Source: Gillisia sp. Hel_I_86
GTDB lineage: Bacteria; Bacteroidota; Bacteroidia; Flavobacteriales; Flavobacteriaceae
Reading direction: 5' to 3'
DNA: 64,000 nt
NCBI RefSeq assembly: GCF_007827275.1
Contig: NZ_VISE01000001.1
Location: 2,046,001 to 2,110,000, forward strand
A program made the position numbers and the translations under genes. A model generated the notes under the pieces. It ran no database searches. It was given only the letters and a program-made list of their open reading frames with translations, and was not told where the DNA came from. Position 1 is the first letter of the stretch; every line of letters starts with the position of its first letter. Of this stretch, positions 1 through 64,000 are shown one piece after another.

Positions 1-2
1 AT

Positions 3-347
3 GAGCAACTTAAAATTTTATGTGTTAATAATTCTAATTGGGATTTCAATTATTACATTGCTATGTCGATTAGTCCCCGCGCCCGTCTTTCAATAATTGC
101 GAGGAACTTTTGGAAAAACAAATCAAGTCTTATGGATATTATAAAAGAAGCAAAAAAATTTGAAAAGTCTAAGATGAGCAATATGTCCACAAGCGATCGT
201 GTTGCCGCTTCCCGTAAAGCAAAAAAGTTGATATTGGCCATCAACGAAATCTACAAAGAAACTGGAGATCCAATCTTAATGGACTTAATGAAACTACTTA
301 CAACAAAGAAGAAGAAGATTGAGGTTAGGTTGAAAGGCAGACAATAA
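3..347 (+). CDS. Partial hypothetical protein, N-terminus outside the window
   Basis: The third frame is open from the first full codon (base 3) to the stop at 345-347, so this is probably the C-terminal 114 residues of a longer protein; an ATG at 63 would give 94 residues. The product is basic and helical: a middle rich in Lys, Glu and Ser, and a Lys-rich tail. I do not recognise the family. A 31-codon ORF starting at base 1 in another frame encodes a hydrophobic peptide and may be chance. The gene converges with the metal operon that ends at 576. Confidence 0.4.
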   Translation, partial: EQLKILCVNNSNWDFNYYIAMSISPRARLSIIARNFWKNKSSLMDIIKEAKKFEKSKMSNMSTSDRVAASRKAKKLILAINEIYKETGDPILMDLMKLLTTKKKKIEVRLKGRQ

Positions 348-575
348 TTTTTTTAAATCAAGTAAACGGGAAAAGTAGCTAATGTTTATAAGATAGCGAG
401 AGAAAATGCCAATAAAAGATATTCCATAAATAAGGATAATAAAGTGCACTTAAATGAGTATACAACATTGGTTTCTTGTTAGTAGCAGGCAATTTTTGGC
501 GTAGCGTAGGCTGGTGCGAATTGCAATTGTGTATGGCTTTAGCATTGGCTGTCCTTTGTATATTGTTTCTATTAA
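348..575. other. Convergent intergenic stretch with a palindromic 3'-end motif
   Basis: No gene is visible. Bases about 495-545 form an imperfect palindrome (GGCGTAGCG...GCGAATTGCAATTGTG...GGC) just 3' of the minus-strand CcdA-like gene. It differs in sequence from the repeats further right but holds the same position relative to a stop codon, so it may be another 3'-end recombination or termination element. Confidence 0.3.
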
Positions 576-1262
576 TTATAGATAGAAACTAAAAACCCTA
601 AAAAAATAAAAGCTTAAATAAAGAAGGGCAATTCCACTTATTATTTGAATACTTTTTCTCAACCAAGATAATTTTGCGAGTTTCGAAACAAAACTAGAAA
701 ATAAGCCAACTGCCAAAAAAGGAAGTCCTCTACCAATACCAAAACTGAAAGCTAGAAGTAATCCATAAAGTAAACTTGCTTTTGCAACCGCAAAGGATAA
801 TAAAAGCAATAAAGGAGCCGCTGATGTACCTAAACTAAAAATAAATCCATAAATGAATGAACCTCCAATTCCTGGTGTGCGTAAAGATTCAAGTTGTCTT
901 ACACGTAAATAGGGTCCGTAAAATGCAATTCCTGCGGCAACCAACGATATTATTCCCATCCCTAAAGCCCAATATTTTCCAAATACTTCAGTCAGGAAAA
1001 TACCGGAATACCCAGCAATGGCCCCTAATAATGTCAAACAAAGAACAATACCTATAAAAAACGAAAAAGTTACTGCAAACCCTGTTTTTGATTCTCGAAC
1101 AGAAGTACTTCCCACATAACCTGCAAATCCAAGACCAACTGGTAGTGTGCAAGGGCAAACACCACTTGAAATCAATCCTGCTAGAAAGGCAATACCTAAA
1201 CTGAATATTGAACCATCTTGAAAAGTAGCGGTAAATCCATTTAAAAAACGCTCTAGGTTCAT
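576..1262 (-). CDS. CcdA/DsbD-like membrane protein of a metal operon
   Basis: A 228-residue polytopic membrane protein of the CcdA/DsbD transmembrane family, which passes reducing equivalents from cytoplasmic thioredoxin across the inner membrane. It has about six hydrophobic segments. The first contains GVCPCTLP, matching the Cys-Pro motif of this family. It is the last gene of a four-gene minus-strand operon and overlaps the HMA lipoprotein gene by four bases (ATGA), which suggests translational coupling. The company of two HMA domains and a cysteine-rich thioredoxin-like protein suggests heavy-metal handling rather than cytochrome c maturation. Which metal (Hg, Cu or other) cannot be told from the sequence. 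Confidence 0.75.
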   Translation of the reverse strand: MNLERFLNGFTATFQDGSIFSLGIAFLAGLISSGVCPCTLPVGLGFAGYVGSTSVRESKTGFAVTFSFFIGIVLCLTLLGAIAGYSGIFLTEVFGKYWALGMGIISLVAAGIAFYGPYLRVRQLESLRTPGIGGSFIYGFIFSLGTSAAPLLLLLSFAVAKASLLYGLLLAFSFGIGRGLPFLAVGLFSSFVSKLAKLSWLRKSIQIISGIALLYLSFYFFRVFSFYL

Positions 1263-1591
1263 TGAGGTAATTTTTTCACATTTCCGGCTTTATATCCAAT
1301 TTCATCAATAGATTGCATTATTTTATTTAATGAAATATTTTCTGGATTGTATTGTACAGTGGCACTTTTGTTTTCAAGACTAACGTTTACTTCAGTTATG
1401 CCGTTTAAATCAGAAAGTGTTTTTTTTACTTTAGCTACGCAAGCCATACAGCTCATCCCTTCAATAGAAACCTCTACGGACACGTTATTAGCTAGATTTG
1501 CATCTGTAAGCTTGCTTTTATCACTATTTTCATCACATCCTGATAAAAGCACAAATAGCATTAAAAATGAAGAGTAGAAAACAGCTTTCAT
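1259..1591 (-). CDS. HMA-domain lipoprotein (periplasmic metal binding)
   Basis: 110 residues with a lipoprotein signal peptide (lipobox LLSGC, Cys about 19), a short linker, and one heavy-metal-associated domain. Its GMSCMAC loop supplies the CxxC metal ligands, and the rest fits the ferredoxin-like HMA fold (VSLENKSATVQYNPENIS). Lipidation should place it on the outer face of the inner membrane or on the outer membrane, to bind a soft metal ion and pass it to the CcdA-like neighbour. It overlaps both neighbours by four bases, so the three genes are almost certainly co-translated. Confidence 0.8.
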   Translation of the reverse strand: MKAVFYSSFLMLFVLLSGCDENSDKSKLTDANLANNVSVEVSIEGMSCMACVAKVKKTLSDLNGITEVNVSLENKSATVQYNPENISLNKIMQSIDEIGYKAGNVKKLPQ

Positions 1592-2169
1592 ATAATCAAC
1601 TTTTTGGGTTCATATCCCGATTTGGTCAAGGTAGTTTCTATTTTTGATTCACTTATTTTATCGGGATTAAAATCCACTTGTACCGATTTATGCATCGCTT
1701 TGGTTTTTACTTTTTTAATTCCATCCAATTCTTTTAAAATGTCTGTTATTTTTTCGGCGCATCCTTGACAAACCATATTGTCAATTGTTAACGTTATAGT
1801 TTGCATAATTTCTTCTGTATTTGTTTGTAGAAATTCATAAATAGTTTCAATTTCTTTCATTTTGTCGGTAAGTTCATATAGGTTCAAATCAGGGAATTGC
1901 TTTCTAATCACAGCAATTTTTTCTTCCTGTCCACAATTGCCAGGGCAACTCTCTAACGCCTCCGCAATTTTGATCGCCAAAGTTTTTCTGAACACTTCGT
2001 CTAGCAGTAGGTATTGCGCTTTATCAAAGCCTTTATTGACCGCTTTAAATTGATTTAATATTTGGGCAGGATCATTACTTTCATCAAGCATTTTTATCAC
2101 GCCCTCAACCTGTCCTTTTAGGGAATTCAAACGGTCTTTTAGATCTTTAGTCAAATCTTTTGGTAGCAT
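1588..2169 (-). CDS. CsoR-like repressor fused to an HMA domain
   Basis: 193 residues. Residues 1-70 resemble the all-helical CsoR/RcnR (DUF156) repressor fold (DRLNSLKGQVEGVIKMLDE, then ILNQFKAVNKGFDKAQ). The usual Cys ligand in helix 2 is not visible; instead a CPGNC motif lies near residue 95. Residues 122-193 are an HMA domain with MVCQGC. Free-standing CsoR proteins are about 90-120 residues, so this is a fusion of a metal-sensing repressor with a metal chaperone domain. It probably regulates its own operon; a strong inverted repeat lies 15 bp upstream of its start. The CsoR assignment rests on pattern only. Confidence 0.65.
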   Translation of the reverse strand: MLPKDLTKDLKDRLNSLKGQVEGVIKMLDESNDPAQILNQFKAVNKGFDKAQYLLLDEVFRKTLAIKIAEALESCPGNCGQEEKIAVIRKQFPDLNLYELTDKMKEIETIYEFLQTNTEEIMQTITLTIDNMVCQGCAEKITDILKELDGIKKVKTKAMHKSVQVDFNPDKISESKIETTLTKSGYEPKKLII

Positions 2170-2183
2170 AATGATTTCAGTTA

Positions 2184-2224
2184 AATATATTCCAAACGCT
2201 CATTTACAGCATTTGGAATATATT
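2184..2224. promoter_or_regulatory. Inverted repeat upstream of the CsoR-HMA gene (operator or attenuator)
   Basis: Two 16-bp arms (2184-2199 and 2209-2224), complementary at 15 of 16 positions around a 9-bp spacer, sit between the thioredoxin-like gene and the CsoR-HMA gene, 15 bp before the latter's ATG. The arms are AT-rich with a TTCCAAAYGC core. It could be a repressor operator or an intra-operon hairpin that lowers expression of the downstream three genes. Confidence 0.6.
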
Positions 2225-2247
2225 GATGATAAATTTAGCAACTTCTT

Positions 2248-2520
2248 TTATAATGCTTTTCCAATTCCTGCAGCGATTAATTCATCTTTGTTTACTCCTC
2301 TGTCTTTACAACAAGTAAGCAATTTTCCATTTACGGCTACTGCAGGCAAAGAAGTAATATTGTATCCCTTCATTTTGTCAATACATATCTTAGAGTCACA
2401 TTGCTCAATTGTATTATAAACTGTTACCTCGCAAGAGTCGCAAGCCATTTCTTTTACCATTTTTACCACTGGTTCACATATTGGGCATCCAGCTGTAAAT
2501 ACTTCAATTTGTCGTTTCAT
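2248..2520 (-). CDS. Cysteine-rich thioredoxin-fold protein of the metal operon
   Basis: A 90-residue cytosolic protein of glutaredoxin/thioredoxin-like length. It opens with a beta strand and a CPIC redox motif at residues 14-17, has a cis-Pro-type SLPAVAVNGK segment near residue 60, and carries four further cysteines in pairs (CDSC, CDSKIC) plus a CC pair near residue 70. Small proteins of this kind are common beside mer and other metal genes in Bacteroidota and are thought to bind metal or reduce a partner. It is the first gene of the minus-strand operon, 78 bp before the CsoR-HMA gene; the gap holds the inverted repeat. Confidence 0.65.
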   Translation of the reverse strand: MKRQIEVFTAGCPICEPVVKMVKEMACDSCEVTVYNTIEQCDSKICIDKMKGYNITSLPAVAVNGKLLTCCKDRGVNKDELIAAGIGKAL

Positions 2521-2725
2521 CTTTTTAAGATTTTAATTATTAAAATTAATTACACTACAAAGATGGGGTCGGTATAGGGGAGGTCTCCAAATTTATTTTT
2601 AATTATTTTCTGTTTATGATCAAGGGTTGAAAAAATTAGGCTCTTTTGGTTTTTCAGCGTTGGGCTTGTGTGTCGGAAAAAATCAAATGTACCTAATGCG
2701 AGGTGGGCTTCTCTGCTTCCAACTA

Positions 2726-2841
2726 ACGACAGTCTGTCTAAAAACTAAAAATACTCACCTTAGAATGATGTATTTCAATTTTTTCAAAAATACCTGCCCG
2801 AATACTTTACGTATGACAAGAGGTTTTTAGAAAGTCTGACG
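2726..2841. repeat. MITE-like segment with imperfect terminal inverted repeats
   Basis: The left end reads CAGTCTGTCTAAAAAC (about 2729-2744). The reverse complement of the right end (about 2824-2840) reads CAGACTTTCTAAAAAC, a 14 of 16 match. The ~115-bp body encodes nothing. The left-end motif recurs once more at about 3679-3695 (CAGTCTGTCTAATAACC) without a partner. A small non-autonomous insertion is the likeliest reading; no clear target duplication was found. Confidence 0.45.
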
Positions 2842-2993
2842 GTCTTCTTTTAACGCAAGTAGCGTGGAATGGGGACGCTCCCGATGCTATTGGGACTGTC
2901 GGCTTTGTTGTTGGTTACTTGGTGCCTAAAATAACACTTTTCACTAAAATGCCCGCTATTTGCCGTTTACTGACTTGTTGTGCAACGTATTTT
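2839..2993. repeat. Dispersed repeat R1 (attC-like, 3' of a minus-strand gene)
   Basis: The fullest copy of a family seen also at 4700, 6451 and 14134. Shared blocks in order on the plus strand: ACGGTC, TTTAACGCAAGTRGCGTGG, CTCCCGATRGCTATTGGGACTG, TCGGCTTTGTTGTT, CTAAAATAACACTTTTCAC and TGCCCGCTATTTGC. R1 ends GACTTGTTGTGCAACG, ten bases from the stop codon (3003) of the minus-strand ORF above it. Read on the minus strand it therefore begins right after that gene's stop. Internal arms can fold into a long imperfect hairpin. Confidence 0.7.
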
Positions 2994-3002
2994 TTAATTA
3001 TG

Positions 3003-3185
3003 TTAATCTTTTTTATGTTCTTGTTCAGTATGATTTTGATTTCCATTAACCATTTTATCTTCATCATACATTGCATTGGATATTCCTATCATAAATGCGG
3101 TAATGATTAATAGAATTTTTCTTTTTATCCAATAGATAAAATGCTGGGATTTCTCCAGATTGGTTTTGTTTTTTTGTTTATACAT
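3003..3185 (-). CDS. Small membrane protein, unknown
   Basis: 60 residues: a basic N-terminus, one transmembrane segment (ILLIITAFMIGISNAMY) and an acidic, Asn/His-rich tail (DEDKMVNGNQNHTEQ). I do not recognise the family. It follows the next gene upstream by 34 bp on the same strand and ends ten bases before repeat R1, so the pair looks like the coding part of one mobile unit. Confidence 0.45.
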   Translation of the reverse strand: MYKQKNKTNLEKSQHFIYWIKRKILLIITAFMIGISNAMYDEDKMVNGNQNHTEQEHKKD

Positions 3186-3219
3186 TTTGGTAATGATAAA
3201 TGATTAGATATTTATTTTA

Positions 3220-3639
3220 TCATTGTATGCAGTAGGGTGCATATTTGCATAGAAAAGTAAATCCGTTCGATGCTATGTATAAACTTGAATATTGATTACT
3301 GGATGTGATTATTTTGTTTAAAAATGCACGTTGAACTATCTCTGTATTTATCTTTTGGTAAAGCTCAATTCGTAATTTTAAAATAATTTGAGTTTGAGTA
3401 TTAAAAGCCTTTTTTAAATTTTGATATGTAAATAATGCAATTGAAAATAATTTTTCCAAAAGGGTTTTTCCAGTATAGACATACAATTCCGAAGTTTTAT
3501 GACTAAATTTTTTTCTAGTATTAACATATGAAACCTGATGAAAGTTTGCAGAATTTATTCGTGAATATATAGAACACTCGTTAACCGTCAGACCGAAAAT
3601 CAGAAGGAAGGAAATCAGATATTTTATATACTTCATCAA
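3220..3639 (-). CDS. Secreted hypothetical protein, metal-efflux cassette type
   Basis: 139 residues with an N-terminal hydrophobic signal (residues 6-20), followed by a mixed polar domain with motifs SELYVYTGKTLLEKLFS and FLNKIITSSNQYSSLYIAS. From memory, proteins of this appearance accompany cation-efflux genes in Flavobacteriaceae, but the function is unknown. No efflux pump is present here. It is followed by a small membrane-protein gene on the same strand. Confidence 0.55.
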   Translation of the reverse strand: MMKYIKYLISFLLIFGLTVNECSIYSRINSANFHQVSYVNTRKKFSHKTSELYVYTGKTLLEKLFSIALFTYQNLKKAFNTQTQIILKLRIELYQKINTEIVQRAFLNKIITSSNQYSSLYIASNGFTFLCKYAPYCIQ

Positions 3640-4026
3640 TTTATTTAGTTCAAATTATCAATTTGTGTCAATATGTTGCACAATGGCAGTCTGTCTAATA
3701 ACCAAAATCATCAAAATTAAAATCGGAATTTTTTTCATTTTTTTTTAATTTAGAGCTTGAAACATATAAAACTTACAGGTAACAATCTCCGTATATTCGT
3801 CAGTTGAGGTAGTTAATATACAGATTTGTCAGCTTAGGTTATATTTTCTTGATTTCTATATTTTTTCTTTTACCTGAATGGCCGCAATTGTGAATATGCG
3901 TTGTTGGAGGCATTTCGTTGTTTTCTAAGGCTTATTGTACAATACTCGGCTTTATATTAATTTACCTTCATTAATTTTTTATGCTGCTGGTCTATCTTTA
4001 ATTAATCAAAACTTTTATTAACCTGA
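3640..4026. other. Noncoding stretch, 387 bp
   Basis: No gene seen. It holds one unpaired copy of the CAGTCTGTCTAATAACC end motif near 3679 and, around 3885-3955, scattered GC-rich short palindromes (GGCCGCAATTGTG, CGTTGTTGGAGGC). These resemble, but do not match, the dispersed repeat. It lies 3' of the minus-strand lipoprotein gene. Confidence 0.35.
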
Positions 4027-4644
4027 CTAATCAATTCCATCTGCTACAGATTCCCCTTCTAAATTATTGAAAAACAAACCTGTCCAGGTGCCATCTAATT
4101 CTAATGTTTCTCCTGTAGTGGTTTCCCTAAATGTAGCTAAAAAACTAGCTTTATTTTTTCTGAGAAAAACAGTATAGTTAGAAGTTAATGTACTTCTTTG
4201 ATTGAGGGCAAAAGTATCTTTGAAATACCAGGAAAAAGGGAAAGATGATTCTTCTTGTGCCAATGGTACTTTAACACCTCCACCCAGGTAACTGTACTCT
4301 CCAGATAATAAACTTAACTCTTCTGGAATAGACACCTGCACCTCCAAGTAGTTAAGTCCTGTGAATGTTAGGGAATCATTAAATTTAAATATAGAACTTC
4401 CTTGTATATTCTTAAGTGGCTCAATGACTATCTCCATAATTGTATCCGAATCATTTCGAAAATAAAACTCGGGAATTTTTTTTTCTACTATACTTTGCCC
4501 ATCGTTTGTATTTAACTTCCATTGTACTGAAACTAATTCGTAGGATTTTAATTCTTGATCATTATTAATTAAAGTGTCGTCCTCGCTGCAAGATATAAAA
4601 CCAATGGATAAGAATAATGCGATAAATAATTTTGAAAGTTTCAT
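4027..4644 (-). CDS. Lipoprotein of unknown function
   Basis: 205 residues with a clear lipoprotein signal (lipobox GFISC, Cys 19). The mature part is predicted beta-rich, with a WKLN...DLNGT-like start, an FNDSLTFTG segment and a C-terminal ETLELDGTW strand. This suits a small calycin- or lipocalin-like beta barrel, but no family was recognised. It stands alone between noncoding stretches; the repeat-bearing unit of the next minus-strand gene lies upstream. Confidence 0.6.
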   Translation of the reverse strand: MKLSKLFIALFLSIGFISCSEDDTLINNDQELKSYELVSVQWKLNTNDGQSIVEKKIPEFYFRNDSDTIMEIVIEPLKNIQGSSIFKFNDSLTFTGLNYLEVQVSIPEELSLLSGEYSYLGGGVKVPLAQEESSFPFSWYFKDTFALNQRSTLTSNYTVFLRKNKASFLATFRETTTGETLELDGTWTGLFFNNLEGESVADGID

Positions 4645-4953
4645 TTTTTTGTTTTTATTTTTTCAATTTACATATAAGCTGGATTTCCCATAGTGGGTAA
4701 CGGTCTTCTTTTAACGCAAGTGGCGTGGAGTAGGCCCAGTATTTGCGATGAACCGATGTTGAACGAAAACACGGCTAGAAATTGTGGGATTTTAATTTGT
4801 CCCGACAGCATAATAGAACTTCTCCCTCCAACTAGCTCCCTGAAATTATCGTTTTACCCATAGAACCAAATCTACCGGATTCGTCAACACTATATTCAAC
4901 TCTTGCCTATCGGCGTGCCGAATGCTTAGTTGTTACAGTTTTTGTTTTATTAT
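4645..4953. other. Noncoding stretch containing repeat R2 and its extension
   Basis: No gene. Bases 4700-4762 match the two ends of the dispersed repeat with the middle missing. The remainder, to about 4935, is unrelated sequence ending in GTTGTTACAG, just 3' of the lipoprotein gene that stops at 4954. On the minus strand this unit begins GTAACAAC and ends GACCGTTAC, so its boundaries are inverted copies of each other. Confidence 0.45.
4700..4762. repeat. Dispersed repeat R2, internally shortened
   Basis: Begins ACGGTCTTCTTTTAACGCAAG, as R1 does, then TGGCGTGGAGTAGG, and jumps directly to the 3' block AGTATTTGCGATGAACCGA (compare CGCTATTTGCGATAAGCGA in R4). About 80 bp of the middle is missing compared with R1 and R3. 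Confidence 0.6.
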
Positions 4954-5622
4954 TTAATTCACAAACTCAAACTCTTCATAGACATTGTTTATTTTGATCA
5001 ATTTATCATTCTTAAAATATAGTTTAACAGAGTTTCTTCCATCTTTGTTAAAAGAGACATTTTCGAAAAAAGAAAAAAACCATTCATCGTAATTCTTCAT
5101 ATCTGGGTCATATGGTTTTGATAATAATTTAGGAGGAAGAGTAATTTGGTAGTCTTGATAAGTGGGTATTTGGTATATGGCAATTAATTTTTCTATTATA
5201 ATGTCAACAGAATCATCAATATTAATTGAGATATTATTTGGTTGGTTTTCGGGCCACTTTTGAACATAATCTAAAAGTCCTCCTCCTTTTTCTATGGAAA
5301 TCACTTTGTCTTCCTCAAAGGTTATTAAAATTCTTTCTAAAACCCCAAATGTTGTTTCTAATGATATTGAATTATATAGTGAAATATCACTTTGTATTTC
5401 TTCGGGCTTTGAATAAGGCTTTCTATAGGTTACATTTATAGTATTAAATTGTTTTTCAATATTTAATACTTGAAGTTGTTCATAAACTTCCGAAGGAGAG
5501 CTACCAATTTTAAGCGTCCATTTTTTCCCTTTTGTTATATTTTCAACTTGTGGAAAATCATCATCATTCATACAGGATAAGGAAAGCAATACTGTAAGGA
5601 GTAATAATACAATTTTTTGCAT
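4954..5622 (-). CDS. Lipoprotein of unknown function
   Basis: The open frame extends to 5709, but the ATG at 5620-5622 starts a proper lipoprotein signal (MQKIVLLLLTVLLSLSC), so I place the start there; 222 residues. The mature protein has two apparent repeats beginning near residues 40 and 130 (SPSEVYEQLQVLNI and DSVDIIIEKLIAIYQI), each followed by beta strands and a DKVIS/DKLIK hairpin. The function is unknown. It is divergent from the TetR-type gene at 5804 and followed on its own strand by repeat R2. Confidence 0.6.
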   Translation of the reverse strand: MQKIVLLLLTVLLSLSCMNDDDFPQVENITKGKKWTLKIGSSPSEVYEQLQVLNIEKQFNTINVTYRKPYSKPEEIQSDISLYNSISLETTFGVLERILITFEEDKVISIEKGGGLLDYVQKWPENQPNNISINIDDSVDIIIEKLIAIYQIPTYQDYQITLPPKLLSKPYDPDMKNYDEWFFSFFENVSFNKDGRNSVKLYFKNDKLIKINNVYEEFEFVN

Positions 5623-5803
5623 AAGGGGTTTATTTAAATTATTCCGAAGTGCTTTTTGGAATAGACATAAATATATTAATTTTCCCGTTATAGGGAAAAT
5701 ATTAATCAAGATTTTTTTTATTCGATTTATGGTATATTTTTCATCCTCTCAAGCTTTATATTTACAAATAGATATTTTTCATCTATTACCAATATGAGAT
5801 GCC

Positions 5804-6421
5804 ATGGTTAGAAAAAAGTACAAAGGAGAAATCAATGATAAGGAACGGTCAAAACAAAAACTTATAAATGCAGTAGGGAAAGTTCTTAAAACCAAAGGTT
5901 ATACAGGATTAACTGCAACGAATATTGCGAAAGCAGCAGGTTTAAGTCGCCGTCTTATTACCATTTATTTCGATTCTGTTGATGATTTGATAGAAATTTA
6001 TGTTAGAAACAAAGATTATTGGACAGCGGCTTCTGGGAAAGTAGGGGAAATGATGAATGGAAATGAAAGTAGGGATACTAGAAAAATGATTGATTATATT
6101 CTGCAAAATCAACTGGATTATTTTTATAATAATTCTGAAATGCAAAAAATAATTTTGTGGGAAATTAGCGAAAAGACCAAAATCATGTATGATGTTTGTG
6201 AGGAGAGAGAGCGTCTTGGTTCCAAAGTTTTCGCGTTAGCCGATAAAGAGTTTGAGGGTAAAGATATAAGAGCAGTATCAGCAATATTGGTTGCTGGTAT
6301 TTATTATATGGTACTTCATGCGAAATCGACCGACACATTATTTTGCGAGATTGATATAAATCAACCAGAAGGGATGAAAAGAATTAAAAATGCAATTAGT
6401 TTAATACTAGAAAATACATAG
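5804..6421 (+). CDS. TetR/AcrR-family transcriptional regulator
   Basis: 205 residues. Residues 15-62 form the TetR helix-turn-helix (ATNIAKAAGLSRRLITIYF). The C-terminal ligand domain is helical and unlike any I can name. It starts at an ATG in AATATGAGATGCCATGG; an upstream ATG at 5794 is out of frame. It is divergent from the lipoprotein gene (181-bp gap), which it might control, and converges with repeat R3 and the IS element. The ligand is unknown. Confidence 0.8.
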   Translation: MVRKKYKGEINDKERSKQKLINAVGKVLKTKGYTGLTATNIAKAAGLSRRLITIYFDSVDDLIEIYVRNKDYWTAASGKVGEMMNGNESRDTRKMIDYILQNQLDYFYNNSEMQKIILWEISEKTKIMYDVCEERERLGSKVFALADKEFEGKDIRAVSAILVAGIYYMVLHAKSTDTLFCEIDINQPEGMKRIKNAISLILENT

Positions 6422-6450
6422 AAAAAGACATTTTTTTTCAAATTGTTGCC

Positions 6451-6590
6451 GACGGCCTTTAACGCAAGTGGCGTGGAGGAAGGACGCTCCCGATAGCTAT
6501 TGGGACTGTTGGCTTAGGTGGTTTTTACTTGATCCCTAAAATAGCACTTTTCACCAGAATACCCGCTATTTGCTGTTTGCCGACTTAAGT
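6451..6590. repeat. Dispersed repeat R3 (attC-like)
   Basis: Carries all family blocks: ACGGCCTTTAACGCAAGTGGCGTGG, a near-perfect CCCGATAGCTATTGGG palindrome, CTAAAATAGCACTTTTCACC and ACCCGCTATTTGC, ending GTTTGCCGACTTAAG. The ends (GTTGCCGAC at 6445 and GCCGACTTAA at the right) differ from those of the other copies. Once the IS is removed in silico, the stop codon of the minus-strand gene falls at 6594, four bases from this repeat. Confidence 0.7.
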
Positions 6591-6607
6591 TTTTTATTTA
6601 GTGTTTA

Positions 6608-6615
6608 ATATTTTC
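6608..6615. repeat. 8-bp target site duplication, left copy
   Basis: ATATTTTC directly precedes the left terminal inverted repeat of the IS and is repeated exactly at 7491-7498 after the right end. Eight bases is the length known for IS1595-family elements. Confidence 0.92.
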
Positions 6616-7490
6616 GGTTATGTTTTGGAATAATGTGGGAATTTATTATTTATACATCGATCAAATTTACGACAAATGGATTTACGCAATATTTTAAACG
6701 ATCTGGATCGAGCCGAGAAGATCGAGCTGGCGCAGCTTCTCCATCGGGGGCTCAACGTCCCCGACCTAGGGCTTGTGGGCTGGGACATCGGCAACGACCG
6801 CCCGGTGTATTGCCCTCACTGCGAAGACTCGGACATATACGGTCACGGGCACTACAAGGGGCGCAGGCGCTACAAGTGCAGGTCTTGCCACAAGACCTTC
6901 AACGACTTTACCGGTACTGCCGTTGACGGCATAAAGAAGCTGGAAAAGTTCCAAGAATACCTGTTGTTGGTGGTGGAGAGCGACGACAAGCAGTTAGACA
7001 TCAACGACAAGGTCTCGGTGGTGGTCGCCTCGGGCAGGAACGGCGGGAGGACCATGCTTGTGGCAAAGATCGGCAGGATAGATGCGGAAAGCGTCCAGAG
7101 CACGATAGGTGCGCTCATCGCACCGGGCAACGTACTGTGTTCCGATTCCCATCCTTCGATAATCAAATGGGCAAGGGACAACGAACTCGAGCACCATACC
7201 TTTGTGGCGTCGCGCCAACATGTAAAGGACAGGTGCTATCACGTACAGCACGTCAATTCCCGAGACAACCGCTATAAGAGATGGGTCAAGAAGTTTTATG
7301 GGGTTTCGACCAAGTACCTTCGGGGCTACTTGAACTGGTTTGTCTTTCTGGAAAAGATAAAGAAATCTGCCCTACAGGGCTTGGAACTTGCAAGGTGCGT
7401 CGCCAAGAACATCGGTGCAATAAAACTCTATAGCTCTATCGAAAGGAAGTATGAGAAATTGATAGTTCCACAACTTTATAAAACATAACC
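6616..7490 (+). mobile_element. IS1595-family insertion sequence, internally deleted (875 bp)
   Basis: Ends are defined by terminal inverted repeats: left GGTTATGTTTTGGAAT, right (reverse complement) GGTTATGTTTTATAAA. An exact 8-bp duplication, ATATTTTC, flanks them (6608-6615, 7491-7498). The interior is much richer in GC than its surroundings, a sign of recent arrival. It carries one transposase gene missing its central HTH region, so the copy is probably non-autonomous. It interrupts the last codons of a minus-strand gene whose rest lies at 7492-8103. Confidence 0.93.
6676..7488 (+). pseudogene. IS1595-family (ISPna2-like) transposase with in-frame internal deletions
   Basis: 270 residues. 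The zinc ribbon (CPHC at 46-49, CRSC at 73-76) and the FNDFTGTA segment mark the IS1595 family. Catalytic landmarks follow: DDKQLD (first Asp), LCSDSHPS (second Asp) and HVQHVNSRDNRYKRW (the Asn variant of the third residue, ISPna2 type), and the C-terminus looks complete. Family members have about 70-90 more residues here: an HTH between VVES and the first catalytic Asp, and a basic Lys/Arg stretch between DINDK and VSVVV. Both are gone, leaving the frame open. It probably cannot bind the IS ends. Confidence 0.8.
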
Positions 7491-8103
7491 ATATTTTCAA
7501 ATATTCAATTTGAGTCGGAATTTCATCCTTTTCACGCTCTAAATTATATTCATCCAATAGTTCAGGGTATTCAGTTAATAATTCCGTCATAACTTCCCTA
7601 TCAATCATTCTTATTTTATTTGTCTCTTTATCCAAAAGATACAAGAATCTTTTCATTGCAAGAGAAGCACCTGCACTACCTCCCCCAATTGCTCCAAATG
7701 CCATACCCGACTGCATTTCTTTAGTTTGCATGGTTTTATTCATTGGGATTCCCGCTGTGAAAACAAAATATTTTCCGTCACTAATTATTTTTGAATACCA
7801 GGTCTGTAATTTATAAGGCCAACCATTAATGAAGATTGAATCTCCTGTTGAATGTGCGACAATTTCCTTTTTTAATACTTTTCTTTTTATTGATTTGTCA
7901 GCGGAAATCAATTTGTAATTATTTCCACCATTCATTTTAATGTCTGATTTTGTTCTTCTTTCTATTGTTAAATCAAAGTTTTTACTTGGAGTTTTTGCTT
8001 TTAACTCCTCCAAACTCATATAACTACCTTGTGGATAAATTTCCTGGGATGTGGCTGAAATACTCATCAATAGGACTGCTAAAATTAATGTTGTAAACAA
8101 CAC
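7372..8103 (-). CDS. Secreted protein of unknown function with an IS-encoded tail
   Basis: 243 residues as it stands. An N-terminal hydrophobic signal (residues 3-19) precedes a secreted domain with YMSLEELKAKTPS, a Gly-rich SGMAFGAIGGGSAGAS hairpin and a Tyr/Asp/Glu-rich end. Residues 205-243 are read from inside the IS. Rejoining the target site gives ...EYLKILNTK then TAA at 6594-6596, so the native protein had about 208 residues and lost only four. The start is GTG at 8103 with an in-frame stop just upstream; no ATG is available. I do not recognise the family with certainty. Confidence 0.6.
   Translation of the reverse strand: MLFTTLILAVLLMSISATSQEIYPQGSYMSLEELKAKTPSKNFDLTIERRTKSDIKMNGGNNYKLISADKSIKRKVLKKEIVAHSTGDSIFINGWPYKLQTWYSKIISDGKYFVFTAGIPMNKTMQTKEMQSGMAFGAIGGGSAGASLAMKRFLYLLDKETNKIRMIDREVMTELLTEYPELLDEYNLEREKDEIPTQIEYLKIWLCFIKLWNYQFLILPFDRAIEFYCTDVLGDAPCKFQAL
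7491..7498. repeat. 8-bp target site duplication, right copy
   Basis: ATATTTTC, identical to 6608-6615 and immediately outside the right inverted repeat of the IS. Confidence 0.92.
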
Positions 8104-8331
8104 TACTTTTCACTCCGTGACGGATTTACGCACTAACTATTCGGTTTATAACTGACCTTTATTTTATGTTTATATTTTCATTTTAGCACTTATTCCGCTA
8201 TTTTTTTATATACATTCTTGTGTTTAGTGTCTAAGAGTTGTTCACCTTAAGTAGTTCGAATACTTATGAAAACATGAAAGTCGTACATGGCGTTGCACGA
8301 CTTTCATTTGAACAAGATAGCACTTTAACAA
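8104..8331. other. Intergenic stretch with a hairpin
   Basis: No gene. Besides the hairpin at 8274-8307, bases 8110-8200 are AT-rich with a GTGCGTAAAT motif on the minus strand and no clear promoter. Confidence 0.3.
8274..8307 (-). terminator. Hairpin downstream of the 8332-9021 gene
   Basis: ATGAAAGTCGT (8274-8284) and ACGACTTTCAT (8297-8307) form a perfect 11-bp stem with a 12-nt loop. It lies 24 bp past the stop of the minus-strand gene. There is no long T tract, so its terminator role is inferred from position. Confidence 0.5.
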
Positions 8332-9021
8332 TTACTCTTTGTTTAATACCATAATTTGTGAAACAGGTTCGCTTGTTATTGCTGCATTTTTCATGGCTTC
8401 TTTCAAATTGGACTTTTCTAAAAAAGAAGTAATATCATTCGTGTCTTCGGCGTTGAAAATTGCCACAACATTTAAGCGATTGTCCAAATCTTTTCCAAGC
8501 GCAGTAAGTGAAATCTTATACTCTGACCGAACATTCTGATGGTTATCAAATGCTTTTTTCCACTGTTTGTAATCCTTTACGGTGTGTTGAATGATCAAAA
8601 AAGCATCACCTGTTGGGATTCCTGAATTGGAAACTTTGAAATAGGTGAAAGTCGGCTTACTGGTCACTCCTGCCGCTCCCATTAACTCAGCTGTTTTAGG
8701 ATCTGTGAAAAAATCTTTCCCAGTTTTCACATTCTCGAGTTCAAAAACTACGGTTATAAAATTCGGATCAGAGGCCCCTCTTAGGATAAGCTTTTCTACT
8801 ATTCCAGCTTTTTTTCTCCTTTCGGCATCCTTTTTATAAGCCGTTTTCCAAATGCCAAAGTCTGCAACATTGTGTTGAACCAATACACACGTCATTCCTC
8901 CAAGTATATGATATGTGAAAGAGAAATTTTCTGCTTCGTTTTGGCTGGTTTGAGAATAGGACATTGTTACTGAAAGCGCCAATATCAGCGTTAATGCGAG
9001 TTTGATTTTAAAGTATTTCAT
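8332..9021 (-). CDS. Secreted protein with two tandem ferredoxin-like (ABM/DUF-type) domains
   Basis: 229 residues with a classic signal peptide ending near SYSQ (residue 23). Two similar halves follow, residues 42-128 and 138-226. Each starts with a strand ending in QHNV/QHTV, continues with W(K)xAY/AF..., has a V/LNVVxxxxxxE strand, and ends with an E..KxAMxxAxxTSxP helix-strand. This is the pattern of a duplicated antibiotic-biosynthesis-monooxygenase-like fold. It is exported, so a cytosolic enzyme role is unlikely. It lies 18 bp downstream of the methyltransferase gene and probably in its operon. Confidence 0.6.
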   Translation of the reverse strand: MKYFKIKLALTLILALSVTMSYSQTSQNEAENFSFTYHILGGMTCVLVQHNVADFGIWKTAYKKDAERRKKAGIVEKLILRGASDPNFITVVFELENVKTGKDFFTDPKTAELMGAAGVTSKPTFTYFKVSNSGIPTGDAFLIIQHTVKDYKQWKKAFDNHQNVRSEYKISLTALGKDLDNRLNVVAIFNAEDTNDITSFLEKSNLKEAMKNAAITSEPVSQIMVLNKE

Positions 9022-9039
9022 TTTAATATAGTTTATGGT

Positions 9040-10077
9040 TTATTTAATAGCTATTACTGCACTCGAAGGCCCTGTAAGAGGCATTATGGATGTTTCTTTA
9101 AATCCAACTTCCTTGGCCCATTGGTTGAAATCGGCAAAAGAAAAGTCAAATCCCTCTGGTGTTTCAATCATCATGTTCAGAGACATCAATAGGCCAAATG
9201 CATTTTTATTTCGCGTATCATCAATGATATTTTCTATCACCACCAAACTGCCCCCCTCAGGAAGTGCTTGGTAGGCTTTCTTCATTAATCGTTTCTTTTC
9301 AACCACCCCCCAGTCATGAAGTACATTGCCCATGGTAATTACATCTGTATTTGGAATTTCATCTTTGAAAAAATCACCCGAAAGCACCTTCACCTTTTCA
9401 GCAAGGCCCATGTTCTCAATGTTTTGAGAAGCCAAAGGCGAAACAGGTGGCAAGTCGTATGATATGCATTTCATATGTGGATTGAGCTGTGCCACTTGAG
9501 CGGCGAGATATCCACCGGCTCCTCCCAAATCGCATAAGGTTTGATACCCAGAGAAATCAAATCTATGTGACAATGCCATGAAATTGCCCATTTGAATGCC
9601 ACCCATAGCTCCTAAAAATTCACTTAACAAAGCTTGGTCTCTATATAAAATTTCGAAAATGGGTTTTCCTCCCGAACGTGTCTCATTTTGGGGCTTTCCT
9701 GTTTTTAGACCTTCTTCCAGATTGTTCCAAAAAGGATATAAACGATTATTTGCCATTTCAAGCATTCCACCAACATAGCTAGGTTTATTCTTGTCGAGAA
9801 AAAGCGCTGAATCTTCAGCATTTCGGTACGTAGCAGTTTCCTTCAAGCCGTTTCTTTCCAGAAATCCGAGCGCCACTAATGCATCCAGAAAGTCATAAAG
9901 ATTTCTATGGTGTAATCCTAGTTTGGTTTGTATGTCCTTTCCAGACAATTCTCCCGCAGATAAATAGGTAAATAGCTCCATATTAATCGCCGTAAGAAGT
10001 GTTTTTGAGGCCCAAAATCCCAAGCCAATTTGCATGATTTTGGACGGGTCGATTTGTTTTTCAATTGTTGTTTCCAT
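9040..10077 (-). CDS. SAM-dependent O-methyltransferase (two-domain type)
   Basis: 345 residues. The N-terminal 110 residues resemble the winged-helix dimerisation domain of plant-type/polyketide O-methyltransferases (LGLHHRNLYDFLDALVALGFLER). The C-terminal Rossmann domain has the SAM motif DLGGAGGYLAAQ (near residue 185), an acidic strand end DLP, GDFF, and a VLHDW segment whose His-Asp pair is catalytic or substrate-binding in this family. It probably methylates a small hydroxylated compound. The second gene of a likely NmrA-methyltransferase-secreted protein operon. Confidence 0.8.
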   Translation of the reverse strand: METTIEKQIDPSKIMQIGLGFWASKTLLTAINMELFTYLSAGELSGKDIQTKLGLHHRNLYDFLDALVALGFLERNGLKETATYRNAEDSALFLDKNKPSYVGGMLEMANNRLYPFWNNLEEGLKTGKPQNETRSGGKPIFEILYRDQALLSEFLGAMGGIQMGNFMALSHRFDFSGYQTLCDLGGAGGYLAAQVAQLNPHMKCISYDLPPVSPLASQNIENMGLAEKVKVLSGDFFKDEIPNTDVITMGNVLHDWGVVEKKRLMKKAYQALPEGGSLVVIENIIDDTRNKNAFGLLMSLNMMIETPEGFDFSFADFNQWAKEVGFKETSIMPLTGPSSAVIAIK

Positions 10078-10143
10078 TTTTAATTTTTTTAGTAATTAAT
10101 TAAAGTGGTTTATTGTAATTTATGAGTGTTAAACAGTGAATGC

Positions 10144-11043
10144 TTATTCCAGAAAGAAGGGCGCAAACTTTTCCTTGTTTTCTGTGAGCCATTGTTCAAA
10201 TCCTTTTATTTCAGGATACATTTCATGACTTGATTTCCGGTCTGCTTTTCTTTCTAGAATGTGTAATCGGTTGCAGGTAAACTGAGTTGCAAGATCTTCT
10301 GCTCCCGGGAAGCCAAATGAAGCAAAGACCTCTCTTGGTATATCCTTGTATTGGATGGTTTTCCCAAGAACCTTCGTCATGATCTCGGCATACTTTACAG
10401 GCTCCAAGTCTTCAGCAACAGCACCTATAAGTTTCCCGATGTATTTAGAAGGGTCGCTGAAAATCGTGTTTACGATTCCACCTAAATCTTCAATGGACAA
10501 AGCAGCCAATGGCGTATTCCCTTGCGGGAACCCGAATCCATAAGTGCCATCTTCCTGTTTCATTGGTGGAAAGAAGGATAGAAAATTCTCGAAATAAAAG
10601 GCTGCATGAACATACGTTGTTGGCGTGTCTTTCGATCTGCTGTAATTCTCCATGGCCGCTTTGGTTTCAAAATGAGGTACGGATAAAGTTCCATTGGATA
10701 ATTGTTCAGCACTTGGAAGCGTACTGAAAACAAAGTGGTCAATATTTGCTGCTTCTACAGCATCTACCAGGTTTAGTCCCTGTTGTAATTCTCCACCGAA
10801 ATGTTCCCAAAAATTGGTGACACCAAATACCCCATAGCAGCCTTGCATGGCTGCAATGAGCGTTTCCTTGTCAGATAAATCTGCTTTTATAATTTCGGCA
10901 CCCTTTGATTCGAGTGCGAGAGCAGCATCAGATTCGGGGTTTCTGGTGAGACACCTTACTTTAAAATTTTCCTGTTGTAATAAATGGCGAGCTACACTGC
11001 CTCCTTGGGCTCCTGTTGCTCCAGTAACTAATATGGTTTTCAT
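10144..11043 (-). CDS. NmrA-like NAD(P)-binding protein
   Basis: 299 residues of the atypical short-chain dehydrogenase/NmrA family. The N-terminus has the dinucleotide motif VTGATGAQGGSVARHL. Next come RCLTRNPES (NADP-type basic residue), a KADLSD strand end and NFWEHFGGE. NmrA-like proteins are sensors or reductases of NAD(P) state; the Ser-Tyr-Lys triad is not evident, so a regulatory or atypical redox role is possible. It is followed after 66 bp by the methyltransferase gene, suggesting modification of a shared small molecule. Confidence 0.78.
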   Translation of the reverse strand: MKTILVTGATGAQGGSVARHLLQQENFKVRCLTRNPESDAALALESKGAEIIKADLSDKETLIAAMQGCYGVFGVTNFWEHFGGELQQGLNLVDAVEAANIDHFVFSTLPSAEQLSNGTLSVPHFETKAAMENYSRSKDTPTTYVHAAFYFENFLSFFPPMKQEDGTYGFGFPQGNTPLAALSIEDLGGIVNTIFSDPSKYIGKLIGAVAEDLEPVKYAEIMTKVLGKTIQYKDIPREVFASFGFPGAEDLATQFTCNRLHILERKADRKSSHEMYPEIKGFEQWLTENKEKFAPFFLE

Positions 11044-11169
11044 TTTATCTTCATTTAAGTTTGATTTCTTAGGTCAAAAATGCTTAAATGAAGTATGAGA
11101 GGGAAAAAAAAGGAATGAACGTCCCTGTTAAGGGAGTAAATGGCTTAAAAAAGGGAGTGAAGAAAATGA

Positions 11170-12465
11170 CTATTTCCTCGGAAGTAGCAAATGGATGCTG
11201 GTTCCTGCTTTTGAACTTTCTATATTGATGGTTCCTTTATTGAGCAGCATAAATTCGTTGACGAGCACCAGACCTAAGCCTGACCCCTTTTCACGATCCG
11301 TTCCAAGTGTGCTCTTGTTTTCCTGAAGTGAAAACAGGGTTTCAATCTTTTCATGATCCATTCCAATACCAGTGTCTTTGATCGTGATTTGAACGTTGTC
11401 CTCAATATCATTGGTAGAGACCTCAATTTGTCCGCCTGAGGGCGTAAACTTTATGGAATTGCTGATTACATTTCTCAATACACTAAAAATCATATTGTAA
11501 TCAGCAAATACGGATGCTTTATCATCATCAAAATGCAAAAAACGAATATGCTTAGAAGCAATGAAATCGGTGAAAAGATGATGAACGTCTTTTATCAAAG
11601 GCTGTAAATCTATTTTTTGAGGTGAGCATTGAAGGCCTTCTTGCTGGCCCAGAGACCAATTCAAGAGGTTGTCGAGGAGTTGATTAACGTTTTTTGCTGC
11701 AAAACTGATCCTTGGCCCCAGCGCCAGGAGCTGTTCATTTTTTCCTTTCGCATTGTAGTATTCAAATAGTTCAGCGATCCCCTCCAGGGAGGTAACAGGA
11801 CTTCTTAGGTCGTGCCCAATTATAGAAAATAAGCGATCCTTTGTTTTGTTCAGGTTTTCCAGCTCCTTGGTACGAAGTTTTACGCGTTCTTCCAATTGCT
11901 CGAAGACGATGGAGTTTTGAATAGAGACCGCTATTTGCTGAGATAGCGTCATTAAAAACACTTCATCTGATTTATGGAAAAACAGGATGTCCTCACTTTC
12001 ACAAGACAAAACGGCCACCAATTCATTATTGGCAATAAGCGGCAAAGCCACTAAACTTTCAGCATTGGGGAGACCGGGAAGTTTGATAGTTTGGGAAGCG
12101 GATTTATCTTTTTTGTGGAAGGCATTTGCATATTTTCGATACTGAGATAATCGGGAAATTCTTAATTTTTTCTTCTTGCTGGCCACAGTGCCTACTACAC
12201 CATAATTAAAGGGTATCTCAACGCCAATTCCTAAATCGCAAAATCCCCGGCTGGCAAAAACCCGAAGTATGGTATCTTTCTTAGCCGGAAACAAAAGCAT
12301 GGTGTGCTTTAGATTGAAATTATCGTCTAGTAATTCTAAAATATTATCGAGCTTTTCCTTCAGGGGAGAAAGCTTTGCGAGCTCTACGGCAACATTTCTT
12401 AAAAGCACGTTTTTTCTCTTCTCTTCTAGGAGTTCTTTCTCTAATGACTCAATTGATTTTTCCAT
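11170..12465 (-). CDS. GAF-domain sensor histidine kinase
   Basis: 431 residues, cytosolic (no membrane segment). Coiled start (1-20), GAF domain (about 20-185), coiled linker, HisKA dimerisation domain with the phospho-acceptor in IIGHDLRSPVTSLEG (residue ~220), and HATPase domain with NSIKFTPSGG (N box), DTGIGM (G1) and GSGLGLVLV (G2). All kinase boxes are intact. The start overlaps the upstream PPOX-like gene by 17 bp, so the genes are coupled. With the LytTR regulator at the head of the operon it should form a two-component system sensing a soluble cue through the GAF domain. Confidence 0.88.
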   Translation of the reverse strand: MEKSIESLEKELLEEKRKNVLLRNVAVELAKLSPLKEKLDNILELLDDNFNLKHTMLLFPAKKDTILRVFASRGFCDLGIGVEIPFNYGVVGTVASKKKKLRISRLSQYRKYANAFHKKDKSASQTIKLPGLPNAESLVALPLIANNELVAVLSCESEDILFFHKSDEVFLMTLSQQIAVSIQNSIVFEQLEERVKLRTKELENLNKTKDRLFSIIGHDLRSPVTSLEGIAELFEYYNAKGKNEQLLALGPRISFAAKNVNQLLDNLLNWSLGQQEGLQCSPQKIDLQPLIKDVHHLFTDFIASKHIRFLHFDDDKASVFADYNMIFSVLRNVISNSIKFTPSGGQIEVSTNDIEDNVQITIKDTGIGMDHEKIETLFSLQENKSTLGTDREKGSGLGLVLVNEFMLLNKGTINIESSKAGTSIHLLLPRK

Positions 12466-12868
12466 TGAGCACGAGCGTTTGAATTGATTCGACTTTGCAA
12501 ATAACTGCAGATTGCAATTTGAAAGTATCTTCCATACCCTGCATGGATGCTATTGCCGTAATGATCATGTTCATTTCTTCAAACAAGTCGCCTTCCGTTT
12601 CTTCTTTCTCAAAGCATAGGTTAATTTTCCAGAGGGAAAACGTTTCAGGGCAGTTTACAGCTACCGTAAAATGTGGATTCTCGTTGATGTTTTTCCAGGT
12701 TTTGCTAAAAAACTGCCGTGATATAGCCAGGTAGTCCTCATCTATGTAGTGAACATGCGAAATATACGTCACATTTGGCGTTCCATCAAGAGACACCGTG
12801 GCAAGTGTAGGTGGTATAACACCTTGAAAGGCAGGAAACATATCCTGTGTTATTTTGTTTTTCATCAT
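12449..12868 (-). CDS. Pyridoxamine-5'-phosphate-oxidase-like FMN-binding protein
   Basis: 139 residues of the split-barrel PPOX class: PTLATVSLDGTPNVTYIS at residues 19-36 and a KTWKNINENPHFTVAV segment are characteristic. Such proteins bind FMN, F420 or haem. It sits between a second split-barrel-like gene and the GAF kinase, overlapping the kinase by 17 bp, which suggests a flavin- or redox-linked input to the two-component system. Its substrate is unknown. Confidence 0.7.
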   Translation of the reverse strand: MMKNKITQDMFPAFQGVIPPTLATVSLDGTPNVTYISHVHYIDEDYLAISRQFFSKTWKNINENPHFTVAVNCPETFSLWKINLCFEKEETEGDLFEEMNMIITAIASMQGMEDTFKLQSAVICKVESIQTLVLNGKIN

Positions 12869-12871
12869 CTC

Positions 12872-13342
12872 TTAGTCCGTTAGTTTGCCTCCTGTTCCAG
12901 GTTTGGGTGTCTGTTCATACACTTCGGTAAACCGCATCCTCACCGCAATGCTGGGTTGATCTAATAAGTAACCAAAAATTCCGTCTCCATCCAACCCCAT
13001 ACCACTTAGTATTTCAATGATTTTAAGGACTTTTGGCTGATACAAATTAACATTTTCCTCGGTACACATTTGATGACTTACATACTTCCCTTTTATCTGA
13101 TAAGATTCAAAGTTGAGTATTGAAGCCATTAAAAAGCTGATTTTCGAATCAGCCTCGAGCGTTGGTTCTATAATTTCAAACAATTGCTTTGGAAGAAAAA
13201 TGATAATGTGTTCATTGTCCACTTCAATGGTATAGCCAGCGACCCGAGTCAACTCACAAATCTTATTTTTATTTACTGAGGCCACCCAAAAAAGGAATTC
13301 CTGTAGGCCAGATATTGTTTTTATTCTTTCAGTAATTTCCAT
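12872..13342 (-). CDS. Probable second split-barrel (PPOX-like) protein
   Basis: 156 residues. The middle (NFESYQIKGKYVSHQMCTEEN) and the end (EVYEQTPKPGTGGKL) resemble the later strands and C-terminal tail of PPOX-class FMN proteins, but the N-terminal half is less typical. It is three bases upstream of the PPOX-like gene and 25 bp downstream of the LytTR regulator, in the same operon. A flavin- or haem-binding partner of its neighbour is the best guess. Confidence 0.5.
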   Translation of the reverse strand: MEITERIKTISGLQEFLFWVASVNKNKICELTRVAGYTIEVDNEHIIIFLPKQLFEIIEPTLEADSKISFLMASILNFESYQIKGKYVSHQMCTEENVNLYQPKVLKIIEILSGMGLDGDGIFGYLLDQPSIAVRMRFTEVYEQTPKPGTGGKLTD

Positions 13343-13367
13343 GAAAAACTAAATTAGAGAAAATCTA

Positions 13368-14099
13368 TCAAAGTATGCTAATTCTGGAAAGAAAAGCGCG
13401 CCTATATGTTTTTCCAATTCCAATTTTCTTCTCCCCAATCAATAACATATTTTGAGTCAGTTTAATATCATCAATGGCTTCGAGATTGATGATATAAGAG
13501 CGATGCACTTGTAAGAAAAGATCATCTGGGAACTTTTCGGATATGTTCTTTAACCGTTCCTTAATCATGTACTTCTTGTTCTGTAGATGGATGTAGCAAT
13601 ACTTGTCATACGCTTCAATATATCTGATGTCTGAGAGTAGCACTTTCGTTAATGAAGCGCCGTCTTTCACAAAAAGATGCTTTGTTATACGCGTATTAAT
13701 AGAGCTAGCGATACCTATTCTTTCCTTTTGTTTATTAAAAATCGCAAGCGCTATACTTCGCTCTAATTCCTCTGCTTTATATGGTTTAGTGATGTAGGCC
13801 ACAGGTTGTGTTTCCTTGGCTTTATTGAAAGTACTAGCATCATGAAACGAGGTTAAAAAAACGGTTGGAATATCAAATAACTCATTGATTTTATTAACCA
13901 AATCAATTCCCGAGATATCACTATTCAAATCAACATCCATCAATAAGATATCAGGATTTGTTGCTCGAATTATAGGAATCACCTGATGAGGATCAACTAT
14001 AACATCAATTAAATCGTATTTTAATGAATCCATCACCATTCGAAGTTTTGCTTCATGAATGGGATCGTCTTCTGTTGCTAATATTCTAATTTTGGACAT
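13368..14099 (-). CDS. LytTR-family response regulator
   Basis: 243 residues. The receiver domain (1-120) has the acidic pair EDD near residue 10, the phospho-acceptor in ILLMDVDLN (Asp ~56), VFLTS (Thr ~83) and KPYKAEEL (Lys ~105). A LytTR DNA-binding domain (about 140-240) follows, with IRYIEAYDKYCYIHL and FLQVHRSYIINLEAID. First gene of a four-gene minus-strand operon with two PPOX-like proteins and a GAF histidine kinase. Repeat R4 lies just upstream. Confidence 0.9.
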   Translation of the reverse strand: MSKIRILATEDDPIHEAKLRMVMDSLKYDLIDVIVDPHQVIPIIRATNPDILLMDVDLNSDISGIDLVNKINELFDIPTVFLTSFHDASTFNKAKETQPVAYITKPYKAEELERSIALAIFNKQKERIGIASSINTRITKHLFVKDGASLTKVLLSDIRYIEAYDKYCYIHLQNKKYMIKERLKNISEKFPDDLFLQVHRSYIINLEAIDDIKLTQNMLLIGEKKIGIGKTYRRAFLSRISIL

Positions 14100-14133
14100 T
14101 TACAGTTGATTCTATCAAAGTGAATTAAACACA

Positions 14134-14256
14134 ACGGTCTTTAACGCAATTAGCGTGGAGTAGGGACGCAAACTCGTCGGCTTTGTTGTTTTTTAGTTGG
14201 TCTCTAAAATAACACTTTTCACTGGAATGCCCGCTATTTGCGATAAGCGACTTGGC
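14134..14256. repeat. Dispersed repeat R4 (attC-like)
   Basis: Blocks: ACGGTCTTTAACGCAATTAGCGTGGAG, GGGACGC, GTCGGCTTTGTTGTT, CTAAAATAACACTTTTCACTGG, TGCCCGCTATTTGCGATAAGCGACTTG. The CCCGATAGCTATTGGG hairpin of R1 and R3 is missing. It is preceded by ACACA (14129-14133), giving a CACAACGGTC start that is nearly inverse-complementary to the GACTTGTTGTG end of R1. Its right end is seven bases from the stop codon (14263) of a decayed minus-strand gene. Confidence 0.7.
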
Positions 14257-14262
14257 AGCTTT

Positions 14263-14518
14263 TTATTTTTTTCTATAAATACTTATAAGACCTGCTTGCT
14301 TATCATCCGCTAGTAGCTCTTTTATTCTTTTAGCACGTGCTCCTTCATTTAATGTTCCGTTATTATCGAAAAATTTGTCATACCATTTATTCTTTTGTCA
14401 TACTGAGAATTTTTACTTTGAATATCTGCATAAAATAATCTCTCAAAATTACTTTTGTCGAATAAATTATCTAAATCATTTTCTGAAAAAAAATGTTTGA
14501 AATAAGAATTGTTTTTTG
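14263..14518 (-). pseudogene. Frameshifted C-terminal fragment of an unknown gene
   Basis: Reading leftwards, the minus strand encodes a continuous-looking C-terminus in two frames: first SYFKHFFSENDLDNLF...IQSKNSQYDK, then, after a one-base shift near 14390, NKWYDKFFDNN...KELLADDKQAGLISIYRKK and a stop at 14263. The protein family was not recognised. The upstream end is cut by the ATPase remnant on the other strand. It is immediately followed by repeat R4. Confidence 0.6.
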
Positions 14519-15068
14519 GATTGGATGGATTATTATGAGGATGTTTATCTGAATGCCAAAGGCAAGCTTCTTTTTGGAGAAAAATTTAAAATCCATAAGG
14601 AGGATAATGCGATCTTACTACAACTCTGCTCCTACTTCATCAAGGATAAGGAGAATTGCAAAAAATTTGGAATTGATACCAACAAGGGACTGCTACTTTC
14701 CGGTCCCGTGGTAAAACCAGTTTGATGAAATTGCTTCGACACATCGTTCCGATGCAACGACCGTATGAGATGATTCCTTGCAGGAATGTAACGTTTAGTT
14801 TCAATCATATCGGTTTTAAAACAGTCGAGGAATATGGGAACACCAAATTATTTTGTTTTGACGACTTGGGTGTAGAACCTGCCGGAAGCTTTTACGGTAC
14901 GGATCTCAATGTTATGGGCGAGGTTCTGCTATCCCGCTACGAGCTACACCTACAAATCTAAATGCCGAAGAACTGGAAGAGCGCTATGGAAACCGCGTTC
15001 GTAGCCGAATGCGGGAACTGTTTAATTTGATTGCTTTTGATGAAAGGGCTGGGGATAAAAGGAAATGA
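14516..15068 (+). pseudogene. Decayed DnaC-like P-loop ATPase of a mobile element
   Basis: Three frames together give a mobile-element AAA/DnaC-type ATPase. First frame: KGLLLSGPV, where the Walker A motif begins. A small deletion then removes the Gly-Cys before GKTSLMKLL. The next frame runs MKLLRHIVP...KLFCFDDLGVEPAG (Walker B) to SRYELHLQ. A second deletion leads to NLNAEELEERYGNRVRSRMRE...GDKRK and TGA at 15066-15068. At least two lesions make it non-functional. Its last 90 bp recur at 17899-17988. Confidence 0.75.
14979..15068 (+). repeat. 90-bp direct repeat, copy A (3' end of the ATPase pseudogene)
   Basis: Encodes EERYGNRVRSRMRELF...GDKRK and stop. It is repeated with about ten differences at 17899-17988 in the same orientation, so 15.07-17.90 kb is bracketed by the same gene end. 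Confidence 0.8.
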
Positions 15069-15382
15069 GAATTTATAAAAATCTGTTATACAGGTAATTT
15101 TAGATAAATTACTATAGGAGCCGATGCGATGGTGCGCATTTATGAATACCCAGCCCACAAGCTCATTTAAAGAATAAACATTTTGGATACCGCCCTCCCG
15201 AGGTGCAGTGTAAACTGGAATAATACTTTAACAGAAATATAATGATAAGTTGTTCCTGAAAAGGTTTCTTAATCGCGCTACCTATAATGAGTATATAGAT
15301 ATCACCTTCTTTAGTCACCAGAAAAAATTGCAAATAATAAAATTGAAATTTGGATATTTATTTCTGGTAGTGAACTTAAGGG
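15069..15382. other. Noncoding stretch, 314 bp
   Basis: No gene seen. The sequence looks like worn coding DNA (short open pieces around 15130-15210) following the ATPase remnant. No promoter, repeat or RNA was recognised. Confidence 0.3.
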
Positions 15383-15952
15383 TTACAGCTTTAAAATTTT
15401 GATGATAACCATTAAGAACAAATCATCATCCTTAAATCCTTCCCTTATTTTTTTGTAAGCTTTGCGTATATGGGCCTCTACAGTCTTTACAGATATATCC
15501 AAATCTTCAGCGATTGTTTTTTGGGTATAGCCTTGAATTTTGTTGAGCTTTAATATTTCTTTGCAGCGAGGTGGAAGGTTGTTTATAATTACCGTCAATC
15601 TTTCTAATCGCCGTTCCAGTAACTGTGGATCGTTAAAGATATGTTCTTCCAATGCCTCTTTCTTCAATTCTTTAAAAAAACATTCTTCCTTCTTCCGCTT
15701 GCTATATCGATCCATATAACAATTATATGCAATTTTGTAAAGGTAGTTCTTGGGGGAACGCTCTGTATCTAAGAGGCTGCGATTTTCCCATAAACTAAGA
15801 AAAGCTTCCTGTACTACATCTGCAGCTTCCTCCTGATTGTTTGTAAAAGTCCTTACATAGCCTATAAGCTTCTTATAATTATTATTGAAAAGCATTTTGA
15901 AAGCTGAATTGTCTCCTTTTCTAATGGCGGGTACTAACTGTAAATCTTCCAT
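15383..15952 (-). CDS. ECF RNA polymerase sigma factor (SigW/FecI-like)
   Basis: 189 residues. Region 2 (residues 15-80) includes EEAADVVQEAFLSLWENR and the KNYLYKIAYNCYMDRY segment. Region 4 (125-180) includes LPPRCKEILKLNKIQGYTQKTIAEDL and VKTVEAHIRKAYKKIRE. This is the Bacteroidota type that normally pairs with a FecR anti-sigma factor and a SusC/TonB receptor; here only a shortened FecR-like ORF remains, on the opposite strand. A run of eight C directly abuts the ATG, an unusual setting that may affect initiation. Confidence 0.88.
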   Translation of the reverse strand: MEDLQLVPAIRKGDNSAFKMLFNNNYKKLIGYVRTFTNNQEEAADVVQEAFLSLWENRSLLDTERSPKNYLYKIAYNCYMDRYSKRKKEECFFKELKKEALEEHIFNDPQLLERRLERLTVIINNLPPRCKEILKLNKIQGYTQKTIAEDLDISVKTVEAHIRKAYKKIREGFKDDDLFLMVIIKILKL

Positions 15953-15960
15953 GGGGGGGG
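15953..15960 (-). promoter_or_regulatory. C8 homopolymer abutting the sigma factor start codon
   Basis: On the coding strand eight consecutive C bases immediately precede ATG (15952-15950). Slippage here would change the leader but not the reading frame. Confidence 0.5.
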
Positions 15961-16144
15961 ATTTGGGGTGATAAAAATAGAACTGTAGGTAATTCCAAGT
16001 TTATTTTAATGTCTTTTTACGATTTCCGAATAAAAATTTCTATTTATAACGTGCTAAAAAATTGGATAAAGTCTCAAAGATCAAAAAAAAAACAATTAAG
16101 AGTAAGGGTTTTTTACATTTTTAAGGTATTATCTAAAAAGAACG

Positions 16145-16411
16145 ATGGAATATAAGCCCTTTCTTATTAAACTGGTTTCAAAATATTTTACTGATTCCCT
16201 CTCTGCCAAGGAGGAGATGGATTTAGGTTGGTTAATAAGCCAGGAGCCATATGCTGAGATGTTCAAAAAACATATCGTTGATGACTATTGTGTGGACCTT
16301 TTATGGAGGGAGATAGATGTGGATAGGGCTTTTCAAGAATTATGGAAGGTAATCCAGTTGAAGGAAGAAATAAAGATACGACTAGAAAAGCTTGAATTAC
16401 AACCGATGTGA
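16145..16411 (+). CDS. Truncated FecR-like anti-sigma N-terminal domain
   Basis: 88 residues matching only the cytoplasmic N-terminal part of FecR-type anti-sigma factors: KYFTDSLSAKEEMDLGWLI, then DVDRAFQELWKVI. Intact FecR proteins have about 300-400 residues with a membrane segment and a periplasmic FecR domain; neither is present downstream. It is divergent from the ECF sigma gene, whereas the usual order is sigma then fecR on one strand. It may still bind the sigma factor or be a relic. Confidence 0.5.
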   Translation: MEYKPFLIKLVSKYFTDSLSAKEEMDLGWLISQEPYAEMFKKHIVDDYCVDLLWREIDVDRAFQELWKVIQLKEEIKIRLEKLELQPM

Positions 16412-16956
16412 AGGGTTTCCATCATAAGCGGCAAAGAATGTATTGATTACTATGTAAAACATTGTCTATTAGGAGAACACCTAAAAATGAAAACAGGGAA
16501 GTTCTTTAATAGAGTAAAGAACAATTTTCAAAATCTAGAAAGAGGACAATGACCCTACGGCAATGTGGGATTGATTTAACGCTTAGATTTTGGTTATGTC
16601 TAAGGCTGAATATTTTATAGCCTCAATTGTTTTACTCTCATGGAATAAGGTAGTTTTTATTGGGTATTAGCTTGGATTTTTTTTAAACAAGCCCCACAGG
16701 AAAATTTGGAGCAACTGGGAATAGATTTCTTTGAACGGTCAAACTGTTTTGTAGTACTACTTTTCGAAAAATCCTGATAGGAGCTACCTCTTTTACAACA
16801 AAATACAGTAATTCGAGGACTATAGAAGCATTAGTTGAAGGGGATGGATATTTTACAATCTATTGCAAGTTTTTCATTTACTACCAAAGAAATATTTATT
16901 AAAAATGATCTAAAAAAACAAACAAAAATTTTACCAATCCCCAAAATTATCAATTG
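16412..16956. other. Noncoding stretch, 545 bp
   Basis: No convincing gene. A 21-codon ORF at 16487-16552 (MKTGKFFNRVKNNFQN...) is too short to judge. No remnants of the FecR periplasmic domain or of a TonB receptor were seen. Confidence 0.35.
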
Positions 16957-17418
16957 ATGGAAAATCAGCCCCAAAAATTCAAAATTATAATTATTGATGA
17001 TGATTATTTAACTACTATGTTGCATCACAAAAAATTGGTCCAAAATGAAATGACCCCCGTAACTCCAATTATTTTTAATGACCCTAGGGAAGCCCTTACT
17101 TATTTTTCTCATTGTTGCACCTCAAAAACAACCTACATTATCCTACTGGATCTGGAGATGCCATATTTAAATGGCATCGAATTATTGCGAAGATTAAAAC
17201 GTTTGAAAAAAAAGATTAAAACATTAGATTTTTTCGTTTTTATTTTAAGTTCCGTCATAGATTCCACGGTAATAAAAAGTCTTAGAGAATATCCTGAAGT
17301 TAGAGGTTATTATAACAAACCTTTTTCAGATAATCATTGTTCCCATTTGAAGAATAAAATTCACGCTTTCAAAAATAATGATGAAAGCGTAAATACAGGG
17401 TTTTTATTGAATGGATAG
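16957..17418 (+). CDS. Single-domain response regulator
   Basis: 153 residues from the ATG at 16957 (an in-frame TTG precedes it). A receiver domain alone: IIIIDDDYL (acidic pocket), ILLDLEMPYLNG (phospho-acceptor Asp ~68), FILSSV (Ser in place of Thr) and YYNKPF (conserved Lys). There is no output domain. Flavobacteria often carry such CheY-like proteins; no kinase is adjacent, so its partner is elsewhere. Confidence 0.85.
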   Translation: MENQPQKFKIIIIDDDYLTTMLHHKKLVQNEMTPVTPIIFNDPREALTYFSHCCTSKTTYIILLDLEMPYLNGIELLRRLKRLKKKIKTLDFFVFILSSVIDSTVIKSLREYPEVRGYYNKPFSDNHCSHLKNKIHAFKNNDESVNTGFLLNG

Positions 17419-17671
17419 TAGGGTTTGAGTATTTCTACAAGTAATTACAGTATACTTTTGGGAATTGCAAAACCGGTGAACTGCAATATATTTAATTAGG
17501 CGCATCAAAAAGTTAATTCCCTTGTAAGCGGGTCTTATAGCGATCAATGTGCAGAATTTCTTTTATCCATGATCAGCCTTAAGAATTACTTTATTTTAAA
17601 TTATGTGTAAGGTTAAAAACTCGCAAGTTTAAAAAAAGAGATTTATAATTTTCTGGCCTGGTTAATTAGCA

Positions 17672-17709
17672 AAATGGGGGAACACGCTGTTAACTGCATC
17701 CCCCCATTT
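17672..17709. terminator. Strong hairpin
   Basis: AAATGGGGG and CCCCCATTT form a nine-bp stem around a ~20-nt loop, 250 bp past the receiver gene. There is no T tract, and the distance makes a terminator role uncertain; it could belong to a decayed mobile element. Confidence 0.4.
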
Positions 17710-17787
17710 CTATATATCCCGAGGGGGTATAATACTTAAAGATAAACATTTTTGTTTTATTGCAGAATAAGCTTGTTAAAAAAAAGA

Positions 17788-17834
17788 GCCCTCTTATATA
17801 TTTGGAATTTTATTTGAAATAGAGGGGCTTGATT
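17788..17834. terminator. Terminator-like hairpin
   Basis: AGAGCCCTCTTATAT...AAATAGAGGGGCTT, with A-rich and T-rich flanks on both sides (AAAAAAAAG before, GATTTTTATT after), gives a bidirectional terminator-like structure. No adjacent gene clearly uses it. Confidence 0.4.
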
Positions 17835-17898
17835 TTTATTATGTTTTTGTGTCAGTATATCCTGGAAAGGAAGTTAGCACTACCAGAATATTCAAAAA

Positions 17899-17988
17899 GA
17901 ACGTTATAGAAATTGTGTTCGAAGCTGAATACGGGAACTGTTTAATTTGATTGCTTTTGATGAAAGGGCTGGGGATAAGAGGAAATGA
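17899..17988 (+). pseudogene. 90-bp direct repeat, copy B (ATPase 3' end with a nonsense codon)
   Basis: Matches 14979-15068 codon for codon (ERYRNCVRS, stop, IRELF...GDKRK) with one CGA to TGA change and several substitutions. Older or faster-decaying than copy A. Confidence 0.75.
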
Positions 17989-18058
17989 ATTGCAGCAAAC
18001 TTTCCCTTTATTCTGGAAACTTACATTTAATCCAATACGAATTTACACTTTCAGTGTG

Positions 18059-18122
18059 ATTCTACGGATCTTTTAAAATTGTCCAAAATGGCCTGCCAAT
18101 TCTATTTTTGCATATCAGTTAG
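18059..18122 (-). pseudogene. Worn duplicate of the SRPBCC gene 3' end
   Basis: The minus strand reads LTDMQK, stop, NWQAILDNFKRSVE, matching the C-terminus of the SRPBCC gene at 18779-19210 (VDMQKQGWQAILDNFKKYVE) with a CAA to TAG change and other substitutions. It lies just past the DinB gene, so a second SRPBCC copy once stood here. Confidence 0.7.
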
Positions 18123-18130
18123 ATTTTGGT

Positions 18131-18625
18131 TTAAAAATTCTGATCATCGGCAGAAGGGCCATAACTTGCGGGTACTGGGATATCCAGCAAGCGATAGTAA
18201 ACGCCCAGTTGGGCACGATGATGGGTAATTTGATCGAGTGCATGGCGAATGGCACCATATTTTGTCCACTCCATCAATTTTTCACCCTTCATAGTGAGTC
18301 CCCATCTAGGCTCGAGATCAGACTCTGCAGCCACTTCAAGGGCTGATATCGAAGCCTTGTATTCTTTCTCCAATAGCGCTTTCAACTGCATCTTGTTTTC
18401 TACCTTTTCTGTTTGATCTGCTTCTGAAATATCAAGCTCAGAAGTGTCCAACATAACAACCGGCCACCCAAAGATTGATGCGATGTGCGTAACTAAGTCG
18501 ATCATTTTCATGCTTTTTTCGTGTGGAGCATAGTTGTTGTTTTTTTCGGGATAATTGTCGAAGAACTTTTTAGTAACCGTGTACTCAAAGGTAAGTTCAT
18601 CCCTTAATTGCTTTAATGTATCCAT
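18131..18625 (-). CDS. DinB-family protein
   Basis: 164 residues of the DinB/YfiT four-helix-bundle superfamily: LRDELTFEYTVTKKFFDNYP, DLVTHIASIFGWPV (first His ligand), and HALDQITHHRAQLGVYYRLL (the HxxxHRxQ end characteristic of the family). These fold as metal-binding small-thiol-dependent transferase-like proteins; the substrate is unknown. Last gene in a minus-strand run of small VOC/SRPBCC genes, 153 bp from its neighbour. Confidence 0.8.
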   Translation of the reverse strand: MDTLKQLRDELTFEYTVTKKFFDNYPEKNNNYAPHEKSMKMIDLVTHIASIFGWPVVMLDTSELDISEADQTEKVENKMQLKALLEKEYKASISALEVAAESDLEPRWGLTMKGEKLMEWTKYGAIRHALDQITHHRAQLGVYYRLLDIPVPASYGPSADDQNF

Positions 18626-18778
18626 GATGTCTTTCTTAGGTTTGTAATACTAATTTAATGGAAACAATTTTAATTGTCTTTGTCCTAACTCAAATTTTCA
18701 TCGAATTTAAGTGTGGATTTTTAGATGTTGATGTTTTTTAAATAGGTGCTACAGCATGGTAGATTTGGAAATCTATCT

Positions 18779-19210
18779 TTATGTTGATTTATTCTTTGAT
18801 TCTACATACTTCTTAAAATTATCCAGAATGGCTTGCCAACCTTGTTTTTGCATATCCACAGGGTTTTGACTTTCAGGCTCAAAAGTTTCCGTAATTGTTA
18901 TTCCCTTATTAGCTTTCATAAATGTAATATCCACTTTTCTGCCATCATCCAATGTGTACTTGATTTGCTTGTTGGGAACTATTTCATCATAAGTTCCTCC
19001 AAAATCAAATCCCATACTACCATCCTTGGCTTCCATTCTTGTGCTGAATTTACCCCCTTTTTTCAGATCATTCTGTGCTTTTGGTGTGTGCCAGTCTGGG
19101 GAAGCATTGTTCCATTGTTTGATATGTTCTGGTTCAGTCCAAAAACGCCAAACCTTATCAAGGCTGGCGTTAATAGGGGTTTCTATGGTAATGGTTTTAG
19201 GTTTGCTCAT
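18779..19210 (-). CDS. SRPBCC-family (Aha1-like) protein
   Basis: 143 residues of the START/AHSA1 type: ITIETPINASLDKVWRFWTEPEHIKQW, GGKFSTRMEAKDGSMGFDFGG, TETFEPE and a C-terminal helix QGWQAILDNFKKYVES. It forms a hydrophobic ligand cavity; the ligand is unknown. It overlaps the upstream PhnB-like gene by four bases. A broken duplicate of its 3' end lies at 18059-18122. Confidence 0.85.
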   Translation of the reverse strand: MSKPKTITIETPINASLDKVWRFWTEPEHIKQWNNASPDWHTPKAQNDLKKGGKFSTRMEAKDGSMGFDFGGTYDEIVPNKQIKYTLDDGRKVDITFMKANKGITITETFEPESQNPVDMQKQGWQAILDNFKKYVESKNKST

Positions 19211-19635
19211 TGCTTGTTCTGTTCGTTATAATTAATCATCCACTTCATCCCGAACTTATCGGTAAAACTTCCAAAATAATCTCCCCAAAACTGGTCCTCC
19301 ATTGGCATTTCGATATCGCCCCCTGCGGAAAGTCCATTGAATAATCGATCCGCTTCTTCCCTGCTTTCGGGGTGAAGTGAAACATACATATTGTTTCCTT
19401 TGTTCAGGGTATGGCCCATCGAGGGTACAATATCCGAAGCCATCAAGATGGTATCCTTGCCTATGGGCAACGAGATATGCATTGTTCGTTTCTGTTCTTC
19501 TTTAGGCAATTTTTCCGTATCGGGAGCATCTCCCATTTTCATATTGGCGATAAATTCACCACCAAATACCGATTTGTAAAAATTGAATGCTTCTTCGGCA
19601 TTGCCGTCAAAGTTTAAATATGGATTTACTTTCAT
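19207..19635 (-). CDS. PhnB-like VOC-superfamily protein
   Basis: 142 residues: NPYLNFDGNAEEAFNFYKSVFGGEF at the N-terminus, then ILMASDIVPS, MYVSLHPESREEADRLFNGL and WGDYFGSFTDKFGMKWMINY, the signature of the PhnB / 3-demethylubiquinone methyltransferase-like branch of the VOC superfamily. The enzyme activity is unassigned for most such proteins. Coupled to the SRPBCC gene by a four-base overlap. Confidence 0.85.
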   Translation of the reverse strand: MKVNPYLNFDGNAEEAFNFYKSVFGGEFIANMKMGDAPDTEKLPKEEQKRTMHISLPIGKDTILMASDIVPSMGHTLNKGNNMYVSLHPESREEADRLFNGLSAGGDIEMPMEDQFWGDYFGSFTDKFGMKWMINYNEQNKQ

Positions 19636-19680
19636 AATAATTGATTTTAAAGGTTATTAATACTATTTAAAAATTGATCC

Positions 19681-19905
19681 CTAATCCGGTAAAACTTCTG
19701 CCTCAAGCCCCAGTCGCTTTAAGAATTGTAAAATTTTAGATACGCTCAGTCTGCCATTGTTACTTTCCACCCGCAAGATCCTATCGCAGTCTTCCAAATC
19801 AAAATTGGCCTTATAGCACTGAAAGTTGGAATGAACAGCATCCACAATTTTCTTTGCCTTATTTTCATTATCAACATTGGTTCTAAATATTTCCACCATT
19901 TGCAA
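19681..19905 (-). CDS. Small conserved-looking hypothetical protein
   Basis: 74 residues: VEIFRTNVDNENKAKKIVDAV at the start and FDLEDCDRILRVESNNG in the middle. The ferredoxin-like beta-alpha-beta pattern and the Cys-Asp-Arg-Ile-Leu-Arg-Val-Glu strand resemble small HMA-like Bacteroidota proteins that lack the CxxC. The alternative start MVEIF two codons later is equally good. Same strand as its neighbours, 45 bp upstream of the PhnB-like gene. Confidence 0.6.
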   Translation of the reverse strand: MQMVEIFRTNVDNENKAKKIVDAVHSNFQCYKANFDLEDCDRILRVESNNGRLSVSKILQFLKRLGLEAEVLPD

Positions 19906-19990
19906 GATTTTTCTACAAATACAGACTTTAAAAATGTGTTATTTTACTAAAGTATATAAAAATACCATTAAATATTGTTTTTAAAATATC

Positions 19991-20374
19991 CTACTGAATC
20001 GAATGAAGTCCGGCCATATTACCCTCTGTATCAAATAATAGGGAGACAAACCCAAGCTCGCCAATGGACATTTTTGGTTTAAAGATTTTACCACCCGCTT
20101 TTTCTACCCGCCTTTCTTCCGTAGCGCAGTCTTCGCTATTAAAATAAACAAGGTTGATGTTACCACCTGCTTTTACCCCTTCCATCTTGACCAAGCTTCC
20201 ATTTGCACCATATTTTTCCATGTCTCCCGGGAAACTTCTCATTTCCATATCGTCGCCTGTGGGATTGGGCAGTGCTTCCAACTTCACGTCTAGAACGCTT
20301 TCATAAAACGTTGATGCCCGCTCCATATCATCTACATAGATTTCGAACCAGACTATTGAATTTGATGTTTTCAT
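19991..20374 (-). CDS. VOC-family (glyoxalase-like) protein
   Basis: 127 residues: WFEIYVDDMERASTFYESVL, a middle strand INLVYFNSEDCATEE, and a GGKIFKPKMSIGELGFVSLLFDTEGN end, typical of the Cfp30B/Gly-bleomycin branch. A His/Glu metal set is only partly visible (Glu in WFEIYV, His near the end), so the activity is unknown. Confidence 0.82.
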   Translation of the reverse strand: MKTSNSIVWFEIYVDDMERASTFYESVLDVKLEALPNPTGDDMEMRSFPGDMEKYGANGSLVKMEGVKAGGNINLVYFNSEDCATEERRVEKAGGKIFKPKMSIGELGFVSLLFDTEGNMAGLHSIQ

Positions 20375-20409
20375 AATTTAAATTTGGATTTCATAGAATT
20401 AAATGGGTT

Positions 20410-20847
20410 TCATTGTTCCGATAGCTCCTTAACTATCTGTAAGGCTTTATGAAATGTTTTTTGAAAATATTCTGAATATTCTTCGGTAATATCAACGCCT
20501 ACCTTTAATTCTGTTGTCCCGCCTTTTTCCTGCAGGATGTAATTTTCTTGCGCACCCTGTACCGATTTCGCATCTGCACCAGTTAAATCTTCTTTGCCAT
20601 TTTTTACAACCCCCTGATGCTCAAAAGACATATACTCATTGGCTATTTTAGAAAGGATCCTGCTTAGCATCCCATTATTGTTGGAGCCCAAGAAAAGTAC
20701 TTTGCCCCCTTCCTGCCAATCGGTTTCGGCACGTGAGCCTTCACAAAAAGGGGCAGTCCATATGGGATATGTCTCCTTGCTCCAAAGCACCCTCCAAACT
20801 TTTTCTTTGGGGGCATTAATGATTGTTTTGAATTCTTTCTGTTTCAT
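20410..20847 (-). CDS. SRPBCC-family protein
   Basis: 145 residues: KTIINAPKEKVWRVLWSKETYPIWTAPF, a QEGGKVLFLG turn, YMSFEHQGVV and a C-terminal helix (FQKTFHKALQIVKELSEQ). A START-fold ligand-binding protein, distant from the one at 18779. It overlaps the DHFR-like gene upstream by four bases. Confidence 0.82.
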   Translation of the reverse strand: MKQKEFKTIINAPKEKVWRVLWSKETYPIWTAPFCEGSRAETDWQEGGKVLFLGSNNNGMLSRILSKIANEYMSFEHQGVVKNGKEDLTGADAKSVQGAQENYILQEKGGTTELKVGVDITEEYSEYFQKTFHKALQIVKELSEQ

Positions 20848-21401
20848 AATTGACTAGATTTGATTCTTTTCTCAGGCTTATAAATAAGCAAGGTATTTCC
20901 ACAATCAAATGCTTTGGCCTCTAGTAGTTTCAATTTCAATCGTTTCTTGTCTGGAAACAAGCTTGTACCTTTACCCAACACGACCGGATTAATAATAAGG
21001 CGATATTCATCAATCAAATCGTGCATTATAAAAGTCGATGCGATACCCGCTCCTGCAAACAGCACCAGATCCCTCCCTTTCTTATTTTTCTCCATGTTAA
21101 TTTCCTCGACGACGTTTTTAGACACTATCTTAGAATTCCATTCTACCTTCTCCAATGTTTTGGTGAAAACTATCTTAGGGGTCTTGTTCATCATATCGGC
21201 GAACGCTCCGGTTTGGCCCGACCAATAGCCTAGCATGAGTTCATAGGATTTTCGGCCATAAATAAAAGTATCGACTGTTTGGAAAAAGTCCATCATATAA
21301 TCTTCCATTTTATCATCCCAAACGTGCCAATGTATGTCATTGTTCGTTCCTTCAATATATCCATCAAGGGATACCATCATTGATAAAATTATCTTTCTCA
21401 T
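20844..21401 (-). CDS. Dihydrofolate reductase / RibD-C-like protein
   Basis: 185 residues: KIILSMMVSLDGYIEG, DTFIYGRKSYELMLGYW, KIVFTKTLEKVEW, DLVLFAGAGIASTFIMHDLIDEYRLIINPVVLGKGTSLF. This is the YyaP/RibD C-terminal branch of the DHFR fold, usually NADPH-dependent with an unknown substrate rather than a true folA. First part of a coupled pair with the SRPBCC gene. Confidence 0.85.
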   Translation of the reverse strand: MRKIILSMMVSLDGYIEGTNNDIHWHVWDDKMEDYMMDFFQTVDTFIYGRKSYELMLGYWSGQTGAFADMMNKTPKIVFTKTLEKVEWNSKIVSKNVVEEINMEKNKKGRDLVLFAGAGIASTFIMHDLIDEYRLIINPVVLGKGTSLFPDKKRLKLKLLEAKAFDCGNTLLIYKPEKRIKSSQL

Positions 21402-21441
21402 TAAATTAAAGATTAAGTCTATTTTTTAGTTTTCAATTAAT

Positions 21442-21855
21442 CTATTGTTCCGGCATTTTGTCCATATCCATATAGAGCATATTCCAGCGGTGGCCATCCA
21501 TATCCATAAACCCAAAGCCATACATCCAACCATCCCTTTCGCTAGGCTCGGCAAAAATTTTCCCACCTGCCTTGCTGACTTTTTTAGCCATTTCATCCAC
21601 TTCGGTCTTGTTTTGTGCGTCGATACTCAAAAGTGCCTCCGTTCCTTTTAAAGGATCCAAAATTTCATTTTGCGAAAAGGACTTAAAGGTGTCTTCGGGG
21701 AAAAGCATCAACACAAAGTCATTTTCTCCTATAAAGAAGCTTGCAAAATGTTCAACTTTTGAATACAAAGGATTTTCGCGAAAGCCTATGGCTTTAAAGA
21801 ATTTTTTTGATTTTTGTATGTCCTTAACGGGGAGGTTCAGCCAGATTGATTTCAT
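21442..21855 (-). CDS. VOC-family extradiol-dioxygenase-like protein
   Basis: 137 residues: SIWLNLPVKDIQKSKKFFKAIGF, FFIGENDFVLMLFPED, a VDEMAKKVSKAGGKIFAEP helix-turn, and WMYGFGFMDMDGHRWNMLYMD, where the DGH...W end is the usual third segment. First gene of the minus-strand run, divergent from the GlxA-type regulator 149 bp away. Confidence 0.84.
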   Translation of the reverse strand: MKSIWLNLPVKDIQKSKKFFKAIGFRENPLYSKVEHFASFFIGENDFVLMLFPEDTFKSFSQNEILDPLKGTEALLSIDAQNKTEVDEMAKKVSKAGGKIFAEPSERDGWMYGFGFMDMDGHRWNMLYMDMDKMPEQ

Positions 21856-22004
21856 TTTGTATTATTTTTTAAAAGCTTGTTAATAAATCACTTACTCAAA
21901 GATATCGGAGTAAAACCAAACTTCACAGGTGTGTTTACGTCAATCTTACGGGTTGATTGCGACATTGAATTTTTATATCTTTCGTTACATTAAAGTCAGG
22001 TAAA

Positions 22005-22985
22005 ATGAAGCACGTATCCATCCTTGTCCCTAAAGGGCACGTAAGTGTTGTAAATATTGCAGGAACGCATCAAATGCTATCCTGGGTCAATGAATTTCTT
22101 CAACAATCAGGTAAAGAACCAATGTTCCATATTCAATTGGTAGGTCTTGAAGGGCAACCGGATAGCGGTGGCGGGCTTTTTCCTGTTAAACCTGAAACCG
22201 TGATAGAGGAAATTCCAAAAACTGATTTAATTATCCTTCCCGCTATCCATTCAGATTTCGAGAAAAGTTTAAAACAAAATAGTGCATTGACACCCTGGCT
22301 TATCAAGCAATATAAAGATGGTGCGGAAATCGTAAGTCTCTGTATTTCCTCCTTTTTTCTTGCCGCCACAGGGCTACTGGACGGGAAACCGTGTTCTACG
22401 CATTGGCAATCGGCCAATATGTTTAGGGAACTGTTCCCGAATGTTATTTTGACCGATGAAAAAATCGTGACCGAGGCCGATGGCATCTATACGAGCGGTG
22501 GCGCATACGCTTTTACCAATTTGGTCATTTACTTAATAGAAAAATTTGCTGGTCGGGAAACTGCAGTTATGGCCGCAAAAGGATTTATGATTGATATTGA
22601 CCGTAGCAGTCAATCGCCTTTTATGATTTTTTCGGGACAAAAATCGCATAAAGATGATGAAGTTTTGAAGGCCCAGGATTACATAGAGCAAAACTATAAA
22701 GATAAAATATCGGTTGAGGATTTGTGTGAGCATATCGCTTTGAGCCGACGCACCTTAGAACGCCGTTTTAAAAAAGCAACCTCCAATTCTGTCCTGGAAT
22801 ACCTACAAAGGGTAAAAGTGGAAGCGGCAAAAAAAGAACTGGAAAAAGGCCGTAAAACCGTAAATGAGGTAATGTATGACGTTGGGTATTCTGACCCCAA
22901 AGCGTTCCGGGATGTTTTTAGAAAGATTACAGATATGACACCTTTGGATTATTTGAATAAATATAGTGGCAAGCTTGAGATATAA
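22005..22985 (+). CDS. GlxA-family AraC-type regulator
   Basis: 326 residues. The N-terminal DJ-1/PfpI-like domain (about 1-185) has IVSLCISSFFLAATGLLDG, where the nucleophile-elbow Cys is visible, then THW. The C-terminal AraC domain (about 220-320) has two HTH segments (ISVEDLCEHIALSRRTLERRF; VNEVMYDVGYSDPKAFRDVF). It starts at ATG 22005 after a plausible minus-7-like TATCTTTCG at 21977-21985. Divergent to the VOC/SRPBCC/DHFR run, it is the obvious candidate regulator of that set. Confidence 0.88.
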   Translation: MKHVSILVPKGHVSVVNIAGTHQMLSWVNEFLQQSGKEPMFHIQLVGLEGQPDSGGGLFPVKPETVIEEIPKTDLIILPAIHSDFEKSLKQNSALTPWLIKQYKDGAEIVSLCISSFFLAATGLLDGKPCSTHWQSANMFRELFPNVILTDEKIVTEADGIYTSGGAYAFTNLVIYLIEKFAGRETAVMAAKGFMIDIDRSSQSPFMIFSGQKSHKDDEVLKAQDYIEQNYKDKISVEDLCEHIALSRRTLERRFKKATSNSVLEYLQRVKVEAAKKELEKGRKTVNEVMYDVGYSDPKAFRDVFRKITDMTPLDYLNKYSGKLEI

Positions 22986-22989
22986 TTGT

Positions 22990-23569
22990 TTAATCGTTAA
23001 GACCTTTACCATTCAGAATTTGCCCTGTACACTTTTCCATTCTTGCCGTTCTGATTTTAGATTGCTGGGCATTTGAAAAATATAATAGATATCCTCTTTG
23101 TCGGCCTGGCGTCAATGATTGGATGGCTTTTTTTAAATTCGCATCATCTTCTAATGCTTTTTTAAATTCCTCGGGCATATCAAATTCCGAAGTCTTTTTC
23201 ATCTTCACTTCCAAGCCTACTTTTTCTACCTCAATGGTCTCAAAAATGTAAGTTTTGACGGAAGACTCTAATTCTCTGATTTCTTCAAAATTCTTAAACC
23301 GGATTTGGCGTGTTGCTTGAATATTTTTTGTTTGCTGAACCAATATATCATTTGTGTCTTTCAACAAAACACCTTTATGGAATAGCAACGCGCAATAGTC
23401 TTTAAATCAGTGAATGAGAACAATATTATTACCTTGGAAGGTATAGCAGGGCTTGCCCCATTTGAATTCTTCGCGCAGTCCCGTGCTATGGATCAGGCTC
23501 CTCAAATAAGCATATTCCTCCTTCCACTTTTTGCTTTCTTCGAAAAAAGGATTCGATACTTTTCTTCAT
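22990..23569 (-). pseudogene. DUF1801/YdeI-type gene broken by a frameshift and a stop
   Basis: The last 399 bp (22990-23388) are open and encode a YdeI/OmpD-associated C-terminus (SLTPGRQRGYLLYFSNAQQSKIRTARMEKC). Upstream in the same frame, after an in-frame TGA at 23407-23409 (IVLIH, stop, FKDYCALLFHKGVLL), lies FFEESKKWKEEYAYLRSL...EEFKWGKPCYTFQGNN, the DUF1801 N-terminus. The ATG at 23567-23569 (MKKSIES) is one base out of frame. Two lesions make a pseudogene; a shorter product from an internal start is conceivable. Confidence 0.78.
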
Positions 23570-23606
23570 AAGATTTTATGCTATGATACTAACTTGCTGT
23601 TTGGGT

Positions 23607-23972
23607 TTATTTCTTTCTTGATTCATTCATTTTTGCGTGCGATTTGAGAACTTGTTTGATTATTGTGGAAGGAACTTCTTGGTCAAATTTAATTTGTACC
23701 GTACCCTTTCCTGTTTTATATCCTTTATCTCCAAATAGTTTACGTTCTTCGTCGCTTAGCCCACCTTCACTAAATCCAACACTCACATGTTTAGAATATG
23801 CTGCAAAACCCGCTAAAACTCCATTAAGCTTGTAATTTGGGACATTCCAAGCAATTCTTTCTTCGGCTTCTGGAACGGTGGACTTAATTATTTGGCGAAG
23901 TTCTTCCATAATAGAACGGGATTCCTCGGACGAATTTTCGATATATTCATTTACGTTTTTAGATTTCTTCAT
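23607..23972 (-). CDS. DUF1801-family protein
   Basis: 121 residues: VNEYIENSSEESRSIMEELRQIIKSTVPEAEERIAWNVPNYKLNG, then AAYSKHVSVGFSEGG and KGTVQIKFDQEVPSTIIKQVL. A complete small iron-chaperone-like (YdhG/YjbR-related) DUF1801 protein of unknown role. It overlaps the truncated DoxX gene by four bases. Confidence 0.85.
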   Translation of the reverse strand: MKKSKNVNEYIENSSEESRSIMEELRQIIKSTVPEAEERIAWNVPNYKLNGVLAGFAAYSKHVSVGFSEGGLSDEERKLFGDKGYKTGKGTVQIKFDQEVPSTIIKQVLKSHAKMNESRKK

Positions 23973-24221
23973 AATTGTGGGTTGTTAAAGGCTGCCTTTC
24001 TATCCATTGGCCTGAAATACCACGATAAAATTGTCAAGATTAGAAGTAGCAATGGTGGAAATATTTCATTTATCGAATTACCGGATAAGACGTGGGAAAT
24101 CACAGCTCCAGACATCACAAAGAAAAAACCTGCATAGGCCCATTCCTTTAGCAATGGGAATTTAGGAATTAGCACTGCTATAACCCCCAAAATTTTCCAT
24201 ATTCCGAGTACGGTCAATTAA
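23969..24221 (-). pseudogene. DoxX-like membrane protein, N-terminus deleted
   Basis: The open frame gives 82 residues with three membrane segments and the DoxX-type core LGIWKILGVIAVLIPKFPLLKEWAYAGFFF. Complete relatives are about 120-130 residues with an extra N-terminal segment; this begins directly at the junction with the broken arsenite pump gene (around 24220). It is probably not functional. Confidence 0.65.
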
Positions 24222-24579
24222 ACCCTCGATGAGGGATTAAAATCAGTGCGACCATATATTCTGGGTAATCACGTAAAAATGTAATAGCTAATACAAACAT
24301 TAAAACGGAACCAATAATCCAATTGAGTATAAGCGAAATGGAAAGGATTTTTGTGTTTCTGAAAACTTTGGGCAATAGCGAATAGTTGACTTTTGCCAAA
24401 GGTGGGTACATCAATATCAAACCGATTGCAATGGGAATATTCGTTGTTCCGCTACTGAATGAGTTGACGATACTTGGAAAGTTTGGCACAAAGTAGCCGA
24501 GAGCCACACCGCATGCCATCGCAATAAAAATCCAAAGGGTTAAATAACTATCGAGGAAGCCTAATTTTTTTGTAGCCAT
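24214..24579 (-). pseudogene. Arsenite efflux pump (Acr3-type), C-terminus deleted
   Basis: 121 residues corresponding to the first three or four segments of the Acr3/ArsB-type arsenite permease: [67 protein letters not shown]. Full Acr3 proteins have about 340-400 residues and ten segments. The frame then runs into six unrelated residues (PHRGFN) and a stop at the DoxX junction. The catalytic Cys-containing segment is lost, so it cannot work. Confidence 0.8.
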
Positions 24580-24581
24580 TT

Positions 24582-25199
24582 TTATGAATTGATTTGAGAG
24601 AAAACATAAAATAACTCAGTAGCGATTTGAAGACTTCTTTCCTTATATTTTTCCGCCTGTTGGGGTGTATTGTCAAACGCTTTTGGGTCTTCAAAAGTTA
24701 TGGGAATACGTTTTTCTGTACCTGGAACAAATGGACAGGCTTCATTTGCTGAATCGCACGTCATAATGGCTACAAATCCTGATTTTGGGTTGAAATCGTC
24801 ATCCAGTTTTTTTGAAAACCCTATTATTGGATGCTCATTGTCAGCATATTTAATACTGTGAATAGGGTTGTTGCCCTCTGAAATTTTTTTAATTTCAAAA
24901 CCTGAACTTTGCAAAGTTTCTGCAACCGTTGGAAAAAGTGCGGTACTTTCTGTGCCACCTGAATAACAGAATACATTTTTGATGTTGAAATGATAGGCCA
25001 AAGTTTGTGCCCAAAATTGAGATAAATGACTTCTTCGTGAATTGTGAGTACAGATGAAGTTGATTCTAATTTCTTTGTTTTCAGCTACTTTAGCTTTAAT
25101 ATAATCAATTAAGGGCTGTAAAATTTCTTTTCGTTTATTTTTAATGGTATCAACGTTCAATGTTGAAATAACGGTATCAATGGTTTTAAAAATGTGCAT
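24582..25199 (-). CDS. arsC: Arsenate reductase, low-molecular-weight phosphatase type
   Basis: 205 residues. The PTP-loop C-x5-R is visible as [13 protein letters not shown] (residues ~49-61), and the second half of the redox relay as [11 protein letters not shown] (~148-158), so this is the thioredoxin-coupled LMW-PTP class rather than the glutaredoxin class. It carries ~35 extra N-terminal residues. It would reduce As(V) to As(III). In the operon arsR-arsM-arsC-(acr3 fragment); only two bases separate it from the fragment. Confidence 0.88.
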
Positions 25200-25224
25200 T
25201 TAAGTTTCTAAATATTTTTTTTAA

Positions 25225-26112
25225 TTAACAACAATTTGTGTTTGGTAAACAACCATTGGAAATTTCAATTTCAGAAAGATTTACTTTTGGGTTTTTATTT
25301 TTTTCTCCTGGTTTTTCTGCATACACGGTAATACTAAAAATTCCTGTTTCTCCCTTATTAAAATCATTGACTTGTTCTGAAGTGAGGTATTTACTTAGAA
25401 TATCATCTGGAATTGTAATGGGTTTTTCTTTCTGAATAGTTATATTTTGGAAACCGTTATCTTGTATCGTTTGTAAATAATCTGTTCTTTGAATTGCCCC
25501 GGCCACACAACCAGCATACATTTCTGCATCTTCTTTTAAAGTTTCTGGCAGGTTTCCTATCAAGACGATATCAGAAATGCTAAAATGTCCCCCGGGTTTT
25601 AAAACCCTAAAAATTTCTCCTATTACTTTTTGTTTATCAGGAACTAAATTTAAAACACAATTACTTACAATTACATCGGCAACACTATCACTTATTGGCA
25701 TTGCATCAATATCGCCTTCTCTAAACTCAACATTATTATATCCGAGTTTTTCTGCGTTTGCTCTGGCTTTTTCAATCATAATTGGTGTGAAATCGATTCC
25801 AATTACTTTTCCTTCTACCCCAGCTTCGTGCCTTGCAACAAAACAATCATTTCCGGCTCCGGAACCTAAATCGATTACAGTATCACCTGTGTTGATTTTT
25901 GCAAACTGAGTTGGTAATCCGCAACCTAAGCCTAAATCTGCATCTTCAATATATCCTTTGGTTTCGGAATAATCATCCATCATAATATTATATACTTTGT
26001 TTGATGGAGTAGTGGCGCCACAACAAGACGAAGCATTTTCTGCTTTTCCTTGTTCAGCGATCTTGGTATAGCGTTCCTTAACGATATTTTTTAATTCTTG
26101 TTCGTTTTTCAT
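25225..26112 (-). CDS. arsM: Arsenite methyltransferase
   Basis: 295 residues. The SAM motif is VIDLGSGAGNDCFVA. Conserved cysteines are visible at SSCCG (N-terminal), LGCGLP, SNCVLNL and YAGCVAG, fitting the As(III)-binding Cys set of ArsM, and a C-terminal NGCLPNTNCC tail. It converts As(III) to methylated, partly volatile species. It follows arsR by 16 bp on the same strand. With the pump broken, methylation may be the only arsenite outlet coded here. Confidence 0.88.
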   Translation of the reverse strand: MKNEQELKNIVKERYTKIAEQGKAENASSCCGATTPSNKVYNIMMDDYSETKGYIEDADLGLGCGLPTQFAKINTGDTVIDLGSGAGNDCFVARHEAGVEGKVIGIDFTPIMIEKARANAEKLGYNNVEFREGDIDAMPISDSVADVIVSNCVLNLVPDKQKVIGEIFRVLKPGGHFSISDIVLIGNLPETLKEDAEMYAGCVAGAIQRTDYLQTIQDNGFQNITIQKEKPITIPDDILSKYLTSEQVNDFNKGETGIFSITVYAEKPGEKNKNPKVNLSEIEISNGCLPNTNCC

Positions 26113-26128
26113 TGTGACTATTTTATTG

Positions 26129-26461
26129 TTAACAACAATCTTCTTTATTAGAAATATCTTGATTTAGAAATTGCAACATTGCCGCTTTCATTTTAGTCCA
26201 ATTTTCGGTGTCGATGCAATAGCAAACGCTAGTGCCTTCAACATTTCCTTTAATTAGTCCTAAATGTTTCAGTTCTTTTAAATGTTGTGAAATCGTAGGT
26301 TGGGTCAATCCAATTTCGTTGACCAAATCCCCGCAATAGCAAGTGTCTGTTTTAAAGAGTTGTTGTAAAATTGCCACTCTTGCCGGATGTCCGAAAACCT
26401 TTGCAAAAACCGAGATTTGGTTTTGCTGGTCTGTGAACATTTCTGTTTTGGTTAATCCCAT
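26129..26461 (-). CDS. arsR: ArsR-family repressor
   Basis: 110 residues of the winged-helix ArsR/SmtB family: KVFGHPARVAILQQLFKTDTCYCGDLV, where the CYCG cysteines near residue 40 could bind arsenite, HTH IGLTQPTISQHLKELKHLGLI, and a C-terminal CC. First gene of the ars operon; an ATTGYAAT palindrome lies 19 bp upstream of its ATG. Confidence 0.9.
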   Translation of the reverse strand: MGLTKTEMFTDQQNQISVFAKVFGHPARVAILQQLFKTDTCYCGDLVNEIGLTQPTISQHLKELKHLGLIKGNVEGTSVCYCIDTENWTKMKAAMLQFLNQDISNKEDCC

Positions 26462-26479
26462 TTCGCTTTATATTAATTC

Positions 26480-26495
26480 ATTGCAATATTACAAT
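26480..26495 (-). promoter_or_regulatory. Candidate ArsR operator
   Basis: ATTGCAATATTACAAT is an imperfect palindrome (seven of eight positions per half) 19-34 bp upstream of arsR, in the expected place for autoregulation. Confidence 0.5.
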
Positions 26496-26615
26496 TAATA
26501 TATAAACTGTCCAAATTATTCTATTTTTATTGCTACTTCCTTAATCTCTTTAAAGAGAGCAATTATAAGTTGCTTGATGCATTTAATAATTTCTATGAAT
26601 AGTTCCTTCATGACC

Positions 26616-27251
26616 TTATTTTTTAATTTGTAAACCACTTAAAATCGATAACACAATCGCAAATATATTTTCTTCTTTAGTAAGATGTTATGATTCATCA
26701 AGATTGGATAAAAACCCCAATTCCAAAAGCACGGAAGGACAATAATCAACAGTTTCCCGAAGCACCTGAAAATCGAAAAACTTCACTCCCCTACTTTCAA
26801 ATCCCAATTCCTTATTAAGCGCAGCTTGCAATTGAAAAGCCAACCAAGTGGCATCCTTTGAATATTGTGAAGTGGAGTTTGCCACATATATTTCAACACC
26901 TCTAGCATTCGGGTTATCGGAATGGTTACAATGCAACGAAATAAACAAACCTGCTTTTAGAGCCTTCGCTAGTTTAGTCCTATCCGATAATGAAATAAGC
27001 GTATCACTATATCTTGTCAAATAGATATCCCTTGGTGTTCCCGACTTTTCGTTAAGGCTCAAAATTCCCAGAGCAATATCGAGGACAATATCCTTTTCTT
27101 CAATGCCATTAATTCCGATTGCACCGGAATCTTTTCCACCGTGTCCAACATCAATAAGTATTCTTTTATGAGTTACAGTTTCCTGACCAAACATGATACA
27201 CATTTTTAAGAGCAAAATGAGAAAACTGACGTTTTTGAGCACTTTTTCCAT
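26616..27251 (-). pseudogene. N-acetylmuramoyl-L-alanine amidase with a late nonsense codon
   Basis: The start is taken at ATG 27249-27251 (MEKVLKNVSFLILLLKM, a signal peptide) rather than the upstream ATG. Amidase_3 motifs: VGHGGKDSGAIG (zinc His), EEKDIVLDIA (zinc Glu), FISLHCNHSDN (zinc His) and VLLELGFLSN (catalytic Glu). The frame stops at TAA 26688-26690 after LDES, but continues in frame for 23 more codons (HLTKEENIF...LSGLQIKK) to a stop at 26616, matching the family's final helix. The TAA may replace a Tyr codon. Activity could survive, since all catalytic residues are present. Confidence 0.7.
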
Positions 27252-27439
27252 TTTCAATTTTTGGGTTATTAACAGCTCACTTTCAAAATTCCATTGAATT
27301 TGATACCAAATAACAGCATCTGAATTCAAATAAGATCAAATAATATTTTATTAACAAATAACTGATTTTCAATAGTTTACAATCAAATATATGTAAATTT
27401 CCAATAACGAAAATTCATCAAAACCTAAACTTTTACGTT

Positions 27440-27727
27440 ATGAAAAAATCAATCTATTTGGCAACTTTAATGTCCTTCTTCTCAACTTTGATTTTTGCTC
27501 AAATTGGTGGCATTGAAGATTCGGTCGATGACGTTTCCAACACGATTCGAACCATTTTTCCCATTATTCTAGGGGTGATTTTCCTCATCGGTTTCCTGTT
27601 TAATGCAGGGCACTTCTTTGGAGAAAATGCAGACCTCAAAAAAGGAATTACCAGGGTTCTCGTCTTTGTTCTGATTGCAGGTGCAGTAGTCGGCATCTTC
27701 ACCTACCTAATTGGAATCGTAGTCTAA
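27440..27727 (+). CDS. VirB2/TrbC-like conjugative pilin-type protein
   Basis: 95 residues: signal peptide to SFFSTLIFAQ, a short soluble segment, then two hydrophobic segments (TIFPIILGVIFLIGFLFNAG and GITRVLVFVLIAGAVVGIF), the layout of conjugative pilin-like/TraE proteins of Bacteroidota integrative elements. Part of the conjugative remnant next to tRNA-Val. Confidence 0.6.
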   Translation: MKKSIYLATLMSFFSTLIFAQIGGIEDSVDDVSNTIRTIFPIILGVIFLIGFLFNAGHFFGENADLKKGITRVLVFVLIAGAVVGIFTYLIGIVV

Positions 27728-27764
27728 GTCGCTAAGCGACATTTGGCAATTAACAACTTGATTT

Positions 27765-28109
27765 ATGAAGAAATTCGAGGTCTATAAAAATATCAGAAAA
27801 CAGGCGGTCATTTTTGGATTGCCGATTTCGTTGTTCGCATTAATGATGGCTTCCATTTTGCCCTCATTGCTCATTATCATCTTCTCATTCAGCTTTGGGA
27901 TGATTATCGGCATACTAATTTTCAACGCTGCCCTTTACATTGGTCTTGTGCAGGAAAACGTAGAAAACCGTATTGATCAAAAGCAAAGTACAGCCCAGAT
28001 AAAGGAGTGCTCTTATCAAGTGGTGGGGATAATATTGATAACCAATAAATACCAAAGCAGTACCATATTTAAAAAGAAGGCATATTTTGAAATCCGGTGC
28101 ATCCCATAA
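27765..28109 (+). pseudogene. VirB3-like conjugation protein with replaced C-terminus
   Basis: The first 65 residues (KFEVYKNIRKQAVIFGLP, two hydrophobic segments) fit a VirB3/DUF4133-type membrane protein of conjugative elements. After about residue 66 the sequence becomes polar and unlike the family (VENRIDQKQSTAQIK...), so the gene is probably truncated at a deletion junction near 27945. Confidence 0.5.
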
Positions 28110-28167
28110 AAAATCAAGCTGCCCAAAGCGGTATCGTTAATATATTATATATGTCCATAACTTTCAT

Positions 28168-28719
28168 TTAAATACCGATGGAACTTGATTTAATGGCCAC
28201 TTCCGCACCACGTCGAAGCTGTTTAAATATTTTCATTGCCAATTGTGCTTGCGTAACCGGAATACTCGGCATCATAGGGATGCCACTTTTACCCATCATT
28301 TTAAAAGCGATTGCCTTTTCGTTGGTGGGCAATTTCATTAGCGATGCAAAATAGATTTTTGGGTTCTTGATGAAATCCTTTCTTGCTTTATAGGTTTCGG
28401 CAAAGTTTCGTTTATAGCCAAAAGTATTGTCAAAAGTCTTTTCTGCTTTTTCAAAAAATTTGTCTCGGTCAAAACCTCGTTTTACATTTTTACCGTGCAT
28501 CTCAACTTCTGAAGCTTTGTGCTTACTTCCTGGGGAAAGACTAACCGAATTTGAAGCATCCTTGCGGCTCACGATAATATGGATATGGCCCTGGTTGCCT
28601 TCTTTGGGCATGCCCTGGGCAATTCGTTTATCATCCTGCTGATGTGGGGCTGCCTTTTCCAATTTCGTGATTTTCCGTTCCATCATTTTGATATTACCAA
28701 GGAGTTTGCCACGTTGCAC
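28168..28719 (-). pseudogene. Relaxase/mobilisation protein, C-terminal fragment
   Basis: About 180 residues with GHIHIIVSRKD, the His-rich HUH-type relaxase motif seen in Bacteroidota mobilisation proteins (DUF5712-like), then a long basic helical tail. The N-terminal part, with the catalytic Tyr, is absent. Upstream the frame runs into the integrase remnant. A scar of a conjugative or mobilisable element. Confidence 0.6.
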
Positions 28720-28963
28720 TTTTCGGATGTCGTTTTTTAACGCAAGTATTTTGGTGGCAAAAGCTTGGTTTTCCCGTACCGGCTTGTCCGTTCCCTCGAA
28801 GTTTCCCAGCGTTCGAATTCCATTTTTTAAAAGGTGTTTTTCTTTTTATACTAAATTCACTTCGCTTTCCATTAACTGTAATTCTTAGGTGTATAGGGGC
28901 ATTACCATTTTTATCTATGTCATTTCCTCGAGGATAAAATAGGGTGGAGAATGTGGATTGCAT
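28694..28963 (-). pseudogene. Tyrosine recombinase, N-terminal fragment
   Basis: The first ~55 residues (STFSTLFYPRGNDIDKNGNAPIHLRITVNGKRSEFS) match the arm-binding N-terminus of Bacteroidota transposon integrases. A frameshift near 28798 (one extra G: GKLRGNGQ versus GKLRGTDKPVRE) ends the frame, and the downstream part is joined to the relaxase fragment. The catalytic domain is missing. It lies ~200 bp from tRNA-Val, where such integrases usually sit. Confidence 0.65.
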
Positions 28964-29051
28964 AGGTGCGTGGTTTTTTTGATAGCTGAAGTTACAAAAA
29001 TAAAATCAAAATAAATCTCATTAGCCATTGAACAGCAACGTATTACAGCTA

Positions 29052-29091
29052 ATTCGGTGCGTAAATAAATATCAAAAAACACGCGCCGAAT
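29052..29091. repeat. Inverted arm-type repeats near the tRNA-Val end
   Basis: ATTCGGTGCGT (29052-29062) and ACGCGCCGAAT (29081-29091) are inverted with one mismatch. The CGGTGCGTAA core recurs twice at 36424-36445. Position and sequence suit integrase arm sites of an attachment region. Confidence 0.5.
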
Positions 29092-29131
29092 ACCGCTCCT
29101 TTTATTTGATATTTAATGATATTGAAAAAAA

Positions 29132-29163
29132 TGAAAAAAGCCCTCCAAAATGGAAGGCTTTTC
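29132..29163 (-). terminator. Terminator of the first tRNA-Val
   Basis: AAGCCTTCCATTTTGGAGGGCTTTTTT on the coding strand: a short stem with a run of T. Confidence 0.75.
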
Positions 29164-29180
29164 TTTTGTGGGCAATGAGG
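29140..29180. repeat. 41-bp att-like repeat, copy at tRNA-Val
   Basis: Covers the last 11 bases of tRNA-Val and its terminator hairpin. An exact inverted copy is at 36505-36545. Integrative elements of this phylum often use tRNA 3' ends. Confidence 0.8.
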
Positions 29181-29243
29181 GATTCGAACCCCCGACCCCC
29201 TCGGTGTAAACGAGGTGCTCTGAACCAACTGAGCTAATTGCCC
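29170..29243 (-). tRNA. tRNA-Val (anticodon UAC)
   Basis: 74 nt on the minus strand. The acceptor stem GGGCAAT pairs with ATTGCCC; the anticodon stem CCTCG/CGAGG encloses TTTACAC, giving anticodon TAC. The T-loop GGTTCGAATCC is present. No encoded CCA. Downstream copy of an identical tandem pair. Confidence 0.95.
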
Positions 29244-29282
29244 TATTCTTAACACAATAGGAATTACAATAAAATTTCATTA

Positions 29283-29313
29283 AAAAAGCCCCCGTAGAAG
29301 GAGGGCTTTTTTA
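29283..29313 (-). terminator. Terminator between the two tRNA-Val genes
   Basis: AAAAAAGCCCCCGTAGAAGGAGGGCTTTTTT: a stem with T-runs on both sides, so each tRNA may be transcribed separately. Confidence 0.7.
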
Positions 29314-29315
29314 GT

Positions 29316-29389
29316 GGGCAATGAGGGATTCGAACCCCCGACCCCCTCGGTGTAAACGAGGTGCTCTGAACCAACTGAGCTAATTGCCC
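29316..29389 (-). tRNA. tRNA-Val (anticodon UAC), second identical copy
   Basis: Same 74-nt sequence as 29170-29243, 72 bp upstream of it. The duplication offers a second potential integration site. Confidence 0.95.
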
Positions 29390-29543
29390 GCAATCGCCTG
29401 AATGCGGATGCAAATATAGACTACATTTTCAATCTTACAAACTAAAAATTAAAAAAATAAAATATTTTTAATTTCAATATAAAGTCTATTTTTAAAATTG
29501 GGGAATTGCAAAACAGCCAAAACCAGAAAAGCTTAAGAGCTAA

Positions 29544-30782
29544 TTAGATATCTAAAAAGTCAGCCTTTAAAACAGCAGCAACCACAAATGTACTACCTCC
29601 AATAAAGATGAGATCTTCTTTATTGGCATTGCATAAAGCAGCTTGATAAGCTTGCTTCACACTTTTATATGTGTTTCCCTTTAAACCAAATTGCAAGGTT
29701 TGCTTAAAAAGGATCTCCTCATCTAAACCTCTAGGAATATTTGGCTTGCAAAAATAATAATTTGCATCTACAGGAAATAAAGCTAAAACATCCTCTAACT
29801 TTTTATCGCTTACAAAACCTAATACCATATGTAATTGCTTATAAGATTCTCTTTCTAACTGGGATATTACATATTTTAAACCTTCCTTATTATGCGCCGT
29901 ATCGCAGATTGCTTTTGGGTGTTCATGAATTTGCTGCCATCTACCCTGCAACCCTGTATTTGCAACAACAGAACTTAGACCTCTTCTTATATTATCTGAA
30001 GAAACTTTAAAACCTTTGGACTGAAGAAGCTGAACTGCAACATAGGTTGTTTTACTGTTTTTTTTTTGATAATCCCCTTTTAGATCTGTTTCTAGTTCAA
30101 TAGTTTCTTTTGAAGCAACAACAATTTCTGCTGAACGATTTTTGGCTATCTTTTGAAAAACCGGAAAGGTTTCTTCCTGAAATTCACCAATTACCACAGG
30201 AGTATTCGGTTTAATAATTCCAGCTTTTTCTGCCGCGATCTCGGCAAGGGTATTCCCCAACATATCGGTATGGTCCAAACCGATATTGGTGATAATAGAA
30301 AGTATTGGGTTTATAATATTTGTCGAGTCCAACCTTCCTCCCAATCCCACTTCTATAACAGCTATATCCACCTTTTTCTTGCTGAAATAACTAAATGCCA
30401 TTCCCACGGTCATCTCAAAAAAAGAAAGCTTATTATTCTCTAGGTAGCTTTTATTTGAATCTATAAAAGTTACTACCTCATTTTCTGAAATTTCTTTACC
30501 ATTGATTTTGATTCGTTCCCTGAAATCTGTTAGATGTGGGGAAGTATACAATCCCACTTTATAGCCGGCTTCCTGAAGAATGGAAGCCAACATATGGCTT
30601 GTAGACCCCTTTCCATTTGTACCCGCCACATGAACAGCCTTAAAGTCCTTATGAGGGTTTCCTAAGAATTCTGAAAAACTAATAATGTTGAAAAGGTTTT
30701 TTTTAAAGGCATCTGCACCCACATGTTGGTACATTGGCAACCGCTGAAACATCCATTCAACAGTTTGGGAATACGTAGGCAC
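29544..30782 (-). CDS. folC: Bifunctional folylpolyglutamate / dihydrofolate synthase
   Basis: 412 residues of the Mur-ligase-like FolC family: HVAGTNGKGSTSHMLASIL (P-loop), VAVIEVGLGGRLDSTN, TNIGLDHTDMLG and a C-terminal domain with CDTAHNKEGL. It adds glutamate to dihydropteroate and folates in the cytosol. It overlaps the TonB gene upstream by one base. Confidence 0.93.
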   Translation of the reverse strand: MPTYSQTVEWMFQRLPMYQHVGADAFKKNLFNIISFSEFLGNPHKDFKAVHVAGTNGKGSTSHMLASILQEAGYKVGLYTSPHLTDFRERIKINGKEISENEVVTFIDSNKSYLENNKLSFFEMTVGMAFSYFSKKKVDIAVIEVGLGGRLDSTNIINPILSIITNIGLDHTDMLGNTLAEIAAEKAGIIKPNTPVVIGEFQEETFPVFQKIAKNRSAEIVVASKETIELETDLKGDYQKKNSKTTYVAVQLLQSKGFKVSSDNIRRGLSSVVANTGLQGRWQQIHEHPKAICDTAHNKEGLKYVISQLERESYKQLHMVLGFVSDKKLEDVLALFPVDANYYFCKPNIPRGLDEEILFKQTLQFGLKGNTYKSVKQAYQAALCNANKEDLIFIGGSTFVVAAVLKADFLDI

Positions 30783-31600
30783 TATTCGGTTAATTTAAAA
30801 TTGTAGGTAATATATCCCGTTTGCACAGAGGGTGCTTTGGAATCACTATTAAATTTTGTAGCTAGTGCAGCTTTTCTTGCTGGTTCCGTTAAACAGGTGG
30901 CACTATTTGTGGTTCCTTTTTGTCCTGGACTTGCACTTATAACTTGTCCTTTTTGATTTACGGTAATCTTAACCACCACAATTCCAGCCTCGTTACAATC
31001 TTGAGGGATTTTTTCTTTGTTCAAAGCTTTTCTTCCTCCTAACCTATAATTTCCATCACCATCTAATCCTGAGCCGTTCCCATAATAGGCACTGGCATTT
31101 GGATCGCCATCCCTGCTTCCTTTATCGCCTGCAGCTCTATCGTTACCTTCACCACCAGTTGCAGTGCCATCACTTTTTGGTCCATTCAAGATGCTGCTCA
31201 TCGCATCTGTGGTAGATTTATCTGGCGTTGGATCTGGTTTCTTAGCAGGTGGCAACTTTTTAGGCTCCACTTTTTTTTCTTGGATGACTGGTTTCTTCTC
31301 CGCTTTTTTCTGAATAACCGGGGCTTCTTCGGATTCTTGGGTAACTACCTCTTCCACCTGTGTTTTAGGTTGGGCAACAACATGAGGAGCAGATTTTTGT
31401 GGGGCAGATTTAATAGCTTCCGTAGGCTGTTTTTCTCCAGAGCCAACTTCAGAAGTACCAAAATTGATAGCTATTCCATTTTCAGGCGGTGGATCCAAAT
31501 ATTGTAATCCAAAAAACAATAAAATAAGAATGAGCAACACGTGTAAAACTACCGTGATGGTAAAAGATTTTTTTTCGTGTTTCGTATTAAGTAGGCTCAC
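30782..31600 (-). CDS. TonB-family energy-transducing protein
   Basis: 272 residues: cytoplasmic start, one membrane anchor (TVVLHVLLILILLFFGL), a long Pro/Lys/Glu-rich periplasmic spacer (about 50-125), a Gly/Asp/Asn-rich stretch (RAAGDKGSRDGDPNAS), and a C-terminal domain with IVVVKITVNQKGQVISA. Together with the ExbD and ExbB genes upstream it forms a complete TonB or TolA-like energy module. Confidence 0.85.
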   Translation of the reverse strand: MSLLNTKHEKKSFTITVVLHVLLILILLFFGLQYLDPPPENGIAINFGTSEVGSGEKQPTEAIKSAPQKSAPHVVAQPKTQVEEVVTQESEEAPVIQKKAEKKPVIQEKKVEPKKLPPAKKPDPTPDKSTTDAMSSILNGPKSDGTATGGEGNDRAAGDKGSRDGDPNASAYYGNGSGLDGDGNYRLGGRKALNKEKIPQDCNEAGIVVVKITVNQKGQVISASPGQKGTTNSATCLTEPARKAALATKFNSDSKAPSVQTGYITYNFKLTE

Positions 31601-31612
31601 TGGGCACTTTTA

Positions 31613-32017
31613 TTATTTATTAACTTTTTCGGGTTTTACAGCAAGAACAATTTTGTATTTGTTCCTATTGGCAATATCCATTACATTAACCGCTTTTTCT
31701 ATGGGCACTCCTTCTTCTGCCCTCAATATAATTGTGGGATCATCTACGCCTGCCAATCTAGTTTTAAGCGTGCTTTCCAAAGCACTATTGCTAATTCTAT
31801 CATTATCTATATAAACCTGAAGATCTTTTGTAATACTTACAGAAAGATTGGATTTATTAGTGGTCTTCCCCTTCGCTTTTGGTAAAATAAGATCCAAAGC
31901 TTCTGGAGTGATTGCCGGAGAAGTCAACATGAAAAATATCAATAACAGAAAAACAATATCTGTCATGGAACTCATACTAAAATCTGCGCTTATTTTATTT
32001 CGACTTCTTAAGTTCAT
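31613..32017 (-). CDS. exbD: ExbD/TolR-type proton-channel subunit
   Basis: 134 residues: N-terminal membrane helix with the conserved Asp in SMTDIVFLLLIFFMLTSP, then a periplasmic domain (ILRAEEGVPIEKAVNVMDI). Partner of the ExbB-type gene one base upstream and of the TonB-type protein downstream. Confidence 0.9.
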   Translation of the reverse strand: MNLRSRNKISADFSMSSMTDIVFLLLIFFMLTSPAITPEALDLILPKAKGKTTNKSNLSVSITKDLQVYIDNDRISNSALESTLKTRLAGVDDPTIILRAEEGVPIEKAVNVMDIANRNKYKIVLAVKPEKVNK

Positions 32018-32018
32018 A

Positions 32019-32720
32019 TTAAGCCGGTTCGTTTAAAAGGTCAAGGAAATCTACAGCTGTAGCTTCCATTTGGTGCACCACTTTATCGGTCTTCACCACT
32101 AAATGGTTATAACCAATATATGCGATAATACCTACAATTAAACCCGCTACGGTAGTGGTCATGGCCGTATAAATACCCTCAGCTAGTGTTCCCATTTCTG
32201 CTTGCCCACTGCTTGTTGCCAAGGTGTGAAAAGCTAAAACCATACCAATTACAGTTCCAAGGAACCCGATCATTGGGGCTGCCCCGGCGATGGTAGCAAG
32301 GATGCTCACGTTCTTTTCCAATTTGTAGACCTCCAATCTTCCAGCATTTTCAATAGCCGTATTGATATCCTCTAATGGACTACCAATTCTTGAAATCCCT
32401 TTTTCGGTAAGTCTGGCAACAGGAGAATTGTTTTGAGCGCATCTAATTTTAGCCGATTCTATATTTCCATTTAGTACGCTATCCTTAATTTGAAGCATAA
32501 AATTGGGATCTACCTGCGTGGCAGCTTTAATTGCAAACAACCGCTCAAAATAAATGTACACGGCTACAAATAATAGCACAAACAAAATTCCGATAATGAT
32601 CTGGCCACCCAAACCACCGCTTAACATTAAATCAAATAATGAAAGGGTTTTCTCTTCTACGACAGGCTCAACCTCTAAGGCTGCTTGAGCAGCGTCGGGA
32701 TCTTGGAAAAAGTTTAACAT
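32019..32720 (-). CDS. exbB: MotA/TolQ/ExbB-type proton-channel subunit
   Basis: 233 residues from ATG 32718-32720 (MLNFFQDPDAAQ), chosen over an upstream ATG that would add 18 atypical residues. Three membrane segments: GGLGGQIIIGILFVLLFVAVYIYF, TIAGAAPMIGFLGTVIGMVLAF (conserved proton-path signature) and TTVAGLIVGIIAYIGY. It powers the TonB module. Confidence 0.9.
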   Translation of the reverse strand: MLNFFQDPDAAQAALEVEPVVEEKTLSLFDLMLSGGLGGQIIIGILFVLLFVAVYIYFERLFAIKAATQVDPNFMLQIKDSVLNGNIESAKIRCAQNNSPVARLTEKGISRIGSPLEDINTAIENAGRLEVYKLEKNVSILATIAGAAPMIGFLGTVIGMVLAFHTLATSSGQAEMGTLAEGIYTAMTTTVAGLIVGIIAYIGYNHLVVKTDKVVHQMEATAVDFLDLLNEPA

Positions 32721-32777
32721 AGATAAAATTAGGTTTGTTAGTGTAACGTGAGATTGTAAATTTAATTGTAGCAAAAT

Positions 32778-34004
32778 CTATACTAATTGTTTTAATGCAA
32801 TTTCAAAAGCAGTACTACTAATACCAGTTTTGGAACTATTATTATCAAACGTGTTCTGAATTGCATTTTTTATCGTCATTGAAGTATCATTAAATATAGC
32901 TTCATCTGTCATTTGCACTCGTCTCTCCATAAAATAAGCAAATACTCTTGCCATCCCGCAATTTGCAATAAAATCTGGCACAACACTTACTTTTTCATCG
33001 GCATATTCCATAATAGGCCCAAAGAAAATTTCCTTGTCTGCAAATGGCACATTTGCCCCACTGGAAATCATTTCCAATCCACCATCTATTAATCTTGCCA
33101 CTTGGTCTTTAGTTACCAATCTAGATGCTGCACAAGGAGCAAATATGTCAGCATTCAAATCCCAGATCTTATCGTTGATCTCTTCAAAAGGGATCAAGTT
33201 TGGATGTTTCAAAGTATTCCCATCCTTGTTAAGGAACAATTCTTTTATTTCTTCAAATGAAAACCCGTCTTCATTTATCAATCCTCCAACACGATCTATA
33301 ATTCCTATTACCTTAACACCCATTTGAGACAAGTAATAAGCCGCTGCGGATCCTACATTCCCAAATCCTTGAACGATCGCTTTTTTTCCTTTTACATCCC
33401 CTCCATAAATTGAATAGTAATGTTTCACAGCTTCTGCAACCCCGTAACCGGTGATCATATCGGCTACGGTATATTTTCTTGACACATCTGGGGAATAGGT
33501 TGAATTCTCTAGAACCTTTATCACCCCTTGACGTAACTGTCCAATTCTATTGATCTTGTCTGCTTCTGTAGGCTGAAAATGCCCATTAAAAACACCTTCC
33601 TGCGGATGCCAAACGCCACAATTTTCGGTTATTGGAATTACTTCATGAATTTCATCCACATTCAAATCCCCACCGGTTCCATAATAACTTTTCAATAAAG
33701 GAGAAACCACCTTATACCATCTTTCCAAAACCCCTTTTTTACGAGGATCGTTGGGATCGAAATTTATACCAGATTTCGCTCCGCCAATTGCTGGTCCAGA
33801 AACGGTAAATTTTACCTCCATGGTCTTAGCAAGAGAAAGCACCTCATTCATATCCAGTCCCTTTCTCATTCTAGTTCCTCCACCGGCAGCTCCACCTCTA
33901 AGGGAGTTTATCACAGTCCATCCTTCCGCTTCGGTTTCAGCATCTTTCCAGTTAAAAACAATCTCGGGCTCCTTGTTTTCGTATAAATCGAGTAAATCTT
34001 TCAT
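32778..34004 (-). CDS. Glu/Leu/Phe/Val dehydrogenase
   Basis: 408 residues of the amino-acid dehydrogenase family: GGAAGGGTRMRKG, GPAIGGAKSGINFDP (catalytic Lys), TGGDLNVDEIHEV and the nucleotide motif QGFGNVGSAAAYYL. The substrate cannot be told from sequence alone (Leu/Val or Glu). A single gene between the exb module and anmK. Confidence 0.88.
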   Translation of the reverse strand: MKDLLDLYENKEPEIVFNWKDAETEAEGWTVINSLRGGAAGGGTRMRKGLDMNEVLSLAKTMEVKFTVSGPAIGGAKSGINFDPNDPRKKGVLERWYKVVSPLLKSYYGTGGDLNVDEIHEVIPITENCGVWHPQEGVFNGHFQPTEADKINRIGQLRQGVIKVLENSTYSPDVSRKYTVADMITGYGVAEAVKHYYSIYGGDVKGKKAIVQGFGNVGSAAAYYLSQMGVKVIGIIDRVGGLINEDGFSFEEIKELFLNKDGNTLKHPNLIPFEEINDKIWDLNADIFAPCAASRLVTKDQVARLIDGGLEMISSGANVPFADKEIFFGPIMEYADEKVSVVPDFIANCGMARVFAYFMERRVQMTDEAIFNDTSMTIKNAIQNTFDNNSSKTGISSTAFEIALKQLV

Positions 34005-34069
34005 GTATAATTCGGTTTGAACGCAAATATAAAAAACAAAACCACCCTTAAGGAGAAAATCACAAAATA

Positions 34070-35134
34070 TTAGGGCTCATAAACCAAGCCTGCACAATGA
34101 TCATATTCTGCTCCAGTTACCGAGCTTAATACATTTATCTCTTCTCTTAATTTTAGTACTCCCAAGAACCCAAAGATCACGGCTTCTTTAAAATTTACAA
34201 TTTCTGAAGCAGGAATAGAGAGCTTGGCAGTTGTTTTTTGTTGAAGAAGTTCCATTAAAAAGTTATTAAAAACACCTCCACCAGTAAACAGGGCTTCAAC
34301 GTTGGGATCATCTTTCATGTTTTTTGCTATTTCTGAAGCTATATGTTGACAATAAGTATTCATTATTGAAGGGATATCTTCTTCAAAACTCTTCAAAATG
34401 GGTAAAATCGAGCTATTTACCCATTCCATACCCAATGATTTAGGAGAATTCAACTTATAAAAAGGAAGCGCTTCAAGTAGTTCATAGAGATCAGGATCAA
34501 ATTTTCCAGATCTTGCAATTTTCCCACCATCATCATATTCTTTCCCTAGTTTTTCTGAATAGTAATTAAGCACCGTGTTCACAGCGCATATATCGTAGGC
34601 AATTCTATCCCCATCTTTATTTGTAGAGATATTGGCAAATCCGCCCAGGTTTACACAATAAGTATATGGTGCAAACAACAGTTGATCTCCTATTGGAACT
34701 AAGGGCGCCCCTTGACCACCCAAACCTACATCCTGCACTCGAAAATCACAGACCACTCTTGCTCCCAGAAGCGCTGCCAACTTGGGAAGATTTCCAATTT
34801 GCAAGGTGAATCCATTTTCCGGCTCATGTTTTATAGTGTGCCCATGACTACATACCGCATCAAGTTTTTTGGTTGAATGTTTATCCATAAAATTTGAAAT
34901 AATCGTGGCTAGATAGCTTGTATACTCTTCGTCCAACTCCTCTAATTCTCGATAAGTGCAATTTAACCCATCATTCAATTTTTTTTTCCATTCCGGGCTA
35001 TATCGGGTAGTTTCGGCTTTCAGAATTTTAAAATGCCATTGAGAATCCTTGGTAAAATGAATATATGCTAGATCCACCCCATCCAAAGAAGTTCCAGACA
35101 TCACTCCCAATACCTTATAGTCAATTGTTTTCAT
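34070..35134 (-). CDS. anmK: Anhydro-N-acetylmuramic acid kinase
   Basis: 354 residues from the ATG at 35134 (MKTIDYKVLGVMSGTSLDGVD), preferred over an upstream start. Motifs: GVMSGTSLDGVD, CSHGHTIKHEP, GGQGAPLVPIGD, VNLGGFANIS and ALFTGGGVFNN. It phosphorylates and opens 1,6-anhydro-MurNAc from cell-wall recycling. Divergent from the acyl-CoA dehydrogenase gene. Confidence 0.93.
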   Translation of the reverse strand: MKTIDYKVLGVMSGTSLDGVDLAYIHFTKDSQWHFKILKAETTRYSPEWKKKLNDGLNCTYRELEELDEEYTSYLATIISNFMDKHSTKKLDAVCSHGHTIKHEPENGFTLQIGNLPKLAALLGARVVCDFRVQDVGLGGQGAPLVPIGDQLLFAPYTYCVNLGGFANISTNKDGDRIAYDICAVNTVLNYYSEKLGKEYDDGGKIARSGKFDPDLYELLEALPFYKLNSPKSLGMEWVNSSILPILKSFEEDIPSIMNTYCQHIASEIAKNMKDDPNVEALFTGGGVFNNFLMELLQQKTTAKLSIPASEIVNFKEAVIFGFLGVLKLREEINVLSSVTGAEYDHCAGLVYEP

Positions 35135-35227
35135 ACTTGTAAAAATAATTATTCTTAATTGAATATTAGGGGTCAAAAAGGTATCTTTGGGCACTTTAAA
35201 AAATGAATTTTTAAAATAAATTACCTA

Positions 35228-36370
35228 ATGGATTTTAAACTTACAGAAGAGCACATAATGATTCGTGATGCTGCGAGGGATTTTGCTAACAGCGAACTTT
35301 TACCGGGAGTAATTGAAAGAGATGAAAAACAAGAATTCCCAACCGAGCAAATCAAAAAAATGGGAGAACTCGGTTTCTTGGGAATGATGGCTTCCCCAGA
35401 ATATGGTGGTGGCGGAATGGATACCGTATCTTATGTGCTGGCAATGGAAGAAATTTCCAAGATAGATGCATCAGCTTCTGTGGTAATGTCTGTAAACAAT
35501 TCTTTGGTTTGTTGGGGATTGGACACTTTTGGGTCTCCAGAACAAAAGGAAAAATACCTTGCCAAATTGACCACTGGAGAGTCTATAGGCGCATTTTGTT
35601 TATCTGAGCCAGAAGCGGGCAGTGATGCCACCTCACAACAAACTACGGCAATAGATCACGGAGATCATTATATCTTAAATGGAACTAAAAATTGGATCAC
35701 TAACGGAAAGACGGCAGATTTCTATTTAGTAATTGCACAAACAGATCGTGAAAAGAAACATAAAGGGATCAATGCTTTTATAGTTGAAAAAACTTGGAAA
35801 GGTTTCGAAATTGGCCCTAAAGAACAAAAATTGGGAATTAGAGGAAGTGACACCCATTCATTGATTTTTAACGACGTAAAAGTTCCGAAAGAAAATAGAA
35901 TTGGAGAAGATGGCTTCGGGTTTAAATTCGCTATGAAAACACTAGCTGGAGGAAGAATTGGAATCGCTGCACAAGCCTTAGGAATTGCAGGAGGAGCTTA
36001 TGAGCTTGCTTTAAAATATTCTAAAGTAAGAAAAGCATTTGGAACCGAAATTTGTAACCACCAGGCAATAGCTTTTAAATTGGCAGATATGCACGTTTCT
36101 ATTGAAGCTGCAAGAATGTTGGTAATGAAAGCAGCTGTAGATAAGGATAACAAAGAGAATTACGATCTTTCTGGAGCTATGGCAAAATTATATGCGTCTC
36201 AAGTTGCTATGGATGTAGCAGTAGAAGCAGTGCAAGTTCACGGTGGAAATGGATATGTAAAGGAATATCATGTAGAACGTATGATGCGGGATGCAAAGAT
36301 CACACAGATTTACGAAGGAACTTCAGAAATACAAAAAATAGTGATTTCCAGAAGTATTATCAACGCATAA
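35228..36370 (+). CDS. Acyl-CoA dehydrogenase
   Basis: 380 residues: FCLSEPEAGSDATS (FAD region), WITNG, VHGGNGYVKEYHVERMMRDAKITQIYEGTSEIQ with the catalytic Glu of short/medium-chain enzymes. It oxidises acyl-CoA to enoyl-CoA with FAD. Length is normal for the family. Confidence 0.93.
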   Translation: MDFKLTEEHIMIRDAARDFANSELLPGVIERDEKQEFPTEQIKKMGELGFLGMMASPEYGGGGMDTVSYVLAMEEISKIDASASVVMSVNNSLVCWGLDTFGSPEQKEKYLAKLTTGESIGAFCLSEPEAGSDATSQQTTAIDHGDHYILNGTKNWITNGKTADFYLVIAQTDREKKHKGINAFIVEKTWKGFEIGPKEQKLGIRGSDTHSLIFNDVKVPKENRIGEDGFGFKFAMKTLAGGRIGIAAQALGIAGGAYELALKYSKVRKAFGTEICNHQAIAFKLADMHVSIEAARMLVMKAAVDKDNKENYDLSGAMAKLYASQVAMDVAVEAVQVHGGNGYVKEYHVERMMRDAKITQIYEGTSEIQKIVISRSIINA

Positions 36371-36423
36371 CGTTCACTATCACTTAACCAAGTTTTTAAA
36401 TTATTTTACTTTGTATTTAATAG

Positions 36424-36445
36424 CGGTGCGTAATTCGGTGCGTAA
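36424..36445. repeat. Two direct CGGTGCGTAA repeats
   Basis: CGGTGCGTAA at 36424-36433 and 36436-36445, 12 bp apart, sharing sequence with 29055-29064. Likely integrase arm sites of an attachment remnant. Confidence 0.5.
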
Positions 36446-36462
36446 AAATTTAGGATAAGGCC

Positions 36463-36482
36463 TTAGGCTTTATAAAGCCTAA
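36463..36482. terminator. 20-bp perfect palindrome after the acyl-CoA dehydrogenase gene
   Basis: TTAGGCTTTA/TAAAGCCTAA is exactly self-complementary, about 95 bp past the stop of the dehydrogenase gene. There is no T tract; a hairpin or protein site. Confidence 0.5.
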
Positions 36483-36504
36483 AGAAATAAGATTATGGAT
36501 AGTT

Positions 36505-36545
36505 CCTCATTGCCCACAAAAGAAAAGCCTTCCATTTTGGAGGGC
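36505..36545. repeat. 41-bp att-like repeat, inverted copy
   Basis: Exact reverse complement of 29140-29180, holding the last 11 bases of tRNA-Val (CCTCATTGCCC) and the tRNA terminator without the rest of the tRNA. A typical attR-style relic. Confidence 0.8.
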
Positions 36546-36642
36546 CTTTTTGTGTCTTCTATTTAGAGTTTTTAATTCTACACCTTAAATACTTTGTGGA
36601 TTAGTCCCGTGGTGCCTAAATCGATAAGAAGAGTATAATCAA

Positions 36643-37944
36643 CTATTGTGATGCTTTCTTTAACTTTAAAACCTCCAAAACACGTTCTAAAGCCATTCCT
36701 CTGGAGCCTTTAATAAGAATATAGGAATTTTGAACTTCTTCGGTTTCAAGATTTAATTGAAGGTCAGAAAAGTTTTCGAATTTCTTTATTTTTTGATTTT
36801 TTGATTGCGTCTTGAAAAAATTTTTACCGACAAGAAATATTTGTTTTAGGTTCAAGTTTTTCAGAAAGTCAACAATATATTGATGTTCTTCTTCGGAAGT
36901 TGCTCCAAGTTCAAACATATCTCCTAAAATGACTATCTTATTATCGGCGGGATTGGCTTTAAAACTTTCTAAAGCGGCCTTCATACTGGTGGGATTTGCA
37001 TTATAGGCATCCATTAGTATTGCATTGCTCCCACATTTTACAATTTGAGAACGATTGTTTTTAGGGGAGTAGTTAAAAATGGCTTTTTGAATACTTTCTA
37101 TGGGAATTTTAAAGTAAAGCCCAATACATATGGAAGCGGCTATATTTAGGGCATTATAGTTCCCTGTGAGCTGACTTTTAATAGTAGTTTCTTGGTATTG
37201 CACTTCGGCTAGGGTTTTGGAGTTGTCATAATCAATAATAACGTCAGCACTGTTTGATTCTCCGAAAGTAAATATGTTATGGTAATCTATTTGTTTTAGC
37301 TGAATGGGGTCATCAATGTTCAGGAACAGTTTTCCGTTAAATGCCTTCAAATAGTTGTATAATTCGCTTTTTGCCGCGACGACTCCCTCTAAACTTCCAA
37401 AACCTTCCAGATGTGCTTTCCCGAAATTTGTGATATAACCATAATTGGGCCTGGCTATTTCGCATAATTTTTCAATCTCTTTATGATGGTTTGCACCCAT
37501 TTCCACTATGCCAAATTCAGTTTTTGAATTCATGGACAGTAATGTGAGAGGAACCCCAATATGATTGTTTAAATTTCCCACAGTGGCTATAGTATTGAAC
37601 TTTTTCTTTAATACGGCATGTATTAATTCCTTACTGGTCGTTTTTCCATTGCTCCCCGTAATGGCAAGGATTGGAATATTTAAGAATTTACGATGATAGG
37701 TGCTTAGCTTTTGGAGCGTATCCAATACATTGTCTACTAAAATATAGCGCTCATTTTGTTCGTCTATTTCTTTATCTATAATGGCATGACTTGCACCTTT
37801 GGACAAGGCTTTTTTGGCAAATAAATTGCCGTTAAAGTGGTTCCCTGTTAAAGCGAAAAATAATTGATTGGTTTTGATTGCTCGAGTATCTGTAGCCACG
37901 CCTTTGCTTTCAAGAAATAGCTGATGTAATGTTTCTATATTCAT
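36643..37944 (-). CDS. murF: UDP-N-acetylmuramoyl-tripeptide--D-alanyl-D-alanine ligase
   Basis: 433 residues of the Mur ligase family: TDTRAIKTNQLFFALTG, ITGSNGKTTSKELIHAVL (P-loop), TVGNLNNHIGVPLTLL, FGIVEMGANHHKEI, ILMDAYNANPTSMKAAL. It adds D-Ala-D-Ala to the peptidoglycan precursor. Next to gldJ on the same strand, a neighbourhood common in Flavobacteriaceae. Confidence 0.94.
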   Translation of the reverse strand: MNIETLHQLFLESKGVATDTRAIKTNQLFFALTGNHFNGNLFAKKALSKGASHAIIDKEIDEQNERYILVDNVLDTLQKLSTYHRKFLNIPILAITGSNGKTTSKELIHAVLKKKFNTIATVGNLNNHIGVPLTLLSMNSKTEFGIVEMGANHHKEIEKLCEIARPNYGYITNFGKAHLEGFGSLEGVVAAKSELYNYLKAFNGKLFLNIDDPIQLKQIDYHNIFTFGESNSADVIIDYDNSKTLAEVQYQETTIKSQLTGNYNALNIAASICIGLYFKIPIESIQKAIFNYSPKNNRSQIVKCGSNAILMDAYNANPTSMKAALESFKANPADNKIVILGDMFELGATSEEEHQYIVDFLKNLNLKQIFLVGKNFFKTQSKNQKIKKFENFSDLQLNLETEEVQNSYILIKGSRGMALERVLEVLKLKKASQ

Positions 37945-38077
37945 TACTTAAATATGTTAAATAGCAAACGGTTCAAAAAGTAGTTTTTCGAATTTCAAAT
38001 AAATTAGAAACCTAAGATCCTAATTATAATAAACGAAAAATAAACTTTTTAAACCGCTTTATCCAAAAACATCAAGA

Positions 38078-39745
38078 TTAATTCCTTGCCGTTTTGTTTT
38101 TGTCTTTAGATTTAGAACCAACCCTAGACATAGCGTTTCTAAACCCAATATAGTCTGTAGCCATATCTTGAGGGAAATATCTTCTTTGAGACGGATCCAA
38201 CCAATATGCTCTATCTCTCCAAGAACCACCCTTATATACGCGAACCTCATCACTAACTAAAGTAGTTCTGCTAGTTTCATCATAGTTGGGTTTTACAGTT
38301 CCTATACTATCTGTATCTGTACTAAATTGAGGGGAATTATACATTCTCTTGGAAGGGTTCGAAATTTCATTGAATGGTTCGTAATACCTTGTAGAACTCT
38401 TATCTCCATCACGGAAGTTTCTGTTGTCGCTTTCGTTAAAATTTGTTCTTAGATAAGTGTCCTTTTCATTAATTGGCACTTGAGCCAATTCTCCTGGAAG
38501 AGCCCTGGCCATAATCCTTCCACTACTTAAAGTGTCATATACAACACCATCTGGTGCTACAACTTTTACAGTACCATCATCGTTGATAGCGTTCTTGGTG
38601 TACACATTTCCTCTGTAGTAGTTGAAGTCGTTAAACTCATCATCTACTATAGGCCTATAAACATCGGCTACCCATTCTGCCACGTTTCCGGCCATATCAT
38701 AAAGGCCATAATCGTTTGCTTCGTAAGATTTCACTTCGGCGGTAATGTCAGCGCCATCATCGCTCCAACCTGCGATTCCGCCATAATCACCTTCGCCTTG
38801 TTTAAAATTGGCTAGTTGATCACCTTGTCTTTTAACATCTCCAGAACGAGTGTATTGACCATCCCATGGGTATTTTTTTCTACCGCGGTAAACGTTATAG
38901 TTTCTAATGCCTACCAGTCCTAAAGCTGCATATTCCCATTCTGCTTCTGTAGGCAATCTGTATTCAGGTAATAGTACACCGTCTTTTCGTTGGATATAGA
39001 TATTTTTGGAATTGCTAGTGTCCTTTGCAGTTCCTAGTTTATCTGCATTTTTACCTCCCCTTGTAATACTATCATTGCCACCATAAGTTCTGGTTGGAGC
39101 ATTCAAGTACGTTTCAGTATCAAAAGTGGTTCCTCCATCAACATCTGTATAGCGGGCTCCTTTTTTGGAATATCCTTCTTGCTCTAATTTAAGTTCATTT
39201 ACCCTGTTGGTCCTCCATTTGCTGAATTCGGTTGCCTGAATCCAGTTAACTCCCACCACAGGATAATTTGAATATGCAGGGTGACGTAAATAATTATTCA
39301 CCATGGTTTCGTTGAAGCCTAATCGGTTTCTCCAAACCAAAGTATCTGGCACGGCACCAGTATAGATATTTTTATAATTTGGTTCACTTGGCGGGAAGAT
39401 ATTTTTTAACCAATCCAAGTATTCCATATACATGATATTCGTGACTTCGGTTTCGTCCATATAAAAAGACTGAACGTGCTGCTGGGTAGGGGTGTTGTTC
39501 CAGTCATGCATTACATCATCCTGCACTCTTCCCATGGTAAAGGTCCCGCCTTCCACAAAAACAAGCCCAGGTCCAGTTTCCTGTTCCTTATAATTTGTTT
39601 TGTATTGGAAACCGCCTTCTTTAGAATTAATATCCCATCCAGTAGCTCTTGAGTTGTTTTTGTAATCTTTAGAATTGTTACAACTAAACAAACTAGCGCC
39701 TATAGCGATAGCAAATAGTGTCTTAAAGGCAACATTAGTCCTCAT
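38078..39745 (-). CDS. gldJ: Gliding motility lipoprotein GldJ
   Basis: 555 residues with a lipoprotein signal (GASLFSC, Cys 22) and a formylglycine-generating-enzyme (SUMF1)-like domain: FVEGGTFTMGRVQDDVMHDWNN, MDETEVTNIMYMEYL, YRLPTEAEWEYAA, YDMAGNVAEWVADVY and KGGSWRDRAYWLDPSQRRY. This is the size and layout of GldJ, an outer-membrane lipoprotein essential for gliding and type IX secretion. It is divergent from porV. Confidence 0.93.
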   Translation of the reverse strand: MRTNVAFKTLFAIAIGASLFSCNNSKDYKNNSRATGWDINSKEGGFQYKTNYKEQETGPGLVFVEGGTFTMGRVQDDVMHDWNNTPTQQHVQSFYMDETEVTNIMYMEYLDWLKNIFPPSEPNYKNIYTGAVPDTLVWRNRLGFNETMVNNYLRHPAYSNYPVVGVNWIQATEFSKWRTNRVNELKLEQEGYSKKGARYTDVDGGTTFDTETYLNAPTRTYGGNDSITRGGKNADKLGTAKDTSNSKNIYIQRKDGVLLPEYRLPTEAEWEYAALGLVGIRNYNVYRGRKKYPWDGQYTRSGDVKRQGDQLANFKQGEGDYGGIAGWSDDGADITAEVKSYEANDYGLYDMAGNVAEWVADVYRPIVDDEFNDFNYYRGNVYTKNAINDDGTVKVVAPDGVVYDTLSSGRIMARALPGELAQVPINEKDTYLRTNFNESDNRNFRDGDKSSTRYYEPFNEISNPSKRMYNSPQFSTDTDSIGTVKPNYDETSRTTLVSDEVRVYKGGSWRDRAYWLDPSQRRYFPQDMATDYIGFRNAMSRVGSKSKDKNKTARN

Positions 39746-40097
39746 ATTTTGTTCTGTTTATGTAGTAATTTAGGCTTTGCAATATAGTGATTAACGTGAA
39801 AAGTACAAGTTTATTTTGTCTTAATCAAAATGGGTTAAACAGTTAACATTCTTGAGGCTTACCACTTTTTTGGTAAATTTAATATATCCACAAAAGTAAT
39901 ACTTAATATCAAGGTTTAAAATATTTTTGGTTAAGCTTGTGAAAACGAGTGGATGGATGCAATAAAAACAACAAATTGCAGTTTTAATAGAATCGTTGGG
40001 TTTTTACGAATTCTAATGAAATACAACGTAAAATTGCTGGGAGGAACATCTCTTAACAAGAATAAAAATATATATTTGTTAAAGACTAAATAATGTG
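39746..40097. other. Intergenic stretch between gldJ and porV, 352 bp
   Basis: No gene or gene remnant. It holds both divergent promoters; a TATATTTG element at 40071-40078, 19 bp before the porV start, resembles the Bacteroidota -7 box. The porU gene often found here in relatives is absent. Confidence 0.5.
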
Positions 40098-41258
40098 ATG
40101 AAAAAAATTACGATACTTTTTCTTGGATTTTCCCTCTTATCAAATTCGCTTATGTTTTCCCAAGAGGAACGGGATAGGGTTATAACCACAGCCGTTCCTT
40201 TCTTATTGATCGCAGCCGATGCTAGAGCAGCTGGAATGGGGGATCAAGGGGTCGCAACTTCTGCAGATGCCTTTTCTCAACAATGGAACCCAGCTAAATA
40301 TGCATTTATAAATAGTGAGCAAGGTGTAGGTGTGTCCTACACGCCTTATCTAAGCAGTATAGTGAATGATATATTTTTGGGGAACCTTACTTATTTTAAT
40401 AGGCTTGACGAAAAAAGTGCCGTTGCGGTAAGTTTGAGATATTTTAGCTTAGGGTCTATTGAAGCTCAGGAAGGCTTTGGAGATGAACCTTTACTATTGA
40501 GCCCAAATGAATTAACCTTTGATCTTTCTTATTCGTTGCGATTAGCTGAAAATTTTTCCATGGCAGTTGCAGGGCGGTATTTGAGGTCTGATCTTAAGTT
40601 GTCCATAGGCAGTGAAGATGCTACCGCTGCTTCCACTTTTGGGGTAGATGTAGCGGCCTTCTATCAAAGTAGCGATATTGTTTTTTCAAATTTTGATGGA
40701 CGCTTTAGAGCTGGCATGAATATTTCCAACATTGGGCCAAAAATCAAGTATGATGAGGTAGGTCAGGAAAATTTTATTCCAACCAATTTAAAAGTTGGGG
40801 GAGGTTTCGACTTTATTTTTGATCCATCAAATAGATTAGGGACTTATCTTGAATTTAATAAATTATTAGTTCCTACGCCACAGGATTTTAATAATAATGG
40901 GGTAATTGGTGATAGTGAAGATGATGAAGAATATAATAGTATTGGAGCTATTCAAGGGATTTTTAAATCTTTTGGTGATGCGCCAGATGGTTTTAGGGAA
41001 GAATTAAAAGAGATTACTTGGGCGCTTGGCGCTGAATATGTTTATCAGGATCAATTTTCCCTTAGAACTGGGTATTTTAATGAAAGCGATACAAAAGGTT
41101 CAAGAAAATTTGTTGCCATAGGAGCTGGTTTCAAATATGCTCCGGTAGTTATAGATGTTTCTTATTTGTTTTCTACTTCTAATGTAGTAAGTCCTTTAGA
41201 AGGAACCCTTAGATTTGGATTGGTCTTTAATTTTGGTGAAGAATACGACGATAATTAA
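40098..41258 (+). CDS. porV: Type IX secretion outer-membrane protein PorV
   Basis: 386 residues from ATG 40098 (a GTG just before it is also in frame). Signal peptide to LMFSQ, then a FadL/PorV-type beta barrel: FLLIAADARAAGMGDQGVATSADAFSQQWNPAKYAF is the family's hallmark N-terminus, and the last strand ends in FNFGEEYDDN. PorV shuttles T9SS substrates at the outer membrane with the PorU sortase. Confidence 0.93.
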   Translation: MKKITILFLGFSLLSNSLMFSQEERDRVITTAVPFLLIAADARAAGMGDQGVATSADAFSQQWNPAKYAFINSEQGVGVSYTPYLSSIVNDIFLGNLTYFNRLDEKSAVAVSLRYFSLGSIEAQEGFGDEPLLLSPNELTFDLSYSLRLAENFSMAVAGRYLRSDLKLSIGSEDATAASTFGVDVAAFYQSSDIVFSNFDGRFRAGMNISNIGPKIKYDEVGQENFIPTNLKVGGGFDFIFDPSNRLGTYLEFNKLLVPTPQDFNNNGVIGDSEDDEEYNSIGAIQGIFKSFGDAPDGFREELKEITWALGAEYVYQDQFSLRTGYFNESDTKGSRKFVAIGAGFKYAPVVIDVSYLFSTSNVVSPLEGTLRFGLVFNFGEEYDDN

Positions 41259-41343
41259 AAATTTGTATATTTCCGGCAGTTCGTGGTGTTTCTATAATAA
41301 TATAGTGACCATATTAAGGCGAAAAAAAAACCAAGCAATTTAG

Positions 41344-41826
41344 ATGAAATCAATAACCATTTCTACAACAATAGAAATCTACGATTCTTTAGTTGAACTT
41401 CCAGAAGAAGTTATAAAACTCATGAACACCGCAGTTGAAGCTCGGGAAAAAGCATATGCTCCATATTCTAAATTTCATGTGGGTGCCGCCATACTGTTGG
41501 ATAATAATGAAGTCATTTCTGGAAGCAATCAGGAAAATGCTTCGTATCCAAGTGGTTTGTGTGCAGAGAGAACAGCAATATATTATGCAGGAGCAACCTA
41601 TCCTGAAGCCATTATTAAGAGAATTGCGATTTCGGCCACATCTGTGAATCATGCAGTAACTACTCCAATACCACCTTGTGGTGCATGCAGGCAGGCCATA
41701 GCAGAGTACGAGATCAAGCAAAATGAACCTATTGAAATTTATTTTATGGGAGAAAGTGGCAAGGTTGCAAAATCCAATTCCCTAAAGGATCTATTGCCTC
41801 TGGCCTTCGATAAGTCTTATCTATAA
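41344..41826 (+). CDS. cdd: Cytidine deaminase
   Basis: 160 residues: AREKAYAPYSKFHVGAAILL, the zinc motif CAERTAIYYAG (His replaced by Cys as in homotetrameric enzymes; Glu is the proton shuttle) and PPCGACRQAIAEY. Deaminates cytidine and deoxycytidine for pyrimidine salvage. It follows porV and precedes pdhA, a conserved flavobacterial order. Confidence 0.93.
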   Translation: MKSITISTTIEIYDSLVELPEEVIKLMNTAVEAREKAYAPYSKFHVGAAILLDNNEVISGSNQENASYPSGLCAERTAIYYAGATYPEAIIKRIAISATSVNHAVTTPIPPCGACRQAIAEYEIKQNEPIEIYFMGESGKVAKSNSLKDLLPLAFDKSYL

Positions 41827-41932
41827 CGTTTTCGTTATTTTAAATAATAAAACTGTTTTTCATTCTTATTGAAAATAGTATTTTTGTTATCCGCTTGGCA
41901 AAATCCAGTGTCCGGTCTAAATATATTTGTAA

Positions 41933-42934
41933 ATGAAGAAAATTACCAAAGCCACTTATTTGAAGTGGTACGAGGATATGCTTTTTTGGAGAAAGTTTGA
42001 GGATAAATTAGCTCAGGTATATATTCAACAAAAAGTAAGGGGTTTTTTGCACCTATATAATGGGCAAGAAGCAATTCTGGCCGGAGCATTGCATGCAATG
42101 GATCTTACAAAAGATAAGATGATCACTGCCTATAGAAATCATGTGCAGCCAATTGGTATGGGTGTGGATCCTAAAAGGGTAATGGCAGAATTGTATGGTA
42201 AGAAAACCGGGACTTCTCAAGGCCTTGGGGGCTCTATGCATATCTTTTCCAAAGAACATCGTTTTTATGGGGGCCACGGAATTGTAGGTGGACAAATACC
42301 TTTGGGTGCTGGACTCGCATTTGCCGATAAGTACTTTAAAAGGGATGCGGTCACCTTAACCTTTATGGGAGATGGTGCTATGCGTCAGGGTTCGCTTCAT
42401 GAAACCTTAACAATGGCGGTAAATTGGAATCTTCCTGTAGTTTTTTGTGTGGAAAATAATGGCTATGCTATGGGAACTTCTGTGGCCAGAACTTCAAAAA
42501 GCACAGAAATCTGGAAAATGGGCTTAGGGTACGAAATGCCATGTGGTCCTGTAGATGCAATGAATCCTATAAAGGTGGCAGAAGCCTTGGATGAAGCTAT
42601 TAAAAGGGCACGAACTGGAAAAGGACCTACTTTCTTAGAGTTAAAAACCTATAGATATAGAGGGCATTCTATGAGTGATGCTCAAAAATATAGAACTAAA
42701 GATGAGGTTGCCGAATATCAAAAAGTAGACCCTATAACCCAGGTGTTGGATATTATTAAAGACAAAAAGTACGCAACAGATAAAGAGATCAAGGAGATAG
42801 ATAAACGTGTCAAGGAAATGGTTCTGGAATGTGAAAAATTCGCAGAAGAATCAGAGTATCCAGATGCAAGCTTGATGTACGATGCTGTTTACGAACAAGA
42901 AGACTATCCGTTTTTATCACATAAAGTAGAGTAA
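41933..42934 (+). CDS. pdhA: Pyruvate dehydrogenase E1 component, alpha subunit
   Basis: 333 residues: YNGQEAILAGALHAM, GKGTSQGLGGSMHIF-type GTSQGLGGSMHIFS, GGHGIVGGQIPLGAGLAFA, FMGDGAMRQGSLHETLTMA (ThDP/Mg motif GDG...N) and YRYRGHSMSD. The E1 beta subunit is not in the window. A TATATTTG -7-like element ends only three bases before the ATG, so the transcript may be leaderless or the true promoter elsewhere. Confidence 0.93.
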   Translation: MKKITKATYLKWYEDMLFWRKFEDKLAQVYIQQKVRGFLHLYNGQEAILAGALHAMDLTKDKMITAYRNHVQPIGMGVDPKRVMAELYGKKTGTSQGLGGSMHIFSKEHRFYGGHGIVGGQIPLGAGLAFADKYFKRDAVTLTFMGDGAMRQGSLHETLTMAVNWNLPVVFCVENNGYAMGTSVARTSKSTEIWKMGLGYEMPCGPVDAMNPIKVAEALDEAIKRARTGKGPTFLELKTYRYRGHSMSDAQKYRTKDEVAEYQKVDPITQVLDIIKDKKYATDKEIKEIDKRVKEMVLECEKFAEESEYPDASLMYDAVYEQEDYPFLSHKVE

Positions 42935-42937
42935 ATT

Positions 42938-44626
42938 ATGGCCGAAGTAATAAATATGCCACGTCTTAGTGACACCATGGAAGAAGGGGTGGTTGCTAAA
43001 TGGTTGAAAAAAGTTGGGGATAAAGTAGAAGAAGGCGATATTTTAGCTGAAATCGAAACCGATAAAGCTACGATGGAATTTGAATCCTTTTATGAAGGAA
43101 CATTGCTTCATATAGGAATTGAAGAAGGGGAAACCGCTCCGGTAGATGATTTACTTGCCATAATTGGTGAAAAAGGGGAGGATATTTCTAAATTAATAAA
43201 AGGAGATAGTAAATCTTCAAAAAAAGAGGAAAACAAAACGGAGTCCGAGGATACTTCCAAGGACGCTCCTGTAAAAGATTCTAAAGATAAAGAAGAGGAA
43301 GAATCACAAGAGGAAGATTCAGAAAAAACCGAGGCTTCTGAAATTCCTGAAGGAGTAGAGATAATTAATATGCCTAGGCTTAGTGATACCATGGAAGAAG
43401 GTACCGTAGCAACTTGGCTTAAGAAGGAAGGGGACACCGTAGAGGAAGGAGATATTTTAGCTGAAATCGAGACCGATAAGGCTACAATGGAATTTGAGTC
43501 TTTTTATGAAGGAACCTTGCTTAAAATTGGGGTTCAAGAAGGGGAAACCGTAAAAGTTGATACCTTGTTAGCTATTATTGGTCCCAAAGGAACAGATGTT
43601 TCAGGTATTGGATCTGGAAAAGCTGAGCCAAAATCTTCAGGTAAAAAAGAGGAAGCTCCATCTAAAGAAGATGATTCATCTAATGAAGCTTCAGAAGAAA
43701 AACCTAACGTGAATACTACCGAAGCTAAAGATGGAGGCAGAATATTCGCTTCGCCGTTGGCAAAGAAAATAGCCGAAGATAAAGGGATAAATCTTGCCGA
43801 TGTTAAGGGTTCTGGAGAAAATGGTAGAATTGTAAAGAAAGACGTGGAAACTTTCAAACCTTCAGCTCAACCCACAACAGCTAGATCGGAAAGCCCTGTT
43901 TCTTCTTCAGAAAAACCTGTGCAAACATACGTTCCTGCGGGCGAAGAATCTTATGAGGAGATCAAGAATTCCCAAATGCGCAAAACCATTGCAAAACGTT
44001 TGGGGGAATCTAAATTTACCGCGCCACATTATTATTTAACGATCGAGGTGAATATGGAATTTGCAATGATTTCCAGAAAACAGATCAATGAGATTCCAGA
44101 TGTGAAGGTTTCTTTTAACGATATGGTGATCAAGGCTTCGGCAATGGCACTAAGAAAACATCCAAGGGTGAATTCTCAATGGACCGGAGATAGCACAAAA
44201 ATAGCAAAGCATATCCATATGGGGGTTGCGGTGGCTGTGGAAGATGGATTGGTGGTGCCCGTTGTGAAATTTGCCGATCAATTGTCGATGACCCAAATTG
44301 GAGCGCAAGTTAAAGATCTTGCAGGAAAGGCCCGAAATAAAAAGTTGCAACCATCAGAAATGGAAGGAAGTACTTTTACGGTTTCCAACCTTGGGATGTT
44401 TGGGATTACCGAATTTACCAGTATCATCAATCAGCCAAATTCCGCGATCCTCTCTGTAGGGACAATTGTAGAAAAGCCGGTGGTGAAAAATGGACAAATT
44501 GTAGTAGGAAACACCATGAAAGTTACTTTGGCATGTGATCATAGAACTGTAGATGGGGCTACCGGAGCAGCTTTCTTGCAAACTTTAAAAATATATTTGG
44601 AGAACCCGGTAACCATGTTGGCATAA
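42938..44626 (+). CDS. pdhC: Pyruvate dehydrogenase E2, dihydrolipoyl acetyltransferase
   Basis: 562 residues, three bases after pdhA. Two lipoyl domains (about 2-78 and 145-222), each with ETDKATMEFES carrying the lipoyl Lys, separated by Lys/Glu/Ser-rich linkers; a peripheral-subunit-binding domain (about 265-305, ASPLAKKIAEDKGINL); and the acyltransferase domain ending in LACDHRTVDGATGA, with catalytic His and Asp. Confidence 0.95.
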   Translation: MAEVINMPRLSDTMEEGVVAKWLKKVGDKVEEGDILAEIETDKATMEFESFYEGTLLHIGIEEGETAPVDDLLAIIGEKGEDISKLIKGDSKSSKKEENKTESEDTSKDAPVKDSKDKEEEESQEEDSEKTEASEIPEGVEIINMPRLSDTMEEGTVATWLKKEGDTVEEGDILAEIETDKATMEFESFYEGTLLKIGVQEGETVKVDTLLAIIGPKGTDVSGIGSGKAEPKSSGKKEEAPSKEDDSSNEASEEKPNVNTTEAKDGGRIFASPLAKKIAEDKGINLADVKGSGENGRIVKKDVETFKPSAQPTTARSESPVSSSEKPVQTYVPAGEESYEEIKNSQMRKTIAKRLGESKFTAPHYYLTIEVNMEFAMISRKQINEIPDVKVSFNDMVIKASAMALRKHPRVNSQWTGDSTKIAKHIHMGVAVAVEDGLVVPVVKFADQLSMTQIGAQVKDLAGKARNKKLQPSEMEGSTFTVSNLGMFGITEFTSIINQPNSAILSVGTIVEKPVVKNGQIVVGNTMKVTLACDHRTVDGATGAAFLQTLKIYLENPVTMLA

Positions 44627-44658
44627 TCCAAAAGCCTTTAGGGAATATACTATTTGAA

Positions 44659-44684
44659 AATCCCGCGCTATTGCGGGATTTTTT
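44659..44684 (+). terminator. Rho-independent terminator of pdhC
   Basis: AATCCCGC (44659-44666) and GCGGGATT (44673-44680) form a perfect 8-bp stem with a 6-nt loop followed by TTTTT, 32 bp past the pdhC stop. Confidence 0.85.
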
Positions 44685-44697
44685 TATCTTTATAGTT

Positions 44698-45696
44698 ATG
44701 ATAAAAACATTTTTAAGAACAGCCGGCTTTGGGCTGTTGTTTGTATTTTTCGCGTGTAACCTTACACAAAATTCTACAGAAGAGAAGCAAATAATAATCC
44801 CACCGACAAAGAAAATTGAAATCGCCAAGGCGACTTTAAACGAGTCATCTGTAAAAGAGGGATTGGATTTTCTAGCATCAAATGATTTAATGGGACGAAA
44901 TACAGGTTCAAAGGGAATTGAGAAAGCAGCAGTGTATATTGAGGGTATTCTCGAGAGAAATAATATTAAGCCATATTTTGCCACATATCGGGATTCCTTC
45001 ACAGTAAAGGATGCAACAGGTTATAATATTGTTGGTTTGGCTGAAGGAACAGATCCTGTATTGAAAAATGAGTTTTTAATAATAAGCGCCCATTACGACC
45101 ATATAGGCTTAATTTCTCCAATTGCAAACGATTCTATTGCAAATGGTGCGAACGATAATGCTGCAGGTTCTGTGGCTGTTTTGGAATTGGCAAAATATTT
45201 TGGCGCTGCACCAAAAAACAAAAGAAGTATTCTCTTTGTTTTTCTTTCTGCTGAAGAAAAGGGGCTTTTTGGATCCAAGCATTTGGCCAAAAGGTTGAAG
45301 GATGAAAACTTGGATCTCTATGTGAACTTTAATATTGAAATGATTGGAGTTCCTATGGTAGGAAAGGATCATAAGGCTTATTTGACCGGGTATGAAGAAT
45401 CCAATCTTGCAGATAAATTCAATGAATATTCCAATGAAAAGGTATTGGGGTTTCTTCCGAAGGCAAAGGAATTTGATCTTTTTAGAAGGAGCGACAATTA
45501 TTCTTTCTATAAAGAATTCAATGTGCCAGCACAAACCATTAGCACCTTTGATTTTACAAATTATAATTATTACCATCAAGTTCAGGATGAAGCCGATAAG
45601 CTGGATATTCCTTTTATGATAGATCTTATAGAAGCTATAATTCCTGGAATTTATACCATGGCAAATACTCCAACCAAAGAAATAAAACTCAATTAA
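44698..45696 (+). CDS. M28-family zinc aminopeptidase lipoprotein
   Basis: 332 residues from ATG 44698 (MIKTFLRTAGFGLLFVFFAC), a lipoprotein signal; the longer ORF begins inside the pdhC terminator. M28 zinc ligands: AHYDHIG (His, Asp), GANDNAAGSVAVLEL (Asp), SAEEKGLFGSKH (catalytic Glu and zinc Glu), FNIEMIG and STFDFTNYNYYHQVQD (last His). An exported exopeptidase, probably cell-surface nutrition. Confidence 0.88.
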   Translation: MIKTFLRTAGFGLLFVFFACNLTQNSTEEKQIIIPPTKKIEIAKATLNESSVKEGLDFLASNDLMGRNTGSKGIEKAAVYIEGILERNNIKPYFATYRDSFTVKDATGYNIVGLAEGTDPVLKNEFLIISAHYDHIGLISPIANDSIANGANDNAAGSVAVLELAKYFGAAPKNKRSILFVFLSAEEKGLFGSKHLAKRLKDENLDLYVNFNIEMIGVPMVGKDHKAYLTGYEESNLADKFNEYSNEKVLGFLPKAKEFDLFRRSDNYSFYKEFNVPAQTISTFDFTNYNYYHQVQDEADKLDIPFMIDLIEAIIPGIYTMANTPTKEIKLN

Positions 45697-45698
45697 GA

Positions 45699-46379
45699 AT
45701 GAAGCATGTAGTAATAACAGGTACCAGCAGGGGAATTGGTTTTGAAATGGTCAAACTTTTTTCTGAAGCTGGGCATCGTGTAATGGCGCTTTCAAGAAAA
45801 CCGGAATCGCTTCAGGCTTTAAAGTTGAAGAATGTACAGGTGATTGCCTGCGACATTACCAAGGAAGAAGAACTTCAAAAAATAGCGGCTCATATTGAAA
45901 AGACTTGGAAAAAAGTAGATGTTTTAATCAATAACGCAGGAGCAATTTTAAATAAATCTTTTGCTGAAGCCTCTTTGGATGAGTTTAAAGCCATTTATAA
46001 CACGAATGTTTTTGGCGTGGCAGGACTTATTCAAAAACTACTTCCTTTTATGGATTCCACCTCTCATGTAGTTAACATCAGCAGTATGGGCGCTGTGCAA
46101 GGCAGTATGAAATTTCCGGGTCTTTCGGCATATAGTTCGAGCAAGGGAGCATTAATAACCTTGACAGAAATGTTGGCAGAAGAATATAAAGAGAATGGAC
46201 CCTCCTTTAATGTATTGGCTTTAGGTGCCGTGCAAACCGAAATGTTGGCGGAAGCTTTTCCAGGATACAAAGCACCGGTTTCTGCTCAAGGGATGGCGGA
46301 GTATATTTTGGATTTCAGCCTTAATGGTCAAAAATATTATAACGGTAAACTGTTACAGGTTTCCAATAGTACCCCTTAA
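45699..46379 (+). CDS. Short-chain dehydrogenase/reductase
   Basis: 226 residues: ITGTSRGIGFEMVKLF (nucleotide motif), INNAGAILNKS, INISSMGAV-type VVNISSMGAVQGS (Ser), YSSSKGAL (Tyr-x-x-x-Lys). A complete SDR of unknown substrate, two bases past the peptidase stop. Confidence 0.88.
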   Translation: MKHVVITGTSRGIGFEMVKLFSEAGHRVMALSRKPESLQALKLKNVQVIACDITKEEELQKIAAHIEKTWKKVDVLINNAGAILNKSFAEASLDEFKAIYNTNVFGVAGLIQKLLPFMDSTSHVVNISSMGAVQGSMKFPGLSAYSSSKGALITLTEMLAEEYKENGPSFNVLALGAVQTEMLAEAFPGYKAPVSAQGMAEYILDFSLNGQKYYNGKLLQVSNSTP

Positions 46380-46389
46380 AAAGGAAGAA

Positions 46390-46989
46390 ATGAGCGATGT
46401 TCTTGAAAAATATTTGCCAAGTCACGCAGTATCTCCTATTTTCAACCTTATAGAAGAACATAACATTCATCTTAAAATTGTTAATGAAAGGGTTACGAGG
46501 CATGGGGATTATAGAAGGAAGCCAAATGGAGGTCATCAAATAACAATCAATGCGAATCTAAATAGGTTCAGGTTTTTGATAACCTTGGTGCATGAAATTG
46601 CCCATCTGTTAGCGTTCGAAAGATTTGGAAGTGCAATAAAACCACACGGGAGGGAATGGAAATTCACTTTTCAGCAAATGATGTTGCCATTCATAAGACC
46701 TGAGATATTTCCCATACAATTATTACCTTTAATTGCTAAACATTTCAAAAACCCTAAAGCGAGCAGCGATACCGATGCGCAATTATCTGTAGCCCTTAAA
46801 AGTTTTGATCCCGAAAATGATAAAAATTATATTTTCGAACTTCCCCTAGGTGGTGTCTTCAGAATTTATAATGGTAAGGTTTTTAAGAAAGGCGCAAAGA
46901 GAAGGAAGCGGTATGAGTGTGTAGAGATGGATACGGGCAAGATTTATTTATTTCAACCTAATGCCGAAGTAGAGTTAATAGCAGTTTAG
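46390..46989 (+). CDS. SprT-like zinc metalloprotease domain protein
   Basis: 199 residues from ATG 46390, ten bases after the SDR gene (an upstream in-frame start lies inside the SDR gene and is rejected). The zinc motif HEIAHLLAFER and later HGREWKFTFQQMM are typical of SprT-like proteins. The C-terminal part (GKVFKKGAKRRKRYECVEMDTGKIYLF) resembles the zinc-ribbon region without its cysteines. The role is unknown. Confidence 0.8.
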   Translation: MSDVLEKYLPSHAVSPIFNLIEEHNIHLKIVNERVTRHGDYRRKPNGGHQITINANLNRFRFLITLVHEIAHLLAFERFGSAIKPHGREWKFTFQQMMLPFIRPEIFPIQLLPLIAKHFKNPKASSDTDAQLSVALKSFDPENDKNYIFELPLGGVFRIYNGKVFKKGAKRRKRYECVEMDTGKIYLFQPNAEVELIAV

Positions 46990-47008
46990 GTTTTAAACAA
47001 AAGAAAGA

Positions 47009-48097
47009 ATGACAAGTTACAATCAAGATTATTATGCAGTAATTATGGCTGGTGGGGTAGGTTCCAGGTTCTGGCCTTTAAGTACGGCCAAATACCCAAA
47101 ACAGTTTCACGATATGTTGGGCATTGGGGAAACTTTATTGCAAAGCACTTATAACAGGCTTACCAATGTAGTACCTCGGGAGAATATCCTTGTTCTTAGT
47201 AATGAAGCTTACAACGAAATAATAAAGGAGCAACTTCCCAAAATTACCCAGGAACAAATTATTTTGGAGCCGGCAATGCGAAATACGGCACCCTGTATCT
47301 TGTTGGCGGCAATGAAGATCAAGAAAAAAAATCCAAATGCTGTAATGATCGTAGCACCTAGTGATCATTTTATCAATGATGAAGATGCCTTTGCTGTAGA
47401 TATCAATTTAGCTTTTGAAGCTGCCATTAAGGAAGATATTCTAGTAACACTGGGAATAAAGCCCACTTTTCCCAATACTGGTTACGGTTATATAAAATAT
47501 GGCAAAGAAGAAGGGAAAGACCTTCAGAAGGTGGAAGTATTTACTGAAAAACCTACATTAAGAAATGCTAAAAAGTATTTGAAAGAAGGAAACTACGTTT
47601 GGAATGCCGGAATTTTTATTTGGAAAGCGTCCTTTATTACAGATTCTTTCAAAACCTTTTTACCGGAAATGTTCAATCTATTCAATGATGGAAAAAAAAT
47701 TCTAAACACTTCTAAAGAAGAAATATTTGTTAAGGACACTTATCCAGAAGCACAAAATATTTCTATAGATTATGCAATCATGGAAAAGTCAGATTCGGTT
47801 TATGTAATTCGGGCTTCGTTTAAATGGAGCGATCTGGGGACTTGGGGTTCATTGCATGAGGAATTAGCTAAAGATGCTGAAGATAATGCGGTGGTAAATG
47901 CACGATTATTACCTCAAGATGCAACCGGAAATATGATCTATACACATAACTCCAAAGTGGTGGTTCTAGATGGGTTGAAGGATTATATTATAGTTGATGA
48001 TAAAGATGTTTTACTGATTGTTCCTAAGGATAAAGAACAAGATATTAAAGAGATTAGGAATAAGGTAATGGAAAAATTTGATGAGCGTTTAGGATAG
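47009..48097 (+). CDS. manC: Mannose-1-phosphate guanylyltransferase
   Basis: 362 residues: VIMAGGVGSRFWPLSTAKYPKQFHDMLG (nucleotide-binding signature), VAPSDHFI, NTGYGYIKYG, FTEKPTLRNAKKYL, YVWNAGIFIWKA and SIDYAIMEKSD. It makes GDP-mannose for surface polysaccharide. No C-terminal isomerase (cupin) domain, so monofunctional. Confidence 0.93.
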   Translation: MTSYNQDYYAVIMAGGVGSRFWPLSTAKYPKQFHDMLGIGETLLQSTYNRLTNVVPRENILVLSNEAYNEIIKEQLPKITQEQIILEPAMRNTAPCILLAAMKIKKKNPNAVMIVAPSDHFINDEDAFAVDINLAFEAAIKEDILVTLGIKPTFPNTGYGYIKYGKEEGKDLQKVEVFTEKPTLRNAKKYLKEGNYVWNAGIFIWKASFITDSFKTFLPEMFNLFNDGKKILNTSKEEIFVKDTYPEAQNISIDYAIMEKSDSVYVIRASFKWSDLGTWGSLHEELAKDAEDNAVVNARLLPQDATGNMIYTHNSKVVVLDGLKDYIIVDDKDVLLIVPKDKEQDIKEIRNKVMEKFDERLG

Positions 48098-48189
48098 CAA
48101 TAGTCAATAAAAGTAGGTTAACGGCAAGTCTCCGAATAAAAATTTTTTAGATTGAAATTGGATAAGCTTGTAGGTAAGGTAAAATTTAA

Positions 48190-48954
48190 TCAATGCCCTT
48201 TTAATTGTGCATCCCTTACCTTTTTAAACAGATTGGAAGAGTATACGAAGTCGGTCACTGTCTTATCATCTGTTTGAAAAATCTGGGATTTGTCGCCTTT
48301 CCAAGCGAGAACACCATCTTTTAAAAATGCGATATTTTCCCCTATTTCCAGCACCGAGTTCATGTCGTGTGTGATAATTACCGTAGTTATGTCATTTTCT
48401 CGGGTTAATTCCTGAATAAGATTATCTATTACGGTTGCAGTGGTTGGATCCAACCCGGAGTTGGGTTCATCGCAAAACAAGTATTTTGGTTTGTTCACAA
48501 TGGCACGTGCAATTGCTACTCGTTTTTGCATTCCCCCGCTAATTTCTGCAGGATATTTATTCGCGCTACCCTCCAAATTAACACGCTCCAAGACTTCAGC
48601 TACTCTGGATTTTAATTTTCGTTTACGCTGATTAGTGAACATTCGCAGCGGAAACATTACATTTTCTTCCACCGTCATAGAATCAAATAAGGCACCTCCC
48701 TGAAACAACATTCCTACCTCTTTCCGCAGCTCTCTTTGTTCTTCCTCTGTAAAAGTGGAGTATGCTTTTCCATCATATTCTATAGTTCCTTCTTCGGGCT
48801 TAAATAGGCCCAGCATACTTTTTAAAAGTACGCTTTTCCCAGATCCTGATTGGCCAATTATTAAATTGGTTTTTCCTGTTTCAAAAACAAAATTGATCCC
48901 TTTCAGAATTTCTTCGCCATCAAAACCTTTATGAAGATTCTTTACTTCGATCAT
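48190..48954 (-). CDS. ABC transporter ATP-binding protein (MlaF-like)
   Basis: 254 residues: IIGQSGSGKSVLLKSMLGL (Walker A), ISGGMQKRVAIARAI (signature), YLFCDEPNSGLDP (Walker B) and VIITHDM (H-loop). It shares a one-base overlap with the MlaE-like permease. The pair belongs to the phospholipid-transport (Mla/MCE) type; the MCE substrate-binding protein is not in the window. Confidence 0.9.
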   Translation of the reverse strand: MIEVKNLHKGFDGEEILKGINFVFETGKTNLIIGQSGSGKSVLLKSMLGLFKPEEGTIEYDGKAYSTFTEEEQRELRKEVGMLFQGGALFDSMTVEENVMFPLRMFTNQRKRKLKSRVAEVLERVNLEGSANKYPAEISGGMQKRVAIARAIVNKPKYLFCDEPNSGLDPTTATVIDNLIQELTRENDITTVIITHDMNSVLEIGENIAFLKDGVLAWKGDKSQIFQTDDKTVTDFVYSSNLFKKVRDAQLKGH

Positions 48955-49694
48955 TAACTAAGCAATAATTGGGTTACTAAATAATTTGTAATAATTATAA
49001 TAACGCTGGTCCACACAAAAGAGGTGGTGCTTGCATGTCCCACTTCCAATGCGCCGCCTTTCATATAATAGCCATGGTATGCGGGTACTGTTGCTAATAT
49101 CATTGCAAAAATAAAAGTTTTAATAAATGCATAGACTACCTGAAATCCCTCAAAATCATCTTGTAATCCTGTTAGAAAAAGATCTGCACCAACAAAACCC
49201 CCTAGAACTGCGGCGGCATAGGCCCCCATAATCCCTAAGAACATAGCAATAGCGATCACAAAAGGGTATGTAAGCATAGCTATTATTTTCGGGAAAATCA
49301 AATAGTTCAAGGAATTTATCCCCATTACTTCCAAAGCATCAATTTGTTCGGTTACACGCATGGATCCAATACTCGAAGTTATAAATGAACCCACTTTGCC
49401 TGCCATGATAATAGAGATAAAGGTAGGTGCAAATTCGAGAATTATGGATTGCCTTGCGGCAAATGCTATTAAAGTCTTTGGAATCAAAGGGTTGTTTAGG
49501 TTTAGGGCAGTTTGTATTGCCACAACCCCACCAATAAAAAAGGAGATAAAAGAAACTATCCCCAAGGAACCAATAATAAGCTCATTTATCTCTTTGAATA
49601 TTAATTCTCTTAAAACAGAGCGTTTGGTCATTCTGCCAAACACGCCTTTAATCATTAAAAAATATTCACCAATAGAATGGATGTAGCTCATCAA
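48954..49694 (-). CDS. MlaE-family ABC permease
   Basis: 246 residues with about five membrane segments: SLGIVSFISFFIGGVVAIQ, PTFISIIMAGKVGSFITSSIGSMRVTEQIDALEVMG (the MlaE hallmark), IGIMGAYAAAVLGG and AFIKTFIFAMILATV. Partner of the ATPase downstream. Confidence 0.92.
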   Translation of the reverse strand: MMSYIHSIGEYFLMIKGVFGRMTKRSVLRELIFKEINELIIGSLGIVSFISFFIGGVVAIQTALNLNNPLIPKTLIAFAARQSIILEFAPTFISIIMAGKVGSFITSSIGSMRVTEQIDALEVMGINSLNYLIFPKIIAMLTYPFVIAIAMFLGIMGAYAAAVLGGFVGADLFLTGLQDDFEGFQVVYAFIKTFIFAMILATVPAYHGYYMKGGALEVGHASTTSFVWTSVIIIITNYLVTQLLLS

Positions 49695-49812
49695 GGAATT
49701 TTTGTAAAGCTAAAATACTAAAATTTAGCAGGAAACTATTTAACGAAGAATTAAAGTTTAAACTCCAATTCTTTAGTAATTTTGAGATACTTATTAATCG
49801 TTTATCCATTTT

Positions 49813-51465
49813 ATGAAATATTACATCACGATTCTTTTTATCACAACGCTTTCTTTTACTTCCCTAGCTCAAGGCAAACCAGATAATTCTATTAATCCAG
49901 ATAAGCCGAAATTGGTGGTTGGGGTTGTTGTGGACCAAATGAGGTATGATTATTTGACCAGATTTTGGAATAAATATGAAAATGATGGGTTTAAGAGATT
50001 AATTGCAGAAGGTTTCAACTTTAAGAACAATCATTTTAATTACATTCCAACCTATACCGCTCCAGGACATGCCTCGGTATTTACGGGAACTACTCCGCAA
50101 AATCATGGAATTATCAGCAATAGCTGGTACAACAAGTTCGAGCAGCAATATATTTATTGTGTAACAGATGTAAATGTACAGCCTCTTGGCACGTTGGCTT
50201 CCGCAGGAAAAATGTCTCCACACAGAATGCTCACTACCACAATTGCAGACGAAAACAGATTGTTTACTCAAATGAGGGGAAAAACAATTGGGATTGCCTT
50301 AAAAGATAGGGGTGCAATATTGCCTGCTGGCCATACAGCCAATGCAGCGTATTGGTTTCATGGCCAAGAAGAGGGCAAATGGATAAGCAGTACTTTTTAT
50401 ATGGAAGAAATGCCAAAATGGGTTCAGGATTTCAATATTTCGGGCGCAGCGCTCTCTTATATGAAGCCTTGGGATGCCCTTAAGGATTTGGATTCCTATT
50501 TAGAAAGCGGCATAGATGAAAATCTTTTTGAAACTGGTTATAGCGGTAAGAAAACTGCCACTTTTCCTTATGATCTAGAAAAGTTGGAAAAAGAAAATGG
50601 AAATTATGATCTCTTAAAAGTGACTCCTTATGGAAATTCATTGACCACAGATTTTGCTATTGCTGCCATAAAAGGTGAGGCGTTAGGGAAAGATGAATTC
50701 ACGGATTTTCTAACCGTAAGTTTTTCCAGCACCGATTATATAGGACATAATTTTGGGGTGAATTCTAAAGAGATCGAAGATGCGTATTTACGATTGGATC
50801 TCGATATAGCTAGACTACTTGCAAATTTAGATGAAGAGGTAGGAAATGGAAATTACGCCTTTTTTCTAACCGCAGATCATGGGGGGGGAGATGTTCCAAC
50901 CTATTTAACCTCTGTTAAAATCCCTTCTGGATATTTTGATGATGTTGAATTCGATACAAAATTGAAGGAATTTATTTTTCAAAAATATAAGAAGGAAAAT
51001 CTGATTGAATCTATTTCCAATTATCAGGTATTTTTTAATTATAGGAATTTGGCAGATGCTGAAATAGATCGAAAGTCCTTTGAACAAAATATTGCCCATT
51101 TTATTTTACAATACCCAAAAGTGAGTAGGGTATTTACTAGAAATCAACTAGAAAGCGGTAATTATACTGAAGGCATTTCTGGTTTGATTCAAAATGGTTT
51201 TAACCAGAAAAGAAGTGGGGATGTGGTCTTTGTGCTGGATCCGGCCGTGATCTCGTATACTACAACTACAGGTTCTACCCATGGAAGCGGGTTTTCCTAT
51301 GACACACATGCCCCTTTAATTTTCTTCGGAAAGGGTATTAAGCAGGGAAGTACGGCAATAAGATCTGAGATAGTGGATATTGCACCAACGATCTCCGTGC
51401 TCTTGGGAATTGCATTTCCAAATGCAGCTACTGGCACGCCTTTAATACAGGTATTGGAGAAATAA
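49813..51465 (+). CDS. PafA-like alkaline phosphatase
   Basis: 550 residues with a signal peptide to SLAQG. Metal and nucleophile motifs of the flavobacterial PafA branch: VVVDQMRYDYL (first Asp), PTYTAPGHASVFTG (Thr nucleophile), STDYIGHNFG (Asp, His), TADHGGGDVPTY (Asp, His) and GSTHGSGFSYDTHAPLIFFG (final His). A periplasmic or surface phosphomonoesterase. Confidence 0.88.
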   Translation: MKYYITILFITTLSFTSLAQGKPDNSINPDKPKLVVGVVVDQMRYDYLTRFWNKYENDGFKRLIAEGFNFKNNHFNYIPTYTAPGHASVFTGTTPQNHGIISNSWYNKFEQQYIYCVTDVNVQPLGTLASAGKMSPHRMLTTTIADENRLFTQMRGKTIGIALKDRGAILPAGHTANAAYWFHGQEEGKWISSTFYMEEMPKWVQDFNISGAALSYMKPWDALKDLDSYLESGIDENLFETGYSGKKTATFPYDLEKLEKENGNYDLLKVTPYGNSLTTDFAIAAIKGEALGKDEFTDFLTVSFSSTDYIGHNFGVNSKEIEDAYLRLDLDIARLLANLDEEVGNGNYAFFLTADHGGGDVPTYLTSVKIPSGYFDDVEFDTKLKEFIFQKYKKENLIESISNYQVFFNYRNLADAEIDRKSFEQNIAHFILQYPKVSRVFTRNQLESGNYTEGISGLIQNGFNQKRSGDVVFVLDPAVISYTTTTGSTHGSGFSYDTHAPLIFFGKGIKQGSTAIRSEIVDIAPTISVLLGIAFPNAATGTPLIQVLEK

Positions 51466-51467
51466 AT

Positions 51468-52316
51468 TTAGAATATTTTTTTGAACATTTTTCGCCATCG
51501 GAGGCTTCTGGCAAACTCTCCTTCTCTTTTAGATAATAGAAATGGCTGATTTTCTCTCTTTGCTCTGAAATAACCCGTGATATAATCTTGAAAAAGACTG
51601 AAGTCTTTTTTTCTGTAAGCGAGTTTGGCTGAAGCAATTAAAGTGATAGTAAAACCATATCTCAACTTATAAAATGCTTCGCCTTGTTTATATTTGGAAG
51701 CTTTATTGTAGGTTGCTCCTGTAGGCTTAAGATGTTTTACCAAAAGGCTTTCATCTGTTTTAATTCCCCAGCCATAAAATTGAGCCTGTAGCTCATCTGC
51801 AGTGTCCCAACCCATAGCAGCCTTAAGTCCGTTAATGTCCTTAAAACAGGCTTTTCTGTATGCTTTTAAAGCCCCTCTAATATGATCTTTATTGGTAAGA
51901 TTCTCCAGGACCCATGCTCCATTATTTTGAATAGTGCAAAAGCCGCCTACCATCCCAACTTCGGGAAAATCCTTAAAATTGTTCACGATAATTTGCAGAT
52001 AATTTTCAGGGAAAATAAGATCGGCATCGAATTTACATAGGATGTCATAATCGTCATCCAGTGTTTTAAGCCCTTCCTTGAAGGCTTTGATCACTTTGCT
52101 TCCCGGAAGATGCGCTTCGGTCGAGGTGATGGAAACCAAGGAGATAAAAGGATATTTAGCACTAAATCCTGAAACTATATTCGGCGTGGCATCATTAGAT
52201 TGATCATTTACGACCACTATTTTTTCTGGTGCGTATGTCTGATCTACTAAAGACTGCAAAGTCAAGCCAATAAATTCAGCTTCGTTATGTGCAGGTATTA
52301 CAATATAGATTTTCAA
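51468..52316 (-). CDS. Family 2 glycosyltransferase
   Basis: 282 residues: IVIPAHNEAEFIGLTLQSLVDQT (GT-A start), VVVNDQSNDATP, CKFDADLIFP (DxD), WDTADELQAQFYGWGIK. It likely transfers a sugar from a nucleotide donor onto a surface glycan or lipid. Last gene of a minus-strand group with a small methyltransferase and a KAS III enzyme. Confidence 0.85.
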   Translation of the reverse strand: MKIYIVIPAHNEAEFIGLTLQSLVDQTYAPEKIVVVNDQSNDATPNIVSGFSAKYPFISLVSITSTEAHLPGSKVIKAFKEGLKTLDDDYDILCKFDADLIFPENYLQIIVNNFKDFPEVGMVGGFCTIQNNGAWVLENLTNKDHIRGALKAYRKACFKDINGLKAAMGWDTADELQAQFYGWGIKTDESLLVKHLKPTGATYNKASKYKQGEAFYKLRYGFTITLIASAKLAYRKKDFSLFQDYITGYFRAKRENQPFLLSKREGEFARSLRWRKMFKKIF

Positions 52317-52376
52317 AATATAGCGTTGTAAAAAGAATGGAGTTGAAGTTGAGGATAAAATTTCAGAAAATAAAAT

Positions 52377-52895
52377 TTATCGCTCCGCATATACGGCGTA
52401 ATATCTTGGGGTGAACTTCCTTAATAAAGGTCTAAATCCAATTTTTTGAACCGGATTGGTCCATTTCTCTCTTTTTTTAATATTCCAGCCTGCTTTTTCT
52501 AGCAGCCAATCGAATTGCCAGTCTTCGAACTCATGATAATGTCTATCACGCATATCGGTCTTGCTTCTATAGGCATCGGCAAACCAAAGTTTCAAAGGTA
52601 CAGTAGCAACCAATTTCTTGGATTTTATATTTTTTAAAACATTGAAGGGGGATACCAAATGCTCGAAAATTTCAAAAGCAGTTACTACATCATATTCATT
52701 TTCTGAATCTACTAGTGGATATAGGTCTAGATCGTCTCCTGAAGTATTGGTAACCGAATATTCATGGGATTGCATGATAGTGGAAAATGGGTTTTCCACA
52801 CCCAGATCCAAAACCTTTGCAGGTGCCGGAACAGCATTTTCGAGAAATTCCAATGTTTTTTTAAATCTTTTGTTCGGAAATGTATTTTCGTACAT
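52377..52895 (-). CDS. Small class I SAM methyltransferase
   Basis: 172 residues: APAKVLDLGVENPFS (SAM motif), VDSENEYDVVTAFEIFEHLVSPF, SKKLVATVPLKLWF and a DRHYHEFEDWQFDWLLEKAGW segment. It is shorter than usual class I enzymes but complete at both ends. Between a glycosyltransferase and KAS III gene, it may act on a surface or lipid precursor. Confidence 0.75.
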   Translation of the reverse strand: MYENTFPNKRFKKTLEFLENAVPAPAKVLDLGVENPFSTIMQSHEYSVTNTSGDDLDLYPLVDSENEYDVVTAFEIFEHLVSPFNVLKNIKSKKLVATVPLKLWFADAYRSKTDMRDRHYHEFEDWQFDWLLEKAGWNIKKREKWTNPVQKIGFRPLLRKFTPRYYAVYAER

Positions 52896-52896
52896 C

Positions 52897-53955
52897 TTAG
52901 TATTCGTAAACCATCGCGTTTATATTCATGCCGGCACCAACACTGGCAAGAATTATAACATCGCCTTTGTCGAGGTTTTGGTTGGGAATATTACCTTTGA
53001 TCACCAAATCCAACAGCGTAGGAACTGTAGCTACACTGCTATTTCCGAGTTCATGAATGCTCATTGGCATTACATTCTCCGGAGCTTTCATTTTATATTG
53101 CTTGTAAAAACGGGCTATAATGGCTTCATCCATCTTTTCATTGGCCTGATGGATAAATACTTTTTTTACATCTTCAATAGACTTTCCACTTTCTTCCAAA
53201 CAAGATTTCATCGCTTCAGGTACATGTGTTAAAGCGAATTCGTAAATCTTTCTACCATTCATCTTAATATATCTCGTGTCATCATCTTCTTCATTTCTGT
53301 TGGATTTTCCGAAGTAGATATGATGCGCATCTTGATAGGCATAAGTCGCAGAGCTATGGGAAAGAATCCCACCAGGCTCTTCGGAAGCCTCGAAGATCGC
53401 CGCTCCAGCTCCATCTGAAAATATCATGGAATCCCGGTCGTAATTATCTACCACTCTAGAAAGTGCTTCTGCTCCAATAACCAAGCATTTCTTGGCCATG
53501 CCACTTTTAATAAAGGCTTGAGCTTGTATTACAGCTTCTATCCAGCCTGGGCATCCAAAAAGCACATCGTAACCCACACATTTAGGATTTTTAATTCTAA
53601 GATTGTGTTTTACCCGGGTGGCAATACTAGGTACCGTATCGCTTTGAATACTGCCATATTTAACATCCCCGTAATTATGGGCAACAATCAAATAGTCTAG
53701 GGTTTCTGGATCTATACCAGCATTTTCGATAGCTTTTTGAGCAGCTACAGTTGCCATATCCGAAGTGCTTAGATCTTTTTCAAGATACCTTCTTTCTTCA
53801 ATTCCGGTAATCGCTTTGAATTTTTCAATAGTAATCTCATTTGCATGAGGAAAACCTGATCCATCTAAATTTAAAAATTCATGTTTCAAAAAGTCTGAAT
53901 TCTTTCTCTTTAAGCTTGGAATAAAACTTCCTAAACCTGTTATCTTTATGCTCAT
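52897..53955 (-). CDS. 3-oxoacyl-ACP synthase III family protein (FabH-like)
   Basis: 352 residues of the thiolase superfamily. Catalytic Cys in CVGYDVLFGCPGWIEA, His in VFIHQANEKM and Asn in ELGNSSVATVP. About 30 residues longer than E. coli FabH, and SIRGFGS-type ends differ, so a role in specialised lipid or flexirubin-like synthesis rather than initiation of normal fatty acids is possible. Confidence 0.85.
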   Translation of the reverse strand: MSIKITGLGSFIPSLKRKNSDFLKHEFLNLDGSGFPHANEITIEKFKAITGIEERRYLEKDLSTSDMATVAAQKAIENAGIDPETLDYLIVAHNYGDVKYGSIQSDTVPSIATRVKHNLRIKNPKCVGYDVLFGCPGWIEAVIQAQAFIKSGMAKKCLVIGAEALSRVVDNYDRDSMIFSDGAGAAIFEASEEPGGILSHSSATYAYQDAHHIYFGKSNRNEEDDDTRYIKMNGRKIYEFALTHVPEAMKSCLEESGKSIEDVKKVFIHQANEKMDEAIIARFYKQYKMKAPENVMPMSIHELGNSSVATVPTLLDLVIKGNIPNQNLDKGDVIILASVGAGMNINAMVYEY

Positions 53956-54150
53956 TGAAACCGAGGTTTTTTGTAATTACAACAACTAAAATACTAAAAG
54001 CAATCTAAGTAATCCTCAAGGATTTAGATAAATTGATACATTTTGTGGTATTAGTAAATTTCGCGGTTATAATTATTAAAATGATAATTATAACGCCTTG
54101 AAATATAAAATATCCATAGGTTTAATTTTATACCTGTTATTCACATATGT

Positions 54151-57000
54151 TTATGCGTCCATATATTCTTCAATTGGAGCACAGGTGCAAATAAGGTTTC
54201 TATCTCCATAAGCATCATCTACTCTGCGAACAGCAGGCCAAAATTTATTATCTGCCACATACTCCAACGGGAATGCTGCTTGTTGTCTAGAATATGGAAA
54301 ATCCCATATATCTGCAGTAAGCATTGCCAGTGTATGTGGTGCGCTCTTTAAAATATTTACTTCATCTTTAGTAGATGATTCGCTGATTTCCTTACGAATA
54401 GAGATCAATGCATCACAAAATCTATCCAATTCTGCTTTACTTTCGCTTTCTGTAGGTTCAATCATTAAGGTTCCTGCAACAGGAAAGGAAACAGTTGGTG
54501 CATGGAAACCGTAATCAATTAGTCTTTTAGCAATATCCACCACTTCAATTCCATTGGTTTTGAAAGGCCTGCAATCCACGATCATCTCATGGGCTGCACG
54601 GCCCCTTTCTCCAGAATATAGGGTTTGGTAATGATCTTTTAAACGTGCTTTAATATAGTTGGCATTCAAAATAGCATATTCTGTAGCTTTTTGAAGACCG
54701 TTCACCCCAAGCATTGTGATATAGCCATAAGAAATAAGGCATACCAAAGCAGATCCCCAAGGTGCTGAAGAAATAGCTGTGATTGCATGTTCTCCACCCG
54801 TTTTTATCACAGGGTTCCCTGGTAAGAAAGGAAGTAATTGTTTTGCAACACATATTGGCCCAACTCCTGGTCCACCCCCTCCGTGAGGGATTGCAAAGGT
54901 CTTATGGAGATTTAAGTGACAAACATCGGCTCCAATAGCACCTGGGTTGGTTAATCCAACCTGTGCATTCATATTGGCGCCATCCATATAAACCTGGCCT
55001 CCGTTATCATGGATCAGCTGGGTGATCTCTTTAATAGCCGACTCATATACCCCGTGAGTAGATGGATAGGTTACCATTAAAGCTGCTAAATTATCTTTAT
55101 ATTTTAATGCTTTTTCTCTAAGATCATCTACATCTATATTTCCTTCCTTCGTAGATTTTGTTACTACCACTTTCATTCCGGCCATCACTGCAGATGCAGG
55201 ATTGGTGCCGTGTGCAGAAGAAGGGATCAAGCAAATGTTTCGCTGTGAATCCCCCCGGGATTCGTGATAGGCACGAATCACCATTAATCCTGCATATTCT
55301 CCCTGCGCTCCAGAATTTGGTTGTAAGGAAGTACCTGCAAAACCTGTTATTTCAGTTAATTGGCCTTCCAATCTTTTTAAAACTATTTGGTATCCTTCAG
55401 CCTGGTCCATAGGTGCAAAAGGATGAATATTTCCCCATTGTGGATTGCTTAAAGGAAGCATTTCCGAAGCTGCATTCAACTTCATGGTACAAGAACCCAA
55501 AGCGATCATGGAGTGATTTAATGAAAGATCTTGACGCTCCAGTTTTTTGATGTAGCGCATCAATTCTGTTTCTGAATGATAAGTGTTGAAAACAGCGTTG
55601 GTCAAAAATTCAGTTTTTCTATCTACTGATGAAGGAATAGAATTTCCTTCGGATAATTTTTCAATAACATTAAATTCTGTATGTGCAACTTCTGCAAAAA
55701 CGGAAACAATTTTATTAAGATCTTTAATCGTGGTTGTTTCATTTAAAGCGATCACAACTGTTTTGGCATCCGGATAATAGAAATTGATCTTGTTTTTTTC
55801 CGCCAAAACTTTAATTGCTTTGGCATCTGCCTTTACCTGTAGCGTATCAAAATAAAATTTGTTAAGCTGACTAAAACCTAAATTTTCTAATTTTTGATCT
55901 AAAGTATATGCTGAAGCATGAACGATATTTGCTATATATTCCAGTCCTTTTGGCCCGTGATATACAGCATACATTCCAGCCATTACGGCCAACAATACCT
56001 GAGCGGTACAAATATTGGAAGTCGCTTTGTCCCTTTTTATGTGTTGTTCCCTGGTTTGTAGCGCCATTCTTAAGGCACGATTGCCATTAAGATCTTTGGT
56101 TACCCCTATAATCCTTCCCGGGATACTTCTTTTGTATTCTTCTTTGGTTGCAAAATAAGCCGCATGTGGCCCGCCATACCCTAACGGAATTCCAAAACGT
56201 TGCGTGGTTCCAACTACTACATCTACTCCAAAATGTCCTGGAGATTCTAATTTTACCAAGCTCAAAATATCTGCAGCAACCACTACTTTAATTCCTGCAT
56301 CTTTACATTTAGAAACATACCCTGAATAATCGAAAACCTGACCGGATTTTCCTGGATATTGAAGGATTGCCCCAAAGAATTCAGATGAAAAATCGAATTT
56401 TGTATGCTCCCCTATAACCAATTCAATTCCAAGTGGAATGGCCCTGGTTTTTAAAAGGGAAATAGTTTGTGGCAACACCTCTTCTGAAACAAAAAATTTC
56501 ACAACTTCATTTTTTTTCTGATCTCTTTCTCTTACGGCAAATAATAATGCCATCGCTTCTGCCGCAGCCGTAGATTCGTCTAAAAGGGAGGCATTCGCCA
56601 ATTCCATTCCAGTTAGATCTGCAATCATGGTTTGGAAGTTCAATAATGCTTCTAGTCTTCCCTGGGCAATTTCTGCTTGATAGGGGGTGTAGGCAGTATA
56701 CCATCCCGGATTTTCCAAAATGTTGCGTTGGATCACCGCTGGCATAATAGCTTGATGATATCCCAAGCCTATATAAGATTTATATATTTTGTTTTTAGAA
56801 GCCAGCTCTCCAATATGCTCGGCATATTCATTTTCACTTAGCGCTGTATCAAGTTTCAATTGAGATTTTAAACGGATATCGTCCGGGATTGTCTCGTAAA
56901 TTAGCTGATCTAAAGAGGAGACCCCAACGGTGGAAAGCATTTCTGAAAGTTCACTTTCCCTGGGACCAATATGTCTAAGTGCAAAAGAATCTGTTCTCAT
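54151..57000 (-). CDS. gcvP: Glycine dehydrogenase (decarboxylating), P protein
   Basis: 949 residues, full length. N-terminal half [12 protein letters not shown] and [16 protein letters not shown]-terminal half with the PLP Lys in [19 protein letters not shown]. First step of glycine cleavage. A TAATTTTG -7-like element (minus strand, 57026-57033) with TTG 23 bp upstream lies just before the gene. Confidence 0.96.
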
Positions 57001-57121
57001 TAAAATTAAGTTGTGTTTGGTGCTGCAAAATTACATATTTTAAACGTAAGTTTTTGCAATTTAGCTCCTTGGACTTGTTAAGATTTTATAGCTTATTTTT
57101 GATGGGTAAAGCAGTTAATAA

Positions 57122-57946
57122 ATGAACTTGAAACCTATACTTAATTTTTATATTGGTAGTAGTATTCATGTAGCTTTAGCAGTAGTGAGCCTAGCAATTA
57201 TAACAATGCTTGATTTTAAGCTTTCAATAGACTTCAATATATGTTTGTTTATATTTCTAGCGACCATCACGGGCTATAATATTGTAAAGTATGCCGGAAT
57301 TGCTGGATTACATCATTTAAGCCTCACAAAGAACCTTCGGATTATTCAAATTTTTTCATTCTTCATATTTATCTCTTTGCTCTATGTATTGTTTCAAGTA
57401 TCGTTGAATGTTATTATTTTTTCAGTACTAATGGGCTTTATTACCATGCTTTATATGCTGCCTTTTTTTGGTGGCGGAAAGAATTTAAGGGCGCTATCCG
57501 GGATAAAGATCTATGTCATTGCATTTGTTTGGAGCGGAGTAACGGTACTGTTGCCTTTAATTGGTAAAACCGACTTGATACAATGGGATGTGCTAATTGA
57601 ATTTACCCAAAGATTTCTTTTTGTATTTGCGTTAACCCTCCCATTTGAAATTAGAGATCTAAAGTTCGATATGGCCAATTTAAAAACTGTGGCGCAAATA
57701 TTCGGGGTGCGAAGGACTAAAATCATTGGTGTTATAGCCTTATCCATCATAATTCTGCTGGAATTTTTAAAAATAAAATTTAGTCTTGTAAGCGCAATTT
57801 CTTTAATTCTGATTTCCGTGTTGTTAAGTGCTCTAATAATTAATGCTGGAATAAGGCAAACAAAACTTTATTCATCTCTTTGGGTGGAGGGGGTGCCCAT
57901 TTTATGGTGCTTATTGCTTTTGGGATTGCAATTTATATACTGGTAA
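57122..57946 (+). CDS. UbiA-like polytopic membrane protein
   Basis: 274 residues with about eight hydrophobic segments. The segment FEIRDLKFDMANLKTVAQIFGVRRTK resembles the second Asp-rich motif of UbiA prenyltransferases (DxxxD). The usual first motif is reduced to ITGYNIVKYAG, with no Asp. It may be an atypical or inactive prenyltransferase-fold protein. It overlaps the minus-strand 57933 gene by 14 bp. Confidence 0.6.
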   Translation: MNLKPILNFYIGSSIHVALAVVSLAIITMLDFKLSIDFNICLFIFLATITGYNIVKYAGIAGLHHLSLTKNLRIIQIFSFFIFISLLYVLFQVSLNVIIFSVLMGFITMLYMLPFFGGGKNLRALSGIKIYVIAFVWSGVTVLLPLIGKTDLIQWDVLIEFTQRFLFVFALTLPFEIRDLKFDMANLKTVAQIFGVRRTKIIGVIALSIIILLEFLKIKFSLVSAISLILISVLLSALIINAGIRQTKLYSSLWVEGVPILWCLLLLGLQFIYW

Positions 57947-58190
57947 TTTCTTTTTCGATTTCTTCTCGCCATTCTTTTTTTTCTTCCTCAGTACAGGTCT
58001 TAATATTGGATCGTTCAATCAATTCTGTAAGGTGGCGATTATGGGAGGAATATTTTCTGCATTTCTTACAATAAATAAGATGCAATAACATCTTTAGCTT
58101 TTCGGTGACAGAAGCTTCCTTATATTGGTTTTTATCACAACAATATGCAGCTTCTGAGCAATCTATTAAAAGTCTCTTTTTTGTATCCAT
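57933..58190 (-). CDS. Small zinc-finger-like protein beside an ECF sigma gene
   Basis: 85 residues: CYCCDKNQYKEAS-like start (AAYCCDKNQYKEAS), then LIYCKKCRKYSSHNRHLTELI, an H-x3-C-x2-C-like arrangement seen in zinc anti-sigma factors. It is one base downstream of the sigma gene. No membrane segment follows, so it would be a soluble regulator. Confidence 0.65.
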   Translation of the reverse strand: MDTKKRLLIDCSEAAYCCDKNQYKEASVTEKLKMLLHLIYCKKCRKYSSHNRHLTELIERSNIKTCTEEEKKEWREEIEKEITSI

Positions 58191-58191
58191 A

Positions 58192-58749
58192 TTAAAACCA
58201 GTTTTTTTCCAAACATTGTGCTAAAGTTGTTCGTGCCCTGTGAATTATTACCCAAAGATTAGACGGGGTAATATTAAACTCATTACAAATAGCTTCAGTA
58301 TCAAAACCATCTATAGTTTTCATTTTAAAAATCTTGGCCTGCTTTTCGGTTAATTGCTCCATACATTCCAAGATAGCTATTCCCAACTCTTCATTTTCCA
58401 TTACATCTTCAGCCGTCTTGTCAAATCTGTCTGGGGCATTTTCTTCTAACCAATCTCCTTCATTGGAATCGTCGTTATATTGAATCTTGATTTCTGCCCT
58501 TCCTTTTCTAGAATTGCTTTTTCTATAATAATCTATGATCTTTCTTTTTAAAATCGAGATCAACCAAGTACGTTCGGTCGCCTCGCCTTTAAAATTTTTC
58601 ATGGATTTTAAGCCTGCCAAGAATGTTTCAGAAATAAGATCATGAGCCAACTCCCGATCGTTCACCCTTACAATAGTAAAATTGAAGAGATAATCGGAAT
58701 ATTTATCTACCCATTTAGTAGGATCTATTTTATTAATCGACATAGGCAA
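58192..58749 (-). CDS. ECF-like RNA polymerase sigma factor
   Basis: 185 residues: region 2 (WVDKYSDYLFNFTIVRVNDRELAHDLISETFLAGLK, then RTWLISILKRKIIDYYR) and region 4 (LTEKQAKIFKMKTIDGFDTEAICNEFNITPSNLWVIIHRARTTLAQCL). Different subfamily from the sigma at 15383. Pairs with the small zinc-finger protein downstream. Confidence 0.88.
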   Translation of the reverse strand: MPMSINKIDPTKWVDKYSDYLFNFTIVRVNDRELAHDLISETFLAGLKSMKNFKGEATERTWLISILKRKIIDYYRKSNSRKGRAEIKIQYNDDSNEGDWLEENAPDRFDKTAEDVMENEELGIAILECMEQLTEKQAKIFKMKTIDGFDTEAICNEFNITPSNLWVIIHRARTTLAQCLEKNWF

Positions 58750-58834
58750 ATAACATTATTTACTCAAAATTAAGAAAAGTTTGATATCAAACCATTGATT
58801 GAAAGATAAGATATATTTAAGATAATATAGGTTT

Positions 58835-60868
58835 TTATTGCTTTTCCAATAACCCTGCCCTTATTAACAAAGCATCTGGTTGTGGTTCTTTCCCCCTAAA
58901 ACGTTTGTATAAGGTCATTGGATCTTCTGTTCCTCCCAAGGAAAGTACTGTCTCCTGAAACTTTTTAGCCACTTCTGGATTAAAGATCCCATTTTCTTTG
59001 AAATATTCAAAGGCGTCGGCATCCAACACTTCTGCCCATTTGTAGGAATAATAACCAGATGAATATCCTCCTTGAAAAATGTGCGAAAATGAAGTGCTCA
59101 TACAGTTTTCTTTCACATCTGGATAAAGTTTTGTGCCTTCAAAAGCTTCATCTTCATGTGCCTTAACATTAGAAATAGATGAAGGATCTCCGGCATGATA
59201 GCCCATGTCCAACATTCCAAAGCTTATTTGGCGCAAAGTTGCCATTCCCTCATGGAAATTAGAGGCTTTCTTGATCTTATCTATTAATTCCTGCGGAATA
59301 ATTTCTCCAGTTTCATGATGTTTGGCAAAAAGCTGAAGCGCTTTTGGCTCGTAGCACCAATTTTCTAATATTTGACTAGGCAGCTCCACAAAATCCCAGT
59401 AAACACTGGTTCCGGAAAGGCTTGGGTATTGAGTATTGGCCAACATCCCATGTAGTGCATGTCCAAATTCGTGGAATAGGGTGGTCACTTCATTAAATGT
59501 TAATAAGGATGGCGTGTTCTTGGTTGGTTTTGTGAAATTGCAAACTATAGAAATATGTGGTCTGTTGTTTTTATCGTTTATTATTTCCTGATTTTTGTAA
59601 ACGGTCATCCATGCTCCGTCCCTTTTTCCAGCCCTGGGATGGAAGTCGGCATAGAAAAGTGCCACTTCTTTTCCTTCGTTATCGGTAACCTGATATGTCT
59701 TTACATCTTTATGATAGACATCTATATTGGTTACTTGAGTAAAAGTTAAGTTGTAAAGCTTTTTAGCCACCGTAAATACTCCTTCTATTGCATTATTAAG
59801 CTGAAAATAGGGCTTCAATATTTCGTCATCCAGATTGAATGATTTCTGTTTCAATTTTTCCTGAAAATAGGAAGCATCCCATTTTTGAAGCTTTTCTATT
59901 CCTTCCAGATCTTTAGCGAAGTTTTCCAGTTCAGAAAATTCCTTTAAAGCTGCTGGCTTTGCTTTTTCTAGTAATTCCTGTAAAAAAGTGGTTACAGTCT
60001 CCGGGTTTTTAGCCATTCGTTCTTCTAATACGAAGTCGGCATGAGATTTATACCCCAATAATTTAGCGCGCTCAAATCTTAGTTTTATAATTTGAAGCAC
60101 ATGCTCCTGATTATCGAGTTCATCATTATGAAACCCCTTCGCTCCAAAGGCAAGGGCCATTGTTTTTCTTAACTCCCTGTTTTTGGCATATTTCATAAAT
60201 GGAATGTAGCTGGGATATTCTAAACTGAAGATCCAGCCTTTTTTCTCTTTAGAACTTGCCACCTCTCTTGCAGCTTCTTTAACATGTTCTGGCAAACCTT
60301 CAAGATCTGCTTCGTTGGTTAAATGCAGTTCAAATTTATTGGATTCGGCCAATACGTTTTCACCAAATTTAAGGCTAAGGGAAGATAGTTTTTTGTCAAT
60401 TTCCCTCAATTTGATTTTGTCTTCTGAATTTAGGTTTGCCCCGTTTCTCGAAAAAGCTTTGTATTTTTTATCAAGCAACATTAGTTGCTCACCATTCAAT
60501 TCCAAGCTATCCTTTTTATTGAAAACTGCTTTTACCCGCTCAAAAAGCTTTTCGTTTAAAATAATATCGTTTTTGAATTCAGAAAGTAAAGAAGAGATTT
60601 CCTGAGCGATTTTTTGGATCTCTTCATTGGTTTCTGCCGAATTCAAATTGAAAAAGATGCTGGTGATCCTATCCAATTTTTTTCCTGAAAACTCCAAAGC
60701 TTCAACGGTGTTCTTAAAAGTAGGAGCCGAAGACAAGTTTGCTATTTGTTCAATTTCGGTTTTTGCAATTTCTATAGCATGAGTGATAGCTGGTTTAAAA
60801 TGTTCGGTTTTTATTTTCGAGAATGGAGCAAAATCGAATTCTTGAAGAAGAGGATTATAACTGTTCAT
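58835..60868 (-). CDS. M3-family oligopeptidase (Dcp-like)
   Basis: 677 residues, cytosolic. The zinc motif is LFHEFGHALHGML (HExxH); later GTSVYWDFVELPSQILENW and HIFQGGYSSGYYSY are standard for Dcp/oligopeptidase A. It degrades short peptides. Normal length for the family. Confidence 0.93.
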   Translation of the reverse strand: MNSYNPLLQEFDFAPFSKIKTEHFKPAITHAIEIAKTEIEQIANLSSAPTFKNTVEALEFSGKKLDRITSIFFNLNSAETNEEIQKIAQEISSLLSEFKNDIILNEKLFERVKAVFNKKDSLELNGEQLMLLDKKYKAFSRNGANLNSEDKIKLREIDKKLSSLSLKFGENVLAESNKFELHLTNEADLEGLPEHVKEAAREVASSKEKKGWIFSLEYPSYIPFMKYAKNRELRKTMALAFGAKGFHNDELDNQEHVLQIIKLRFERAKLLGYKSHADFVLEERMAKNPETVTTFLQELLEKAKPAALKEFSELENFAKDLEGIEKLQKWDASYFQEKLKQKSFNLDDEILKPYFQLNNAIEGVFTVAKKLYNLTFTQVTNIDVYHKDVKTYQVTDNEGKEVALFYADFHPRAGKRDGAWMTVYKNQEIINDKNNRPHISIVCNFTKPTKNTPSLLTFNEVTTLFHEFGHALHGMLANTQYPSLSGTSVYWDFVELPSQILENWCYEPKALQLFAKHHETGEIIPQELIDKIKKASNFHEGMATLRQISFGMLDMGYHAGDPSSISNVKAHEDEAFEGTKLYPDVKENCMSTSFSHIFQGGYSSGYYSYKWAEVLDADAFEYFKENGIFNPEVAKKFQETVLSLGGTEDPMTLYKRFRGKEPQPDALLIRAGLLEKQ

Positions 60869-61098
60869 GAGCTAATTTGTTTATGTAAACGGGCTAAAAT
60901 CGCATTGTAGCGATATATTAAAACCTGATTATTAATATGTTAAAATTTTATGTAACTTTGCGCCTTGCAATAAAAGGTTGAATAAAATATAATAAGTAGT
61001 CTTTTGTAGTTTAGAATAATATATTTAGAATGGTTAATAAATGATAATTTTAACGAAGAAGTACTACAGAGAAAGCCACATTTTATGTGGCTTTCTTG
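60869..61098. other. Intergenic stretch with a hairpin
   Basis: No gene. It contains the perfect hairpin at 61070-61096 and AT-rich sequence upstream of the M3 peptidase promoter region. Confidence 0.4.
61070..61096 (-). terminator. Hairpin downstream of purE
   Basis: AGAAAGCCACA (61070-61080) and TGTGGCTTTCT (61086-61096) form a perfect 11-bp stem with a 5-nt loop, two bases past the purE stop. Confidence 0.75.
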
Positions 61099-61581
61099 CT
61101 ATTTAATAGTTTTTGTTCCTTCTATCACTTTTTGTTTTAAACCTTCTTTATATACCAATATTTTATCCAGCATACATTTATCCGAGCTTCCCAGGATTTG
61201 AGCAGCTAGGATTCCGGCATTTTTCGCCCCATTTAGAGCCACTGTCGCCACGGGAACTCCTCCCGGCATTTGTAATATGGATAAAACAGAGTCCCAGCCA
61301 TCTATGGAGTTGCTCGATTTTACCGGTACACCAATAACCGGAAGCGGAGATAATGAAGCTACCATCCCAGGTAAATGCGCTGCACCACCGGCACCAGCTA
61401 TAATTACTTTAATTCCCCGGGTATGTGCAGCTTTACTGAATTCGAACAACTTTTCTGGGGTACGATGTGCAGAAACAATATCTACTTCCACCTCGATATC
61501 GAAGCCTTTTAAAATATCTATGGCTTCTTGCATTACTGGCAGGTCGCTGGTACTGCCCATGATTACAGCTACTTTACTCAT
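61099..61581 (-). CDS. purE: N5-carboxyaminoimidazole ribonucleotide mutase
   Basis: 160 residues: VAVIMGSTSDLPVMQEA, EVDIVSAHRTPEKL, IIAGAGGAAHLPGMVAS and QMPGGVPVATVA. Class I PurE, converting N5-CAIR to CAIR in purine synthesis. 38 bp downstream of purK. Confidence 0.95.
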   Translation of the reverse strand: MSKVAVIMGSTSDLPVMQEAIDILKGFDIEVEVDIVSAHRTPEKLFEFSKAAHTRGIKVIIAGAGGAAHLPGMVASLSPLPVIGVPVKSSNSIDGWDSVLSILQMPGGVPVATVALNGAKNAGILAAQILGSSDKCMLDKILVYKEGLKQKVIEGTKTIK

Positions 61582-61619
61582 TTGTTATATTTTAAAAATG
61601 TACGATCTAAATTGATGCT

Positions 61620-62780
61620 TTAGTTCTCGCTAATTACTTTTAAGGTGTTTTTAACCTCTTCGGCAATAGTCCTTGCGGTTCTAAGATCTTTGTTTACAAT
61701 GGTAACATGACCCATTTTTCTAAATGGCCGGGTTTCTTTTTTCCCGTAAATATGCGGAGTTACTCCCGGCATTTTCAGGATTTGCTCCATATTCTTGTAA
61801 ATAGGAGCGCCTGTATGATTTTTTTCCCCGGATAAATTTACCATTATTCCTGCAACTTTACTTTCTGTGTTACCTAAGGGTAGGTCTAAAATGGCCCTTA
61901 AATGTTGCTCAAATTGATTGGTATAACTAGCTTCAATACTGTAATGCCCGCTATTGTGAGGTCTCGGTGCTACTTCATTTACAACCAATTCATCTTCTTG
62001 AGTTAAAAACATTTCAACAGCTAACAATCCAACATGTTTGAAAGCAGCGGAAATTTTTTCTGCCAACTCTCGAGCTTTTTTGGAAATAGATGCTTCAATC
62101 CTTGCAGGACATATTACGTATTCCACCTGATTGGCAACAGGGTGAAACTCCATTTCCACTACAGGATAGGAGATTGCTTCGCCTGAAGGATTTCGTGCTA
62201 CAATAACTGCTAATTCATTTTTGAAAGGAACCAATTTTTCAGCTAAACATTTTCTATCTGGAACCTGAGTGAGATCTTCTTTGGATTTCACGATCATTAC
62301 ACCTCTTCCATCATAACCACCAGTCGCACTTTTCCAGACAAAGGGTAATGAGATTTGGTTTTCGGAAAATGCTTTTAGTAATTCCGCTCTCGAATTAAAA
62401 GCTGAAAAAACTGCGGTTGGAAGGCCATTATCTAAGTAGAATTGTTTTTGAACTACCTTATCGCTAATTTTTTCTAACGTATCAGAAGAAGGATACACTT
62501 TAATACCTTCTTTTTCAAGTTGCTTTAAAGCTTCAACATTAACAGATTCTATCTCGAAAGTTAATAGATCTACTTTTCTCCCAAAATCGAGAACAGTTTC
62601 ATAATTCATTAGATCTCCCTGGATAAAAGTATTAGCTGAAATTTTGCAGGGAGCTTCTTCACTTGGATCCATAACTATAGTATTGATATCCAGTTTTCTT
62701 GTTTCATACAGAAGCATTTTCCCCAGTTGTCCACCGCCTAAAATACCCAATTTAAAATCTGAAGAAAAATAATTGATCAT
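61620..62780 (-). CDS. purK: 5-(carboxyamino)imidazole ribonucleotide synthase
   Basis: 386 residues from ATG 62778-62780 (MINYFSSDFKLGILGGGQLGKMLL); the longer ORF to 62843 adds an unlikely leader. ATP-grasp motifs: KSATGGYDGRGVMIV, ELAVIVARNPSGE, EVAPRPHNSGHYSIEA. Makes N5-CAIR for PurE. Confidence 0.95.
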   Translation of the reverse strand: MINYFSSDFKLGILGGGQLGKMLLYETRKLDINTIVMDPSEEAPCKISANTFIQGDLMNYETVLDFGRKVDLLTFEIESVNVEALKQLEKEGIKVYPSSDTLEKISDKVVQKQFYLDNGLPTAVFSAFNSRAELLKAFSENQISLPFVWKSATGGYDGRGVMIVKSKEDLTQVPDRKCLAEKLVPFKNELAVIVARNPSGEAISYPVVEMEFHPVANQVEYVICPARIEASISKKARELAEKISAAFKHVGLLAVEMFLTQEDELVVNEVAPRPHNSGHYSIEASYTNQFEQHLRAILDLPLGNTESKVAGIMVNLSGEKNHTGAPIYKNMEQILKMPGVTPHIYGKKETRPFRKMGHVTIVNKDLRTARTIAEEVKNTLKVISEN

Positions 62781-62885
62781 AGCGATTACGATGTTTACGC
62801 AAAAATAATTTTTTAAGCTGGAATACTCGAAAGATTGTAACACAAATGCATTTATTTATTAAGGTGTTAGGATGATAAGAATCCC

Positions 62886-62893
62886 TATCTTTG
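62886..62893 (+). promoter_or_regulatory. -7-like element of the hpt-adk gene
   Basis: TATCTTTG matches the Bacteroidota TAnnTTTG -7 consensus, 20 bp upstream of the GTG start. A matching -33 box is not clear. Confidence 0.45.
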
Positions 62894-62912
62894 CTGTTTT
62901 AATTTTATACTA

Positions 62913-64000
62913 GTGATTCAGTTACACGATCTTAAGTTCGAACCCTTTATTTCCGAAGAAAAAATAGTACTAGCTATAGATGCTATGGCTGCGCAAATCA
63001 ACCAAGACTTTAAGGGGAAAACCCCGGTGTTTTTGGCGGTGTTAAATGGTGCTTTTATGGTTGCTTCAGAAATTATTAAGGGTTTTGAAGGGGATTGTGA
63101 AGTTGCATTCGTGAAGCTAGCGTCTTATAAGGGTACAGAAACTACCGGAAATGTAGAAACCTTGGTTGGTTTAAATCTCTCTTTAGAAAACAGGCACGTG
63201 CTCATAATTGAAGATATTGTGGATACAGGGATCACTTTGGCTACCATTTATAAAATGATGGAAAAAGAAAACGTTGCGGATGTTCGCATTGCAACCTTAT
63301 TCTTTAAGCCGGAAGCATATCAAAAAAAATTCAGTATAGATTATATAGGAATGGAAATCCCCAATGATTTTATTGTGGGATATGGATTAGATTATGATGG
63401 CCTTGGCCGAAATCTAACGCAAGTTTATAAACTTAAAAAAGAAAACATGACAAATTTGGTGTTATTTGGCCCTCCTGGGGCAGGAAAAGGAACCCAAGCA
63501 AACTTTTTGAAGGAAAAATATAAATTGATTCATATCTCTACCGGGGATGTGTTTAGATATAATATAAAAAATGAAACGGAGCTAGGACTGCATGCGAAAT
63601 CCTTTATGGACAAGGGACAACTAGTTCCGGATGATGTTACAATTAAAATGTTAGAAGCAGAAGTGGATAAAAACCCGGACTCTAACGGCTTTATTTTCGA
63701 TGGCTTTCCAAGAACCGTAGCGCAGGCAGAAGCCCTTGCAGGCTTGATGAAAGAGAAAAACACACAAATCTCAGCGATGATTGCTTTAGAGGTAGATGAT
63801 GAGGTGCTGGTGCAGCGTCTTTTGGAAAGAGGTAAAACTTCTGGGAGAAAGGATGATGCAGATGAAGCTATTATAAGAAATAGGATTCATATCTACTACG
63901 AAGAAACTGCGATATTAAAGCAGTTTTATCTAAAAGAAAACAAATATTTTGGAGTAGATGGAGTAGGATCTATTTCTGAAATTACAGAAAGAATTAGTAA
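62913..64000 (+). CDS. Hypoxanthine phosphoribosyltransferase-adenylate kinase fusion, cut by the window end
   Basis: One uninterrupted frame from GTG 62913 to the last base. Residues 1-178 are Hpt: VLIIEDIVDTGITLATI (PRPP loop) and FIVGYGLDYDG. At 63447 an in-frame ATG starts MTNLVLFGPPGAGKGTQA, the adenylate kinase P-loop; STGDVFR and FDGFPRTVAQAEAL follow (AMP binding), and a short LID region, RGKTSGRKDDADEAI, without zinc cysteines. No stop separates the two, so either a bifunctional salvage/nucleotide kinase protein or a second start at 63447. The C-terminal ~10-20 residues lie outside. Confidence 0.85.
   Translation, partial: MIQLHDLKFEPFISEEKIVLAIDAMAAQINQDFKGKTPVFLAVLNGAFMVASEIIKGFEGDCEVAFVKLASYKGTETTGNVETLVGLNLSLENRHVLIIEDIVDTGITLATIYKMMEKENVADVRIATLFFKPEAYQKKFSIDYIGMEIPNDFIVGYGLDYDGLGRNLTQVYKLKKENMTNLVLFGPPGAGKGTQANFLKEKYKLIHISTGDVFRYNIKNETELGLHAKSFMDKGQLVPDDVTIKMLEAEVDKNPDSNGFIFDGFPRTVAQAEALAGLMKEKNTQISAMIALEVDDEVLVQRLLERGKTSGRKDDADEAIIRNRIHIYYEETAILKQFYLKENKYFGVDGVGSISEITERIS

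Follow-up and report, generated by a model that had tools for sequence, protein, structure and literature searches.

Evidence for an integron-like cassette system with attC-type sites and a tyrosine recombinase outside the IntI clade in Gillisia sp. Hel_I_86

Introduction

The window analysed here is a stretch of 64,000 nt of the Gillisia sp. Hel_I_86 genome. A first-pass annotation of it pointed out a dispersed minus-strand repeat, with copies R1 to R4, that was said to lie always just 3' of a gene end and to resemble the attC sites of integron gene cassettes. We wanted to know whether these repeats belong to a cassette system and, if so, which recombinase serves it. Integrons are usually searched for with IntI profiles and attC covariance models, and the available text of the IntegronFinder 2 paper gives one complete integron in the Bacteroidetes proper, that of Salinibacter ruber (PMC9024848). 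Surveys recognise an integron integrase by the additional domain of IntI (PMC2426708, in the part available). In the published view, as excerpted from PMC4792948, this insert recognises attC by its extrahelical bases, and which of the two, attC or the insert, came first is called a chicken-egg paradox.

Results

Repeat copies in the window

A search with a model of the repeat family recovered four related minus-strand copies where R1 to R4 had been placed, three of which (R1, R3 and R4) are among the 59 rows used to build the model and one of which (R2) is not; R1 and R3 match each other by BLAST with an E-value of 1.6e-32. The total in the window is, however, five, because one more copy is present at 3778-3910. 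The features of this region are the following.

2709..2838, no strand assigned: IS remnant at the crossover end of R1, identified by eye, with inverted ends CAGTCTGTCTAAAAAC / GTTTTTAGAAAGTCTG
2839..2986, minus: attC-like site R1, with R'' arm GTTGCACAAC (2977-2986) and low-coordinate end ..GACCG; matched by the model at 2835-2982 with E 1e-20
2987..3683, minus: body of the R1 cassette, with ORFs 3003-3185 and 3220-3639; first bases TTGTGCAAC (3683 down to 3675)
3684..3706, no strand assigned: second IS remnant, end only, identified by eye; abuts the head of the R1 cassette
3778..3910, minus: fifth attC-like site, diverged; E 2e-5, and E 9e-7 in another search
4027..4644, minus: ORF of 205 aa, located upstream of the fifth site; its start looks lipoprotein-like by eye
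4696..4765, minus: site R2, E 2e-5; lacks the terminal loop region, keeps CAAC-ATC-GGTTCATCGC as well as GCGTTAAAAGAAGACCGTTA
4954..5709, minus: ORF upstream of R2
6448..6592, minus: site R3, E 4e-19; degenerate L and R boxes
14130..14259, minus: site R4, E 5e-24; degenerate L box, followed by cassette head GTTGTGTTTAATTC

Inspection of the sequence bore out that the middle of R2 is missing. The common end GCGTTAAA..GACCG that had been attributed to all four copies is present in R1, R2 and R4, but R3 has GCGTTAAAGGCCGTCGG instead. The near-inverse-complementary ends were also recovered: the R1 tail GTTGCACAAC (2977-2986) and the head TTGTGCAAC (3675-3683, minus strand) are complementary, exactly so over 9 nt, and site ends are nearly complementary because the head of a cassette complements its own tail. 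As for the proximity to stop codons, R1 lies about 16 nt past the stop codon (3003) of an ORF of 60 codons and R2 about 190 nt past the stop at 4954. The putative gene end before R3 presupposes that the IS is taken out of the sequence. The gene end at 14263 assigned to R4 could not be reproduced, since none of the three longest ORFs found has such a stop (the best, of 41 codons, stops at 14471). Strict and relaxed scans for structural motifs gave no sites in the window, whose copies are degenerate, and the window region had no match in a plasmid collection. The copies in the window are decayed outlying cassettes, relics of the system, and not its active array.

Cassette arrays in the Gillisia genome

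Genome-wide, the family model detected at least 137 attC-type sites at E<=0.01 among 150 candidates scored. The model stores only 9 base pairs and is therefore mainly sequence-based. Most of the sites fall into three arrays, each 38-77 kb long and with all its sites on one strand. A separate search, with partial matches counted, gave 61 site matches at 1.631-1.706 Mb, 19 at 3.175-3.213 Mb and 39 at 3.391-3.468 Mb, all on the minus strand. Of 64 cassettes, 52 have their main ORF on the same strand as the site, and the genes include toxin-antitoxin-like and restriction genes. In 30 of the 60 cassettes measured, 7-29 nt separate the stop of the last site-strand ORF from the site; in 7 the ORF slightly overlaps the site, and in 23 it stops farther away. 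The copies have a set polarity and are associated with the ends of genes. Neither random placement relative to genes nor a transposase of their own, which would have pointed to a MITE, was observed. Some site copies have instead been invaded by IS elements, and an IS end similar to that beside R1 follows 13 of 108 array sites.

Anatomy of sites and cassettes

The sites consist of inverted R''/R' and L''/L' pairs split by unpaired spacers, as in attC. With cassette limits set by us at G|TT, the predicted crossover base, the start of a cassette is complementary to its own end at 273 of 342 positions in 57 unique cassettes (of 95 that are GTT-headed, from 108 intervals), compared to 108.0±10.6 after shuffling and a maximum of 146 in 2000 shuffles. 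Cassettes from other genomes behave likewise (66 cassettes; 323/396 versus 126.1±11.2, maximum 165). The heads thus pair with their own tails, as in integron cassettes. The L''/L' inner stem covaries: for 31 distinct stems out of 190 sites, and counting wobble pairs, 165 of 217 positions pair, versus 136.3±5.0 after shuffling (maximum 154) and 57-84 when the arms are slid; pair 2 of the stem is seen as GC, TA, CG and AT. When single strands were folded, as had been suggested as a check, the bottom strand folded better than the top strand for both sites tested (-25.5 versus -22.1, and -27.4 versus -21.6).

The classical R-box consensus is RYYYAAC / GTTRRRY, to which the R boxes do not conform: all 20 unique GTT heads begin with GTTR, but only one fits GTTRRRY, and of 29 unique tails 3 fit RYYYAAC. 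A characteristic feature of known attC sites is extrahelical bases; these are present in the R''-L'' arm of 99 of 109 sites of Gillisia and of 63 of 81 sites found in relatives by nhmmer; they were found in none of 56 sites detected in other genera with a motif that may itself favour unbulged stems.

Cassette units occur in differing neighbourhoods. For the 17 multi-copy families, which account for 48 of 106 cassettes, the downstream neighbours differ in all 17 and the upstream neighbours, defined by physical adjacency, in 14. A cassette common to Gillisia and a Lutibacter locus begins at its first base. Moreover, copies of one cassette may bear different loop variants, and therefore exchange between repeats seems to occur.

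The array-linked tyrosine recombinase

The recommendation to look for a tyrosine recombinase near clusters of sites proved fruitful: the gene for such a recombinase (379 aa in Gillisia) is located at the array entry in this genome and in many relatives, and the arrays lead away from this gene and are co-directional with it. A remnant of the recombinase, from its C-terminal part, adjoins array A. Residues R215, K240, H304, R307, H330 and Y339, which we take to be catalytic, are invariant in 32/32 aligned rows. The protein stays below the cut-off of the IntI model TIGR02249 (200.8 bits; cut-off 265) and of the XerC (178 of 335 bits) and XerD (173.7 of 329.6) models, and just misses that of the archaeal XerA model NF040815 (215.7; cut-off 220); its best matches in sequence and structure are XerA proteins (PDB 4a8e and 5hxy). 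The IntI insert of about 42 residues is absent from all 106 proteins measured (from a set of 108, one being omitted as short and one unmeasurable), as their motif gap is 57-59 aa versus 100 aa in 19/19 IntI proteins.

In a phylogenetic tree, the 20 IntI rows form one clade (support 100/99) that includes no flavobacterial row, and 38 rows make up the clade of the recombinase family (100/99). The grouping of all 59 flavobacterial rows has a support of only 62/91, and several branches are long; at least one array-bearing member (L064, with its array in L198) belongs to a second flavobacterial group. Two other recombinases of the Gillisia genome cluster with Xer. The recombinase also has an extra N-terminal domain of its own, for which residues 1-80 gave a weak, non-significant fold match to XPB DRD / SMARCAL1 HARP. 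Judged by its sequence, with a position outside the IntI clade, no IntI insert and its own N-terminal domain, the recombinase is not an IntI. Two other candidates for the array integrase, recombinases of the IS91 type encoded at 1.625 and 1.697 Mb, were discarded: they are two copies of the same protein, followed by an IS91-type transposase.

An attI-like sequence and linkage in other genomes

A search of the Gillisia genome with an attI-like pattern, derived in part from array C itself, gave matches without mismatches at three places only, one at the entry end of each of the arrays A, B and C; the backward control gave none. Two further places match with 1 and 2 mismatches, one of them inside array C on the opposite strand. 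Two short inverted arms can be made out by eye in the attI-like site. A looser pattern is present within 400 nt after the recombinase gene in 61 of 74 loci, missing in 13 and found before the gene in none of the 74. A putative attI, predicted from these patterns, is hence located beside the integrase gene with the array behind it, as in an integron.

The recombinase-array layout recurs in related genomes of many genera, mostly Flavobacteriaceae. A motif based on structure only gave 63 matches on the recombinase strand in 338 kb downstream, none on the opposite strand and one in 736 kb upstream; a relaxed version gave 113 and, elsewhere, 4 (1, 2 and 1). No relaxed match was obtained for 13 of the 50 loci with at least 1.5 kb downstream. 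The scan was extended to another 33 loci of other genera, leaving out L200 with its 247 nt downstream: 22 of them had no same-strand match downstream, and 4 matches were on the opposite strand. These 22 loci have self-repeats downstream in 15 cases and upstream in 7. Either the site type differs at motif-less loci or some members of the family do not serve arrays. A zero-spacer variant of the motif, prompted by a Chryseobacterium plasmid, had no match downstream and one upstream in the 33 loci. Among 110 related loci, many of them with only 1.5 kb of flank, a sequence-only nhmmer search detected sites in 24, the Gillisia locus included; the remaining arrays were visible only through de novo repeats and the structure-only motif.

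Relatives of the recombinase are also plasmid-borne: a Weeksellaceae plasmid carries one of full length, and an Acinetobacter plasmid carries a truncated one upstream of an annotated tet(X3).

Discussion

Interpretation of the repeats

Co-directional arrays, head/tail complementarity, covarying stems, attI-like ends and a recombinase at the entry all agree with the initial gene-cassette reading. The repeats are very probably attC-type sites of an integron-like cassette system whose integrase is a tyrosine recombinase related to Xer and IntI and lying outside the IntI clade.

The sites might instead be double-stranded, Xer/dif-like targets of a two-strand exchange, with hairpins that play no mechanistic role. 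This would suit a recombinase that is nearest to XerA by sequence and lacks the IntI insert, as well as the two short inverted arms of the attI-like site and the absence of extrahelical bases from many related sites. However, protein binding to double-stranded arms requires neither complementary far ends nor L''/L' covariation, and the asymmetric spacers (3 and 6 nt) and the single orientation of nearly all matches also argue against it; we regard this explanation as unlikely.

We see very little room for the possibility that these are ordinary IntI cassettes whose IntI was lost or is encoded elsewhere (CALIN), next to an incidental recombinase. The attC-like anatomy fits this, and many genomes of the phylum have a true IntI (105 of 395 exceed the cut-off), but no IntI over the cut-off is present in the Gillisia genome, none of the 106 genomes with an IntI match belongs to its family or order, and the same non-IntI recombinase abuts polar arrays in many genera. 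It is also highly improbable that the sites are relics of another element between which passive homologous recombination occurs: this could explain why loop variants differ among copies of one cassette, but not the kept head/tail complementarity or the conserved attI-like entry ends. Finally, a MITE or IS family scattered 3' of genes, which the dispersed repeat and the IS remnants beside R1 might suggest, is ruled out by polar arrays beside a recombinase and by covarying ends that differ between cassettes, the observed IS ends being insertions into sites.

Proposed mechanism

For the integron-like system, we propose the following. The recombinase gene is followed by an attI-like core, TATATT-N6-GATATAAC-NN-G|TTR. 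A cassette comprises a gene or gene pair and a site of about 125 nt, R''(N6 YAAC)-N3-L''..loop..L'-N6-R'(G|TTR N6), and its excised circle would bring R'' and R' together. The bottom strand would then fold into a hairpin, the presumed substrate of a single-stranded mechanism, and be cut at G|TT, probably by the recombinase, whose specificity is suggested by linkage. With such a cut, the first bases would always move with the cassette and therefore stay complementary to its own tail. The extra N-terminal domain may help to recognise the folded site. Insertion at attI would build up arrays that lead away from the recombinase gene and are co-directional with it, and inserted cassettes could later be excised, copied or reshuffled.

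We are evenly divided about a broader proposal: that this is a second integron lineage, Bacteroidota-wide and prominent in Flavobacteriaceae, that works without the IntI insert in recombining attC-type sites folded from single-stranded DNA, the recognition of this folded DNA having passed to an XPB/HARP-like N-terminal domain, and that represents either a surviving pre-insert stage or an independent invention. Natural attC-type arrays without the insert would make the question of whether attC or the insert came first testable, which bears on the origin of integrons, and a big cassette reservoir in Bacteroidota may have been overlooked. In the available text of the open-licence literature in PMC, we found no account, for Flavobacteriia, of attC-type arrays accompanied by an integrase other than IntI.

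Comparison with known systems

The sedentary chromosomal integrons based on IntI and attC, such as the Vibrio superintegron, likewise contain long co-directional arrays of small cassettes that include toxin-antitoxin-like and restriction genes. IntI integrons also share with the Gillisia system the order R''-spacer-L''-loop-L'-spacer-R', the GTT crossover, an attI-like site by the recombinase and a better-folding bottom strand. They differ in several respects. The integrase gene of classical integrons is divergent from the array, whereas that of the Gillisia type is co-directional with it. The Gillisia-type integrase lies outside the IntI clade and has an extra N-terminal domain in addition to lacking the IntI-specific insert, and its sites have an R box GTTRNNN instead of GTTRRRY, spacers of 3 and 6 nt, and extrahelical bases that are not conserved family-wide. 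XerA, which acts on dif for chromosome dimers, has a similar spacing of catalytic motifs (60 and 62 residues versus 57-59 in the Gillisia-type family) but is not known to be linked to arrays, and the extra N-terminal domain sets the Gillisia-type recombinase apart from it.

The R arms are complementary over about 10 nt, compared to 9-11 nt given for known attC sites in the available part of PMC2727003. A survey of simple tyrosine recombinases contains an "integron-like" subgroup and, in the text available, calls the insertion essential for integron function (PMC8138268). The Gillisia-type recombinases may be members of that subgroup; in contrast to the view in those passages, proteins without the insert stand here at the entry of attC-type arrays. 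According to the excerpted account in PMC4792948, the folded phage site of CTXphi is used by the host XerCD, also without the IntI insert; CTXphi differs from the Gillisia system in that it has no integrase of its own, no cassettes and no array.

Site copies in the window and in the Gillisia genome

All four repeat copies (R1 to R4) reported by the first-pass annotation are present in the window; all lie on its minus strand, as does a fifth copy at 3778-3910. The gene ends that had been placed beside the four copies held for R1 and R2 and were not confirmed for R3 and R4 (2/4). The gene said to end at R3 contains, at window positions 6676-7488, a 270-aa ORF that by eye resembles a zinc-ribbon transposase.

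The genome is a single contig of 4,245,106 bases, in which the window corresponds to G000:C1:2046001-2110000. Iterated nhmmer searches of fetched genome stretches yielded 129 site matches, most of them in three large arrays; the remaining 10 lie outside the arrays, five in the window and the others at single places. With a model built from 59 copies (150 of 2355 candidates scored), at least 137 sites were detected genome-wide at E<=0.01. The L and R boxes of the window copies are degenerate, and these copies are outliers.

Groups of sites in the Gillisia genome
1.631-1.706 Mb, minus strand, array A, 61 matches (iterated nhmmer)
3.175-3.213 Mb, minus strand, array B, 19 matches (iterated nhmmer)
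3.391-3.468 Mb, minus strand, array C, 39 matches (iterated nhmmer)
877145-906084 (0.877-0.906 Mb) of G000:C1, plus strand, small site group (model matches)

Anatomy and pairing of the sites

Read along the site strand, a site consists of R'' (ending in CAAC), a 3-nt spacer ATC, L'' (GTTTAAC), about 90 nt, L' (GTTAAAC), a 6-nt spacer AAGACC and G/TTR, in which the slash marks the presumed crossover. The bases past GTTR vary by cassette, yet they complement the bases that precede CAAC at the cassette's own far end, a distance of hundreds of bases. This head/tail complementarity holds at 273/342 positions in 57 unique cassettes, compared with 108.0±10.6 (maximum 146) in 2000 shuffles; of the 108 site intervals, the 95 that start with GTT were eligible for this test, the 13 that start with an IS end being excluded. 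The L'' and L' boxes covary as well (165/217 versus 136.3±5.0 when shuffled and 57-84 when slid).

An extra base is present on the R''-L'' arm in 99/109 sites of the Gillisia genome. It was found on that arm in 0/56 motif-found sites of other genera, 12 of which carry one on the opposite arm; the motif scan begins by requiring four paired bases, which may bias it towards stems lacking a bulge. Should the lack of extrahelical bases in other genera be real, it would be consistent with a recombinase that ignores such bases.

In 13/108 array intervals, an IS whose ends read CAGACTGTCTAAAAACC interrupts the site at its crossover point (GACCG T/), and remnants of this type lie at window positions 2709-2838 and 3684-3706. 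Its transposase is probably the 512-527-aa protein found in several intervals. Two IS91-like elements, oppositely oriented, encode an identical tyrosine recombinase protein; the first (G000:C1 1624855-1626824, plus) is about 4 kb outside array A, below its low end, and the second (1696792-1697622, minus) lies within the array.

Cassettes behave as units

When delimited at G/TT, 48 of 106 cassettes belong to 17 multi-copy families (>=90% identity over >=93% of the length). Physically adjacent neighbours differ downstream in 17/17 families and upstream in 14/17, and in the junctions inspected (24 copies, 6 families) the sequence switches at GACCG/TT. An 827-bp cassette aligns from base 1 with a Lutibacter locus (79% over the first 673 bases).

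The main ORF is on the site strand in 52 of 64 representatives having an ORF, and in 29/32 of those shorter than 1.5 kb; the last stop is 7-29 nt ahead of R'' in 30/60 cassettes. Pfam searches with 82 proteins picked from 143 cassette ORFs identified proteins of the PIN, ParE and helix-turn-helix types, transposases, and C5 methylases accompanying an HpaII-type endonuclease. Large integrons are usually rich in toxin-antitoxin genes.

The recombinase and attI-like ends

At the entry of array C is a gene for a 379-aa tyrosine recombinase, of which array A has a C-terminal remnant at its own entry. The attI-like pattern TATATTNNNNNNGATATAACNNGTTR, derived from array C plus post-recombinase sequence in related loci, matches at the entry ends of all three arrays; a backward control of the pattern gave 0 matches in the genome.

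Recombinase and attI-like matches
3468558-3469697, minus strand, 379-aa tyrosine recombinase, entry of array C
3468527-3468552, 0 mismatches, entry end of array C
1707084-1707109, 0 mismatches, entry end of array A
3214002-3214027, 0 mismatches, entry end of array B
879054-879079, 1 mismatch, beside the small plus-strand site group
3393529, 2 mismatches, inside array C, other strand

The first cassette of array C starts at the attI-like end, and its head, GTTAGCCAC, is complementary to its own tail. Array B has another, distinct tyrosine recombinase near its entry: an open frame of 410 aa at G000:C1 3214387-3214872, some 360 bp upstream of the attI-like end.

Linkage across genomes

Among the matches listed, the closest recombinases are 84% identical and occur in Gillisia. 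At least 80 loci contain recombinase relatives, which are at the array entry in many genera. A looser attI pattern follows within 400 nt of the recombinase in 61/74 loci and precedes it in 0/74. A structure-only motif was found in the listed loci 63 times downstream on the same strand, 0 times downstream on the opposite strand and once upstream; for a relaxed motif, these numbers were 113, 1, and 2 and 1 upstream, and it is present in 37/50 loci having at least 1.5 kb downstream. Flanks of at least 1.5 kb are available upstream in 80/80 listed loci and downstream in 50/80, as would be expected if repeats break assemblies.

In 66 cassettes of the relatives' genomes, head and tail are complementary at 323/396 positions (126.1±11.2 in shuffles), and ten aligned loci show that the grammar of the sites is constant across genera and their sequences strongly divergent. 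Another 33 loci, drawn from other genera and orders, have 26 motif hits downstream on the same strand, 4 downstream on the opposite strand and 0 upstream; 22 of these 33 lack a downstream same-strand hit. A relative is present in 82/296 genomes of the order (E<=1e-40) and in 72/395 of the phylum (E<=1e-55), 45 of the 72 outside the family; arrays were looked for beside a subset of these relatives.

Relatives also occur on plasmids. On an Acinetobacter variabilis plasmid (locus L187, 2474-4450), a truncated relative (49% identity over query 172-357) is co-oriented with an annotated tet(X3) and stops 189 bp upstream of it. An attI-like junction, CACTTG/TTATGTGCC, is ahead of tet(X3), GGCTACTAAC follows its stop, and GGCTACTAAC is complementary to GTTATGTGCC at 7/10 bases, counted by eye. 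On this weak evidence, tet(X3) could at one time have been captured as a cassette. A Chryseobacterium plasmid (locus L186, 3980-5300) contains a full-length relative and an attI-like end with, by eye, a hairpin right behind; its site type seems to differ.

Comparison with IntI integrons

Three features of IntI integrons were looked for and not found: the IntI insert, membership of the IntI clade and the classical R-box consensus. The system nevertheless has the anatomy of an integron as far as sequence can tell, with putative cassette recombination by the recombinase, and the attC-like cassettes proposed in the first-pass annotation were right in kind. The features of attC listed in PMC2727003 are paired R and L boxes, an unpaired central spacer, a terminal structure and use of the bottom strand. 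With respect to that list, the present sites likewise have paired boxes, a spacer and a terminal structure, and in the two sites folded closed as in a circle the bottom strand folds better than the top, as in attC.
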